Origin: Schizochytrium sp. TIO01
Lineage: Eukaryota > Sar > Bigyra > Thraustochytrida > Thraustochytriidae
Length of the DNA: 64,000 bases
Direction of reading: 5' to 3'
Assembly: GCA_004764695.1 (NCBI GenBank)
Contig: SMSO01000014.1
Coordinates: 5,338,845 to 5,402,844, forward strand
Positions 1 through 64,000 of the stretch are shown one piece after another. Each line of letters opens with the position of its first letter. Positions within the stretch are counted from its first letter, which is position 1. Both the position numbers and the translations under genes were made by a program. A model generated the notes under the pieces. The model ran no database searches. It saw only the letters and a list, made by a program, of their open reading frames with translations, and had not been told where the DNA came from.

Positions 1-1353
1 ATGGGCGATGACGGCAACATTGTTGTCCCCAACGACCCCATCATCCCCTTCATCGCTGGTGACGGTACTGGCCCTGATATCTGGAACGCCAGTGTCCGCG
101 TCTTCGATGCCGCCGTCGAGAAGGCTTACGGTGGTGAGCGCAAGATCGTGTGGAAGAAGGTCCTCGCCGGTGAGGAGGCCTTCCGCAAGACCGGTGAGTG
201 GCTCCCCGAGGCTACCCTTCAGGCCTTCCGCGACTACCGCGTTGGTATCAAGGGACCCCTCACCACCCCTCTTGGTGGTGGTATCCGCTCCCTCAACGTT
301 GCCCTCCGCCAGGAGCTCGACCTCTACGTGTGCCACCGCCCCGTGCGCTACTTCCAGGGTGTGCCCTCCCCCGTCAAGAAGCCTGAGCAGGTTGAGATGA
401 ACATCTTCCGTGAGAACACCGAGGATATCTACGCCGGTATTGAGTTCATGACTGGCACCCCTGAGGCCAAGGAGGTCTACGAGCTTCTCCAGAAGCTCGG
501 CGTTGCCAAGAAGGTTCGCTTCCCGGAGACCTCCAGCTTCGGCATCAAGCCCATCTCCAAGGAGGGTACCGAGCGTATCGTCCGCGCTGCCCTCGAGTAC
601 GCCATCTCCTTCAACCGCCCCAGCGTGACTCTCGTCAACAAGGGTAACATCATGAAGTTCACCGAGGGTGCCTTCGCTCGCTGGGGCTTTGCTCTTGCCA
701 AGTCCCCCGAGTTCCGCGACAAGTGCGTCACTGAGCGCGAGTCCTGGATCATCGGCAACCGCGACGACGGTGTGACCGACGCTGTTGCCAACGCCAAGCT
801 CCTCGAGCCCGGCTACGACATGATGACCGACGCCCAGCAGCAGGGTGCCGTCAAGGAGGTCGAGGAGACCCTCAACGCTATCTACAGCACCCACGGCAAC
901 GGCCAGTGGAAGAACAAGGTGCTCGTCCGCGAGGTTATCGCCGATATTGCCCTCCAGCAGGTCCTCACCCGCCCCAAGGACTTCTCCGTTGTCTGCTGCC
1001 CCAACCTCAACGGTGACTACCTCAGTGACGCCCTCGCCGCTCAGGTTGGTGGCATTGGCATTGCCCCTGGTTCCAACGAGAACCTCATCACTGGCCACGC
1101 CATCTTTGAGGCCACCCACGGCACTGCCCCCAAGTACGCTGGCCAGGACAAGGTCAACCCCTCCAGTGTTCTCCTCTCCGGTAACATGATGTTCAACTTC
1201 ATGGGCTGGACTGAGGCCGCTGACCTCATCATGAAGGGTATCGGCTCTGCCATCTCTGCCAAGCGCGTCACCTACGATTTCGAGCGCATGATGGAGGGCG
1301 CCACCAAGCTCAAGTGCAGTGAGTTCGGTGACGAGGTCATCAGCCGCATGTAA
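1..1353 (+). CDS. icd: NADP-dependent isocitrate dehydrogenase, bacterial homodimeric type (possibly 5'-partial)
   Basis: Oxidatively decarboxylates isocitrate to 2-oxoglutarate, making NADPH. The 450-residue frame follows the E. coli Icd pattern closely, not the usual eukaryotic NADP-IDH. Substrate-site residues are visible: S97 (the E. coli S113 equivalent) in GGGIRSLN, R103, R113, R137, Y144, K214, and metal-binding D339 and D343 in [13 protein letters not shown] specificity is supported by K378/Y379 in HGTAPKYAG and by Y425/R429 in VTYDFER, equivalent to E. coli K344/Y345 and Y391/R395. About 50 extra residues, roughly 240-300, sit between the KGNIMKF and EVIAD segments and are absent from E. 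coli. The first base of the window is the A of the ATG, so a longer N-terminus such as a mitochondrial presequence cannot be excluded. Codon use is very strongly biased to C/G third positions, suggesting high expression. Confidence 0.93.
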
Positions 1354-2827
1354 ACCTTCCTCTTTTTCTCTTTCTCTCTCTTGGCTCTAAGGAATGAGAT
1401 GTGATATGTCTCGTGTTCTTGCCTGCCTTTGCGTGAGGGAGAAGTGGATACAAACAAAGAAAGAAACTAAACGTTAATGAAGAAATGAGCTCCGCTGCGA
1501 AGGACGGCTGATCTGGCGTCCTGCTTTGTTGCATTGCTTACTGTACGTGCGCGAAGAGAGATGAGTATGGCCTTCTGGTTGTTCTCTTCTGCTTTTGAAG
1601 CCGCGTTTCTCCATTTCCATTCGTACTTGACGCATGAACGTACAGTTTTTTTTTTTTCCCTCTCATACATTTGGTGATCTCTCAATTTTTTACATGACCC
1701 AAGATCACAACCCTTTTCTTGTTAAATTTGCGAGCTGTTGTGTGACTCCATGTACAGTTGAACAAAGGTTAGAGCATTCTGGCTGCCGATTGTCATCACC
1801 CATGTACATGATTATCATCACTTGCACGTGAATCCTTAAGATTATTTTCCTCTATTGAAAACTTGTTTCGTTTCCTTGTTCAGTTATCTCCTAGTTGATT
1901 GCAGGATTGCCTATGATGATTGGTTACCATTTGATCAGGTTGAAGGCAAGGAAAATCTTTGGACTGCTGTCTTGTTCATTTATTAGCTAACGGTTTCTAG
2001 CTCGCTATTACAATCCTACCGTTAATGTAAATCTTTTCAACTTGCAATATACAATATGATGTAGGTAGTATTATAGATTCTCCAATTGGCACGAAGGAGA
2101 GTTTACTCGCCAAGGTCAAAGGTGGCAACGATTTTAGTTTTCAGTCGATTTGCCCATTTTTTACATTTTGAAAATGAAGCGCAAACAAAAAACAACAAAC
2201 AGAAAAAATAAATCCAGGTAAAGCACTCCGAGCATTTAACTTTGGAAGCATATGGATGTGTCCACGTCTACTCAGGTTGGCGCAAGTTATGCCGTGAACA
2301 CAATTGGTGCTGGTCGGCATACCTCAAAACTGAGGTCGTAGTTCTACTTACAATTCTACTAGGCTTTTTCTTTTCTTTTGAAAGGCAACTCCTACACAAG
2401 ACAATTCCTAGAGGCCATTGCCCCATAGTATGGGGTATAGGGACTCTTAGTCTAACGACATCATGTTGTGATAAAGCGGAGTGAGAGCAAGGCTAGGTCT
2501 AAGTAGGTAATAGTAGCAGCTACCGATTATCTCAATACTACTTTGAATTTGTAGCACTTCGAGATTTGTACCGCATCGCATCGGAATGAGAGAAGAATAG
2601 GAAGAAGAAAATGCAGCAAACTTGAAGTTGTTGTACCCTGTATGATGTTTTAATCAATCAATCAATCAGTCAATCAATCAATCAACCATCCTCACATGCC
2701 TAGTAGGTACCTATTTAGTCGTCGACTGTGAAGCAAGCGAGAAGAAACAGACCTGGAGGTAGGCAGACAAACAGCCTGCTCAATCCATCAAAGGACACCA
2801 GAAGCCTGAGCGCCAACGGAAGAGATT
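1354..2827. other. Intergenic region
   Basis: AT-rich spacer between the isocitrate dehydrogenase and the ADAL-like gene. It holds an (AATC)n run near 2652-2685. The short open frames here have no recognisable protein features and I regard them as chance. Confidence 0.7.
2652..2685. repeat. (AATC)n tetranucleotide microsatellite
   Basis: About eight tandem copies of AATC with one variant (AGTC). It lies about 140 bp upstream of the start codon of the next gene. Confidence 0.9.
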
Positions 2828-3853
2828 ATGACCAAGGCAGACAACCTCCTAGTAGAAGAGGAGCTCTTGCAGTTTATCCGCAACTTGCCAAAGGCAGAGC
2901 TCCATGCTCACTTGCATGGCAGTGTGCGTGAAGAAACTCTGCGCGAACTCGGCTGCGAAGGGTTTGTAGCAAAGGGAAGAACTCTCCAAGAATGCTTTGA
3001 CCTCTTTGGCACGATTCATAACGCTGTGCAGAATACGCGCGCCGTACAGATCATTGCGAGGGGGGTGGTTGCAGACTTTGCACAGGACAATGTTCGCTAT
3101 CTTGAATTACGTTCCACACCTCGCAGCACCCCGGAAATGTCCAAGGAGGACTATCTACTTGCTCTTGTTGAGGCAGTTACGATGGCGGGGGAAGAGCACA
3201 ACGTAATGGTTAAACTTATCGTCTCCATCGATCGTGCAAAACCAGTTGCGGACGCTTATGACACGCTAAAAGTGGTTGCAGCACTGCCATCAGCAGCTAG
3301 ACAAATCATTGTAGGCGTTGATCTGTCTGGCAACCCAACTAGAGGCGTTTTCGCAGATTTTGTCCCCGTACTGAATATTGCCCGCAACAAACTTCGTCTG
3401 AAGGTCACGCTTCACTGTGGAGAGGTCGTCAACCCCCAAGAAGTTCAAGAGATGCTCCAATTCGCTCCCGAACGACTTGGCCATGCCTTGCATATTGCCC
3501 CAGAATTACGCACTCAACTTCCAGTGGTTGAGTGTTGTCCAACTTCTAATATTAAAACTTTGGGTCTCAATACTCTCGGTGAACATCCTGTTCTACCACC
3601 TGTACAATGGTCTAACTTAACAATTTGTACAGATGACGCTGGTGTTTTCGAAACTACGCTTTCGGAGGAAATTTTAATGGTTGCAAAGGAGTTTCAACTG
3701 TCAAAATCCGATATCGCTAGACTTGTCTATTCTCCTCTTAAACATGCTTTTGCGAGCTTTCACGATATCACTGAGCTGCGGGCTCGCTATTGGCATTCGT
3801 CATATGCTGAGTATAGTGAACCTGAGATCCTATTGTACGTCTCAAAACTGTGA
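2828..3853 (+). CDS. Adenosine deaminase-like protein (ADAL/N6-mAMP deaminase type)
   Basis: Metal-dependent amidohydrolase of the adenosine/AMP deaminase superfamily. The 341-residue length fits ADAL enzymes, which deaminate N6-methyl-AMP to IMP in purine salvage. Metal and catalytic residues are all visible: H26 and H28 in ELHAHLHGS, H196 and catalytic E199 in LHCGEV, H219 in ERLGHAL, and the D269-D270 pair in CTDDAGVF. The CPTSN motif at about 237-241 and the TDDAGVF ending resemble ADAL more than classical ADA. There is no signal peptide, so it is likely cytosolic. The ATG at 2828 is chosen because the metal-binding segment starts about 20 residues in, as in the family. The exact substrate (N6-methyl-AMP or adenosine) is inferred from family resemblance. 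Confidence 0.85.
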   Translation: MTKADNLLVEEELLQFIRNLPKAELHAHLHGSVREETLRELGCEGFVAKGRTLQECFDLFGTIHNAVQNTRAVQIIARGVVADFAQDNVRYLELRSTPRSTPEMSKEDYLLALVEAVTMAGEEHNVMVKLIVSIDRAKPVADAYDTLKVVAALPSAARQIIVGVDLSGNPTRGVFADFVPVLNIARNKLRLKVTLHCGEVVNPQEVQEMLQFAPERLGHALHIAPELRTQLPVVECCPTSNIKTLGLNTLGEHPVLPPVQWSNLTICTDDAGVFETTLSEEILMVAKEFQLSKSDIARLVYSPLKHAFASFHDITELRARYWHSSYAEYSEPEILLYVSKL

Positions 3854-5235
3854 CATTGTGGTGCTAATTGCGTCTTTCTGGCACCTTCAAGCTACAGGGT
3901 TTGTATATGTATTGTTTCATAAAGATTCTTCTTTTTTTCTTGTCTTTAATCAAATATTCATATTTTCATACATTTTTTTACTTTATTTATTTGTAAATCC
4001 AGTTATTTTTTAGTGTATATAAAACCTTGTTGGCCTTTTTGTTGAGGCGAAGTTATGAGAGAAGGATCTTGTTTATAAAAGTACTGTTGACTTTTTGCAA
4101 AGATATATTGGAACGATTGGTTTTTATTTTACAAAGGGATGGCGTCTGTTTCATTTTGAGACTGTTTGAATATTGATCATTTAGTGAAATTAGAATATCT
4201 CATATGAAATTTTCTGAAAGAAGAAGGAGGGTAGTATTTTTCGTGCGATAAGAAAGATACAAATACAGAATCAGCGAGCTAGTCCAGCATAAGAATCTTG
4301 CTTGTACGACATTTCAAGCTTTATATGATAATTTTTTTTAAATCAGGGCGTGCATATGAACTAGGAAAAGTAAGGGGTTATATTGTTCTTTGATTCGTCT
4401 GATACAAGGTTCATTACTCATTGTCACTGACAGTATTCGTTTCGACATTGAATGAACTCAAATAATCAATATTGATAGAACTCTAAATAGGGTTAAACCT
4501 AAAACTGTCGCTGTATATGTAGACCAGAATATCCTTGATTATAATATAGCCCCCTTTTCGCGCGTTAGGCCTATTCTGGGTGAAGCTTCGCTAGTGAATA
4601 AAAGAAAGATAAAAGGGAATACCTCTTATAACAAGAGAAGGTCAAAAGATTTGGCAGATTTGGTCGGATCGATGAGAAGCAAGTGGCTTTGCAACTGCAC
4701 ATATGACACCCTGAATACTATCTGTGTATGTCAAGAACTGCTTCAGACCTAAAGTTAGACTCTTATAATTCCCCAAAGTCAATACATAGCTCTGGTTACC
4801 TTGGGAGATTGAGCAAACGAATTGATTTGAAGGCCACATTTCGTTAGTTGATGTGCATAGGAGGAATGCTATGAAATAACAATAGTGACCTCTTTGCTTT
4901 CTTTCTTATTCGCTACTCGCCTATTTGAGCAGCGGCAACGAAGGACCGCCAGACCCAAACCAAGTCCTGCGCGCCTGGCGAGCGGACGTAAGGCAGTGCA
5001 AGGTTTGCCTGCCACGAGAGTTCCTGTCTCTCCTTCCCTTTCCTCTGGACTTCTTGCGACGAGAGCGCGAGAGTTTTGGAGGCGCAAGGGTCAACTGCTG
5101 ATTCTTCTGAGCGTAGCTTAAAGAAGCCAACAGCAGCTTTCATAACAACCAAAGTTGCGAAGCATCATCAAGCAAAAGGCTTAAGACGCGTGTGTGGAGA
5201 AATTGAGAGGGGGTTCAAATTAAAGACACCCGAAA
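3854..5235. other. Intergenic region with GC-rich island upstream of RPT5
   Basis: The first kilobase is AT-rich with no recognisable gene. Roughly 4920-5100 is clearly GC-richer and open in several frames on both strands, but none of the translations is recognisable. It probably belongs to the RPT5 promoter/5' leader. Confidence 0.5.
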
Positions 5236-6540
5236 ATGCCCTCGAACGAACTTGAGGACGAAGCTGTATGGGGCGATGATGGCGAGGAGTTGGACGCCGA
5301 GATCATGGCCTTGCCTACAGATGACCTCAAACAGCGCATCAGGCTCTTGGAGAACGAGATTCGTATTATGCGTAGTGAGAAGGACCGCCTTAGCCACGAG
5401 GAACACTCCCAAACGGAGCGTATTAAGGAAAACGTCGAAAAGATCAAGATGAACAAGCAGCTTCCCTGGCTTGTTGGCAACATCGTGGAAATTCTTGACG
5501 GTGAAAACGAGGAGAACGAGCATGAGGATGGAAGTGCTGTCGATGTGGACGATCGCCGTAAGGGAAAGTCTGCTGTCATTAAGACCTCTACAAGACAGAC
5601 CATTTTCCTCCCAGTTATTGGCCTTGTCGCTGACGAGGACCTGTCCCCGCAAGATCTTATTGCAACCAACAAAGATAGCTACCTGGTTCTCGACAAGCTT
5701 CCACCTGAGTATGACTCTCGTACCCGTGCTATGGAACTTGATGAGAAACCCAAGGAGAGCTACAGTGATATCGGTGGATGTGAGTCCCAGATCCAGGAGC
5801 TCAAAGAAGCTGTTGTTCTGCCTCTGATTCATGCCGACCGCTTTGAGGCTATTGGAATCAAGGCTCCCAAGGGTGCTCTTCTGTATGGCCCTCCTGGAAC
5901 TGGCAAGACCCTCTTGGCACGTGCCTGCGCTGCCGAGACCAATTGCGTTTTCCTTAAGGTCGCAGCTTCCCAGCTTGTGCAAATGTTCATCGGTGATGGT
6001 GCGAAGCTTGTGCGTGATGCCTTTGAACTCGCTCGTGAAAAGGGCAAGGATCGTGGTGCGATTATTTTTATCGACGAGATTGATGCCATTGGTGGTAAGC
6101 GTTTTGATAGTGACCAGTCGGGTGACCGTGAGGTGCAGCGTACTATGTTGGAGCTCCTCAACCAGCTTGATGGTTTTGCTTCTAACGATAAGGTCAAGGT
6201 TATCGCCGCCACTAACCGCCCCGACGTATTGGATCCGGCCTTGATGCGTTCTGGTCGTCTTGATCGCAAGATTGAATTGCCAGAGCCTAACGAAGAAGGT
6301 CGTATGCGCATCTTGCAGATTCATGCTCGCAAGATGAACGTCGATGAAGACGTGAACTACGCAGAAATTGCTCGTTCAACTGAGGACTTCAACGGTGCCA
6401 TGATGCGTGCCGTTGCCATCGAGGCAGGCATGATCGCTCTGCGTGAAAATTGTAAGGTAATCCAGCATCGTCACTTTCAGGATGCGATCGATGAGGTCGC
6501 AGCTAAGCGAAAGAAGGTCGATGTTTCATACTGGTCTTAG
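5236..6540 (+). CDS. RPT5: 26S proteasome regulatory AAA-ATPase subunit RPT5 (PSMC3/S6A)
   Basis: One of the six ATPases of the proteasome base ring; it unfolds substrates and pushes them into the 20S core. The 434 residues align along the length with human PSMC3 (439). There is an N-terminal coiled coil at about 28-75, an OB-type region at about 110-155, and the AAA+ domain at about 170-420. Walker A GPPGTGKT is at 218-225, Walker B IIFIDEID at 276-283, and the arginine-finger segment RSGRLDRK at 338-345. A GKD-type insertion of about three residues precedes Walker B. The C-terminus ends Tyr-Trp-Ser, where family members normally carry an HbYX motif (hydrophobic, Tyr, any) that docks into the 20S alpha ring, so the key Tyr is replaced by Trp. 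No introns. Confidence 0.97.
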
Positions 6541-7531
6541 ATCAATATCATCAAATAACACAAGAACCATAACAATACTACTTTTTTTTGCATTATCTCT
6601 CATTAACCGTACAGACAACTCTACAGCATATTTGTTCTGGTAAAACATCCTCGCTTCGACTGCTTCTCGTATCATGCAAGCCTCGATATGTATTACTCTA
6701 GAGTTACCACACTTAATATCCATCAAAGGTATAACTTCAACAGAGTATTACAAAAAGAATTTGTTTGCATCTAGCAAGCTTGTAGAATAGCTTTTCCATA
6801 GTACGCGAAGTCGACCTGCATGGCCTGCGATCAGTACAATAAAGAATCAGCTGTTTACATTTTACAGAGAGACAAGGCTTTTCCTTCGTCTGGGTGTAGA
6901 TAGTCATACAATCTGATTGATGACAAGGGGTAGATACGAGAAGGTGGCAAAACATAAACCAAGTCTAACAGGCAAAAAACAAAATATGTATGTTCATGAT
7001 CTGATTAATCTCATATCACAAGAAAAAGTGCGCTGATGCTTTTAACACTGTCGTGCAAAATAAACCGTGTCTTACCACTACAGACAGTGCATAAATACAG
7101 TGAGAGCGCCAACCTAGCAAAGATAGGCAACTGCAGCGGCCAGTGAGTTGAGTTGCCAATCCCAAGTTGATGCAGCTTATAATTGATATCTAATAGGATA
7201 ACGCTCCAAAGAAGCCGCGACATAAGCGTAGCAATAGATGTGGTCGAGAAAATGTGGCCATCTTTCAACCAGATACATACAAAGTGTGTCCAACTGCATA
7301 TTTACATTCTGAACACCATCAGCCATAACCAAGTAAAAGTTTGCACATCACGTTGAGTTTTGCTAATATGAATATTTGAAGAAAAACAAACTCTTGTTAG
7401 CTGAGGGTCCAAGCAGAGAGTTTCCCAACAGTGGCAGTAATAATTATCGGCAAGAGGAGAATGCCATAACACCAAAATTTTCACTACTATCATACACCGC
7501 AATAGAAGAGATTACAAGAAAAGTACCATTT
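6541..7531. other. Intergenic region between convergent genes
   Basis: AT-rich spacer of about 990 bp between the 3' ends of RPT5 (plus strand) and the EF-hand MFS gene (minus strand). It must hold both 3' UTRs. No further gene or RNA is recognisable. Confidence 0.6.
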
Positions 7532-9718
7532 TTAAGGACGAGGGCCTCCGCACTTCAAGAGCCCGTGTCGATGAGAGAGGACCCCAAATGCGGTTCCGCA
7601 GGCTAGAAGAAGCATAGCATTACTCTGCATGGCAAATCCTGGGTCAGTTTGATGCGCTAGAAACCCAGTGCAGGATGCTCCTAGAAGCAGGCCAACATCT
7701 CCAGTTGTTCGCAAGAGGGCTAAAGCCTGTGAACGGTTTTCGCTTGGGACAATATCTGTCACATGAGCAGTAGGGGCCATTCCAAACATCGTTCCGCCTA
7801 GACTCCACATAGCGAGAATACCAAGCGCGGGAGTAATCTGCGTTGCCCAAGGAAACATGAACATGGCACTGGCAACAATAGCTGACGAAACGACAATTGC
7901 TGGTGGCTTACCGAACTTATCTGCGATAGCTGCAGAAGGTGGGGTACAGACCACCGAGACAGCCGAGGTCATGGCAAACACTCCGCCAACCTCCGCGGAA
8001 GAAAGTCCGAGCTCATCACGAACTAACATGAGGGGCAGCAATGTCATATAAGAACCACTCAGAGCTAGCCAGTACATCAAATTGATACCGAGTACAGAAG
8101 CAAACTGTTGGTCGGCAAGTAAAGGCCGCCATTGCCGCACAGTCTCGCGAATTTCAGATGCAAGAGTCGGGGTTGGCTTGTTTGGGTCAGATGGGGTATT
8201 GGGAACAGTTTCCACAAGAATCCGATGATTTAATGCCATAATCGCCAAGAAACTAGCCCCAACCATAGAAAAAGTCGCTGAGAGACCAACGTTATGCGCC
8301 AGGAAACCACCTACTGCGGGTCCTAGCGCAGCCCCTGCTGAAAACCCGGCAGATATAGGTGCCATAGTTTTTGTGCGCGTAAAAGGTGTACCAATATCCA
8401 TGAGATAAAGCATCGACGCAGTGGTAAACCCACTTGCTCCAAAACCAGTAATAAGACGCGCGAGCATAAGTTCAGGCAGATTAGATGCCAAACCTGTGCC
8501 GGCCATACCCAAGGCCATGAGACCAGCTCCGGCAGTCATGACTTTCTTGCGACCAAATCTATCACTAAGAAATGCGCATGGGATGTTTCCGAGCAGCTTA
8601 CTAAGACCAAAGGAGCTCACCACCATGCCGAAATCTGCAGAGGAGAGACCCATGCTCTTAACAAAAAGTGGCATAACCGGTATCACCACACCAACTGCAA
8701 CTCCGGTCATCACCATAGACAGGGTGACAGGCCAGACACGTGGGTCAACAGTACGAGCCATTCCAAGAATGACCTTGTCAAATTGCGCACGAGAAACACC
8801 TCCGTGCCCCTTGGTGTCAAGTTTAGCCATCAATTCGTCAGCAAACTGTGATATATCTCGATCTGACATCACTCGCTCCCGGTCATCACGGCGTCCGATT
8901 TCCCGAACGTAAGATAAAAGCTCATCATACTCCACGAGGCCGTTCTTGTTCTTATCAACACGGTCAAATACGCGACTGAGTTCATCCTTATTGAAGTTGA
9001 TCAGTTTAAAAAGGTCAAACACTCGTGCATTAAACGGTGTGTCGCTCCACTTTGTCTCGGGCAGAGGAACACGCTCCCGAGTCACACCTTTTGGTGTATG
9101 CGGCGGTTCAAGTCTATCTGAGAGAGTTGGGGAAAGTGGGGCCTGTTCGAGAGGGCTGGATGGGTTTGAAGCACTAGTATGGTTCAAAGGATCATCTTTA
9201 GGATGATCGGAACCTGGGGCAGCAGGTGTATCAGTACCGCAAGAGGGGATAGCATTTAAGGGTGCTGACTCTCTGTGTTGCAACGGTTTAGCCTCATTGT
9301 AGCGTGTTGATGTTGTTAATGTTGTTGAAGATGATGATGAAGATGTTGAGGGTGTAAATGGGGTACTGGGTTGCGCGGAAGTCGATGTTGGAGGAGAGCG
9401 TGTAGTTTTATGGATATTAGGGGGGGTACAGTCAGCTGGGGCCGAAGAAGGAGTCGGCAATAGCGTAGAAGATGATGCGTGAAAGGAATGTTGTAAATCG
9501 CGTGTTCTGCGCACTCCGGCGCAGCATGAAGAAGATGATGACGAAGAAAAGGTCCCAAGAAGAGGAAATTCAAGTTGGTGTGGCGTTGAAGAACCAAAGA
9601 CTCCGAAGGAGGGCCTCTGCGTAGCCTTGATCCAGCTTGTGAAGCCACGAGAGCTCTTGACGTGATAATAGTGGATGGTTCGGCCTGAAGAGATAATTGG
9701 GGTTGTGAAACTCATCAT
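7532..9718 (-). CDS. MFS transporter with N-terminal EF-hand domain
   Basis: A 728-residue major facilitator protein. Residues 1-220 are Ser/Thr/Pro-rich and low complexity; the first about 45, basic and hydroxylated with almost no acidic residues, could act as an organelle transit peptide. An EF-hand pair follows at about 235-320. Loop 1 (D255-E266, DKNKNGLVEYDE) is a canonical calcium loop, while loop 2 (D301-Q312) lacks the final acidic ligand. The MFS domain runs from about 328 to 720, with the TM2-3 signature LSDRFGRKKVM and about 12 hydrophobic segments. It resembles MFS_1/TetA-type transporters; substrate and direction cannot be read from sequence. The EF-hand suggests transport gated or tuned by Ca2+, which is inference. 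The start is the first of two consecutive ATGs. Confidence 0.9.
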   Translation of the reverse strand: MMSFTTPIISSGRTIHYYHVKSSRGFTSWIKATQRPSFGVFGSSTPHQLEFPLLGTFSSSSSSSCCAGVRRTRDLQHSFHASSSTLLPTPSSAPADCTPPNIHKTTRSPPTSTSAQPSTPFTPSTSSSSSSTTLTTSTRYNEAKPLQHRESAPLNAIPSCGTDTPAAPGSDHPKDDPLNHTSASNPSSPLEQAPLSPTLSDRLEPPHTPKGVTRERVPLPETKWSDTPFNARVFDLFKLINFNKDELSRVFDRVDKNKNGLVEYDELLSYVREIGRRDDRERVMSDRDISQFADELMAKLDTKGHGGVSRAQFDKVILGMARTVDPRVWPVTLSMVMTGVAVGVVIPVMPLFVKSMGLSSADFGMVVSSFGLSKLLGNIPCAFLSDRFGRKKVMTAGAGLMALGMAGTGLASNLPELMLARLITGFGASGFTTASMLYLMDIGTPFTRTKTMAPISAGFSAGAALGPAVGGFLAHNVGLSATFSMVGASFLAIMALNHRILVETVPNTPSDPNKPTPTLASEIRETVRQWRPLLADQQFASVLGINLMYWLALSGSYMTLLPLMLVRDELGLSSAEVGGVFAMTSAVSVVCTPPSAAIADKFGKPPAIVVSSAIVASAMFMFPWATQITPALGILAMWSLGGTMFGMAPTAHVTDIVPSENRSQALALLRTTGDVGLLLGASCTGFLAHQTDPGFAMQSNAMLLLACGTAFGVLSHRHGLLKCGGPRP

Positions 9719-10928
9719 TGCTAAACCTGCCTTAAAACCAGCCCAGTTTGAAGAAGCGAGGTGCTAATAGAGCCACAATAGCCGAGGTGGACCACGGATG
9801 AGGCAGTGACGTGCTTTAAATTAACCAAAGTCCCAAGGACACGGAGCGTGGTGAAAACTAGTTATGCAAATGTTCAAGTGGAATGTTGAGCTTTGAGCAG
9901 ATCGATTCGACGCTCAGTCTCAACCTGCGTGCGTCAGAGGCCTCCCAAAACTAGACGAGGAATCTAATCCTCGCTGAGAGGACTTTCCTCCCGTCCGGAA
10001 TGGGTGGGGGGAGTATGAGCGACAATGGTTGAACAAAGTGCGTGAATGATAAAGGGATGAAGAATGAGGAATGGGGAATAAAGAATGTGGAACGAGGAAT
10101 GAACGAAGAAGAAAAGAAAGTCAAAAGTTAATGATTTAGTTAGTTATCACTTACTTTGATGTGGTAAGCCCCCCAATTAGGCCAAACACTACCACAATGA
10201 CTATGTACTACCTACTACCTCAATCATCGGCAAGCCGACCCGAGGAAAGGGCAAGAAAGGAAGGCTGCTTCTTACCGACCTACTCTAGCTAGCTACAGGT
10301 AACTAGCCACCTACCTACCTATGTAGTAGCTATGGAGCTATGTTGCTATGTTGCTCTTGAGGCATCACGAACACAGGCGGAGATGATGCTATTGCATTGA
10401 TTTGGGAAAGGAAGGAAGGAGAACGGCGACTCGCCTCTTAGCAATTCTCAACTTGCACGTCTCATGCGAGTCGACAGAACATATACAAGAACATATGTCT
10501 TGAAAATAACACACTGTATGAAATAGCCATCAGCAGATGAAAGTGTGAAACAGGTGTATAGTACAATTGATACAAGTTTTTCTCTCTGAACTGTATGTAA
10601 TAGACAATATACGGTAGAACGATCCATGGCTACAAAGAGCAATTTTAATCTTGTAGAAGCTAGGAAGAAGTTTGGGAGCTAATTGCACGGAGAGGATGAA
10701 TTTAGGACCGACGTCATCATGGGCCAACGACCTACGCATTATAATACAACGATCGCACAATAAAATACGGCCCAGCTAGTAGTAGTCTGCAGTAGCACCC
10801 GCTTAGCAGGAGCAGAGAGCTAGGTAACTAACTATACGTAGCTAGGTAGGAGGCATGCATTGCCACTCAAAGGAGCGGACATATACGAGGAGATCGAGAC
10901 GACAAACGAGAGCTTGAAAATGAAGATT

Positions 10929-11071
10929 GAGGTCTTCGATTGAGGTCTTCGACTGAGGTCTTCGATTGAGGTCTTCGACTGAGGTCTTCGATTGAGGTCT
11001 TCGACTGAGGTCTTCGATTGAGGTCTTCGACTGAGGTCTTCGATTGAGGTCTTCGACTGAGGTCTTCGACT
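10929..11071. repeat. 13-bp minisatellite, 11 units
   Basis: Exactly eleven tandem copies of GAGGTCTTCGAYT (143 bp). The variable base alternates T,C,T,C through the first ten units, giving a 26-bp higher-order unit; the eleventh unit repeats C. Flanking bases show decayed partial copies. Because 13 is not a multiple of 3, the array reads as a periodic peptide on the minus strand, but no start or flanking coding sequence supports translation. Confidence 0.95.
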
Positions 11072-11205
11072 GAGATCTCCATCACGACCACGTGCCCTCT
11101 TCTGCTATGGGCTATGTCAATGGCAATCAATGGCAATGGTGGTGGCTAGCTATCTCACAGCGCTTGGAGGGACCCGGGGAGCTAGCTAGGAAGCTCGCCA
11201 CGTAC

Positions 11206-11249
11206 TATTTATTTATTTATTTATTTATTTATTCATTTATTTATTTATT
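11206..11249. repeat. (TTTA)n tetranucleotide microsatellite
   Basis: About eleven tandem TTTA units with a single interruption (TTCA). A short GATT run follows at about 11281-11296. Confidence 0.9.
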
Positions 11250-13513
11250 GTCTGTCCTCTTCGGCACTTGAACTTGAGCGGTGATTGATTGATTGAAGGA
11301 TGGATTCACTTATTACCCAAATCCGAGCAAGCTGTAATTAAGTCGATCTCCGAACAAACTTCGATGCTCGCCGAGAGTGCTTGAAATCCTCGTTGAGCGT
11401 GACAGCCCAAAGGCATAATGCAATCAAACAATACCTCAGCTTGCATTAGTCTCAAGGTTGGCAATCTTGGGAGCCCACTCTGGCGACGATGATGATGGTT
11501 TCTGTGCGTGTATGTGAGTGTATACAAGTCGTCAACATTGTTTGTCTCTGCCACAACTAGCGCCTGTATCGACGACCTCTAGAGTAGGATCAAAAGTTCG
11601 CGGATTGCCACTAACCCTACTAGGTATCTCCTAGCTCCTAGGCTAGCTATCGATTATACACTGATGGTAGGGACTGCTACGTACCTCTCAAGTATATACT
11701 ATACGTGCCTATAGCATCGTGCACGATATAGTGTAAAATGGGTTGCAGTCGGAGGTACTATGCTAATTTGTTTCTCCGGAAGGGGGACAGGAGCATTTTG
11801 GGATGGGGGCAGAAGAGAGGTCTGACTAGATTCGTTGGAGCTTTACTTGGTAGTTGGGAATCGCTTACTAGCAATTCGACTAAGTCGGCTGCCTCAGTCT
11901 TTGTGCAGTAAAGCGACTTAGAAGCAGTGTGTGCTACGCTGGCGTCTGGAGAGAAAATTTAGGAAAAGACTATTTATTCAAGTTATATATATCTCTATAT
12001 ATAATGAGCGTATTTTCAAGTTTAAAATTGTGTGCGAGCTGTGTCCGATTGATTTCCTGCAACTATTTTTTTTTTTTTTCGATTTCGTGGGAATGCAACT
12101 TAACTAGAATAACTTTTGTAATGATTTTTACTTATGCATATAGGTTGTTGTATGATTGACGATGTTTCTAAACTATGTCATAGGCGGACCAAATTGACCA
12201 TGATGTTTGAACTTAGGTGAAATCAATTCTTAAATCATCTCGTAGTTTCACTAATATAACTTGTGAAAACCTAGCAAAGCATGACGACATGCTATGAACA
12301 AACCAAAACTAGAAACGTCAAACTTACAATACTATACTTTATTCGAACTAATTTGTCGCAAGATAGGGGTGTACTGAAGCTAGCTTGTTGATGTGGAACA
12401 ACCCTTCATTGCTTTCTCGATTTCTGATCGTGTTCACTTACTGACGGAATCAAGGTTCTTGGGATGAACAGTCAAATACTGTTTCTTTAAAAATAAATGA
12501 TGTACAATATTTAGAAAACAAAACTATGTTTAGCAACGTAGTAACTTTTCTGCAACGCGCCCCTTCCTAGAAAAGGATTAACCTTTCGCTTTGTGCAAGA
12601 GTTTATTACAGCTCACGTTTCACTTTCTCCTTCCTCGAAAAAAATACAGGTTCAATTTTAGTTGGGATAGTAGAATAGAACTACATATTTGAGTTTCTGG
12701 CCCTTTCAAAGGCATGGTTGGAGCAAATAGAGTCACTTTCTTTTTTTTCTTCTCAATCGAAACCGGAGCTGTATGCTCCACATTCAGGCAACCAACCTCC
12801 TGAAGCAAAAATAACTTGACCCCCAGGTTGACGTACACTGAGATCAAATCGCATAGAGACAAAGAATTAAATTTTGCCCCAGCATGCAGAGATGCGTAAT
12901 TGTGTATGTTTGCATCAGAGCTCCGGTATGCAGAGCTTTTTTCGCTAAGAGATGCCTTCAACTCTTTCAATTAGAGAAATAAACATTGTGTTCATTGAGG
13001 CACGCTTAGTAACGTTTTGTACCGTCACTTGAGTTGATCAATATTTGAAAATTTCTTTGAAACTGACTGAAGACATCGAGTGTCTCGATGGAAAGTATTA
13101 ATCAATGAATTGCTAGGTCATTGGAATGAATTGAAGTACCTTCAAGGTACAGAGGTGGAGTAACGTGAGTTACATGATCCCCCCGACAGTCATGAGCAGA
13201 TCGCCAGACTTTGCGATATTCAAGATATTGTTTCGCTAGCTTTGATAGCCTGTATTATGGTCTGAGTTGCAGGACATAGGAAAACGCTCACAAAGCCGAG
13301 ATCTGATTTAAGTCGGCCAGACGTCTCTTTGTCTTTATTCCTATTCTTTGGGTATTCTTTGGGTACGCTAACTATCGCCGCTAAATAGAATAGACATGTG
13401 CAAGGGACATAAATGGTAGCCTCGAATGAGTGGTTCTCAAACAGATCATTCTCGGTTGGGGTATGATACCCTAGCTAGTGAGGAACTATGAATTAAAAAA
13501 TTGAACGATTATA

Positions 13514-13540
13514 TATTATTATTATTATTATTATTATTAT
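13514..13540. repeat. (ATT)n trinucleotide microsatellite
   Basis: Nine perfect ATT/TTA units in AT-rich intergenic DNA. Confidence 0.9.
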
Positions 13541-15704
13541 CATTTTAAATCACGGCACGTTTACAAACCACTTCATCCTTCATTTTTTAAACAACAAATT
13601 TCATTTTGTGCCAGGATATGTCTAAACTTTTATTTTTAATAGAAGGTGAACAAACGAAGACGAGAATTCTAGCACTACGAGTATACGAGTAGGTTATTGT
13701 GCAGCTCCGAGCTGACTAATTGCAAAGAGGCGAGCTATGAGTATTTCCCCCCTTGCTATTTGAATAATTGATCATAATCGGTGTGAGCTGAGATCTGTGC
13801 AGTACCAAAGAGTTTTAACTCCTACCATGTTATCATTTAGAATTTTATTTGACAGCATGTAGTCGCCATTGAAACATTGTCGACTGAATCCTATCTATTT
13901 TCAACTCGAAGGTGACATTCATTAGGAACGCGAGTTCTGCACGCGCGCGCATTTCCCTTGCCTTAATCAGATCTACCTACCTGCAGCCTGACGAATGCTT
14001 GGTGCACAGTGTACACATAGCACAGCTCTGCTTTCGAGTATAAGTCGAATTGTTGTCTTTGAGTTGCCATGCTTTTTTTAATTTTTAATATTTCATGCTT
14101 TTCCTTCTTCTAAATAGTCTGAAGTAAGAAGCGCAAATTCCAAAAGCCCTACCTTACCAACTAGTAAGTAGGAGCTACTATAGGCCAAGGTAGTTCGTTC
14201 CATCATCGATTTTACTCAGGCTTTTGAAGTAGTCATCAGCGCGTGCCGCCCCTCAGCTAGATTCAAACCCCTCAGACCTCTTCTAAAGAGTCCACTTGGA
14301 TAAAGTTTTATAGAGAATGATAGAGATAGTGCTACTACTTCTCCAGAGGACTTTTGCAGTGCACACGTCATGCTTGAAGTTGATGAATAGTAGGATAAGT
14401 TGCGCAGTGATCATGCGAGACAGAATACCATTTTGTTTTAAACCGTGGATAAGGCTATTGAACGGGCTCACAAATTGTTTCGCTCCGCAACGAGCTGGCA
14501 ACAAGAGGGTCTTAATCGAAGCTCTACTTAGCGTGGGAAGACGCACTCCATCATGATCAGTGTAAGCCATTTGATTATTCTTGTGTAGCGCTTGAATAGT
14601 GAAACTTTTTGCTATTTTTAGTTCTGCTTGAATGAGAGGATCAGGCGTGAAAGCACTATCCATCAAGCTCGCCCTCTGAGATGGTGGCAACTACCCCTAG
14701 TATAGAGTTCCAGCTTGTCAAACCGGGGGGCACTGCCACCAAACAACAGGGGAACATGAATCATCGATCGTCATTGGATATGGAGATGTTCACATCGCGC
14801 TCAACCAATCTCTTGAAAGGATCTCCTGAGGAGAAACTTAAACAACTTGGTGATTCGTTTATAGTTTAAACTTTGACTCCGCTGAAAGAGAGGATTGTTC
14901 TTTTCACGCTCAGCAGGCCAATAATTGCCCATGAGACAGCTGCTCATCACCTAATTTTCCGATACTCCGGCAGTAACAAACGCTCACCCTTACCCCCCCT
15001 AATCAATTGACCAATGAGCTATGATTTGTCGCATACAGGGGTATGCTGGAATTTACATTTAGGACTACTTTGCTCTTGCATACCCCCTCACTGTGAAGAT
15101 GCGGCCCTTATTCATAGAGGAGACAGATAGCATATGTTTTTGGAAGATGGTCTTCTTGGTGTAAAAGTTCCTGAATTATAGAGACTTGGTAAAAGACACA
15201 GAGTGATTGATCGCCTAATTGTGCTGTTAAAGTCTATTCGCATTGCATAATGTTTGCACTTAAAGAGATGCAGAAGTGTGGAAAGCAGTTTGGAAAAGAA
15301 AAGGTTTTATATTGAATGGTTTGGGTTTGGAATCGGCAAACAAACCAAAACCTCAGCGGCAAGATCAGCAGCAACAGCGCCATCGTTGCAAGGAGGCGGA
15401 GCTACTCCAAACTGCAAAACGTCTGCCTGTCTCGAGAAGCAGACACATCAAAACCACGACAGCAACACCAACTTCCGCGAGAGGCGCACTAGCTCAGCTT
15501 TTTAGATCAAGAACACTCCTGGTAACCTGGCTGCGTTACTTTGGTCTCTTCAATACAGAGGCAAGCCCACTTCATCTGAGCCACGATCGTGGTGTTGGTG
15601 GTTAGTGGTCGTGGACCTGAACGTGAACGTGAGAGTGGGCATAAGCATCGTTAAAAGCAAAATCTTCTTCGGCACTTCAAACCAAAAACCAATTCTATAT
15701 CTAC

Positions 15705-15710
15705 TATAAA
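15705..15710 (+). promoter_or_regulatory. Possible TATA element of the receptor gene
   Basis: TATAAA about 110 bp upstream of the chosen ATG at 15816. Position and sequence fit a core promoter, but such hexamers occur often by chance in this AT-rich DNA. Confidence 0.25.
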
Positions 15711-15815
15711 GGAACTCCTCTCTTGCACGAAGTTTTCAAGTTTCATCATAAGGGCTCTGACCCAGAACTCAGTGCTAAGAGCCCCTGCGAGAAGGTTGGC
15801 ATAAGTGTGGAGGAT

Positions 15816-18800
15816 ATGCGCTCCACTACGTTTCTTGCACTGGTGGTACTTGCACTAAGCAACGCCTCACAAGCCACAGCAAGTACACCGAGCGACTGTC
15901 CATCGGAGCTTGAATACACAGGTGACTCAGCAACTGATGAGGCAAACTTGGAGACATGCCTTGAAGAACTCGTTGCATGCTATGAAGATGACCTAGAGGA
16001 TGTCTCGCCAGCGACGTCAGGCGATCGTGTCCTTGTGCAAGCAGCCGGGGCAACTTTTCCACTCCGGCTGTATCAAGACGCAATCTTTGCCTTTCGCTTC
16101 TATAACACAAGTATCTCGGTCACATATGAAGGTATCGGCAGTGGTCGAGGCAAGTGCCGCATTGAATCCTACTTTTATGAATGCTCAAATGTCTGCACTG
16201 CTAATAGTAGTGCAGTAGATACCTACGGCGATGAGTTCATCGACTTTGCTGGTTCTGATGCAGTTGTGGAGGATGATATGTACGATACATATACGGATCT
16301 ACAAATGTACCCTGCTGTCGCCGGAGCAGCTGTACCGGTGTACAATCTTCCTGGACTTGATGCCCTAGACCACACGCTTGTGTTGAGCAAAACAACCGTT
16401 GCGCAAATCTTCCGCAAGTGCGACTCTTCAATTACTGGATGCGAAACAGGTTCGATTTGGTACTGGAATGATACAAAAATTCTGGCTCTCAACTACGACT
16501 CTGACAATGCTACTCGTACAACCCTTATTCACGAAGCTCTCCAGGCAGCAGGAGAAATCTACGTAGCTGTACGATCTGATACGTCTGGTACCAGCGAAAT
16601 CTTTAAAGGCGCTTTGTCTCAATTTGAAGATGCCTTTGCGACCCAAGTTGGGGACAGTAGTGATAACTCTGACTATAACGCTATCGTCACCAAACACGAT
16701 AGTAATGTTGGTGTTGCAGGCTACGTTGCTCTCACTGAGAGTGCTATTGGATATTCTGTTCTCGGAGAAGCTCTAACCATTGGTTTGACACGAGCCTCCA
16801 TTAAAATTTCCAATTCATCTGCCGCAGTCGAAGCAACAACTACTTCGGTTAATAACGCAATGGTAGAGAAGGGTCTTGACTTTGGCACGACTGCTCTCGA
16901 GCAGGAGCGTCTCGTTGCAACAATCTACGATGCTCAAGGCTCTCAGGCTTGGCCTATTGCTGGTTATACATACTTTGTCATTCGCAAAAACACCACACGG
17001 GATGGCACGAGCTGTGCTAACCGTTTGGCGACCCAAAATTTTCTTTTGTGGTTCTACGAGAACTCCGTTTCTCAATCAATTGCAGAGTCCTTAGGGTTTT
17101 CCCCTCTTTCCGATGAGGTCCGCGATACAGTCACTGCACGCATCAAGTCAGACATGTACTGTGATGGAAAACAAGTGTACCAAGAGACTGATACTTATAC
17201 TCCAACAATTGCGTATGCTGGTGCTTCTGTTTTTGAGGTTATCTTTGATCAGTATGAGCTCTCGTACGGCGTGGTCGATTCTGCAACAGAGTTCAACAGC
17301 ACATTTATTTCCACAACCGCTTCTAAAGCTGTTAATCGGCTCATCTCTACCAAGGACTCAGACGCACCAACAACAATTGCTGTGGTTCTTTCTTCGAGCC
17401 AAGCTACGACACCCGAACATGTAGTTAGCATCCCTTATGTAGGTGTTGGCCTTGGAGTTTCGGTAAATTTCTGCTCCTCCACTGCTGATACATGTCCAGA
17501 TGTGACACAAATAAACATGACCGTAAATGTCTTGGGTCGGGTACTCTCCCAGAATATTACAACGTGGGACCATGAGGACATTCTTGCCATCAACCCAAAT
17601 ATTGAGCAGTCTGTGATTGAGAACCAAACCATTATCGTTGTGGAGGAAGAGGGTTCATATGATGAACTTAAGACCAAGTTCGTCGAATACATCCGAGAAG
17701 TTGGCAACCTGCCTAACTTTACCATTGTAGCGTCGATTACAAAGGACTCATTGGAAGCAGTCCGATCTGCCGTTGCTGTTCAGGCTTTTTCCATTGCTTA
17801 TAACCCAACGATTGGTGAGTCTGACCAACTCGAGGCCTTTTATGTCAGCGTTGGTGTCGATGGTGCACCCTACGTTCAGCCAACACTTACGGCAATCGGT
17901 GCTTGCGCAACTGAAGACGCATATGATTCTACCACTGGAAACCTGGACTTATCCTCAGTGGCTGGAGCAAAAGCCACGAATGGATGTTATCCTCTCGTTG
18001 ATACTATGAACCTTGCAGTACGTAGCAAGTATACCTCTGCAGCCGGAGACTGTGGTGGAGACAGTGATACAACAATTGGTGAGGTCAACACACAATTTCT
18101 GGGGTTTCTTTTAGACAATGTGCTTGAGCAGGGCGGCGATTCTTCTGTTGAGGAACCTCTGCGCACTCAAGGTTTGTATCCTGTGTCTACACTTGATTTC
18201 AACATTGAAAAGAACCTTGAGCTAATCTCCTCAATCACATGTGATGGAGTATCAATCTTAACTCCCGAAGAGAACAAGAATTTGATTCCTCTCTCTGTTG
18301 TGGGTCTCGGCATCGCTCTTGTTATCATTTGTTCTCTTCTGATCATCTTTCTAGCTGTGTGGGTCCAGGTCAACCGCCGTCAAAAGATCATCCTGATTTC
18401 CTCTCCGCCATTCCTGTTACAGATTCTTCTTGGTGCGCTCATCTCAGTCTCTGCAATTATTCCATTGAGTCTTCAAGATGATGATGTTTTCTACACCTCT
18501 TCGGACACAAGTGGTCTTGACATGGCATGCCAAGCAGCTCCGTTTCTGTATTCAATTGGCTTTGCCTATTTATATTCGTCACTTTGGCTGAAGACATGGC
18601 GTTTGGGGCGTATTTTTGACAATCCCAAACTTAAGCGCATCTTCATCACCAATCGTAAGATGCAAGCGTTCCAAGGTTTGCTGCTCATTGTGATTATTGC
18701 ACTTAACATTGTTTGGATTGAGGTTGACCCCTTAAGATGGGAACGTGTAGACTTGACTACAGACTCGCAAGGGAACGTGCTGACTTCTTATGGTCGTTGT

Positions 18801-19283
18801 TACTCTGAGAAGTCTTTAGTTCTCGTTGCACCGCTTGCTGCAATTTTACTTCTTTCTCTCCTCTACGGAATCTACCTGATTTACCAGTCACGTCGCATTC
18901 CCTCCGAATATGGAGAAGGTCGTTATATTGGTTTTGCTTTAACGATTGCTTTTGAATCTCTTGTACTGGGCATTCCGGTTCTATTTTTGGCAAGTAATAA
19001 CCCAACCACGTCTTTCATTATTAAGATGTGTATTATCCTTGCTACAAGCGCAGCAACTGTGGGCTTTTTGTTTCTGCCCAAGGTCTGGCACGTCTACGCC
19101 TGGGGCTGGACCACTGGCATTACGACTGATTCTGAGAAAGACTATAGTTTTACACACTCCAAGCCCCGATTGCAAGATACTGCGCTCCAATCAAGCTCTT
19201 TTATTGACAGCTTCAAAGATCATACCCGCTCTTTCATGGAGCCAAATGGAAATGATCATGATCATGATGAAGAGACAGTGTAA
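15816..19283 (+). CDS. Class C-type 7TM receptor with two PstS-like (type II periplasmic-binding) ectodomains
   Basis: An 1155-residue membrane protein. Residues 1-22 form a signal peptide. Residues about 70-450 are a PstS-type phosphate-binding module that keeps the ligand fingerprint: GATFP near the start, GIGSG at 106-110, GSD at 146-148, and RSDTSGTS at 253-260, equivalent to the E. coli PstS R-x-D-x-S-G-T-S phosphate loop. Residues about 460-800 are a second PstS-like copy (LGRVLSQNITTW matches the PstS segment before the ligand loop), but its SGT loop is lost. Seven hydrophobic helices span about 824-1085 with class C features: a TM3 Cys, LWLKTWRLGRIF after TM3, and FLPK at 1086-1089. 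The tail has about 60 residues and ends in a His/Asp/Glu-rich segment. Many N-glycosylation sequons lie in the ectodomain. It may sense extracellular phosphate through G proteins (inference). The frame is open upstream to a TTG at 15723, but ATG 15816 places the signal peptide correctly. Confidence 0.88.
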   Translation: MRSTTFLALVVLALSNASQATASTPSDCPSELEYTGDSATDEANLETCLEELVACYEDDLEDVSPATSGDRVLVQAAGATFPLRLYQDAIFAFRFYNTSISVTYEGIGSGRGKCRIESYFYECSNVCTANSSAVDTYGDEFIDFAGSDAVVEDDMYDTYTDLQMYPAVAGAAVPVYNLPGLDALDHTLVLSKTTVAQIFRKCDSSITGCETGSIWYWNDTKILALNYDSDNATRTTLIHEALQAAGEIYVAVRSDTSGTSEIFKGALSQFEDAFATQVGDSSDNSDYNAIVTKHDSNVGVAGYVALTESAIGYSVLGEALTIGLTRASIKISNSSAAVEATTTSVNNAMVEKGLDFGTTALEQERLVATIYDAQGSQAWPIAGYTYFVIRKNTTRDGTSCANRLATQNFLLWFYENSVSQSIAESLGFSPLSDEVRDTVTARIKSDMYCDGKQVYQETDTYTPTIAYAGASVFEVIFDQYELSYGVVDSATEFNSTFISTTASKAVNRLISTKDSDAPTTIAVVLSSSQATTPEHVVSIPYVGVGLGVSVNFCSSTADTCPDVTQINMTVNVLGRVLSQNITTWDHEDILAINPNIEQSVIENQTIIVVEEEGSYDELKTKFVEYIREVGNLPNFTIVASITKDSLEAVRSAVAVQAFSIAYNPTIGESDQLEAFYVSVGVDGAPYVQPTLTAIGACATEDAYDSTTGNLDLSSVAGAKATNGCYPLVDTMNLAVRSKYTSAAGDCGGDSDTTIGEVNTQFLGFLLDNVLEQGGDSSVEEPLRTQGLYPVSTLDFNIEKNLELISSITCDGVSILTPEENKNLIPLSVVGLGIALVIICSLLIIFLAVWVQVNRRQKIILISSPPFLLQILLGALISVSAIIPLSLQDDDVFYTSSDTSGLDMACQAAPFLYSIGFAYLYSSLWLKTWRLGRIFDNPKLKRIFITNRKMQAFQGLLLIVIIALNIVWIEVDPLRWERVDLTTDSQGNVLTSYGRCYSEKSLVLVAPLAAILLLSLLYGIYLIYQSRRIPSEYGEGRYIGFALTIAFESLVLGIPVLFLASNNPTTSFIIKMCIILATSAATVGFLFLPKVWHVYAWGWTTGITTDSEKDYSFTHSKPRLQDTALQSSSFIDSFKDHTRSFMEPNGNDHDHDEETV

Positions 19284-20197
19284 ACTGTTACTTTCGCGTC
19301 CATCGCACTACTTGGGTATATATATCCTACTCACCCAATTTCTTCTTATGTAGGCTGTGTTTTGTCTTTCATTTTCCATCTGATTGTATGTGTCTGTCTT
19401 TTGACATTATACCAGTTGGTCCGAGTTCATGTTTGTGTCTTTAAAAAAAGAAAAAAAGAAAAGAAATACATTTAATTCCTTCCGTTTCATAATCTTCCTT
19501 CCTTGGCTTCTAATCCTAATCATACTTCAATTTTTGATTGAGATCATCAGAAAACGAGCGAGAAATTGCTTCAATTAGTTATGATTATATGTTGTAGTCC
19601 TCTATTCCTTTTTAAAGGCAAATATAATGATGATTCTCATATATGGGATAAATCATGTGCGTTAGCTGAGTACAAATTTTGATTCGATGATGTCAATATT
19701 TTGATACTCTTCATGAAAAACTTCAATCACAGAAGGTACATAGCTATAGGTCTCCATGTTCTTTGTCTCACATTGAAGATGAATAGAGTTTTCCGTAAAC
19801 ATAATTACTATGCAATAATTGAGACACATGGAAAAGGATAAGAAAGCACAGTTTATAGAGTAAAAAATGTAATTCTTGAATTTATTACGACGAAAGGTAA
19901 GATAGTGCAATGCGAATATTTGCGGATAGTTACTCCAGAAGATAAGGCGTGCGCTAACTCGAAAATTGGAAAAAAGAAGGTGATAGGCAAACAAAGCAAC
20001 ATATTTACTGAGACTGGGTCCACAACGTAGGAGCTCCGCATGCAGCAATTCACTCTAAAAAGTACTGAGAGGCGATACTTTATTTCGCTTACAGGAGAAT
20101 TGATGATTGGATCAGGGTAGCATGATATAAAACGAAGAGTGAAGAGTGAAGCGACATTTTTCTTGAATTTGAAATGCCGTGGATTACTTACGTCTGT
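19284..20197. other. Intergenic region between convergent genes
   Basis: AT-rich spacer between the 3' ends of the receptor gene and the DEAD-box gene. It has an A-rich stretch near 19440-19470. No recognisable gene; the open frame on the minus strand at 19662-20048 shows no protein motif. Confidence 0.6.
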
Positions 20198-21769
20198 CTA
20201 CAAAAGCTCGCCAATATTGTTCGGGAGTTCCGGAATCCGAATATGGTAGTGACGCTCAATGTCCTTTAACAATTTCTCATCGTCATCTGTAACGAAGTTT
20301 ATTGCTACACCACGGCGACCAAAGCGTCCAGAGCGACCAATACGGTGGAGATACAACTCCCGATTGCTAGGTACATCGTAACAAATAACTAGAGAAACCT
20401 GCTGAACATCGATGCCACGTCCCCAGACATCAGTGGTGATAAGAACGCGAGTGGATCCTGCTCGAAATTCTTGCATGACCTGGTCTCGTTCCTTTTGAGT
20501 CATTTCGCCATGCATGGCACTTACGGTGAAGTTATTTTCACGCATTCTCTTCGAAAGTGCATCCACTTTAGCGCGCTTATTACAAAAAATTACACACTGT
20601 GTAATGGTGAGCATATCGTAGAGGTCGCAGAGTGTATCAAATTTCCACTCCTCTCTTTCGACAGGCACAAAAAATTGCTTGATTCCCTCGAGAGTGAGTT
20701 CATCGCGCTTCACGAGCACGCAGATAGGGTCGTGCATGAATTTGCGAGTCATGCGGAGAACTGGACCTGGCATGGTGGCACTAATAAGTACAACCTGGAC
20801 AGTGGGGGGCATGTACCGGTAAATGTCATAGATTTGCTCCTGAAACCCACGCTGGAGGAGCTCATCAGCCTCATCAATAACGAATTGGCGGATCTTATCA
20901 GTGCGAAGGTGCTGCCGGCGGATCATGTCAAACACACGACCGGGTGTGCCAGAGACAACCTGTGTGCCTTGGTCAAGAGCCCGAATATCTTCACCGAGCT
21001 TTGTACCACCAATGCAGAGTCGGCACTGTACATTAAGAGCGTCACCGAGAGAGAGCAGGACCTTTTGGGTCTGTTCGGCAAGTTCACGGGTCGGAGAAAG
21101 GATGAGTGCCTGAGTGTGGCGTTCCTTGTTGTTGACAACCTGCAAGACACCGATGCAAAAAACTGCAGTCTTACCTGTTCCACTTTGGCTCTGAGCAATT
21201 AGGTCACGACCTTGAATAATAGGCAGGATAGCGCGTTGCTGAATTGCAGAGGGCTTCTCAAAGCCGAAGCCATAGATTCCACGCAAAAGTCCTTCTTTGA
21301 GTTTCATGTCGTCAAAGGTTTTCACAGCACGCAGAGATGTAGACCCTGAAATTTCTCCGCTTTTCACATCGTGCAGGCCCTTTCGAGCCTGTCGCTGTTT
21401 GAGTCTTTGCACGCTCGCGTCCAAGTTCTCGCCTGCTCGGGGCCTCTTTTTGCTGCCATTCTTGTTGTCCTTCTTGTTCTTGACAGTGCCTGCAAATCCG
21501 ATTTCCTCTTCTGAATCTTCGCTCTCAATGTTGTCTTTGTCTTCATCTTCTTTCGGGTCATCGTTTTCTTCGACTTTGCGCTGCTTCTTCTTACTGTTTT
21601 CGCTGTTTTTGGAGCTACGCCTCGACTCCTGCTTCTTCAGTGTCACTGATCCAGTCTCCCCTTCACTGTCCTCCTTTCCGCTGTCACTGTCAAACTCCTC
21701 TTCGCTCTCGCTTCGTTCCTCGTCCCTCGAGCGCTTCTTTTGCGCCTTGGCAACACCACGCTGCGCCAT
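20198..21769 (-). CDS. DEAD-box RNA helicase, eIF4A-III/FAL1-like, with acidic N-terminal extension
   Basis: A 523-residue ATP-dependent RNA helicase. From about residue 150 onward it matches eIF4A-III (exon junction complex) and FAL1 (18S rRNA maturation) closely. It has the Q motif region 152-181, motif I SQSGTGKT at 194-201, PTRELA, TPGR, motif II DEAD at 299-302, motif III SAT at 330-332, and motif [10 protein letters not shown] at 475-482. Residues 1-145 are an unusual Ser/Glu/Asp/Lys-rich tail with KKRSRDEE and basic clusters, typical of nucleolar proteins and absent from human eIF4A-III. It may therefore serve ribosome biogenesis, splicing or both. The frame is open to a TTG seven codons upstream; the ATG at 21769 is chosen. 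Confidence 0.93.
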
Positions 21770-22367
21770 CTTCTCTGCGCGACCAACCAACGAAAACCAA
21801 ACGTGGGCAGATCAACCACGAAGCCAAAACTAGCGAGGCAAGCTTTCCTAGAGCGACCGGCTCTGCTGGCTGATGTTTCGGCTAATGCCTTGGCAGGCTA
21901 CTGTAGGCTGGCTGGATCGGTGCTTTCTTGGTTTACTCAGCCGGCTGCACGGAGCTGAGACGACCAAAAGGCGACGAGAGTGCGCCAATGATTGGTTCTA
22001 TACGTACCAATTCGACAAAAGAACAGCCATATAACTAACTAACTACCACGAGCTTGGAGTTAGGAAAAAGAACAGAAAGGGAACGAGAACTCAGAATTAA
22101 CCTACAGAATTTGCAAAACTTGCGTTTATTTCCTATGATGAGGGCCCCAAACTGACCTGCGAGTCAAGACAATTATCGAACCATGTCTTTGGAATAGGCA
22201 GCACGCAAGGATGCTGCCTCTGGCGGTGTGTATATCACGATCGGCTACGTGTCTGTTTGCATTTTGGGGCGCATCTGAAAACCTTGGATGTTCCGAGCTT
22301 GTCATAGATGGCACCGCATTCATTGCATGGTTAGTCTTGAAGCACATTCGCCTGGGCAAAGAATCAG
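21770..22367. other. Promoter region of the helicase gene and 3' flank of the next gene
   Basis: GC-richer just upstream of the helicase start, AT-rich around 22000-22130. A minus-strand open frame at 22126-22467 (113 codons from a GTG) could be a second exon of the neighbouring gene; see that entry. Confidence 0.4.
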
Positions 22368-22941
22368 TCAACTCCGCTGCCAAGAGGGAAAGCTCGGCTC
22401 TTCGAATGCGCGCTTGACAGAAGCCAACGAACGACGCACCATTCGAGCTGTCTTGGTTTTGATCCACCTTGTTAGCTTGATGAGTTTTCCAACTTCAGGC
22501 ACAAGGATATCACGATAGTTTCCGCAGAGCCAAAGTCCAAACCTGCGGCGAATCCTGGTAACCCAGGGCGCGCAAGCCCAGCCTGTTGAAGTTGAACCCA
22601 GTTCCGATACCTTTGTAGACGGTGGGGGCGACTGGACAGGCACCATTCTGGCGTTTGGAATTCTCTTTTGGTTTGGCGGAAGACACCATGGCGTGACCAG
22701 TGCTGCGATGCGATGCTCGCGGCCGCTGGAACAAACCGCAGCCATAAGCGCCCTCGACGTCGTCACTTGCGTATCTGCGCTTGCCTCCGGGGAAGCACCC
22801 AAAGGGCACTTGCTGAGACACCTGACTTCTTTCTGGTTGAATAAGTTTGCTAGCTTGAGTTGAAGGTTCGAAGTTCTTTGATGTTTTGAACTGAAGGCTC
22901 GCTTCACCGTAGTCCTTGGCGCTTCGGGGTTCCTTGGCCAT
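22368..22941 (-). CDS. Unrecognised basic protein; reading frame changes near 22520
   Basis: I do not recognise this protein. An ATG at 22941 opens a 143-codon frame to 22510, GC-richer than its surroundings. It is rich in Lys, Ser, Gly and Gln, with a YGCGLFQRPRASHR segment and no membrane helix. The frame ends abruptly while a second frame, protein-like and basic (NYRDILVPEVGKLIKLTRW), continues to 22368. Two explanations fit. One is a one-base indel near 22520. The other is a 75-nt intron, 22466-22540, with CAG|GTTTGG donor and AACAAG acceptor, which would join to a third frame ending at 22126. A competing ATG at 22946 opens the second frame directly, but its first half looks less protein-like. 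Confidence 0.4.
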
Positions 22942-24470
22942 TCCATTTTCTTACCTAATCTCCACTTCTCAACTCAGACCTGAATAATTCCAATCATCGT
23001 GCCTATCAGTTATATGCAATAATCACACATTTGGAGGTCATATATATAATAAGCTCTTGGAGGAGAGCAAAGGGAAGGAGCTTTGGCTCATTCACGAAGA
23101 GGCACGCTGTTGCATCTGCTTGCGATCGTCGCATAGGATTAACGTTGCACAGTAAAGTTTGAATATCAGACGCACAGCCATGCGTAGATCCCCGATCGCT
23201 AGGCCACTGTCTGCTAGCGATGAAGCTTGGTTTGATTTGATCAATTTTGAAGAACTCATGTTGATTGATAGTAAAGACTTGAAGTTCTGTCCCTTCTTAG
23301 GTATCTTATAATAAAGAAGTCCATTCTCATGATGGGCTACTACATAAGTGCTAGGCAGAGTGCTTAGTGGCGTACCAAACTCTGCAGATCGTATGCATAG
23401 TAGTCGCTTATGTGCTTAATAGGAGGTAGAAATAAAGGCTAAAACGTGCTTTTGTGTATTTTAAGAAGACTGTGACTACACATTGTGTGATATAATTGCT
23501 TAGGTTAGCATTAGTGCACACTTACTACCCAGCAGTGGCTAACTAGCTGCCTCTTATTGATAAGATATGGTGCGTAGTAGTGATCGCTATAGGTGCTCAA
23601 TGGCTTAGCTTTATGCCTGATCATGATCGATAGGTGCCGCCTATCTACTAAGTCAAAATCCAAGAAGAGCTGACCGGGTTAATCTGTGTGCGTTTGCAAA
23701 TGCGTGATCTGAAGACATAAAAACTCAAGTTTCTCAGCGATTGTTGTATGGTCCTTGAGCCTTTGCAAAGTCTTCATTTCATTTCTTCTTTCTAGGAGTG
23801 TATCATCATGTAGCTAGCTAGCTATATATTTGCCTTCTAGGAGTAAAATACTTAATAATAGTAATGAAACAAATGCTTTGTTAAAAGATAATCCTAGGTC
23901 AAGGTATAACTATCAATCTATCATCATGACGAGTGGTTGTTTTGGATTAAGTATTTACCAAAGCTAGAAGATTCTAACTTACAACTTGAACCTCTGACTA
24001 GCGAGAGTGCCAAGCATAAAATGCATACACCCTTTTAATCTACTAGACAGGTACCTACTGCCTTCTTGCCACGAAAACCTGCCTGTATATCAGACTAAAA
24101 ACTAGACATCAAATACACGGGTACCTGTGCCCTGGGTAAGATTATTCATTTATCATAAATGATTATGAACAATTAGTACTTAGGTAGTCAATTGGACATA
24201 GATGTTCTAGTTAAAATAAAGAGATTCGTGTAATGAATCGTAGTATATAGGAGGGAGACATCGTCCCCATTCTCCTATTTCTCTATCGTTCTCTCCCTCT
24301 GTAACTTCAATGACTTATCAATAAAATAGAATTGACAAAAGCCTGAGTTTTATTTATAATGAAAATGAAAAAAAAAAATGATTTTCATCCAAGTTGATCT
24401 CATATGATAGTATGTGTAAGACCTATTATACCTAAGCAGGTAGTCTAATTACTGCTAGGTAGGTACTCTA

Positions 24471-24523
24471 GATAGATAGATAGATTGATTGATTGACTGA
24501 CTGACTGACTGATCGATTGACTG
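24471..24523. repeat. Compound (GATA)/(GATT)/(GACT) microsatellite
   Basis: Tandem tetranucleotides that shift in steps from GATA to GATT to GACT, as expected for an old repeat with spreading point variants. Confidence 0.85.
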
Positions 24524-24696
24524 AGGATAGATTGATCTCAACACTCAATCTCTCATACTTTCGCAGCTGCAGAACTCCTCGCACAGAGAGGCCGGCAGCG
24601 GAGGGTTAGCCGCACTCGTGCCTGTGGGGCTACTTCTCTGGGTCTCTGTGTGGCTACGGTCTATTCTTGGAAAGGCAGTCTCGGAGAAGCGAGCGC

Positions 24697-24768
24697 TGTG
24701 CTGGTGCTGGCTGCTGTTGCCGCTGTTGCTGCTGTTGCTGGTGCTGCTGGTGCTGCTGGTGCTGCTGT
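24697..24768. repeat. CTG/TTG trinucleotide-rich tract
   Basis: About 70 bp of CTG, GTG and TTG triplets. Open frames through it give only Ala/Val/Gly or Leu runs, without a recognisable domain. Confidence 0.7.
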
Positions 24769-25371
24769 CTCATTGGATTCGAAACCTTTCCAACCTAGGT
24801 TTCTCATAAAATTGGAGCCAAGCAAAAGACGCGAGGCATCCTCAGAAGTTAGACTAGAAAGAAGAGGACACGACAACAACAGAGGTAGAGGAAGATAATT
24901 TAAGCTCCCGAGACTTGGTTTCACGAAGATAACTTTGGTCCTTGAATTTGTAATCAGAGTCCTTCTTCAGACATATTAATCGATATTCTTAAATCACTGT
25001 ACTGACCTAAAAAGTCCGTCCGAAATAGATCAATTAGTCGATTACCAGGCGAGCAAACGGATCTTGGGATACTCACGAACAAAGAGGAGTAGACTCTTCT
25101 GATTCTAATTTGCACGCAGTTGTCAGATCTTTGATTGCTTCTCCAGTAAGTAACTGAAGAAGATTTACTCTTCATCTTCCGAGTTTTGAAGTTGGTTAGC
25201 TTGGAGCTTTTATCAAGTCCTTCTCCTGACGAGAGTTTTATTTTTGTGCACCAATTCTCCTCCACATAGAAACGTTTTGCTTCTTTTTTCCTGCTGACCA
25301 CGTGAACGAAAATAGTTCTGCCAAGAGTGGCTCAGCTTGAAGTTGAAGCTGCAGCCCAGCACATTACTACA

Positions 25372-26817
25372 ATGCTACCTTCTTCAGCTTCAGCATCGTC
25401 ATCCAACAAAGCGAATGGTAAAGAGCGGTCTGTCACCGGTCCAAACTCTCGAACGGTCCACGACGATGATACTTTAATGGTTCATGGACACGGCCACACC
25501 GACGAGAAGGGCGTGCCATCTACATCAACTTCATCCTCTGGGACAGGTGACGGTATCCCAGGAGCACCGATTCAACCTGGCCTTGGCGGAGGATCAAGGA
25601 AACGAAGACAAAAGCCACGTGGTCGCCCCCCAGATCGGGAAACCCGTGAGGAGTTCATTATTTCGCCAAGCGATAACATGAAGAGCGAGAGGGCCCAGTG
25701 TAAGCACTGCGCTTGGGAAAAGGCGTACAACCTTCCCCGCTTACGAAGGCACCTTGCCTCTTGTGGGGGATTCCGTCAAAAGGTTGGTCGTGACCGCGTC
25801 AAAGAGCTGTGCGAGCGCTGGCAGGTAAAAATCGACACAGGGGAGAGGACCGGATCGTCGCCTGGTGTTCAACCACCACCTGTAAAGAAGACTCGACTCA
25901 CACCGCTTGAGGATGAGGCGCGAGCTTTGCGGGTTTCGGCAACTGCATCACCAGGAGTCATGCCTCGACAACCGCAGCTCCACCACCCTCACGTCCAGCA
26001 GCAGCACCAGATCCACCACTCTCACCACCAAGCCCAGCAGCAGCAGCACCAACACCACATTCACCACGTACACCACCAGCCTCAGCAGCAAGTTGGCCGC
26101 CATTTGAGACCCGAAAAGGGCCTGGTAGGACAGGCTGCGCTCTCATACACCACCAAGACGCTGCAACAAGCACGAGTCGTCTCCATCATTCGAGCTGTCG
26201 ACCGCGACACAGCTGTGGAGCGTGCCTGCGATCTTGTGAAAAACTGTGGATGCCGTGCGATTGAAATCACCAGAGATTCTAAAGATTGGCTCTATGTGCT
26301 TAAGAGCGTAGTGGATAAGGTTGGAGACCAGGCTGTGGTAGGAGTTGGCACAATTCTTGATTCGGCTGACGTGGCAACTGCTGCTGGAGCTGGTGCAAAG
26401 TTTGCGCTAAGCCCTGTAAACCCACCCGGCTTCATTGATGCGTGTCTAAACTACGATGTTCTCCCTATTCCGGGATGTTACACTCCGCAGGAAATCTTTA
26501 ACGCAACCTCGGCTGGCGCGAACTTTGTGAAGATCTTCCCAGCACAGAGCTTTGGCCTTGACTCGCTTCGTGCTTTGCGTGGAATTAGCTACTTTAAGGG
26601 GGTTAACTTCCTTGCTACAGGTGGCATTGACGAAGCCCGGGCAAGAGAATGGTTTGCCGCAGGTTGCGCAGTAGTTGGTATGGGAGCCCTGATTTGTGGT
26701 GGCGATCTGGGAGAAAAAGACCCTTCTAGGGTTGCTCAACTTCGACAAGAGTATTTAGTCACACCTGGAGGTGGGAGAGAAAAAGCGAGGGGAATTCTTG
26801 ATAGGTTAGCTTTATGA
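25372..26817 (+). CDS. AT-hook/BED-like zinc finger protein fused to a KDPG/KHG-type aldolase
   Basis: A single uninterrupted 481-residue frame with two unrelated halves. The N-terminal half looks DNA-binding: a Ser-rich start, a basic AT-hook (KPRGRPP, 81-87), and a BED-like zinc finger with C110, C113, H127 and C131. A His/Gln-rich tract follows at about 200-245. The C-terminal half (about 260-450) is a class I 2-keto-3-deoxy-6-phosphogluconate aldolase barrel. The Schiff-base lysine K387 in FVKIFPAQ, the general acid/base E298 in AIEITR, the GVGTI strand, the SPVNPP loop and TGGI are all present, so the catalytic set looks intact. KDPG aldolase splits KDPG to pyruvate and glyceraldehyde-3-phosphate in Entner-Doudoroff metabolism. 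Here it might act as a metabolite-sensing domain of a regulator (inference). The frame extends to GTG 25327, but the first ATG is 25372. The last codons overlap the convergent NCX gene by 6 bp. Confidence 0.85.
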   Translation: MLPSSASASSSNKANGKERSVTGPNSRTVHDDDTLMVHGHGHTDEKGVPSTSTSSSGTGDGIPGAPIQPGLGGGSRKRRQKPRGRPPDRETREEFIISPSDNMKSERAQCKHCAWEKAYNLPRLRRHLASCGGFRQKVGRDRVKELCERWQVKIDTGERTGSSPGVQPPPVKKTRLTPLEDEARALRVSATASPGVMPRQPQLHHPHVQQQHQIHHSHHQAQQQQHQHHIHHVHHQPQQQVGRHLRPEKGLVGQAALSYTTKTLQQARVVSIIRAVDRDTAVERACDLVKNCGCRAIEITRDSKDWLYVLKSVVDKVGDQAVVGVGTILDSADVATAAGAGAKFALSPVNPPGFIDACLNYDVLPIPGCYTPQEIFNATSAGANFVKIFPAQSFGLDSLRALRGISYFKGVNFLATGGIDEARAREWFAAGCAVVGMGALICGGDLGEKDPSRVAQLRQEYLVTPGGGREKARGILDRLAL

Positions 26818-29705
26818 TGATGTTTCTAATGGGTTTGAAATGATTCCCTTGGTCTGCAATGCAGAAAGCAAAACATAGGCAATCCACAAAAAGATAAGAA
26901 TAACACATGAGACAATCTTGGCTCTCCGCGGGCCACCGAGTTCGCCGAAGCCCATTCTTCGGCGTGCATACATCAACGCAAAGTATATAACTGCAATAAT
27001 GCAGAAAATTAAGACGGAGAATGAAAGGTTGCCAGGCTTGACAATAAACTGCTCTCCGTGGGCAGCCTTGTAGACAGCGCCAATGACCCAGGGCAGACCC
27101 AAACCAAGGAATACATTGACAGAGTTAGATCCAGTCACATTGCCAATGGAGTTGTCGGCATTATCATCATTCTCTGCCGCCATCTTACTCGCGAATGTAT
27201 CTGGAAGTGAAGTGCCCAGAGCCACGAAGGTGATCGCAGTGACACTATTGTCAAGGCCGATGAGGCAACCAAAAATCTTTGCCACGTCTCCGACGACGAT
27301 GGTAATGATCAGAATGAATAAAAGCGAAACGAAGAAACTGAGCTTGCCGTTGTAGTAGGATGTGGGGGGAACAAGCGCGAAGAGCACCTTCCATCCAAAT
27401 GACATGATGTGTAATGCACAGTCAAGATTCGAAGCTTCGGCTCCATCTTCGCCCTGGACAGTCAGAACATTAATTAGTTGTTCCTTCCAACTTCCAGAAC
27501 CAACATCAACAGCTTCGAGATGAAGTCGCATAAGAGATGCGACACGATCTACAGTAGCCTTATAATTCTCGTCACTGGTAATGGTAATACTGTTCACGCG
27601 ATGCTCACCATAAATGGCTCCACATTCAGGAAAGTTAACAATTTCAAATTCTACTGCAAATGTTGAGTCACGCTCATACGTCTTATTGTCCATGATTGCA
27701 ACCTCAATGATAGCCTCGCGCACACCATGCTCAAAAATTAATGTGCCGCTAGCCTCAAGGTAGTCAGACCCTGATTTAGCACTAGCATCCTTTGTTTTAA
27801 ACTGCACCTTGATACGTCCAGCAATTCCATTCTTGCGAAGAACCTTGATGTGAGCAACTCCTCAGACTCACGAATGACCATAGCACTGTCTTCAAAAGTA
27901 AAAGTTCCGGGTAGATCATCATCTATGATAGTGACTTCTGCAGTTGAAAATGCAGAGTGCTCCAGGTCTACATTGTGGTCAGCACCCTTGACACTGAGAA
28001 CAACCTGGAAAGTTTCGTCAGGTTCATAAACGTTGTCATCAATGATATTGACTGTAATTGTCTTTTCCTTCTCCCCCGGCAAAAAGATGAGTTTGCCGTC
28101 CGTATGCTCAAAGTCTTCGCCGCCGCGTGCAGTACCACTGCGGGTCTCAAAGTACACCATTGAGATAAGCTGCAGCTCTTCATCTGTACCTGTGCGCATG
28201 ACTGGGAGCTCAATGAAGCCGGCATTTTCATTAACACAAAATGCATAGGCCGTGAAGGAAACACGAGGCAATGTCGCCGAGATGTTGGCTACAGTATTCT
28301 CCTCATCTAGAGGAGCATCCTCTAGAATAACTGGGGAGGTATTAGGTGCTTTGACAGCTCCGAGAGAGCCAAGACCAAGACGATCGAGCTCTGATGGAGT
28401 GTTTTGCGCAAATCGCTTGGTAGTATGGCGCTTGAGAAAATCGAGACGCTTAGAAATGACCGAGCGCCCGCCTGCTAGCTTACGTCGAGCATCAATGCGG
28501 TAGCGGTTGGCAGATGTACGATCCTTGAGAAGATCACTGGCTACAGCCTTGGCCATATCATCATCAGAAAGGCCTCGAGGCAGGGACTGAAGCAGCTCGG
28601 CAATTCGACCTTTCTCCTTGTCCTCCATTGTAATGACGCGTTTTCCCGCATGAGCCCCGCCAGTGGCAAACTCAGCGGCTGCTTTCGCGGCATCTTGCTG
28701 AGCTTCAGGATTAGAGCTATCGATGGAGAATTTGCGTCTGTCACGGAGGGCTGTATGGTTTGCTGTGTCGAGCCCAATTACGTGGCCTCCATCAGGACGC
28801 ACCTTGGCAGTGGCCGACTTCCCAAAGAGCTTGGCGAAGAGTCCCTTTGACTCCAAATAAGAAAGACCTACCAGGATGGGGAAAAGAAGAAATGTAATGA
28901 TAGCTTCATGAACGTCAACAACACCATCCTCGCCAAGTACAATGAGCATCCACACGTATGCAAACACAGAGAAAAAGCTAGTAATGATAAAAACGCCATA
29001 GTTTTCGATGACACGCTTCTCCCCCTCGGGAAGCGCAACAACACACACTGAGGTGATAACCAACAAGTTGAAAGCTGCACTACCAACAATGGTACCAGGT
29101 CCCAGGCCATCCTCTGGAGGTTGGTTCAAGGTGCCTACTGTTTCAACGATGGAGAGCAAAATTTCTGGCGCAGAACTTCCCAGGGCCATGAGAGTGAGGT
29201 TCGCAACAGTTTCATTCCATACTAAAACACGATGCTCTTCAGGCTCGCCATCTTCATTTTGCACAACGATGACTTTTTCTTTACTAGTAATAACTTCAAT
29301 TGCTGCCATGAAATGATCGGAAATAATTGCGACACCAAGAAAACACCATCCTAGAAAAAGGAGGTAAATTACAGCGCGGAGATGACCTGGCCACATAAAC
29401 TCATTGAGGAGGAAAGGGAAAATATAGTCACCCATGCACTCATCATACTCAACAGGACTGTCATCTTTTGGCACAAAAAGCATAAACCCCTGAGACATTT
29501 CGGCGGCATAAAGAGAGCAATTTATGCTGGGGTCACTGAGTGAACTGTTAATGATTTCTAAAGGAGTTGTTGTGCACAGATCTAAGCTGTCATCTAATTT
29601 GTTGAGATCCAACATTGCTCGTGCATTTGATGGTTGACTGGCCAGAAAACCAAGACACAGGCAAATGCCTGCCCAACGGGATACTTGTGTTGGGACTGGA
29701 ACCAT
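26812..29705 (-). CDS. Na+/Ca2+ exchanger (NCX/SLC8 type) with Calx-beta domains; one-base frameshift
   Basis: Plasma-membrane type exchanger that extrudes Ca2+ against Na+ influx. Read through, it would be about 964 residues, the usual NCX length. It has a signal peptide at 1-30, an N-terminal helix bundle with alpha-1 repeat (VANLTLMALGSSAPEILLS, about 167-185), and a cytosolic loop with two Calx-beta domains (about 495-600 and 610-710). The C-terminal bundle follows with alpha-2 repeat (FVALGTSLPDTFASKMAAEN). The frame breaks within the second Calx-beta domain near 27849. Upstream frame ends ...ESEELLT; the other frame resumes KVLRKNG... One missing base (ACA-N-TC-AAG) would restore the consensus. 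Nothing else is broken, so an assembly error is as likely as a young null allele. The ATG is at 29703-29705. Confidence 0.88.
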
Positions 29706-32700
29706 AGTGCGTTCTTTTTAGAATCCCAGCTTTGTTCTGCAGTTGTGACGTCGGAGCTGATATACTCTTGACCGTTCAAAGGTCAAGGTGAAGCAATAGA
29801 TTGAACAAATAAGATCAGCTTGTACAAACGAAGTGATGATTTACAATTCTTGCAAAACTGAGACGGGAGAGGTAGTAAGCAAGCCACACGTGTAGGCTGG
29901 CCTCGGCCTGGTCTTCTAGGGTGTACCTATACGCCCCAATGTTCTTTCGATTGTTGGCTTTCCAACAGCAGATGACAAACTGGCTAGGTGAAAAAGCAAT
30001 CGCACATGAATTTGACAATATGCTCTACAGAAAGCACGGCAGAGTGCAGAGTGCAGACCACCGTGCGTGTGTGTGCCAACCTTTCCAAGCAGTGCTTGAA
30101 TCTTTGCTTGTCAAGTTGAAAGCAATCCTTTAAAAAAAAGAAACTTTCGATTTGAAGCAGCGACAACAGCAACACGATATGTGTTGCTTTTTCTCAGTCG
30201 AGTACTTCAGCTGTGAATTGGCTTACTTCACTCGCTGAAGCAAATGGTGAGGTCCTTTTCCGTTTTGCAGCTTGCAAATATTCACAGCCTGGACAGTGTC
30301 TTTTGTTGAGTTGTGATCGAAGTCTCGGGTTTGGTGCTACTGGTGCAGCAGAGAGAGCAGCGCAACAAAGCGTACAGCTTCTCGTTCCGCTGCCGGAGAC
30401 ACTACTCACCCACGACGGCCCCTCTCTCGAAGTTGATAGCTTTGCAGTATGAATTGCTTTCTTCAGAGCTAGCCAAGGCTCATTTAAAATATATGAGCAA
30501 TTGTATGGCTCGATTCTCTGCTCGATCCTTCATTATCGTGGGAGCATTGATCAACAATGCGTTGTGAAAACTCTTTCTTCTCAACGATCAAATTCTTCTT
30601 TGCCAGGATGACCCCACCGGCTAGTCCCCATCTATATGAAACTATAGGAACTTAGCCAACTCTTCTTAGTTATCTTATGTCAATGTTAGGACCTCTTCTT
30701 TGAATGAAGAAAAACTATAGAAATTCAATAGAAGGAAACGCTCGCCTTTCAAAGCGGCTAGGAACCCACGCAAGTAAGGTAATTTACCAGCTTATATTCT
30801 ATGACATGAATTTGCCCAAAATATAAAACAAACTCAGGCTCAATGACCTAGTCGACTTGCACATAATTTTGTAGTTTTCTGTCGTAGCACTAACAGCCAA
30901 CTGTATTTTATATTGCACCCTGCTAGGATCATAATTGTTATTGTTACAAAAATAAAATAAAATAAAACAGCTCTAGGTAGAAATGGAAACTATTAGGTAT
31001 CTAGGTAAAAATTAAAAATTAAAAACATCACTATTAACACTTCATAACAAACTTTGAAGCGTATAAATATAAAAACAAAATAAAATAAAATGAGACACTG
31101 GTGATTGTCCATGTGATAGGAAGGAAGGTGATAGCAGGTATTTGAAATAAGGAGGGGAAAACTATATATAAACGATGATTTCATTGCAATATAGAGAACG
31201 GGCCAGGTCGAGTCACTTTTTAAACAAACTAACTATGCAGATTTTCATACTTGAAGCCTAAACCTACCTCATTTGTATTATTTGCATCGGGGTGGCTAGG
31301 AAAAAACGATAATTAGCAGAAAATCACAAATGCATTCAGCGAATCAAAATGCCATTATGGCAGGGGTGTACTAAATAGTATAGATGTAATATAGCTCAAT
31401 AAGCTCAATAAAGAAAATGACAACCGGACCATAGGCAATGCGATCTCTCGATACATACGCAGCTCAAAAAGTGTTAAAGCGCTGGCATTCCTGCGCCGCC
31501 CTGAAATTAATATTAAGTTTTTTTTTAAATCAGGACCAGATCCGGTCCATGGAGTTCCGTATCTATGAGTGAGCACCGTTTTTTTCTCTAACTTTTTTTT
31601 CTGTTTTTTGAGGTTTCAAGATTGAATGTGCCTCTGCTGACCCTGAAACATTGAAAAACGTTTATTATACTTTCTCCTCTCTATCAGGCGTCACTGCGTT
31701 CATTGTACTTCTGATTGAAGGAAGGTGTATGATCTCCCTATTTCACCTCAAAAACCTTGAACAAAGTAAATGTCTCGATAGCTTTCCAATTTTAGATCCA
31801 ATCATAGTACTCTATTTCAACTCCTCAGAAAATTCATGTCAGGCATTGCAACGAATCACCGAAGATCGCATCTGTGCTACGTTCACCTGAACCTTCTTTT
31901 TTAACCCTGAATCCCGTCACCGTGCTCCCGGTGTGTGGCTTTAAATGTTGTTGACTTCCGGATCTCTCAGCGCACACCTCCATTTATTAATGTCTCTAAA
32001 GAACATTACTTGGTGCTTTGCTCTTGAAGCGAGCCTTCTTCTTCACTACCCTATGCTTCAGGCTCTTTGAGCTAACTCGGCCCTTTCCAGATAATAACAG
32101 CTACTACGTTTGTTTTATAGAAAGGTACTTGTTACATCAAGTGATGCAACTAATCCTACAGGGAATAGCACCATCTTGCTACTGCGCGCATTTAAATTCG
32201 CATCCTGGTGCAGATAAACTTAACCCAGGTCGACAACTTCAGTAGTTCCACGATTAGCAGGGTTCTCTTGTAACAATTTCCCATTGACCTCCTCTCAGCG
32301 ATCGCTTCCGGTCAGATCTTGTTTATTTGAGCCAATATTCTAACCTTGCTGGCGCACCCGTGAATGGAAACGAAGAAAGATCTGTTTGAAGACCCATACC
32401 AATGATGAGCCGCTGAAGCGTGAAAGGGGTGAAAACTGCAAACTCCATCCAGGGTTCCGTTGCAGCGTGCTGCAAAGTATCCTCACTCCTATAATAACAG
32501 ACAAAGTGTATATCACATGGCGATAAATATGTTTGACTTCACCAGTTCCATTGAACATAAATAATTTGTAAACGGAAGAGGTGTACATAGATAGCACAAT
32601 CGATGGCTTAGTTAGGATAGGATAGGCCTTCGCCTTTCTATGATCAAGCTGTATCCCCAATCACTGCTATGTTAAGCTGTAGAGGAGCTCTAGAAAAGAA

Positions 32701-33611
32701 GTAGAAAAGAAATTCATTCTATTTGATAGTAGGCCATGTAGCCTTCCAGTGGTGTTGATGGCGCTGTCTTAGTGGAGCGTTCTTTTGCATCGCATCATTC
32801 AAGTTCAAGATAGATTACTCTCGGCGGCGGCCAGAGGTTATTCCTGTAAAGCTTACTTGAGCAGTAACTCGAGAGAAACGATCAAGAGATCGATGATTTT
32901 CGCGAATCGAGTCGGCAAAGGTCATAAAGGGTGAATGAGATGACCACCTCCCATATCTTGAAAGGAACGAACTTCAATCCAGTCGGCAAATAAACTAAGA
33001 AGATAAAAATGATGATTCTGGCATGCCAAGACTGGGTCACTAAGAGACATCGTCTATCGCAGTATCAGACTTTGCTACCTCCACTTGATGTTGAACTTCC
33101 CTTTCCTCGGATCCAACAAAACATTCCCAGCGGCAGACTATCAAGAACTATTTTTCTGAAGCCCGGTTTTTCAACCAAGCTTTGCTCCGAACAGAGTGTG
33201 AAGAAACCAAATGGACTATTATTCTAGATCTCTCTAAATTTATCTCATTAACCTACTGCTATGTATCTCCTATATAGGCGCTAGTTCGCCTACATTGGCA
33301 ATTTAGCTACGAAACCACTAGGGTAGTGCTATGGATTGTCTTAGTAGTGCAGATTTCAAAATGGGTCTCAGCGTAGCAGTCTCCTACTGAAGGTGCTATC
33401 CATGGAAAGATACTATTAGTTCAAGGCCTAGCTAGCTAGTAGGTACTTGGCCTAGATGACCATTTTCAATAATGCGGTGCTATGGAATAAACTATGTGGG
33501 GTTATAGCTGCTGAAGAAAAGCTTCTGCTGCGTTTGAAGACCATCAGAAAACTACAAATCCAAAGACCTCTCGCATTCTTCACAGTCTTCGCAGCTTCAA
33601 CAACAAGCATC
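29706..33611. other. 3.9-kb intergenic region
   Basis: AT-rich, no recognisable gene on either strand. Patches of higher GC near 30200-30470 and 31900-32450 carry short open frames without identifiable motifs. The last about 150 bp before 33612 probably form the cyclophilin 5' UTR. Confidence 0.55.
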
Positions 33612-36250
33612 ATGTTTGGCACCGCTCTCCGCCTTGGCTCCAGCCTCCCGGCCTTCGGCCTTCGTGCCGCTGCCGCCCCTGCCCGCATGCAGGCTGCCCG
33701 CGCCATGAGCAGCGCCGCCACGGAAAAGCTGCCCCAGGTTTACTTCGACATCTCTGTCAACAAGGCCCCTCCCAAGCGCGTGGTCTTCGAGCTCCGCAGC
33801 GGTAAGTGAACTCATTATTCCTGTGGCCGAGGCCGATCAGAGAACCATCTTGCTGGAGATGGTTGAGTGAGATATTGGATCGAGTGAGAGGCAATTTTTG
33901 ACTTTTGCGCGTCTTATGTTGTGCTTGGGTGAATTGCAATTCGGGGGGGTTTGGGGGTGGATGGTGTATGTGGGGATGTTCTTCAACACGGACCAACGTT
34001 TCTTTGGGCTTAGCTGGCTCAGCAATAATTCTGTGCGGCTGAAACGATGCAATTTTGTCCCTATTGCGATGTGCGGCAATACTCGTCTGATCATATTCGT
34101 CTTTGAATTTATTTAATTCTGCTTGAGTATTAATGACGATCCTTGAAAAAGAGGTGGATAAGGGGTTAAAGGAAGTGGTCTGGTTTTCGCTGCCAGTCAT
34201 AATGCGAGTAGAAATGAAGTGTTTTAGTAGTGTATGTGATTTTTCTGGCGAAAGCAGTCAACCATTCCTGTTTTTAGGAATTTAATCGGACAGCACAACA
34301 TCTGCTTATATATAATAGATCAGCCATTAACCGGCTGGCTATCTAGCTAACTATCTAGCTAGAAGATTGATCGCGTGAGAGTCTCCCGGAACAGTCATGA
34401 AGTATCAACTTCTTAAGTTTTATGGTATACCTTTTTACTCTTTTTTCCAAGAGTTATGGCTAAATTATTCTGTGTTCCGTCTACACTTCTACCTCATACA
34501 ACTTCTCTGTCTGGATACCCGTCCGAATTCCAGTTTGGTGATGAGTATTAGGCAAGTTAGTGGATCATCGAATGCATGGCTTCCCAAATAGAAGACTGTA
34601 TCGATTTCGCATAGAAGGGGGGCCATTTTGAGATACTACAAACTATATATTAGGTAGGGTTTATATCACAATTGAAGGAGAGAGGGGTAAAAGGAAGAAG
34701 TAAGGTGGAGGAAAAATAGAGGAGGTAAGGTGCGGTGAGACTGAATGTGTATATCTATGCGCAAGGAAACAAATGGCATCCTGATCCGACACGTGGTATC
34801 CTTGGAATCGGATTGTCTGTTTTCCCCATAAATATACGATTTAACGAGAATAATTATTGCAGTAGGAAGGCTTTGGAAGGGAATGCTAGATAATTACAAG
34901 TGCTTTATGTTGTGGAAAAAATAGTTTACGATGTCGGTGCTCATTTGATTTGAGAGCCAGGGTTTCCGGTGGGGAGGAATTCTGATAGAGGATAACATCG
35001 TTAGGATAGACTAGGAGCTAACTGACCTATGTTTTGCTGCTATTGCTTACATGTTCTGTGTAAACCCACGGATGAATTGCGTCTTCAGACGTCGCCCCCA
35101 AGACCGCTGAGAACTTCCGCGCTCTCTGCACTGGTACGTTTTGTTTTGATTGACTAAATGAAGACGAAAACAAGTACTTCATCAGTTTCTGTTTGGTTTA
35201 GAAGAGCGGCTCCCGAGTGCAAAATCAGACCTACCTTCGATGCTTGTGGAAACAAAAAAATTAATGTGGTGCCAGCTGCGAGTGGTCCAGGAAGTAAAAG
35301 CAGAGGGTGTGCGTACACCACTCAATGTCGCTGAGCTTCGAGATTGTGAAATAAATTGCAAAACTAACACTGACCCACCCTTTATTTGGCAATCCGCCAT
35401 ATTTGATCTTTGAATAAATTTCTTTTCCCATTGGCCAAATGAATATGATTTGAAAACAATCTCAGGTGAGAAGGGCGCCCTCTCGAACGGCACTCCTCTC
35501 CACTACAAGGACTCCATCTTCCACCGTATTATCCCCGACTTCATGCTCCAGGGTGGTGACTTTACCCGCTTCAATGGTACTGGTGGTGTCTCTATCTACG
35601 GCCAGAAGTTTCCGGACGAGAACTTTATCCTCAAGGTACGTGCGGCTGGTTTCTATTTTTCTTTTACTTTTTTCTTTTCTGAGATGCACGGCGATGATAA
35701 CCACAAGTTTGTTTGAAGAAGGCCAAAATAGGAAAACTGACTCTCTTTCTGATTTTTATCTCTTTTGCCAACTTTGAATTATTCGTATTCGAAAATAACT
35801 ATGTGATGACGCTGGTTGGGACGATGGTTAAATTTTTATTTTGTCCATTAGCACGATGCCCCGTACAAGCTCAGCATGGCTAACGCTGGCCCCAACACCA
35901 ACGGTTCCCAGTTCTTTATCACTACCATTCCCTGCCCGTGGCTCGACGGCAACCACACCGTTTTTGGTGAGGTAAGTTTAAAATATTTGCAACTTTACTA
36001 ATGCATGGGGATCCGCAAACGAAGGAAGTGCAGATTCTATAGAAGGATGCTGTGAAGTTCCAACTGACTCACGATGTAATTTTCTTTCGACATGTTTTTG
36101 TGTTGATACTTTAAAAAAAACAAAAAAAACTCTTGTGTTAAACAGGTTATCGAGGGCGCTGACTTCGTCCAGGAGATCGGCGACAACTACGGCTCTGGCA
36201 ACGGCGCCACTCGGGTCGAGGTCAAGATCGTTGACTGCGGTGAGCTCTAA
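33612..36250 (+). CDS. Cyclophilin-type peptidyl-prolyl isomerase, probably mitochondrial; five exons
   Basis: Catalyses cis-trans isomerisation of prolyl bonds. Exons, assembled from GT-AG junctions with phase kept: 33612-33801, 35089-35133, 35466-35635, 35852-35971, 36146-36250, giving 209 residues. Residues 1-32 are Arg/Ala-rich with almost no acidic residues, typical of a mitochondrial presequence. The cyclophilin domain fills the rest: [31 protein letters not shown] (active-site R, F, M, Q), NGSQFFITT, and [12 protein letters not shown] with the Trp that contacts cyclosporin in CypA. Introns are 1287, 332, 216 and 174 nt and begin GTAAGT or GTACGT (GTGAG-like context at none). Exons are strongly C/G-ending in codon use against AT-rich introns. 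This is the most intron-rich gene in the window. Confidence 0.93.
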
Positions 36251-36777
36251 GCACCAATCTTGTTGACTTCGCTTAACGCTAAAGTATGCGCACGTTTGGC
36301 CACCTAGATACTGAATCTAGATAGCGAGGAGGATTCAGACACCGCCGTTTGATTCCCCCCGTATGAGGCGGCAAAGAACGTTCCTTCATTCACTAAGTTG
36401 CCGATCCCTTTTGCATCTGTAGTGTGGCATTCCCTACCTAGCCTGACTGGAGTCGATTATCCCTCTCTTCGTTACTTTAAGCCCGTCGACTGGGAGATTC
36501 TTGCTAGGAAGGAGGGGAGATATTTGTCCACAATAGGTGCGGCGATCTCAACACAACAATAATCGCCAGGAAAGATTTTTTATTTTTTCTTGTCTAGTAG
36601 TTATCTCTACACTCCGACTTGCGGCAGGCGTCTGAGAAAACTTGTGAAATGAAAATATCCATCCATCCATCCCTTCTATTAGTAAAGGTCAGTTCGATTT
36701 TACGAACACCAAAAGCAAGCAATCAAATAAACAAAACACACAAGCAGGGAAACACATTCTATTGAAATTGTCATGGT
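36251..36777. other. Intergenic region between convergent genes
   Basis: 3' flanks of the cyclophilin gene and of the DUO1-like gene. A short ATCC run lies at 36659-36671. No gene is seen. Confidence 0.6.
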
Positions 36778-37035
36778 TCACCTTCTAGGTCTCCCCACTT
36801 TGCGCTTGCTATTTTCTTTGCTGCTGACTTTACTGTCTATAGGATCACCGCTTTCTGCTGGTGGTAGTGGTTTCCCTAGAATACGGGCCCATCCTCGGTT
36901 GGCCTGCTCCATGCGCAGGTAGGCAGCCTCGAGGTCCTGAAGCTGGTGGGTGAGTGCCTGCAGAGCAATATCTACACCCTCAAGGGACTCGCGTGTACGC
37001 CGCACAGCCGATACTTCCTCTGCGTGTGACGACAT
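36778..37035 (-). CDS. Short coiled-coil protein, possible DASH/Dam1-complex DUO1-like subunit
   Basis: An 85-residue protein from ATG 37035. Residues about 10-50 are a heptad-patterned helix ending in GWARILGK. Pfam Duo1 proteins show the same order, a long helix and then a W-x-R-I-L motif. The C-terminus is basic with an AT-hook-like KVGRPRR, suggesting a nuclear location. DUO1 is a component of the ten-protein Dam1/DASH ring that couples kinetochores to microtubule ends, known from fungi and reported in other eukaryotic groups. The match here is by eye over about 45 residues, so the name is a hypothesis; an unrelated coiled-coil protein is the alternative. The coding region is GC-richer than its flanks, supporting a real gene. 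Confidence 0.5.
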   Translation of the reverse strand: MSSHAEEVSAVRRTRESLEGVDIALQALTHQLQDLEAAYLRMEQANRGWARILGKPLPPAESGDPIDSKVSSKENSKRKVGRPRR

Positions 37036-38255
37036 GGCAAAGGGCCAGCAGCGGCGGTCGTTGGGCTTTGATGCTTTATTTATCTTTTATCCTCAGGGTA
37101 CCTAATCTAACCTACCTAACCTTCCTAGCAATAGCTGTCTATACTAAGTAGTACTACCTGCTGCTACCTACTGTCTCATGTATAATTTGAGAGGAAGATC
37201 ATACAAAAGGAGGAAACTTCAACCTTATAATGCAAGTGAAAATAGTACAGGAGCGGCCTTTAGGTTAAGGAAAGTTTTGTGATGAAGTAGGATCGCTTGT
37301 GACTTGACTTAAATGTATTATTGTATTTCATTTCTGGGATATTGTATTTATATTTCATGACGAAGAAATCATCGAGGTGATTCGTTCTTATTTTTTCCAC
37401 AAGAAGAACTGTCAGCATCGAAGTTCCCTTTTCAGGCAGCAGGCAGATAGTCGGGTAGATAGTAAGTAGGCAGGTAGTAGTACTTGAACTGAAAAAGGTG
37501 GGTATCTTGAGCGACACGGGTGACACGCCCATGTCCATTTGTCTCTTTGTTGACTTTGGTGACACATCGATCACATCCTATAGCAAAACCGTGTGGACAT
37601 CTGAGCATCTCGCATGTGCCCCCCATTCATGTTCTATAACTGTAAAAGTTGTGGATTGAATAGTATTTTCAAGTTCTGGTGTATTTGTTGCCGAAGCTGA
37701 AGTGGGAGGAATTGCCTACAAGGAATTCAACTATATTTATTTTCTTTCTTTATTAAAATAAAAAAATTAAAAAAATTACCTATATACTAAGTCAATCTAC
37801 TAGTGCTGCAATTCGTTCATCGCTTACATAGATCCGTTCGCGTGGACATATTCAATATGTCGCCTTGTTTAGACAATGGTCCGCAAGGAAATGTGTATCG
37901 AACGTTCTCGTAAGTGTGCGTGAGCGCTTGGTACGCATGGAGACGCTATTGAGGGCGCAAGTGCTCAGTCTAGACGAAGCAATCCTTATCATGAGAGCAA
38001 GAACGACCCGTAGTACCAGTTGCTACAGAGCACTTAAGAAGGCAAAAAGTTGTAGCAGCCTTCCGGGTTTCTGAGTTGTGCCATCTATGCATCTTTGGGG
38101 TCTAGTTCGTTTCGCTAAACATTTACATACGTACTTACTTACGAGGCTCTCACGCACGCGAGTAGGTAGGACGTACGTAGCTCACGACGCTGGCCTCCTG
38201 CGGGTGCACATCGCCACCTCGTGGCAGCACTTCGTGGGAGCGATAAGTTTTTGAA
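37036..38255. other. Intergenic region between divergent genes
   Basis: Shared upstream region of the DUO1-like gene (minus) and the PDZ/ankyrin gene (plus). AT-rich with an A/T run at 37735-37780. Minus-strand open frames at 37260-37626 show no motif. Confidence 0.55.
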
Positions 38256-41014
38256 ATGAATGTAGGCGTGCATCTTGAGAGTCAAAGTGATGCCACTGAT
38301 GATTTCTCAGTGGGTTTCAAGCTTGCAAAAGGTAATCCAACACTTGGACTTCGCTTGGCACAGCTTCCAGGTGGACGGGGTGCTGCGTTTGATGGTTGGA
38401 AAGATGATAAGGAAAGCACTGGTGAGAACCATGAGCTACTTGAGGTTGGCGACCGTCTCATTTCTGTGAATGATGTCCTCGTTGCACCAGGAACGTCAAC
38501 GTTCACCCGTATCAGACGCCTTGTACATGAAGCTATAGAAACTCTCGTGAGACAGACTGAAGAAGCAGAATCAAAAGCTCTTGAAGAGAAGGCGAGTGGT
38601 TTAGCACCAGTGCGAAGTAAGTACTCTGTTGATGCTGGTCGTTCTGCGAATCTGCGTGTGCATCTGAATTTCCGTAAACCTGCCCGAGACCAAACTGTTG
38701 TACTTGAAAGTGGTTTTTTCGAGGCAGATACGCCAGCAGATGTAGAACTTGGAGCATGGTTTCGACCTGCTGATGATACCATGTGCGGTGCTGTTTTTGA
38801 AGGTTTGGTTCAAACATCACCGTCGGCAGTCCAAAAAGCCTTTTCTAATCTGTCCATGGGTGCGCGTCTACTTGCTGTGAGTAATAGATCTGTAGAAGGG
38901 TTGAAATTTGATGTGGTGTTAGACTGTATTCGTGAAGCGAAGTTTCCCATCGTTTTACGGCTTGGCAATGCTGCAAATGTGAGTAGCCAGGAGGAAACTC
39001 GAGCCTTGGCACGAACACTTGACCCTCATTTCCGTATTATGAACAAACCATTTGGCACTGTGCACCTTGAACAGTTTTTCAGTCGTTTAGCGGAAGGCTG
39101 ACCGTGATTACGTAACTGCAAGGCTTCAAGATGGTCTACGCATGGGCGTAAGAGACAATGTTGGTCGAACACCACTTATGTGTGCTGCAGTTCTCTCAAA
39201 CGAAGATGATTCCTATTACTTTATAAATTTGTTATTGAAAGAAGGAGCTGATATTGATGAAGTAGATACAAGTAACGCATCATCTGTCCTTCACTTTGCT
39301 GCCCGCATAGGTCACGTGTCTGTCCTGGAAACCCTTCTACAAGCAGGGGCAAACCCTAACCTAACTGATCGACAAGGCAAGACGCCACTATTAGAGGCAG
39401 TGATAAACAATCGGGTGCGTGCTGTATCTGTCCTGCTGCATGGAGGAGCCAATGGGGAGCTTGTTGAACGAAGTGCAGGTTGGAACTGTCTACACTATGC
39501 TGCACTTAACGGTCGAGATGATATTATTGAGCTTCTTTTGAGTGAACAAGGAAAGCTTTCGCCTCATACAAAGACACTGCCCGGGCCCTGGCGGACTCCT
39601 CGAACGGCGATCGATATTGCGCGAGAGGCTAACCATGGAAGCGCTGCTCGCCTTCTGCATGAACGTCTTGCTAGTGAAGCCCTTCAAAGAGTGTACCCGC
39701 GTCCTGGAGATTGGGTTGTTATGGATGATACTTTGGCTGTGCCAGACCTTCCATGGAGAAAGGGGTCAGAATTTAAGTCCCTTCGAGAGGTTGAGCTAAC
39801 GCGGCGTCAAAAATCATGCAACAAGCTAGAAAATTTTCGCATGTCTCGACCTGCAGGCTTGCAAGACCCTCGCGAAATGCTACGTCAGGAAAATGCAATT
39901 AGTGCATTTGTTGAGGACTTGGATGATGCAGCGGAAATTTGGCTTGGCAGTCGCGAGTCATTACTTCAGAAAAAACTGCGTAAGAACAAGCAAATTAATG
40001 CTGTAATTGTTGTTGTGACGAAAGATCACGAACAGCGCCAGCAGCAATTAGACAAAACATCTCCAAGATTGCAGGAAGAATCTTTAGAAAATAAAAATGA
40101 AACTTTCTTGCACGATGGAAACCTATTTCAAGATCCTAGATTAAAGTGGATTGCGGAGACCAAGGATCACTATATCTTGGATCAGGGTGTAGATGACTTT
40201 GAGGCATTCACAAAACACCATCTTGGAGTAAGTTATAAAGTGAAACTGAGACTCATCTAATGGCGAAAAGGATTAGAGTCGAGCCCGCGGAAAAATGCTC
40301 AACATATATGTATATTTAGCAACTTCTTGCTCTCTCTCATGTTTTCACGGATCCATATTTAGTGTTTTTAGTGTTAGGGTGGAGTCATGGCAATGATTGC
40401 ACAGGTAAATGACTCTTGCTTCATGTTTACATAGACTATGATTCATCTGAAGATTAGGAATTGTACAAATCAGTAAGGGAGATTACTGGTAAAAGCAAAA
40501 TCGCCAACCTCCGATTATTTTGAAAAACTAACTTGGAATCATTATGGGATTTGTGGTGACTGACCTGCTGTCTTGACACAACTTATAGGCATTAAATCGC
40601 TTTTTGAACCATGTGGAACAACAAAAGAGACATTTGCTCATTGCTTCCCTCGACGCAAAGGTAGGAGACCCATTGCTTTTACCTAGTGTAATACTGATAT
40701 CATACTTTATGATTTCCAAAGAGATGCGGCTAGCGGAGGCAACAGACTTGTTGCGCCAGCGATGCTATTTCTATACAGCAAAGGGTGCAATAGATAAAGA
40801 CGAACGTCTTCAAAGTGCAACACGGCGGATGGAAATATCCTCGGAAAACCAAGGGTCATTAATCCTCGCGCATGAGACCTCTGAAACGTCTCGCGTTTCA
40901 TTGCCTAAAAGGTGGCAGAGAGGATTACAATCTCTTGAAGATCATATCTTGGCGCGGCGTATTAAAGCTACACGAAGGCAACAAGTAGATTTTCGTGCCA
41001 AATTTGTGATGTAG
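38256..41014 (+). CDS. PDZ-like and ankyrin-repeat protein; apparent frameshift and one or two introns
   Basis: Probably one gene of about 780 codons. Frame 1 (38256-39098) encodes two PDZ-like modules: LGLRLAQLP...LEVGDRLISVND, and a second around GARLLAVSNRSVEGL. It stops at 39099-39101. The next frame picks up at GCT 39097 with ADRDYVTARLQDG and continues into about five ankyrin repeats (DNVGRTPLMCAAV, SSVLHFAARIGH, QGKTPLLEAV, WNCLHYAALNGR). Skipping one base (G39096) joins the two exactly at an expected ankyrin repeat start. A GGA|GTAAGT donor after 40227 and TTATAG acceptor at 40588 define a 361-nt phase-0 intron. The downstream exon 40589 onward is Arg/Gln-rich and ends at TAG 41014. 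A second intron, 40661-40723 (63 nt), is possible. PDZ and ankyrin modules imply a scaffold; partners unknown. Confidence 0.65.
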
Positions 41015-44000
41015 AAACGAGTGACTCAACCCAAATATTCTTGACTAGCTACTAGCTTGAACCTATGGTAAATTTTTTACCGAATTGGGAATCATCGATG
41101 TTTTCCCTTGTCAAAGTAACAAAATGGAACAACATATAGATACAAATTATTCTTGTCGTATGAGCTGAGCAAAATATACAAATTCAGCTTCTCGCTTGGT
41201 GATATCTGCTCGTAATGTTCGTTGTCTTGATTGCGAATGGCCGCGAACAGACTCAGCGTTTAAACGTCTCGTAGGTTAATGAGCACGATTTTGTGCTCAA
41301 AGTTGTCGTTGGTGAGTGTGCGAACAAAGTTTATTATTGCATAGTCAAGCAATGCAGAGACCTGAATTTCTAGTCTCCATATAATCGTTGCACTTGGCGA
41401 TATAGCATATTTACTTGATTATTTAGATCATATCAAATTTTCTTACATTTATAATTTATAAATGGCACGCGAGGCCTTGCTCCCTTCGCGTGCTAGAGTT
41501 GAGTTTCTGCAACATGATAGCGATGATCTTTTCTGGGTTGGTCCTTGTTGGGTTTCGCACGCACTAAATAGCACGTGGTGGGTAAGAGTCATCGTGCGCA
41601 TATATAGCACGTGTGGAAGACCATGGGACGCGCAAATAAAAGTGCAAAGACCTAATATTACTAGTGGTGTTGAATCAATTATGTGATTTAGATCTTTGTC
41701 AATCTCACGCCAAACCTGAGACTGATCAACCTAATTGAGGCCGGGTGGTTCAAATGTATCAGTGAGAAATAAATAAAAATTGTCCTTATTGAATCAAAAA
41801 TCGAGTTTGATCAAAATCATCTCCTTTCTAACTAGTAGCCTATCTAAAGTCTTCGTTTAGCATGATTTTCGTTTTTTGTGGCAATTAAAATTTCGTTGGT
41901 TCGAAGCTGTCGAAGTTTTGTTAATGAAAATAATAGTATCTATATCACTTCTTCCGTCGAGTATTGATGTAAGCCTCTCCTCAAAAGCCGTCTATATCCG
42001 GAGGTGATTTCTTCGAAGGAAATTAAGGAAAATAAATTAATGGACTGTCAATTTGATAAGATAACATGCATAAAAATAAAGGCTGTATAGTAGATATAAT
42101 AGGCATCAAGGACTTACAAAAGGGCACGCGTTGGGAAGCAAATCCACGTTACCTTTGCTTGCTGCTAGAGTCCCTATACTCGTTGTGTTTTACATCATAC
42201 CTTTCAACTTCAACAGGTCTGTAGTAGTACTTCCATTCTGGCCAATGTTCTTCTAGCACTACTGGCAGAGGAATTACTGTGCTACTTTTCTTGTTCCTTT
42301 AATTTCTTCAACCTACAACAATTTGCGCGATCAGCCTTACATTGCAGCCCCAACCAAGTGAAGCCACAAATCTGGCCTTGCAGGCTGCGCAATGTTTGTT
42401 ACTGATAGGCATTTTATAGTACTACCTCGGGCGGCATTGAAAACAGTGGATTTAGTCGACGCGCTTCGACCTCGTGCCGTGTGCGCTGCGCATGCTCTTC
42501 AGAAGTATGATTCCAATGGAAACACACCACAACTGTTCTCTTGTTCTTCCTGTGCTGTCTTGAAAAGAACAACCTTTTTCAAAAAGGACAGTAGCAGTAT
42601 TGCACTAAGCATAGGACAGGCAAAGAAACAGTATCTCCTGGTAGTAGTAGTACTATCACCCACCAAGGTGCCCTTGCATATTTGAACTTCTGAAAGCCTT
42701 TTGCTAGTAAACAGCAGGACAATGAAGTTCTCATCTCTTCACTACAAACAAATGCGCCCCCGAACTACGATCTTTAGTTCTCAATCCCCAATTCGAATAT
42801 CTCCTTGTTGAACTTGAAGTTATTGTTGTCAACTTTCAAGAGTTCTTTGCGCTTGCGTTTTTCTTCCTCTACGCAGCGCATATTCTCGCGATATCTTCTT
42901 CTAATTCCCATACCAACCAAGATCAGCGAGCAGATAGGTAGCTTCGGAAACTGAAAATAACTCAAGCTGACGCGATCTTCTTCCTGTACTTCAGCAATCA
43001 TAGTATGCGTACCAAGCTCTGCGAAAGCTCTCTCCAATTGTCTATTGATGCTTAGCGCATCCAGTTACCCCCACTGGATGGAGGTAAGGCTTTCCTCCTG
43101 CACTTTTTGCTCAGGTAAAAAAACTCGAATAGCAATATATTTTGTACTGTATTTAGAGCATCAGCGGTAGGCTATGGATTGATCAGCATGCGAACCTCCA
43201 AGTCAAGAGTAATGAATGAATACCTTGGCAACCTTGGCAACCTTGGAGCACCTTGAACAGAGATAGTCAGCGCACCTCGTGGCCTCTCCAATCTCATTCT
43301 TCTACCAACTTCCAAGTGGCAGCATACCGAGGGCAAAATATGAAGCTAGCTATACAATTCATTAGTAGGAGTGGCGGATGAGAGGTCAAAATATGATATC
43401 TCTGATGGGAGCGGATGGACCAAGATAGGCGAAGCTCGAAGGAACAGGTGAATGCTCGTTGCTCGTGAAGCATGTCAATGTCGCTTTACTAGACTAGTCT
43501 TAGAAGCTTTTCGCATGCCATGAGTTGGAATGTAGCAACCTCCTTCTATTCATAGTCTCTTTCACGGTAGTTCATTTACTCAGACAGCACAACTAAGCAG
43601 TACGCAGAAGGTTCAGACGGTATTTGCATAATTGAGTTTGAAGAGTATCATTATCACTACGATTATACATACATTTTTTTCATAAATTTATATTTATAAA
43701 TAAATTAAATAAAATGTTTTGCGAAATTTAAGGGACGTCGTGTCCCAGATATGGAGGAAAATAGGACTAGGCTTGGGATCCAAAAGCAGAGGTAAAGGAA
43801 ACCCAGGTAACAGGTTAGGCGCTCCGAACGCCTAATATGCGATACTTACTTAGTCCCTTGGCTGATTGGCTGCTCGCATGGATTTACGAGCAGGCAAATT
43901 ATCAAGCGAACAACCAACAACCAATCAAGCAAACACGCGCTCATATCGAACAACCTTACTGTAAACACGGCTTAAACGAGGCAGAGCCGGTTGCCCTGTT

Positions 44001-44164
44001 CCTCGCGCAATAAGAGTCGCCTGAATTCACCGCGTGCCAAGCCACGCGGTCCCTGTAGCTAGTGCTTGCGGAAAAGTCTAATCAACCTTGTCTTAATTCC
44101 TCAAATGAATCGTGCGTCTCGGACAATCATGTGGATTTCAATATAGATAGGATCCAAAAGATCG

Positions 44165-44395
44165 TTGCCGCGTGCATCCGCAAGTAATGTTAGTTATTAT
44201 TGCCAAGGAATTAAACATCCAGTGTATTCTTGTCTAAGTCAAAGGCGATTCATTTCTAAAGAACCATACGACAGGGTTTCGCTTTGGAAAATCTGCAATT
44301 TCAACTATGATCTTGAAGAATGGGACACGATACTATTTTCTGATGTGATACCAAAAAATCTCAAACTGATTGAAATGACGCGTATTTCTGAATAA
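44165..44395 (+). pseudogene. Possible Tc1/mariner-type transposase relic
   Basis: A 76-codon frame without an ATG start. Its end, RVSLWKICNFN...LEEWDTILFSD, resembles the segment around the second catalytic Asp of Tc1/mariner DDE transposases (W-x-x-V-x-F-S-D-E). The acidic residue after the Asp and everything downstream are lost, and no terminal inverted repeats were found. Confidence 0.25.
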
Positions 44396-44567
44396 TTTTA
44401 TATGCTTCTAATATAGTCGAAGTGTCACTTCAATAAGGTATTTCGCAGCAAATTAATATCTTCAGTTTCATATATCAAATGGGTAAATCATCAGAGCCCC
44501 TTTTCCCAAGACCTAATGTCTTAGTTTCGCCTGGTAATACATGTGTTTTCAATGCATGCAATTCCAA

Positions 44568-44906
44568 ATGAGGGATAAACTAGTACGAATAAAAAACCCA
44601 CAGCGAGAGGACTTAAAAGGATTTGATCCTTGAGGCATTCATAAATATACAGATGCCACTTCCGCAAGAATCCACATAGCGCCATCACCATGCGTCAAAG
44701 TCTTGAATATGGGTAACCAATTTGATATTATTGGCAAAGTTAATGCAGACTTCGATGATGTCTAGTGTTTCTCAGCTATGTTTCCCAAACAAGGACTCCA
44801 CGATGGTGATAACATTCTTTTTGATTTGGAAACCATAACAAATAGAGAGGGAGCTTTGGAACACATGGAAGCTCATTTCGTTCCTGTGCTTAATTTCTGT
44901 TTGTGA
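44568..44906 (+). pseudogene. Decayed sulfotransferase-like fragment
   Basis: One frame of 112 codons reads protein-like throughout but is interrupted by two stops, TGA at 44631 and TAG at 44763. The central part, HIAPSPC then QFDIIGKVNADFDDV, follows the pattern H-x-x-P-Q-x-x-C ... F/Y-D-x-I-G-K-x-E-x-x-x-x-D of Golgi-type sulfotransferases (Sulfotransfer_2), and LVRIKNPQRE resembles the preceding VRNP/R segment. The N-terminal PAPS-binding region is not found upstream. The assignment is by eye. Confidence 0.35.
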
Positions 44907-45214
44907 GTAGCGATCGAGATAGCAGCTCTAAGTAGCAGCAATTGTGCCCCATGGCTGCATTTAGACAAGGAGACTCCTGGCAACTTGACCCGAGCTTCAA
45001 ATCAATAATTCAAATCCCCATAATATGCGAAGTCGTGCATTCAGGAATTTGGTGACTTGAGAAGAAAAACAAAAAACGGTTCGACTAAGGGTTGCCTTTG
45101 GTTTCAGAATTCGAAATGCCTCGTGCTTTTCCCTAGGTACCTTTCAGATTAAAATAAAATAAAGAACAGTATGCATCTTAAAATAGTAAAAAATATTTGT
45201 TTTTGAGTATTTAA

Positions 45215-45274
45215 ATATTATTATTATTATTATTATCATTATTATTATCATTATTATTACTATTTTTATTATTG
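45215..45274. repeat. (ATT)n tract with interruptions
   Basis: About 60 bp of ATT/ATC triplets, imperfect, inside very AT-rich DNA. Confidence 0.85.
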
Positions 45275-47906
45275 GTATTGCAAAAAGTAAAATTCTTTTT
45301 ATTTTTTAAATGTTAATAATTCCAGTATATTTTTAGCTTTAAAAACAAATTCTTCGATAATAATATAAACCTTTAAAGAAAAGATAGTCTTTAAAAGAAA
45401 GATCAAAGAGAGGACTGGAAAGCCAAACCAAACGAGCGAATAACAGTGAAGCAGTCAAGGCTTGACTTGTCAACACTTGATCTTAAAAGGGCTGGCAATC
45501 TGTCTGGTATCCTGGATATGGATGATACGTAGAAAAGCGAGTTTCTTACCAGTGAACAACTAGTTCTTCCTTGCTCTGTTCGGCACCACTTCAAGCCTAA
45601 ATATATATATTATGTTATGAGTTGAAACATTTCAGTGAAAGAGGAATTTCAAAAAACACCTCTTAGTGTTTGAACTAGACAAATGGGTCACTAGCACTAT
45701 AGAACGCACCAGTGTGTGACAATATCGGGGTGGAGCATTGATTTCAAAGGGCACAAAATTAGGCACGCGAAGCACGCGCAGCGCGTGCTTGCAGCGAGCA
45801 AGCTGAAGAACAGGCTAGGTTGACGCAGGGACTAGGTCGGGACGCAAAGGTATTGCGTTTCGTTTCGCAAGGAACTATATGAAAGCTCGTGGTATACTAT
45901 ACTCCCATCATTCACACGAGCAACGCATCAACCTGATAGCAGCCAGCTCACGGAAGCAGCAGAACAGCAGAACAGCAGCCACTCTAGTTTTCGCAGGAGA
46001 GCTTTGGTAAATAATTGAGTAAGAGAATATTAAAATTGAAAAAAGAGTATAAAAACTCATTTATAGTTTGACCGACACTGCAAGCTTTGCCGAAAATAGT
46101 ATCTTATAATATATTTTAAATTCCCTTTAATCTTAATTATAACTGTATTGATAAGTAGTAGCTAGGTAGGTACCCACATTACTGCCTGCATGAGTTAACC
46201 AGAGAAGAAAAGGAAATGAGTGGGGAAGGTAGAGTTTTATCTTCCTGATTCTGATTTTTAGAATAAAAACAGAATAAATTAAAAAAGTAGAGGATTTTAC
46301 AAAGGGCGAAGAAAACATTTTCTTAATAGTGGTTAGTGCCCATTACTATAGTAATATTTCACATACTAACTTCTTTGTTCAAGGGTTCTTCTCAGTTTTT
46401 ACTATGGTCAAATCAAAAGTAAGAGTGAACTTTAGGCCCTCTGCTTCAGGGTTTACTTTACTTGAGTAAAATGAGATGAATGCTGCAATGCTCTCTGTAA
46501 GGGGTATGGAAAGGATGTCGTTGAAGGTTTTAGCTAATGGATCCTTGCGAGGGATAAATGGCTGATAGAACTTCCCTCAGATCCCTTGCAAACGAACCAG
46601 ATATGAGGAAGCTAGTTTCTTCTCGAGTCGACGAACTGGAGCAACTTTCCGTAAATTGTGCTTTCGTTATCATCATCGTCTTCTTGTTTTCCTTTCTTCC
46701 CCACTAACATCATAGGAAGAATACTAAAACTGTCATATTTTATATACAACTCTGCACTTTATCATTCACATTTGTCAAGTCGGATTGAGCTGAAACAGGG
46801 GGACTGGAGGTATTGCACACCTTATGTAATTGTGAGGCTTACTGTCAGGTCTGGGTCGATTGTGAGTGATCGTGCGCTGTTCATATTGCAATTTGCTGTT
46901 GGGATTCGATAAGCATTACCTGCATGTTCTTCACAGTAGATGAAGCTAGCGCATACAGCCGTTAACGAAATATGGATTAGGGTTTTACGCATGTGTATTG
47001 CATAAGAACTGATGTGTGGTTAATTCTTGCAATGGATTTCGTGACAGAAGCAGAAAAGTTATCGTATTACATCTATCAATGCTTGCTCCAAATTTAGACT
47101 AAAGAACATAGACATATGTGCAATATAAATAAAATATAAATAAGTTCCCGATTGCTCAGCGAGACTTGACGTTTCAAAAAATAATTCTACATTGTTTATT
47201 AATTTGTGCTTGAGGTCGCATTCCGTATCGAAAGAATGAGCATTATTTGGGGCGTGGTTTTAAAACGTTGCCCCAAAACTGTGCATCAAGTTAAATAAAG
47301 CAAAATATCTATTTATAGATACAAGTCGCTCACTTGAGTTAGGTTAGATCTATCCAAAATAAAAGGCACATGATCAAAATAGAGTATGTTAAAGACACTC
47401 AACTCAATTAATATTTCCTTTTGTTTTTGCAAAGTTCACAAAAAACCAGAAAGGAAAATATACTGCCTACAAAACGGGAATGTTAAAGAGCTATATTTAT
47501 CTCAGAGTTTGTAAAATAGTTTATGTTTTAATGCTCGAGTATACTTCAGTCGCCTGTTTCATGAATCGGGGAGAGTCTGAAACAGTTTCAAACATGCTTC
47601 GTTGGCTTTGTTACAGCTACCTTCGTACAAACTCATGATGAAAAATGTGGAAAATTTGATGAAATTTGCTCGTAAATTGCAGACATATTAATAATTGTAG
47701 AGTGGTTTACTTTAAGGGTGTGTACTTACAAAACGAAGGGTCAAGAGTAACTTTTGAGTGTGTGCGTGTGTTCACTTAAGGTCGGAGCAGCCACCAGTCC
47801 AAGACTAGGATAAAAACAGTTGCATATTCTCAAATACTGAGCTTGCAGAGTTAGCTCTTAGTTGTAGATACGGGAAAGACGAAAGAAAGGAATCCATTTA
47901 TCTCTC

Positions 47907-47910
<4 letters not shown>

Positions 47911-47948
<38 letters not shown>
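47911..47948. repeat. (TA)n dinucleotide microsatellite
   Basis: Nineteen uninterrupted TA units, preceded by a short TCTC run. Confidence 0.95.
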
Positions 47949-47951
<3 letters not shown>

Positions 47952-48978
47952 TTTGCTTATCTCAAGCATTCATTTAATCTTTTAATGAGATCATTTGCAG
48001 CAATGATTCGAATAAACATGAACGATATATATTGCATTTATTATTCCCTTATGTAGATTTGCAAAGCTATTACGGCTGACAAGAATGGTCGAAATAGGGC
48101 TGAGTATAGGATAATAATAGTGGTGTGCTTGAACTAATAGAGTATGAACCGACATAAAAGGGGGTAGCAATTTCTTGATCTAATACTATGTGCAACATGC
48201 ATATAGCGTAAAATCAAGGTCTTTCAACATCTCTTTTATAATCAATCGATGTTAAAAATATTGTTAACATTCATACGCGTTGGATCGAAAATAGTACTAT
48301 AAAACTTGTTAATACAGCCCAATGCTGCTGATTCTGATTTTGTCGTCTCATCGATAATCTTGATTTTTTATTTCATTCGCAAGTGAGACCTAAATAAAGA
48401 TCTGAACGTTTTGGAAACAAATCAAACTATCGTTTTCTTAAATTAAATTAAACCATAATAATGATGTGACACGTACATGTTTTATACCATCACGGCACTA
48501 AGTTTCTTACTTAATCATATCGTATAAAGGGCACATTTGTACAAATCAATAGAAGCGAAAGCTGTTTTGTTTTTATTGATACTTTTTTTTTTTTTTGCAA
48601 ACTTGTGCAACGAATACTTGAGCATCATTTTCCTTTTGCACGCTTCTTTGTTTCTCCGAGCTTGAAAGTGGCATCTGAATAAACACCACTCCCACCTTAC
48701 ATTTCGATATTTTAAAACTATATAATTTATTTTATACTAATTTGTTTGAAAGGAGGAAATAGACAAATAAATAATAATTAATTGGAGAAATGAAAAAACG
48801 CAAAAACAAAAATAAAAACTACAGATGAAATTTACAATAATATGAAAGAATATTGTTTTCTACATCAATAATGACAAGTGAACTGCCCGCTTGTGGTGCT
48901 GTACTGTGAGGGCAGCCCTGGATAAGAGGGATCTGAAAGTATCTCAATGCTGGTATAACGGCAAGAAAAGAAAGTCCT

Positions 48979-49311
48979 TCAAGAAGTTAAAAAGGTATCA
49001 TTGAGACATGGGTCCGGAAGAAAAGTAGCTGAAATTCTTATATTCTTGTATCTTAATATACCCCTTTCAACTTTAAAAGTAGCTGTTACTATATGTATAA
49101 GAGATGATTCTTTAGGGGGTATTGTAAAACATACTGCAGGGTGAATGGAAGCAAACTTTATAAAGACCGTGTACTCTGTAACGCCAAGTTGTAGAGAATA
49201 GATAATTTTTGCAGCCACCTCAAGGGAGACCATTCTCCGTAGACCTGAGACTGCAAGAAGGCCCATGCATCCTCCAGCTGCAATGTCATTGGCAGCCTTT
49301 TAAGGGATAAA
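48979..49311 (-). pseudogene. Possible relic of a pyridine nucleotide-disulfide oxidoreductase C-terminal domain
   Basis: A minus-strand frame, open from a stop just before 49311 to 48979, includes VAAKIIYSLQLGVTE then FASIHPAVCF. This is the arrangement of the dimerisation domain of glutathione reductase/dihydrolipoamide dehydrogenase-type enzymes (A-x-E-I-I-Q-G-x-x-L-A-x-x-L-G-x-T, then I-H-P-T). The catalytic Glu after the His-Pro is missing, and no FAD- or NAD-binding segment lies upstream. It is more likely a fragment than an exon. Confidence 0.3.
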
Positions 49312-49320
49312 TTGTATAAA

Positions 49321-49342
49321 TAGATAGATAGATAGATAGATA
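49321..49342. repeat. (GATA)n microsatellite
   Basis: Five tandem TAGA/GATA units. Confidence 0.85.
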
Positions 49343-51425
49343 AGATGTATTATTATTTCTTTTTACTTTCTCGATTATGCTTGACTTTCTCCAGAGGTTT
49401 TATTCTCTTAAAAAAAATATATAAAAAATTAACGTTTAAATCTTAGAGAAAAGCTCCTTTCTTATATATCAAACTCGTAAAATGTATTTAAAAGGAGCAT
49501 ATGCCTAATATTTAGTAATATTTAATATTCATGGTCTCCTACATTTCATGGCCTTTTCTGGTGCAAGATGAAAAATACTGTTTGCAAAGGTTCACACGCT
49601 AGGTAAAGGTCGTTACGCAGACCGATTTCACTGAGACCGTCGTCACGAGGGGAATCCGCTTCTTAGTTATCTTTTTCTTCCCCTCCTCCCCCCCCTTTTT
49701 TTTCCCTTTTCTTTTCAAATAATGTTGAACAACAACAAAAAATGTATAAGCAAGAGAGCACACCAAGTAACAACGCTTTTTGATATTATAGTAGGAATGA
49801 TTAGAGACGAAAGGGAATGTGCTTTGATTTGTCTTGGTTTGTCTCGACTCGATCATTCTGGCCGAATATCCTCCCTCAAGTTCAATGAGCATGTTAATGT
49901 TGATGAGAAGATAGTTCATTTTAGCCTGTCAAATTGACGAGGTAGGTAGCGGAGACTTATTTGTCCTTCTTCAAAGTAACAGGATGCATTTCTTCTGCTT
50001 CTCTAAAATTAGAGAACTAAATAATGCACGAATTAATTATATTTCTGTTCATAAAGGTCACACGTGATAACAATGAATGTCCATTGCAATCGGGTAAACT
50101 TTCTTGCTGTTTTTTTGAATGGGATGAACAAAGGATAAACTCGCAATTTGATTTTGGCAATAATCCTTATACAGTTTGTTTACTTTTAGTGTCGGGAAAT
50201 TTCAAGAAATACATGAACGAACTTTCTTACTCAGAGAGATTGGTTTGGTTACCCGTAATATGTGAACTCTTTTCTTTAGAGAACGCTTGCAGTCATAGGA
50301 CCTCATCCAACACATGTTGTCAATCTTAAATTTTATGATGGCTTGGTTTTCAGCCGCATTGCCTTTTCCATTTATTTTGTAATTAATTTCTTAGGAGAAT
50401 TTTTAAATAATAAAAAAATCACAAAAGTGAAAAATTAAAAAGTTAATAAAACGGCAAGCGGTCCCAACAAATTAGTTTACGAAATAATAGATATTAAGTT
50501 TATCATCCGTAGCTGCTCGCATAAATTCAACAATCAGTATGCAGACCGATGAAGGCCACGCCTCCGCACCGCGAGCAAAGTTTCTGCTAGACTATGTTTA
50601 AGTCACGCAATAAAGACGTTTAGTCAAGAATCAAGGCATGACCCAAGTTTAGAATGTGAGCTGAACTTTTAAATGAATCATAGAGACTATGAAGGACCTT
50701 CTCGATGAAACTTAACTTTAGCCTCGCCGCGCGCCCGGGCTCGATTCAGAGTGCTAGGCCTTGGTCTGTTCGGGGATTTATTATTAAATTTGATAGCAGG
50801 CAGAACGCTTTGAAGACTATGTTATGAGAAAAAACATTGTTTCACGTTTGGTAACCTTTTCTACTCCTACCTGGTTTTTCCTTCTTTTCTTTTCTTCTTT
50901 CTTTAAAATAGAAAAATAATAATAAATGTGTCAAACTATCAGAAGTACTAAACGTTGAGTGCGACTTGGTACCGGATGGAGAATGGATTATTTGTTTCTG
51001 TTGCAAATATTTTGCGTCTTGATCAATTTGGTACTGTGATACAAACCATGATAATTAGACAATGTAAAAACAGTTCTTGACATACGTTCATGTCACTTGT
51101 GAGAGAAAGTTTTTGACAGAGGAGTTTGCGAGTGTTATCCTTAACATAGGTTTGCAGAGAGGCAAAGTCCTTATAAGTTAGTGTGCCATTGCTTAAAATT
51201 TTAAAATATTTTTTTCTATTACTAACAAATCATTTCAAGTATGAGAAACCATACTCTGTAAGCCATAAAACTTGTAAACACTGAAGACAGTTTCCTCAAG
51301 AAAACAATTAGTGACCTAACAAACCCCACTGGGATGGATGAAAATCAACGATTTCCGAGCAACCTTGATCAGCAAACCCCAAACTCCGGCGAAGACATTC
51401 GCCACATCTCAAAAACCTTTTAAGT

Positions 51426-51437
51426 GCCTTTAAAGGC
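51426..51437. promoter_or_regulatory. 12-bp perfect palindrome just upstream of the first YSL gene
   Basis: GCCTTTAAAGGC, 16 bp before the ATG at 51454. A related TTTAAGGCT lies at the same distance before the second YSL gene (about 59931-59939). It could be a regulatory site in the leader or simply conserved 5' UTR from the duplication. Confidence 0.3.
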
Positions 51438-51453
51438 TAAATATCTGTGCAAC

Positions 51454-53538
51454 ATGAACAACATGAGGAGCATCGTGAAAAACCCTGAGGGTAAAGTCGA
51501 GTCCGACATCTCAGGTCGCTTTGGCAGTGGAATCAGTGGAAATTCCCAGATTGAAGATGGCACTCTTAAGCCATTTGATGAAGAAGCCGAATTCCAACAT
51601 GCCATCGACTGGCGTGGCCAATTTACAGTTCGCGGCGCCATGGTTGGTGTCATTGTCGGCTTTGCCATGACTATCATTACTCTCAAGCTTAGTTTGACCA
51701 CCGGTGTGATCCCGTCCCTGAACATTTGTGCTGGTTTGCTTGGCTTCATTGGTGTCCGTTCCTGGGTTGGTATTATCTCTCGCTGGGTTTCCGATACTTA
51801 CAAGTTTACTCGCCAGGAGAACACCGTTATTCAAACTCTCGCCGTTGCTCAATACGGTACTGCGTGGATTCTTGGTTTTGGTTCCTACTACATTGCCATG
51901 GATGAGTCATCTTGGGAGAAGACCGGTGCTGATGCTGATCAAGAGAGCGAAATTGTGAACCCGCAATACAAGAACATCATTCCGTTTGCGTTTCTGGTTT
52001 GCTTTACTGGTATCTTTGTCCTCAACACTCTTCGCAAGACCTTCATCGTTGACATGAAGCTCACTTACCCATCCGGTACTGCAACTGCTGTCATGATTAA
52101 TCAATTCTTCACTGATGATGGCCAGGCTCTTGCGGAACGCCAGTTCGTCGTGTTTGGACGTTGGTTTGGAATCTCATTCTTCAAGGACTTCTTCTTTTGG
52201 TTTTTTGAGGGCGATGGCTCTTGTGGCATTGGAAACTTCCCTACCTTTGGTATGAAGGCTTACGACTGGGCATGGAGCTTTGATTTTGAAATTAACTACG
52301 TTGGTGTCGGTATGCTCTGTGGTCATGCGGTCAACTACTCAATGATGGTCGGTGCCGTCATGGGTTGGGGTATTATGTGGCCTGTTTTCACCCAAAAGGC
52401 TGGCGAGTGGTACCCTGCTGATGCTGGTAGCAGCAGTCTTGATGGTATTCTTGGTTACAAAGTCTTCCTCGCCATTGCCCTTATTATTGGCGACGGTATC
52501 TACAATGTTATCAAGATGGGTGTGCTTTCATACCAGAACTACAAGAACCACACTCGTGAAATTGAAGTCAAGGAAGAGTTTGAGACTGAGGAGGAAGAGC
52601 GCGAGGCCCGCCTTCGCCACCGTGTGTTTATGACCGACTCTGTCCCTTGGTGGGCTACCCTTGCCGGCTACATCTTCTTTGTCATCCTCGGTACTGCTGT
52701 GATGCCGGTTATCTTCCCTAGCACCCACTGGTTCATCCTCCTCGTTGCCTATCTTCTTATTCCCTTCTTTGCCCCGGCTAACGCCTACATTTGCGGTCTC
52801 ACTGATTGGGATATGTCTTCGACCTTCGGTAAGCTCGGTATCTTCATTTTTGCAATCTGGTCTGCTCAGGTTGACTCCAGCACTGGCATCATCTCCGGTC
52901 TTGCGACTTGTGGTATTCTTCTTGCGGGTACTTCTCAGGCCGCTACTCTGATGCAGGATTATAAGACTGGTTTTCTCACCCGTAGCAGCCCTCGCGCTAT
53001 GTTCATGGCTCAGATCTTCGGAACCCTCATTGGTTGCTTTCTCTCCCCGGCTGCCTTCTTTATCTTCTACAATGCCTTCGACGTTGGTGATGAGGATGGC
53101 GCATACCCTGCCCCGTACGGAGAAATCTACCGTGCCATGGCTATCCTCGGTACTGAAGGCTTTGGTGCTATGCCCGGTCACTGTGCTGCTATGATGCTTG
53201 CCTTCTTCCTCGCTGCCTTTGCAATGAACTTCACTCGCGATATGGCCCCCCGCTTTATGAGCGAGCGTGCCGCCTCCATTCTTGCCTTCGTCATTCCTAT
53301 TCCCGGTGTTATGTCGATTCCGTTTTATATCTCCGGCACTCTTGCTGTTGATATGGGCGTTGGCAGTTTGGTGAACCTCATTTGGAACTGGAAGGACCCG
53401 GAGAGCTTTCACAACTTCTACATCCCGGTCGCCTCTGGTCTCATTGCCGGTGATGGTATCTGGGCACTCCCCAGCGCTCTTCTTGCCCTCGGTGGCGCCA
53501 CCAGCCCTGTCTGCATGACCTGGTCTGCTAACTGGTAA
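51454..53538 (+). CDS. YSL-type oligopeptide transporter (metal-chelate transporter), copy 1
   Basis: A 694-residue polytopic membrane protein of the OPT superfamily, Yellow Stripe-Like branch. Plant YSLs import metal-nicotianamine or metal-phytosiderophore complexes by proton symport. Hallmarks: EEAEFQHAIDWRGQFTVRG before the first helix, MKLTYPSGTATAVMINQF (about 200-217), GLTDWDMSSTFGKLG, LMQDYKTGFLTRSSPRAM, and VGSLVNLIW near the end. About 14 hydrophobic segments are visible, with one long acidic/basic cytosolic loop (EEEEREARLRHR) in the middle. The frame extends up to a GTG at 51424; ATG 51454 (or 51463) is the likely start. Codon bias is strong. The metal and ligand cannot be read from sequence. 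Copy 2 lies 6.4 kb downstream on the same strand. Confidence 0.94.
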   Translation: MNNMRSIVKNPEGKVESDISGRFGSGISGNSQIEDGTLKPFDEEAEFQHAIDWRGQFTVRGAMVGVIVGFAMTIITLKLSLTTGVIPSLNICAGLLGFIGVRSWVGIISRWVSDTYKFTRQENTVIQTLAVAQYGTAWILGFGSYYIAMDESSWEKTGADADQESEIVNPQYKNIIPFAFLVCFTGIFVLNTLRKTFIVDMKLTYPSGTATAVMINQFFTDDGQALAERQFVVFGRWFGISFFKDFFFWFFEGDGSCGIGNFPTFGMKAYDWAWSFDFEINYVGVGMLCGHAVNYSMMVGAVMGWGIMWPVFTQKAGEWYPADAGSSSLDGILGYKVFLAIALIIGDGIYNVIKMGVLSYQNYKNHTREIEVKEEFETEEEEREARLRHRVFMTDSVPWWATLAGYIFFVILGTAVMPVIFPSTHWFILLVAYLLIPFFAPANAYICGLTDWDMSSTFGKLGIFIFAIWSAQVDSSTGIISGLATCGILLAGTSQAATLMQDYKTGFLTRSSPRAMFMAQIFGTLIGCFLSPAAFFIFYNAFDVGDEDGAYPAPYGEIYRAMAILGTEGFGAMPGHCAAMMLAFFLAAFAMNFTRDMAPRFMSERAASILAFVIPIPGVMSIPFYISGTLAVDMGVGSLVNLIWNWKDPESFHNFYIPVASGLIAGDGIWALPSALLALGGATSPVCMTWSANW

Positions 53539-56500
53539 ACGTGTCCTATCACATGATGGTCTCTCAGGACACCTTCAATCGAGAAAAAACAAGCACGCAC
53601 GTTTTATGTCAGTCTCTTCTCGCATGCATACAATCCATCACAAAAACTATTGTTCTCCTTTCCTCGTCGTTTAGAATTGAGGATCTTATAACCATTTACA
53701 TCTTATGTTCTCCGTTTTGAAATCATCAGTCTATTTTCAATAATTCTTGACGCCTTTACGTGTTTTAAAATCAACTTTCGATGGTTTCGCTGATGTTCGC
53801 TGATGAAGGGTAGATTTGTTTACAGTATTTCAATTTTCGCTTTATCCTTTTAAACTCATCGCAAGTCGATGATCATCTCCATCTTTTATTTATTTTCTTG
53901 GCTTTTCTTGCTTTGTTCGGCCCATGGTTTTCAAATATGAATGCGACGTGTGGCGGTCACTTTTGACCATGTTCCAAACATTGCCTTACCCAGACCCAGA
54001 TGCCCACTTAGATTAGATAGTAGGTGAATTTGGTATTTAGCAGTGACATAAGAAAACGGAATGCTTACTGCTTGGTATGGTTGAATTAGTTTATAGAAGT
54101 AAGTGGGTAGATGATAAAGAGTGGTAGTTTAAGTTAGGTGGTTCCTTCTTCATGATGGATTGGCACTAACTTCGAAAAGGTTTATACACGGTATCTCTGC
54201 CATTGCATGCCAAAAGTTTGCTCCAAAGACTTGCAAATTTTGATTCGAAAATTTGCTGAAAGGCAAATTTACGTTTTGAACGCCGCCGTTGAGATAGTCA
54301 GAATACTCCCTGCTATGGTCCTGCTCTATTCCAGTTGCATATTCAATATAGCAAAAGCTGCGTTGAAAAGGAAGCCCTGCAATTTCTCACTAAAAATCGA
54401 ACAATCGAAAGATTAACGAAACTGGCAATCAATGTTACGGAAGCTCAATTATATGGCTTGGAGCCGAAAAATAGAGTTGACAGCGTAAATTTAAAATAAT
54501 ATATTGCGGTTGAAAGTACGAAACTGTTCTTTGTAAATTCTAATGTGTTTGGGTATAGTTTCCGTCGTGGTAAGAGTTATAAGTCTTCTCAAGTCTCAGA
54601 AAAAGGCAATATTGTAACGTATGGCTGTTGTTCTTTAATGTTGTTAGTAATTGATCAAAAGCTTTATTCAGTGGGGCACGAGGAAGGTGAAGTTAGGGAC
54701 AGTAGTTGACAGAAAGACCGTCGCGTATATTAGTCAAGCAATGAACTCAGATCGGATTCTCCATCAACCTGGCACGCGGAGTGCTGATTTATTCAAAGGT
54801 ACCTGCAACTTGAAAACATGTTCCGAACGGCCTGGGTACTACCGAAGTATCCCGCAACATGGCATGACTTAATTGCGAAGTCTTCCCTAGCTCGTCAGAG
54901 GATGGCAAGCCAGGCCCTGGCCCGACCGCTTGCGTCGGCTTGTTCAGGAACCTTTCCTTGCAGCCAACTCGCTTGGAGCGAATTCACTGACCTTTCTCAA
55001 ATCTGATCTCTGTGTCTTGGTATGATCAAATATGCATGTATTTACTTTTGCTCTCGGTAAAACTTTTGTTCCGGAGGCTTTTAAGACTTTTAGTAATTTA
55101 GTGCTGAAATTAGGAAAAAAGAACAATATTTTCATTTAAAACTCGATAATGAAAATGAAGTGCTCAAGAAGAATTATAGCTTTAACCCCTATATTGTATC
55201 TATAAACTCGACGCCAGCGATGAGGTCAAACTGCCTATGGTAGCAGCTCTTTAGATGGAGCTGGGCGATTAGGAGTTATCCACAAGGTGATAAGGAAGGG
55301 TAGGAATTGCATCACGCACCGGTGTAGGATAAATGCTGCAAGTTCTTACGTATGGTTTGGTGCTACCCTCTCCTTTTTCTTTTCTTTTTTAATGTTTATT
55401 TGAAAAATATTTTTATCATTGTCTGACTCGGAGAATTTAAAGATGAAGGACTGCCTTTATTTTAGCAGTGTGCATTATTGCGCGTAGAAAGAACTCATTG
55501 GCAATGCGAAGCATGACTCGAAAGCTTTGTTTTGGGGTAAATGAGGCCGAGAACGTTGCAACCCTTGCAATTCAATTCTTTTGTTCCGTGGTGTTTATCT
55601 ACCTCTTAGTCTGGTAAAATGAATAGGTCTAAACACTCTGCAATGGATGCGCAGCTACCCCTACCTAGAACGCGGCCCATCTTGATCAGAAATACGAAGA
55701 CTACGAACATATTGTGTTTGGTAATTTTATTTTTTGTTTATATTAGTAGTAGTATTACCTACCTTGGAACTCCCTTGCTCTGTACGGCATCTTCTTTGTA
55801 TTAATAATTGTAGCACTTCAACTTTCCTTCCTAAAACTTAGATTTTCTCTGGGCCCATACATACTGCTACTACATAACCATTGGCGCAATCGAGAGTGAC
55901 TTGCAATCGCTTTACTAGGCTTATATCCAAGATGATTGCTGTGCTTACGGATACAACCTTGCCAAAGAGGGAAAGGAAAACACCTCCAAAACATCATTGT
56001 CAAAAGTGTTACCATTATATAATGGGGAAAGCAGAAGCAGACTATCGTTTGACACAGCAGCGTCGCCGATTTGCAGGGTGCTGGGTGCGCTCTGGGGTGT
56101 CTGTCACCGCCGTGTGTATTATTCCTCACAGCTGTGTATGTTCCTTACAGCTCCTAGCATTGAGTCGAACGAGCATAGGAAACAACCTAAATGTGGAGGA
56201 TACTCACCATGCTTTGAGTACACTTAATAGTTTTATGACGGATACAAAAGAAGCTGATTTAGGGCCTTGACCTGAGTTCATCTCCTTGGACTATCCATCC
56301 GCCCATGATAGTGAAGGATTAAAGGATACATCATCGGGGTACACAGAAAAGTGAATTTTAAGAGAGAGAAAGAAGGAAAGTTTTCTTTTAACCACTTATA
56401 TTATTTGTATTTCATGTTCTTTTTCTATTTGTTTTCCATCATGATTAAAAAAGATCAATTATAAATAATAATAAAAGATTAGACTTGGAACTTACTATCC

Positions 56501-58099
56501 TATGCTGCCTAGGTATGGTGTGACTGAGAATTTTGGCGATACCTAATCCGCCTCCACCGTTTAAGTTGTACCTGTACGTGAGGCAGAAGGGAAGCCTCGA
56601 CCGATATAACCTTTATCAGAGCGCTATGGCCAGAAATCTACAATGATCACCCCAAATGATTAAATTAAGATAGTTTTATCTCAGGGCTACAGCTTTGGCT
56701 GTCTGACCAGTATTGGGTTGATTTATGATTGCCATGCCCCATACGACAAATTCACATTAGATGTGTGGGGTCTGTAGTGTTGAATAGTAACATACGACGT
56801 TCATATAGGTTGAACTATAGTTCTTCTAACACCCCCTACCCTCCTGGCCATCATGTTATTTTTGCCACATAAAGGATCAAGGGGGGGGTATACAGTTTAC
56901 TTCTACAGAGGTACCACATTATCTGAAACTAGCGGGTTTCTCACATTCAGCGCACCCGACGAACACGTGCGAAGCTGAGTTGTCTGTTTTTCCCAATCAT
57001 TACAATAATGAAATTTTATCAAGGCAGTAATACTTGCCGCCTTAGATGGGGCCGAAGAAAGAGAAAGGAGGAGAGAATCAAATCTTTGATCAACGCTACC
57101 ATTCGTCTTTCCTCAAAATGAGCACGAGGTGTTTTCTTCTGCGGACTGTAGGCACTTCGCGCATAGAAAGAGCTTTTTTGGTAAGTAGGAAGGCTTGAAA
57201 GGACCATAGGAAAAAGCCTTCCAAATGTGAGACCACACAAATTGTCGTAAACTGTTTGCTTTGATACCCTGAACTAGGTATAGCCTAAGCGCCTCTACAA
57301 GGTCACCATTCTGCGATGTCATTGATTTCGGTTTTAATCCAAGTAGGCAAACACTCAGTGAGACCAGTGGATGAGGGATATTGCCACTTATCACCTGATT
57401 TTGCCTGTCAGCGACTTATTTAAATGGTTTCAAAAAAGACAACGCGACATTCACATATCTAGTAAAACCTAAAAATCAATAGCGCTTATCTTACTTTTTA
57501 TAGCACTCGTTCTAATCAGAGCCACTGGATTGCTACTTCAGAGTAACATGATTGAAACACTACACGTCATCGTCGCCCTATGGACCTTTAGTGCATGGTT
57601 CTTCAAATGAATCAATTGCGTATGGCGCGACTATCCAAATTATCCCGATTTCGTCGGAACCCTCTTTTATTACGTTTCTTAATTTCTCGATGGTTCATAC
57701 TATTCCTATGGAAACTGGAACCGATATCGTATCCGTCTCATACGAGACTACATCTTTGAAAATCTCTTTGTGGAATAAATCCTTTTATTTACTTGTGCTA
57801 AGGAGTCTATAAGCAAACAATTCCTCCTACTCAAGTTGTTGACATACCGTGTTTTTCTAACTATCTGCTGCGGAATTCGAGAGATGGAAAGCCTGTGTAA
57901 TGGAAACTCAACCTGCATTTTGGTTTCTCTCAATCCCTCAGCGTTGCGCCCGTTTGCCGAGCTAATACAGGCTTTCCACGTCGAACAACAAGTTTTCAGT
58001 TTATTAGTTTATTATCCATTTTTGTATGATGACTGTCTTTTACAAATAATAATGAATTATTACTATGATTTTTTTAATTTTTTAAAAAAAAGTATATAT

Positions 58100-58138
<39 letters not shown>

Positions 58139-59949
58139 CAAACGTTGCTGGAGAAAGGATAAGGTTTCGTTCGAAGTCTGTAGATAAGTCTATTTTCATC
58201 CAAATCTTGACTCGTGCTTGCAACTAGGTCACAATGAGATATTGTTCGTAGACATCCAACTTCCTCTCAAGCTATATCGATACATTAACATCAAGCAAAG
58301 AAGATGACTCTCTCCTAACTCTCTCCATCCCAATCGTAGTCTCACTGCTTCTTACTTTTTAATGTCTATCTACTCATAATTTTACTATTTTTTTAATTTA
58401 TTTTTTTGCCATTAAAAACTATTATAGTTTATTTCCAGCTGAAAACTTCGATCATGCCCAAAATGGATCCTAGGTAACCATTAGTTTATAGCACTTAAGA
58501 CTACATATAACTGAAAATTTTAAGGCACGGAAGAGAACAAGGTCGTCGACTCCGAGTTTCCTGCAATGTAAATGCGAAATCAAACTAATAATTGTGGCAT
58601 GGATGAACTTACTATCACAAGAACATGATTTCTTTTAGAGCGCACAGTAAAATTAACAAAAGTAATTTATTGAAAAATACTTAATTAAAAAACGAATTCT
58701 TGTTTCATTTTTTAAAATAAATAGAACAATAATAATATTTTAAAATTAAAATAAATGCTAAAAGGCAATTAGATTGATACTTACTACTCAGAAAAGCCCA
58801 TATGAAACTTCCAGAAGCGAAGAGCTCAATAACTTCACCAACTAAAGCTTAGCAATCTTTTCAAAGTTAATGTTCCCTAGGGGAATGTAAAGGATTGCGC
58901 GTTTGGTCTGTCAAAGCGTTTCCCTTTGTTCTTTTACACTTTTTTAGTCTAGCGTTTCAAGAAGAGGTCGAAGAATCGGAACTGTGACTGTCTTCGGTCG
59001 AAAAGACCATGAAAGAAACAGAGGTTTGGGACACTGCCGCATGCCCAGGGTTGGAGATAGAATGACCAGGCTAACTAAAGTAAGCATGACATGTAGCTGC
59101 GCCCTAGAGAAATTAAGTAGCCTCCCTCGTGATTGTTTCCAGGATATAAGTGAAGATAGGCTCATAACATCCATGATAAACGACCAAGCTGCCCATCACG
59201 GTATGAATTGATTAATAGTAACCCAGCGCAAAGTCGCAATTGTTCAGGGGAATAACATCGAAATGAAAGGGGGGTTCAACCACGTGAAGACAAATGATCG
59301 TCTTCCTCTAAGTTTGCGATGGTTTGAGTTGAGGTTGGCTGCACGTAAAGAACAGTGATCGAAAACCCAAATTCATTTCTTCTTCTGCTCTTATTTTAAA
59401 TTTTCAAAATTCAATTTAAAAAAATAAAAATAAGAAGAAAGTAAGAGCTTTGTCTGACAAAATCATGGCCGTCAGTTAAGACAAGACACAACTCAATATG
59501 AGAGATGTTCAAGGAAAAAATAAACCAGAAAATCAAAGAATAGAAACACACGAGGGCGGTAAGAGAGCGAAAAGGCACCTCCACTACGTAGACAACGACT
59601 TGATGAAAACAGGTGAGAGGATAGCATTGTTCCGCAGTGTACTCTCTCTGTTGCAAATAAAAGAAGGTAACACTCTAAAGCGCACTGGATGCGTGTTCTC
59701 TTTTAAAAGTTTTGGTCCATTTGAAGAAAAGCACAGGAAGCAACTGTACTACAGACGCAAAGCATAGCTAGCAACAAAGACGCTAACAAATTGGGAAAGA
59801 CAGCATTTGCAAGTTCTTGCTAACCCAAATCCAAAACCCAAACTCGAAACCCCGACTCCAGCTTGCTCGACTACCAGTCGTGGTTCTAGCCATATTAAAA
59901 AAATAACCCTTTGTGCAGCTTGCCTGCACTCTTTAAGGCTGACAAAACT
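53539..59949. other. 6.4-kb spacer between the two YSL genes
   Basis: AT-rich, no recognisable intact gene. Short open frames (54651-54872, 55881-56270, 57552-57812, plus strand) have no motif I can name. Contains a (TA)n run near 58106. If the YSL pair arose by tandem duplication, this spacer is where other duplicated or lost material would lie. Confidence 0.55.
58106..58135. repeat. (AT)n dinucleotide microsatellite
   Basis: About fifteen AT units, flanked by further ATAT-rich sequence. Confidence 0.9.
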
Positions 59950-62037
59950 ATGAATATGAATAAAGGTATCATCAACAATCCCCTGGGTAGGGTTGAGTCT
60001 GACATCTCACATAAAACAGATCCATTTCTACCTGAGGCAAGTGAAGCAGAGCAAGGTCTTGCGCAGCCCTATGATGAAGAAGCTGAGTTTCAGCACGCCA
60101 TTGATTGGCGAGGCCAGTTTACTTTGCGTGGAGCTTGTGTTGGTGTCATCGTCGGCTTTGCGATGACTATTATCACTCTCAAGCTCAGTCTTACCTCTGG
60201 TATTATCCCATCATTAAACATTTGCGCTGGATTGCTTGGTTTCATCGGTGTCCGTTCATTTGTGGCCATTATCTCTCGATGGGTTTCAGAGACATACAAG
60301 TTTACTCGTCAGGAGAACACTGTTATTCAAACCCTTGCTGTTGCTCAATACGGCACTGCGTGGATTCTTGGTTTTGGTACCTACTACATTGCCATGGATG
60401 AACAGTCTTGGCTCCTTTCTGGTGCCGACCCTGATCAAGAGAGCGAAATTGTGAACCCGCAATACAAGAATATCATCCCGTTTGCTTTTCTTGTTTGCTT
60501 TACTGGTATTTTCGTTCTCAACACTCTTCGCAAGAACTTCATCGTTGACATGAAGCTTACTTACCCATCCGGTACTGCAACTGCTGTAATGATCAACCAA
60601 TTCTTCACGGAAGATGGTTCAGATTTAGCTCACAGGCAGTTCGTTGTGTTTGGGCGCTGGTTTAGTATTTCCTTCATCAAGGACTTTTTCAACTGGTTTT
60701 TCATGGGCAATGGCTCTTGTGGTCTTGACATCTTCCCGGTTTTCGGAATGACGGCTTATGATGCTTCCTGGAGTTTTGACTTTGAAATCAATTATATTGG
60801 TGTCGGAATGCTTTGTGGCCATGCGGTCAACTACTCAATGATGCTCGGTGCTATCTTGGGTTGGGGTATTATGTGGCCTGTTTTCACCCAAAAGGCTGGC
60901 GAGTGGTACCCTGCTGATGGTGCTAGTAGTCTAAATGGTCTTCTTGGTTACAAAGTCTTCCTCGCCATTGCTCTTATTATTGGTGATGGTGTCTACAATG
61001 TTATCAAGATGGGTGTGCTTTCATACCAAAACTACAAGCAACACATTTCCCGTGAAGAAAAGCTTGATCAGGAGACCTTTGAGTCTGAGGAGGAAGAGCG
61101 CGAGGCCCGCCTTCGCCACCGTGTATTTATGACCGACTCTGTCCCTTGGTGGGCTACCCTTGCCGGCTACATCTTCTTTGTCATCCTCGGTACTGCTGTG
61201 ATGCCGGTTATCTTCCCTAGCACCCACTGGTTCATCCTCCTCGTTGCTTATCTTCTTATTCCTATCTTTGCCCCGGCTAACGCCTACATTTGCGGTCTCA
61301 CTGATTGGGATATGTCTTCGACCTTCGGTAAGCTCGGTATCTTCATTTTTGCAATCTGGTCTGCTCAGGTTGACTCCAGCACTGGCATCATCTCCGGTCT
61401 TGCGACTTGTGGTATTCTTCTTGCGGGTACTTCTCAGGCCGCTACTCTGATGCAGGATTATAAGACTGGTTTTCTCACCCGTAGCAGCCCGCGCGCTATG
61501 TTCATGGCTCAGATCTTCGGAACCCTCATTGGTTGCTTTCTCTCCCCGGCTGCCTTCTTCATCTTTTGGGATGCTTTTGATATTGGCGCCAAGGATGGTC
61601 TTTATGAAGCTCCTTATGGTGTTATTTACCGTGCCATGGCTATTCTTGGTACCGAAGGCTTTGGTTCTATGCCCCAACATTGTCCTGGATTGATGCTTGC
61701 CTTCTTCCTCGCTGCCATTGCCATGAATCTTATTCGCGACTTGGTGCCCCGTTGGCTTGGTGAGCGTGCCACTTCAATTGTACAATTTATCATTCCTATT
61801 CCTGGTGTTATGTCGATTCCGTTTTATCTTTCCGGCACTCTTGCTGTCGATATGGGCGTTGGTAGTTTGGTGAACCTTATTTGGAACCACTACTCTTCTC
61901 AAAGCTTTCACAACTTCTACATTCCGGTTGCATCTGGTCTCATCGCTGGAGATGGTTTGTGGGCACTTCCCAGCGCTCTCCTCGCTCTTGGAGGTGCCAC
62001 TAGCCCGGTTTGCATGAATTTCACCTCTAACTGGTAA
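59950..62037 (+). CDS. YSL-type oligopeptide transporter (metal-chelate transporter), copy 2
   Basis: A 695-residue paralogue of copy 1 with the same OPT/YSL hallmarks: EEAEFQHAIDWRGQFTLRG, MKLTYPSGTATAVMINQF, GLTDWDMSSTFGKLG and LMQDYKTGFLT. The proteins differ mainly in the first about 40 residues, the central cytosolic loop (this copy has HISREEKLDQETFES), and the extracytosolic loop after the conserved block (WDAFDIGAKDGLYEAPYG). A 477-bp stretch, 61085-61561, is almost identical in DNA to copy 1 while neighbouring coding DNA differs at many synonymous sites. The frame is open to a TTG at 59911, but ATG 59950 matches the copy 1 start. Divergent loops suggest partly different substrates or regulation (inference). 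Confidence 0.94.
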   Translation: MNMNKGIINNPLGRVESDISHKTDPFLPEASEAEQGLAQPYDEEAEFQHAIDWRGQFTLRGACVGVIVGFAMTIITLKLSLTSGIIPSLNICAGLLGFIGVRSFVAIISRWVSETYKFTRQENTVIQTLAVAQYGTAWILGFGTYYIAMDEQSWLLSGADPDQESEIVNPQYKNIIPFAFLVCFTGIFVLNTLRKNFIVDMKLTYPSGTATAVMINQFFTEDGSDLAHRQFVVFGRWFSISFIKDFFNWFFMGNGSCGLDIFPVFGMTAYDASWSFDFEINYIGVGMLCGHAVNYSMMLGAILGWGIMWPVFTQKAGEWYPADGASSLNGLLGYKVFLAIALIIGDGVYNVIKMGVLSYQNYKQHISREEKLDQETFESEEEEREARLRHRVFMTDSVPWWATLAGYIFFVILGTAVMPVIFPSTHWFILLVAYLLIPIFAPANAYICGLTDWDMSSTFGKLGIFIFAIWSAQVDSSTGIISGLATCGILLAGTSQAATLMQDYKTGFLTRSSPRAMFMAQIFGTLIGCFLSPAAFFIFWDAFDIGAKDGLYEAPYGVIYRAMAILGTEGFGSMPQHCPGLMLAFFLAAIAMNLIRDLVPRWLGERATSIVQFIIPIPGVMSIPFYLSGTLAVDMGVGSLVNLIWNHYSSQSFHNFYIPVASGLIAGDGLWALPSALLALGGATSPVCMNFTSNW

Positions 62038-63918
62038 GCAAGAGAACCTTTTTTAAAAGCCTTTCTCAAGCAGGGACGTATTTCACGCATGCAACCTACT
62101 CGAGGTTGCTTCTTTCTGCATACAATTCTAATTTACGATTTTCCTAGCTGTTCTTATAATTCAACAACGTTTTGGAACTTCGCAAGCTACTACGACATTT
62201 AATTTTAAAAGTTACGTTTTCATTTGTTCAACTTCTCTTGTCTTTTCATCTTGTTGCCTCGCTTGTCAAGATCGCCATCTAGCTGAATATTTTGTTCACA
62301 TTATAGGTTTCTAAAAGAAAACTGGATTTCTCTACCCTGGGAAATCAAACGAGATTTATCATCCTCACAAACGATTATCATGATATTCCAATGTTCATAG
62401 ATACAATTTAGCATGTTGGGATTTTTACTGAGCTGCCAATCTATTCACAATGACAATGATTCGATTTCGAAAAGCTCAATACCTGCAAGATAGCTTACGT
62501 TGAAGCTGGGTACACTGGATGCAACTCCTAATTCCCCAAACAGTGCCAGGATACATTTCTAGGGTGTTTCTGAATGCAATTATATACACGGCGACGGATA
62601 CGGAAACTTCAGGAAAGTTCTGTCAAACTGGCTTAACGCCTACAACTTATGCCTGTAGTGTTACAAAGGGTATAAGTTAAATCTCTTTTGCTGAGGCACA
62701 TTCTTTTCCAAGCGAGCTCCTAACCTCACGATTCTGCAAATTCTTTATTTCGGATATTAGTTTACGATATGATATGTCCAAATTCGTATGCCTTATGCCA
62801 ATATTTGTTTTTATTTCTTTTCGTTTCCAGTGCATTAGTTTAAATGAATACATTAACAGTGTAAGGCCGACTCGAGTTCTGCCATTCAGATTGGTGTCTT
62901 TGAGTTGTATTTATAGAACGAACAATCTTTGCAAATTCCTGATAACTTTTGGCGTGGATTAATACTCCATGTGCCATTAAATACTCCTCTTGTTTCACTT
63001 GCATCCTTGCCGGGGAAGTAACCCGCTCAAAGTGTGTACCCTCTGTTTTCATATACATGGTGTCGCTTCGGGAACCCGCAATGCGAAGATTAGTTCTTTG
63101 AAAAAGTCATTTCCCCCTTTCGCAAAAAAAAAAAGAAAAAGGACTGCATCTACACAAAACCTAGGATAGATGGTAGGTATCCTTCATATCCATGACAATA
63201 GATAGCCTTTTAACTGGCCTTTGAGAATGACCTTCCAATTAAATAAGCTGGTGATCTGTCAAACTCCAGACTCTATCCAAGTCTTGATTATCAATTGAAC
63301 CTATGATAGTAGTCAGCGTGCGTAATACTAATTGCTTCCTAATTAAAGTCTGATCGGTAGTTCCTTTGTTGAATAGAATTTTAAAATAAAATTGTTCTAG
63401 AGAGTATATATATATTTTTTTTTGTTTTTTTGTTTTTTTGTTTTTATAAGTGCGTAGGATCAGACAAAATCATTCTGTCTTATTAATGTATTAATGTATT
63501 AACTTATCAATTATAATAATTATTATTATTGAAATAGCTTCTTAAAAAATAAAAAGGGAAAAAGAAAAAAAGTTCAAATTACCCATAAGTTTTCCCGACA
63601 GGGTTTTGGTGATTTGGTGAACGCCCCAAAAACAGAAACAGCAAAATAGATTTCGCACTCTGCAACTGAGGAAGGCTTAATGCAGCAAATTATTCCAGGT
63701 GAAAATATCGTTTCATGATAAAAACTAACCATATCTGTATACTAAAAGACGAATACCAAGTAGTTTCTTCTTGACCCAAGAAAAAAAAGGTTGCTTCTTA
63801 TTTATTTATTGCTTAAATAAATAGTTATTTTTGCTTCTAATATACTAATATATTTCATTTCAATTTTATAGCATTAAGCATAACTATTATTATTTATTCT
63901 TGCCAAAAAATGACCTTG

Positions 63919-63949
<31 letters not shown>

Positions 63950-64000
63950 TAAGATCAAGGGCGGAAAATGCCCCACGTTCGCGTGAAACTCGAACTATCT
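62038..64000. other. AT-rich region to the window end
   Basis: 3' flank of YSL copy 2, then AT-rich DNA with T-runs at 63417-63444 and an A-run at 63919-63944. No gene is recognisable. Confidence 0.6.
63919..63944. repeat. Poly(A) run, 26 bases
   Basis: Uninterrupted A tract on the plus strand. No target-site duplication or retroposed gene could be linked to it, though such runs can mark the 3' end of a retrocopy. Confidence 0.8.

Follow-up and report, generated by a model that had tools for sequence, protein, structure and literature searches.

Does one gene of the thraustochytrid Schizochytrium sp. TIO01 join a DNA-binding-like front end to a KDPG-type aldolase, and if so, what might such a protein do? 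The question comes from a first-pass annotation of the window (the whole 64,000-nucleotide stretch of contig SMSO01000014.1 that was analyzed), which had described an AT-hook and a zinc finger fused in one uninterrupted frame to an intact aldolase. The frame stands as described: it is a single ATG-to-stop frame of 481 codons, and C110, C113, H127, C131, E298, and K387 all lie exactly where they had been numbered. The parts of the encoded polypeptide, together with the neighboring genes mentioned below, are collected in Table 1.

The genome searched comprises 64,063,054 bases in 37 contigs, and the contig that holds the window measures 7.46 Mb. An 18S primer sequence for labyrinthulomycetes, GGGATCGAAGATGATTAG, is found at four places in the genome (reversed control, 0), and the neighbors in the window are eukaryotic in kind, including a DEAD-box helicase and an AAA ATPase with a proteasomal ATPase OB domain. 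It is therefore very unlikely that the locus belongs to a bacterial contaminant. The aldolase ORF and the exchanger ORF on the opposite strand lie tail to tail, with a 6-base overlap at 26812-26817. With no room for an intron at its break, the exchanger either has a broken frame or carries an assembly indel.

Table 1. Features of the aldolase-fusion ORF and of other genes in the window (positions are those of the window).
Feature	Residues	Position	Strand	Basis or remark
Aldolase-fusion ORF	481 aa + stop	25372..26817	+	ATG-to-TGA frame without interruption
Ser/Gly-rich stretch	1-75			
Basic stretch with RGRP core, AT-hook-like	76-89	25597..25638	+	NLS-like by eye
BED/C2HC-like finger (putative)	90-132	25639..25767	+	ligands C110, C113, H127, C131
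Spacer	166-200			
M197	197	25960..25962	+	last ATG in any + frame 5' of the aldolase; a shorter isoform may begin here
His/Gln-rich linker	201-246	25972..26109	+	composition (H or Q 31/46), tandem repeats
KDPG/KHG aldolase domain	262-455	26155..26736	+	E298 and K387 at catalytic positions
Na/Ca exchanger with Calx-beta domains		26812-29705	-	two overlapping frames, break near 27860
Class 3 7TM receptor domain + PBP_like_2 periplasmic-binding-type domain	1186 aa	15723-19283	+	single frame
MFS transporter frame		7532-9718	-	EF-hand region ahead of transporter domain
Two OPT oligopeptide transporter genes		51424-53538, 59911-62037	+	about 6 kb apart

The C-terminal half is, by its sequence, clearly a complete class I KDPG/KHG aldolase. 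It matches PF01081, the Pfam family of Eda and DgoA, over model positions 3-194 of 196 (E 4e-29; 101.8 bits against a cut-off of 27.8), and it shares with that family the GT, FP, and GG motifs as well as the catalytic Lys and Glu. Thus, the description of this half as an intact KDPG-type aldolase was borne out. In the NCBIfam scan, the eda model TIGR01182 gave E 1e-35 and 123 bits, which is under its curated cut-off of 156.05, and the other aldolase models listed were likewise under theirs. Among PDB sequences, 2v81, a 2-dehydro-3-deoxy-6-phosphogalactonate (KDPGal) aldolase, matches best (E 2.4e-24); KDPG/KHG aldolases account for the other strong matches, together with designed or fusion proteins that include such an aldolase. 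Identity to 42 aligned relatives is 29-39%.

Conservation was assessed in an alignment with 34 prokaryotic rows drawn from the best 80 aldolase loci, in which a column was called conserved at 85% or above. The aldolase half agrees in 30 of the 36 conserved columns, with R274, E298, T327, P348, K387, F389, T416, G417, and G418 among the residues kept; the six departures are K304, I328, L346, Q373, N384, and I405. K387 corresponds to the Schiff-base lysine and E298 to the catalytic glutamate, with the Arg, Thr, Pro, and Phe residues at the substrate site and the GG pair at the phosphate. T416 is the Thr found in 29 of the 34 rows, in a column that is Val in the DgoA row and that we assume to separate KDPG from KDPGal aldolases. 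Position 439 was counted against the reading favored below: it is Ala, whereas 23 of the 34 rows have Ser, three Gly, two Thr, and six a gap. Ala is also found there in one plasmid row. Overall, the aldolase half is predicted to be catalytically competent.

This is the sole locus above the PF01081 cut-off in a six-frame profile search of the Schizochytrium genome. A second candidate, below the cut-off at E 0.016, lies within an ORF that resembles IMP dehydrogenase by eye and was rejected. No close donor of the aldolase is apparent among the viral, plasmid, and best 80 prokaryotic matches: one search of viral contigs returned nothing and another a single match at 29%, the 245 plasmid records are all below 60% identity with none spanning 80% of the query, and the best 80 matches in prokaryotic genome contigs have 28-38% identity. 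The first start codon lies fewer than 50 codons ahead of the aldolase match in 71 of these 80 loci (median 9 over all 80), and the finger pattern precedes the aldolase in none. The remaining nine loci have 53-172 codons ahead of the match, but all have an ATG 5-20 codons before it; given this nearby ATG and the absence of the finger pattern, the extra length was taken as spurious upstream reading. Compared with its family, the Schizochytrium frame adds a finger-bearing front end of about 250 residues.

Both PF00920 genes found in the genome are of the DHAD type: their ilvD scores of 745.9 and 754.8 bits exceed the cut-off of 618.15, whereas on the edd model they reach 238.8 and 241.7 bits, far under the cut-off of 708.25. 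These two genes adjoin at C4:1414131 and 1417405, and their C-terminal halves are near-identical by eye. An EDD-type 6-phosphogluconate dehydratase was not found in the six-frame, exon-by-exon PF00920 search of the genome; this agrees with a report that eukaryotes lack EDD (PMC10847513). The DHDPS family (PF00701) has three matches at two places, on contigs C24 and C10, and the copy at C24:5735294-5736142 types as DapA. The copy at C10:123245-124092, whose first 20 letters are the same as those of the C24 copy, is in two frames with matches 5 bases apart. Three loci match PF13378. One is a cis-3-hydroxy-L-proline dehydratase and another an enolase; the third (L109) is closest to galactonate dehydratase but far under that cut-off (64.8 against 311 bits), so that a galactonate-type route is a possibility only. 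Because the genes found for the EDD/DHAD family are DHAD-type and the typed DHDPS gene is DapA, the aldolase substrates likely come from side routes and not from the classical Entner-Doudoroff pathway. Hydroxyproline-derived 4-hydroxy-2-oxoglutarate would be a plausible substrate.

The front half likely contains a zinc finger, to judge from its ligand spacing and from the families it resembles. BED zinc fingers have the ligand pattern C-x2-C-xn-H-x3-5-H/C, and AT-hooks have a GRP core with basic residues on both sides. Here, C110, C113, H127, and C131 form C-x2-C-x13-H-x3-C, which fits the BED ligand pattern, and the basic stretch contains KPRGRPPDR. When the segment was scanned alone, zf-BED (PF02892) scored 14.1 and 15.9 bits (E 0.05 and 0.013), under its curated cut-off of 20.6, and zf-C2HE (PF16278) scored 15.3 and 16.3 bits (E 0.027 and 0.013), under its cut-off of 30.1. 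The C-x2-C ... H-x3-C ligands are common to the segment and both families (BED and C2HE/C2HC), but the alignments are partial, covering only profile positions 11 to 41 (of 44) in PF02892 and 33 to 59 (of 63) in PF16278. No zinc finger family was listed in the Pfam scan of the full-length protein, and the AT_hook family was listed neither there nor in the scan of the segment. Thus, the proposed AT-hook and zinc finger survive as an RGRP core and a ligand pattern but not as profile assignments, and the domain search of both halves that the first-pass annotation had called for gives a clear aldolase and a finger that is below cut-off and seen in the segment-alone scan only. "BED" is a label of convenience here, and "AT-hook" stands for the core motif only. 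A single-sequence AlphaFold model of the finger, with a pLDDT of 60.9, three helices, and no strand, is too poor to settle the matter. The zf-BED profile has five matches in the genome, none at the aldolase-fusion locus; a profile for the hAT dimerisation domain has no match in the genome, but as its control also had none anywhere, the hAT result is uninformative.

Relatives of the front half were sought in several collections. In its own genome it matches itself and one further place at E 0.43 with an internal stop, so that there is no second copy. Viral contigs hold no relative, the seven pattern matches there all being unrelated, and none was found in phages, PDB sequences, or PHROGs. Elsewhere in the genome, the full protein matches one protein only, in its His/Gln tract; the C-terminal end of that protein is bHLH-like by eye. 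The linker also resembles TFIIA weakly (Pfam E 0.36; PDB E 0.069), which was taken as low complexity.

We tentatively favor, at a little under an even chance, one catalytically competent pyruvate aldolase that carries a basic tail with a CCHC finger and is probably nuclear. What the DNA itself shows is one open frame, the arrangement of the parts along it, and an aldolase that keeps its catalytic set. Weighing against this reading are the finger scores, which lie under the cut-offs and vanish in the full-length scan, the zf-BED genome search that lists other loci only, the one fixed-ligand shuffle that also matched a zinc finger (see below), the poor finger model, and the lack of relatives of the front half in the collections searched. 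The polypeptide would run from a Ser/Gly-rich tail through a basic AT-hook-like stretch, a CCHC BED-like finger, and a flexible His/Gln linker to the class I aldolase. The front half may bind DNA: the basic region and the finger would direct the protein into the nucleus and anchor it to DNA or chromatin. KDPG aldolases are homotrimers in known relatives, and an aldolase trimer would carry three tails per particle, which could thereby raise its affinity for DNA. The tethered aldolase would still cleave KDPG/KHG-type pyruvate aldols.

Alternatively, the locus may encode a plain orphan pyruvate aldolase whose leader is disordered and specific to the lineage. The CCHC pattern and RGRP would then be chance products of a tail rich in Arg, Lys, and Ser, and this tail would not bind DNA. 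We consider this unlikely, if well worth weighing. The sub-threshold finger and AT-hook would be expected of such a tail, as would its weak codon signal (see below), and orphan aldolases have a precedent: plants without EDD are described as keeping broad-substrate plastid EDA orphan aldolases (PMC10847513), so that they, too, are eukaryotes with EDA but without EDD. The soybean EDA, however, has a transit peptide and is chloroplast-targeted, unlike the finger-fronted fusion (PMC10847513 for soybean). Chance also fits poorly with the ligand pattern, which at strict spacing arises in just 0.13% of residue shuffles of residues 1-197 and 0.78% of those of residues 1-257 (0.8% and 3.4%, respectively, at loose spacing). 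Among residue shuffles, 1.65% contain RGRP and 5.1% the looser [RK](x)GRP. Moreover, a 63-residue core of the segment matched two of the 24736 Pfam families, at E 0.013 each and below cut-off, and both are zinc fingers aligned to the same residues. Nine shuffles of this core with Cys and His held in place gave no match in seven cases, an unrelated family at E 7.4 in one, and a different zinc finger at E 0.04 in one. Also against a chance tail, Lys or Arg make up 24 of the 90 residues at 76-165, with RGRP adjoining the finger.

A metabolite-responsive transcription factor, which the first-pass annotation had suggested, appears quite unlikely. In it, the aldolase fold would serve chiefly as a sensor, and keto-acid binding or Schiff-base formation would alter DNA binding by the finger and AT-hook, by analogy with the MocR regulators. 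These combine a DNA-binding domain with an aminotransferase fold as sensor (PMC5320631, PMC6677901), and the fusion has a similar order of DNA-binding-like part, linker, and enzyme fold. The likeness is one of architecture only: MocR/GntR-type proteins are bacterial, with a winged helix and a PLP fold, and a regulatory role for the fusion would be an extension of that analogy. A His/Gln tract is also present in the bHLH-like protein of the same genome, and with no EDD-type partner found there is no obvious need for bulk catalysis. Set against these points, the finger is sub-threshold, and the catalytic residues are kept, which a pure sensor would not require. A eukaryotic one-component regulator, in which a finger/AT-hook tail on a live aldolase trimer would let pyruvate-aldol flux set transcription directly on chromatin, seems likewise quite unlikely.

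Whether the two halves form one gene bears on the tailed aldolase that we favor. An in-frame stop at 25303 lies 5' of the ATG, and it is the only stop in the ORF frame between 25301 and 26157, as against 7, 11, 11, 9, and 9 in the other five frames. Second-order Markov models left the 262 codons open in 53 of 20000 runs when built from this stop-poor segment and in 0 of 20000 when built from the whole window. An independent aldolase start near 26000, raised in the first-pass annotation, is now narrowed to a sole candidate, M197 at 25960: after it, no further ATG occurs up to 26250 in any + frame and the aldolase profile begins at 26155, so an unspliced aldolase starts no nearer than M197, which precedes the His/Gln linker. 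Such a protein would thus include at least that linker. The ORF has no splice donor of the form GT[AG]NGT, although weaker donors may exist.

Codon statistics are less favorable, and the weak signal of the front half was counted against a single tail-aldolase protein. Over residues 1-240, the ORF frame is the best of six in one of six windows and the best of the three forward frames in four of six. In the aldolase part it is the best of six in all four windows of residues 281-440, but not in 241-280 or 441-480. The whole ORF scores -0.06 bits per codon; reference coding windows average +0.34 and wrong frames -0.45. Synonymous-codon preference is absent from all three parts of the ORF, aldolase included (-0.10, 0.01, and -0.07; reference genes, -0.06 to 0.42). 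The skewed amino-acid composition of the front part may explain some of this weakness. The 12 reference genes comprise 11 long single frames and the broken exchanger; since they were picked from long open frames, they show only that long unspliced genes are common here. A gene-model artefact, in which a hidden intron, an assembly error, or a start at M197 parts a finger gene from an aldolase gene, is to us the least probable explanation. In its favor are the weak codon signal ahead of the aldolase and two conserved genes of this assembly (the exchanger near 27860 and the C10 DHDPS copy) whose frames break with no gap large enough for an intron. Against it stand the missing GT[AG]NGT donor, the linker that an unspliced aldolase would still need from M197, and a finger part without an in-frame stop of its own on which to end. 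We infer that the front end and the aldolase are made as one protein.

No family that joins such a finger to a KDPG aldolase was found in Pfam, NCBIfam, PDB-sequence, or literature searches, in agreement with the original remark that no described family of this kind was known to its author. Within the openly licensed literature searched, "KDPG aldolase" and "zinc finger" were never mentioned together; co-mentions of "phosphogluconate aldolase" and "zinc finger" included none on a fusion by title or start of abstract; and "phosphogluconate aldolase" with "chytrium" led only to a paper on amphibian bacteria. A KDPG-aldolase fusion appeared in no title among the matches listed. The sought terms are also absent from the main text of papers on an oomycete fusion (PMC2705460), stramenopile glycolysis (PMC5715807), and the Aurantiochytrium proteome (PMC12221091). 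The protein appears to pair a known enzyme family with a partner new to it, a combination absent from the libraries searched. If it is one protein, this eukaryote, in which an EDD-type dehydratase was not found, would carry its sole clear KDPG-type aldolase on a DNA-binding-like tail. It would then offer a eukaryotic case in which the direct coupling of a metabolic enzyme to DNA could be tested, and it would provide a reason for keeping an orphan bacterial-type aldolase.
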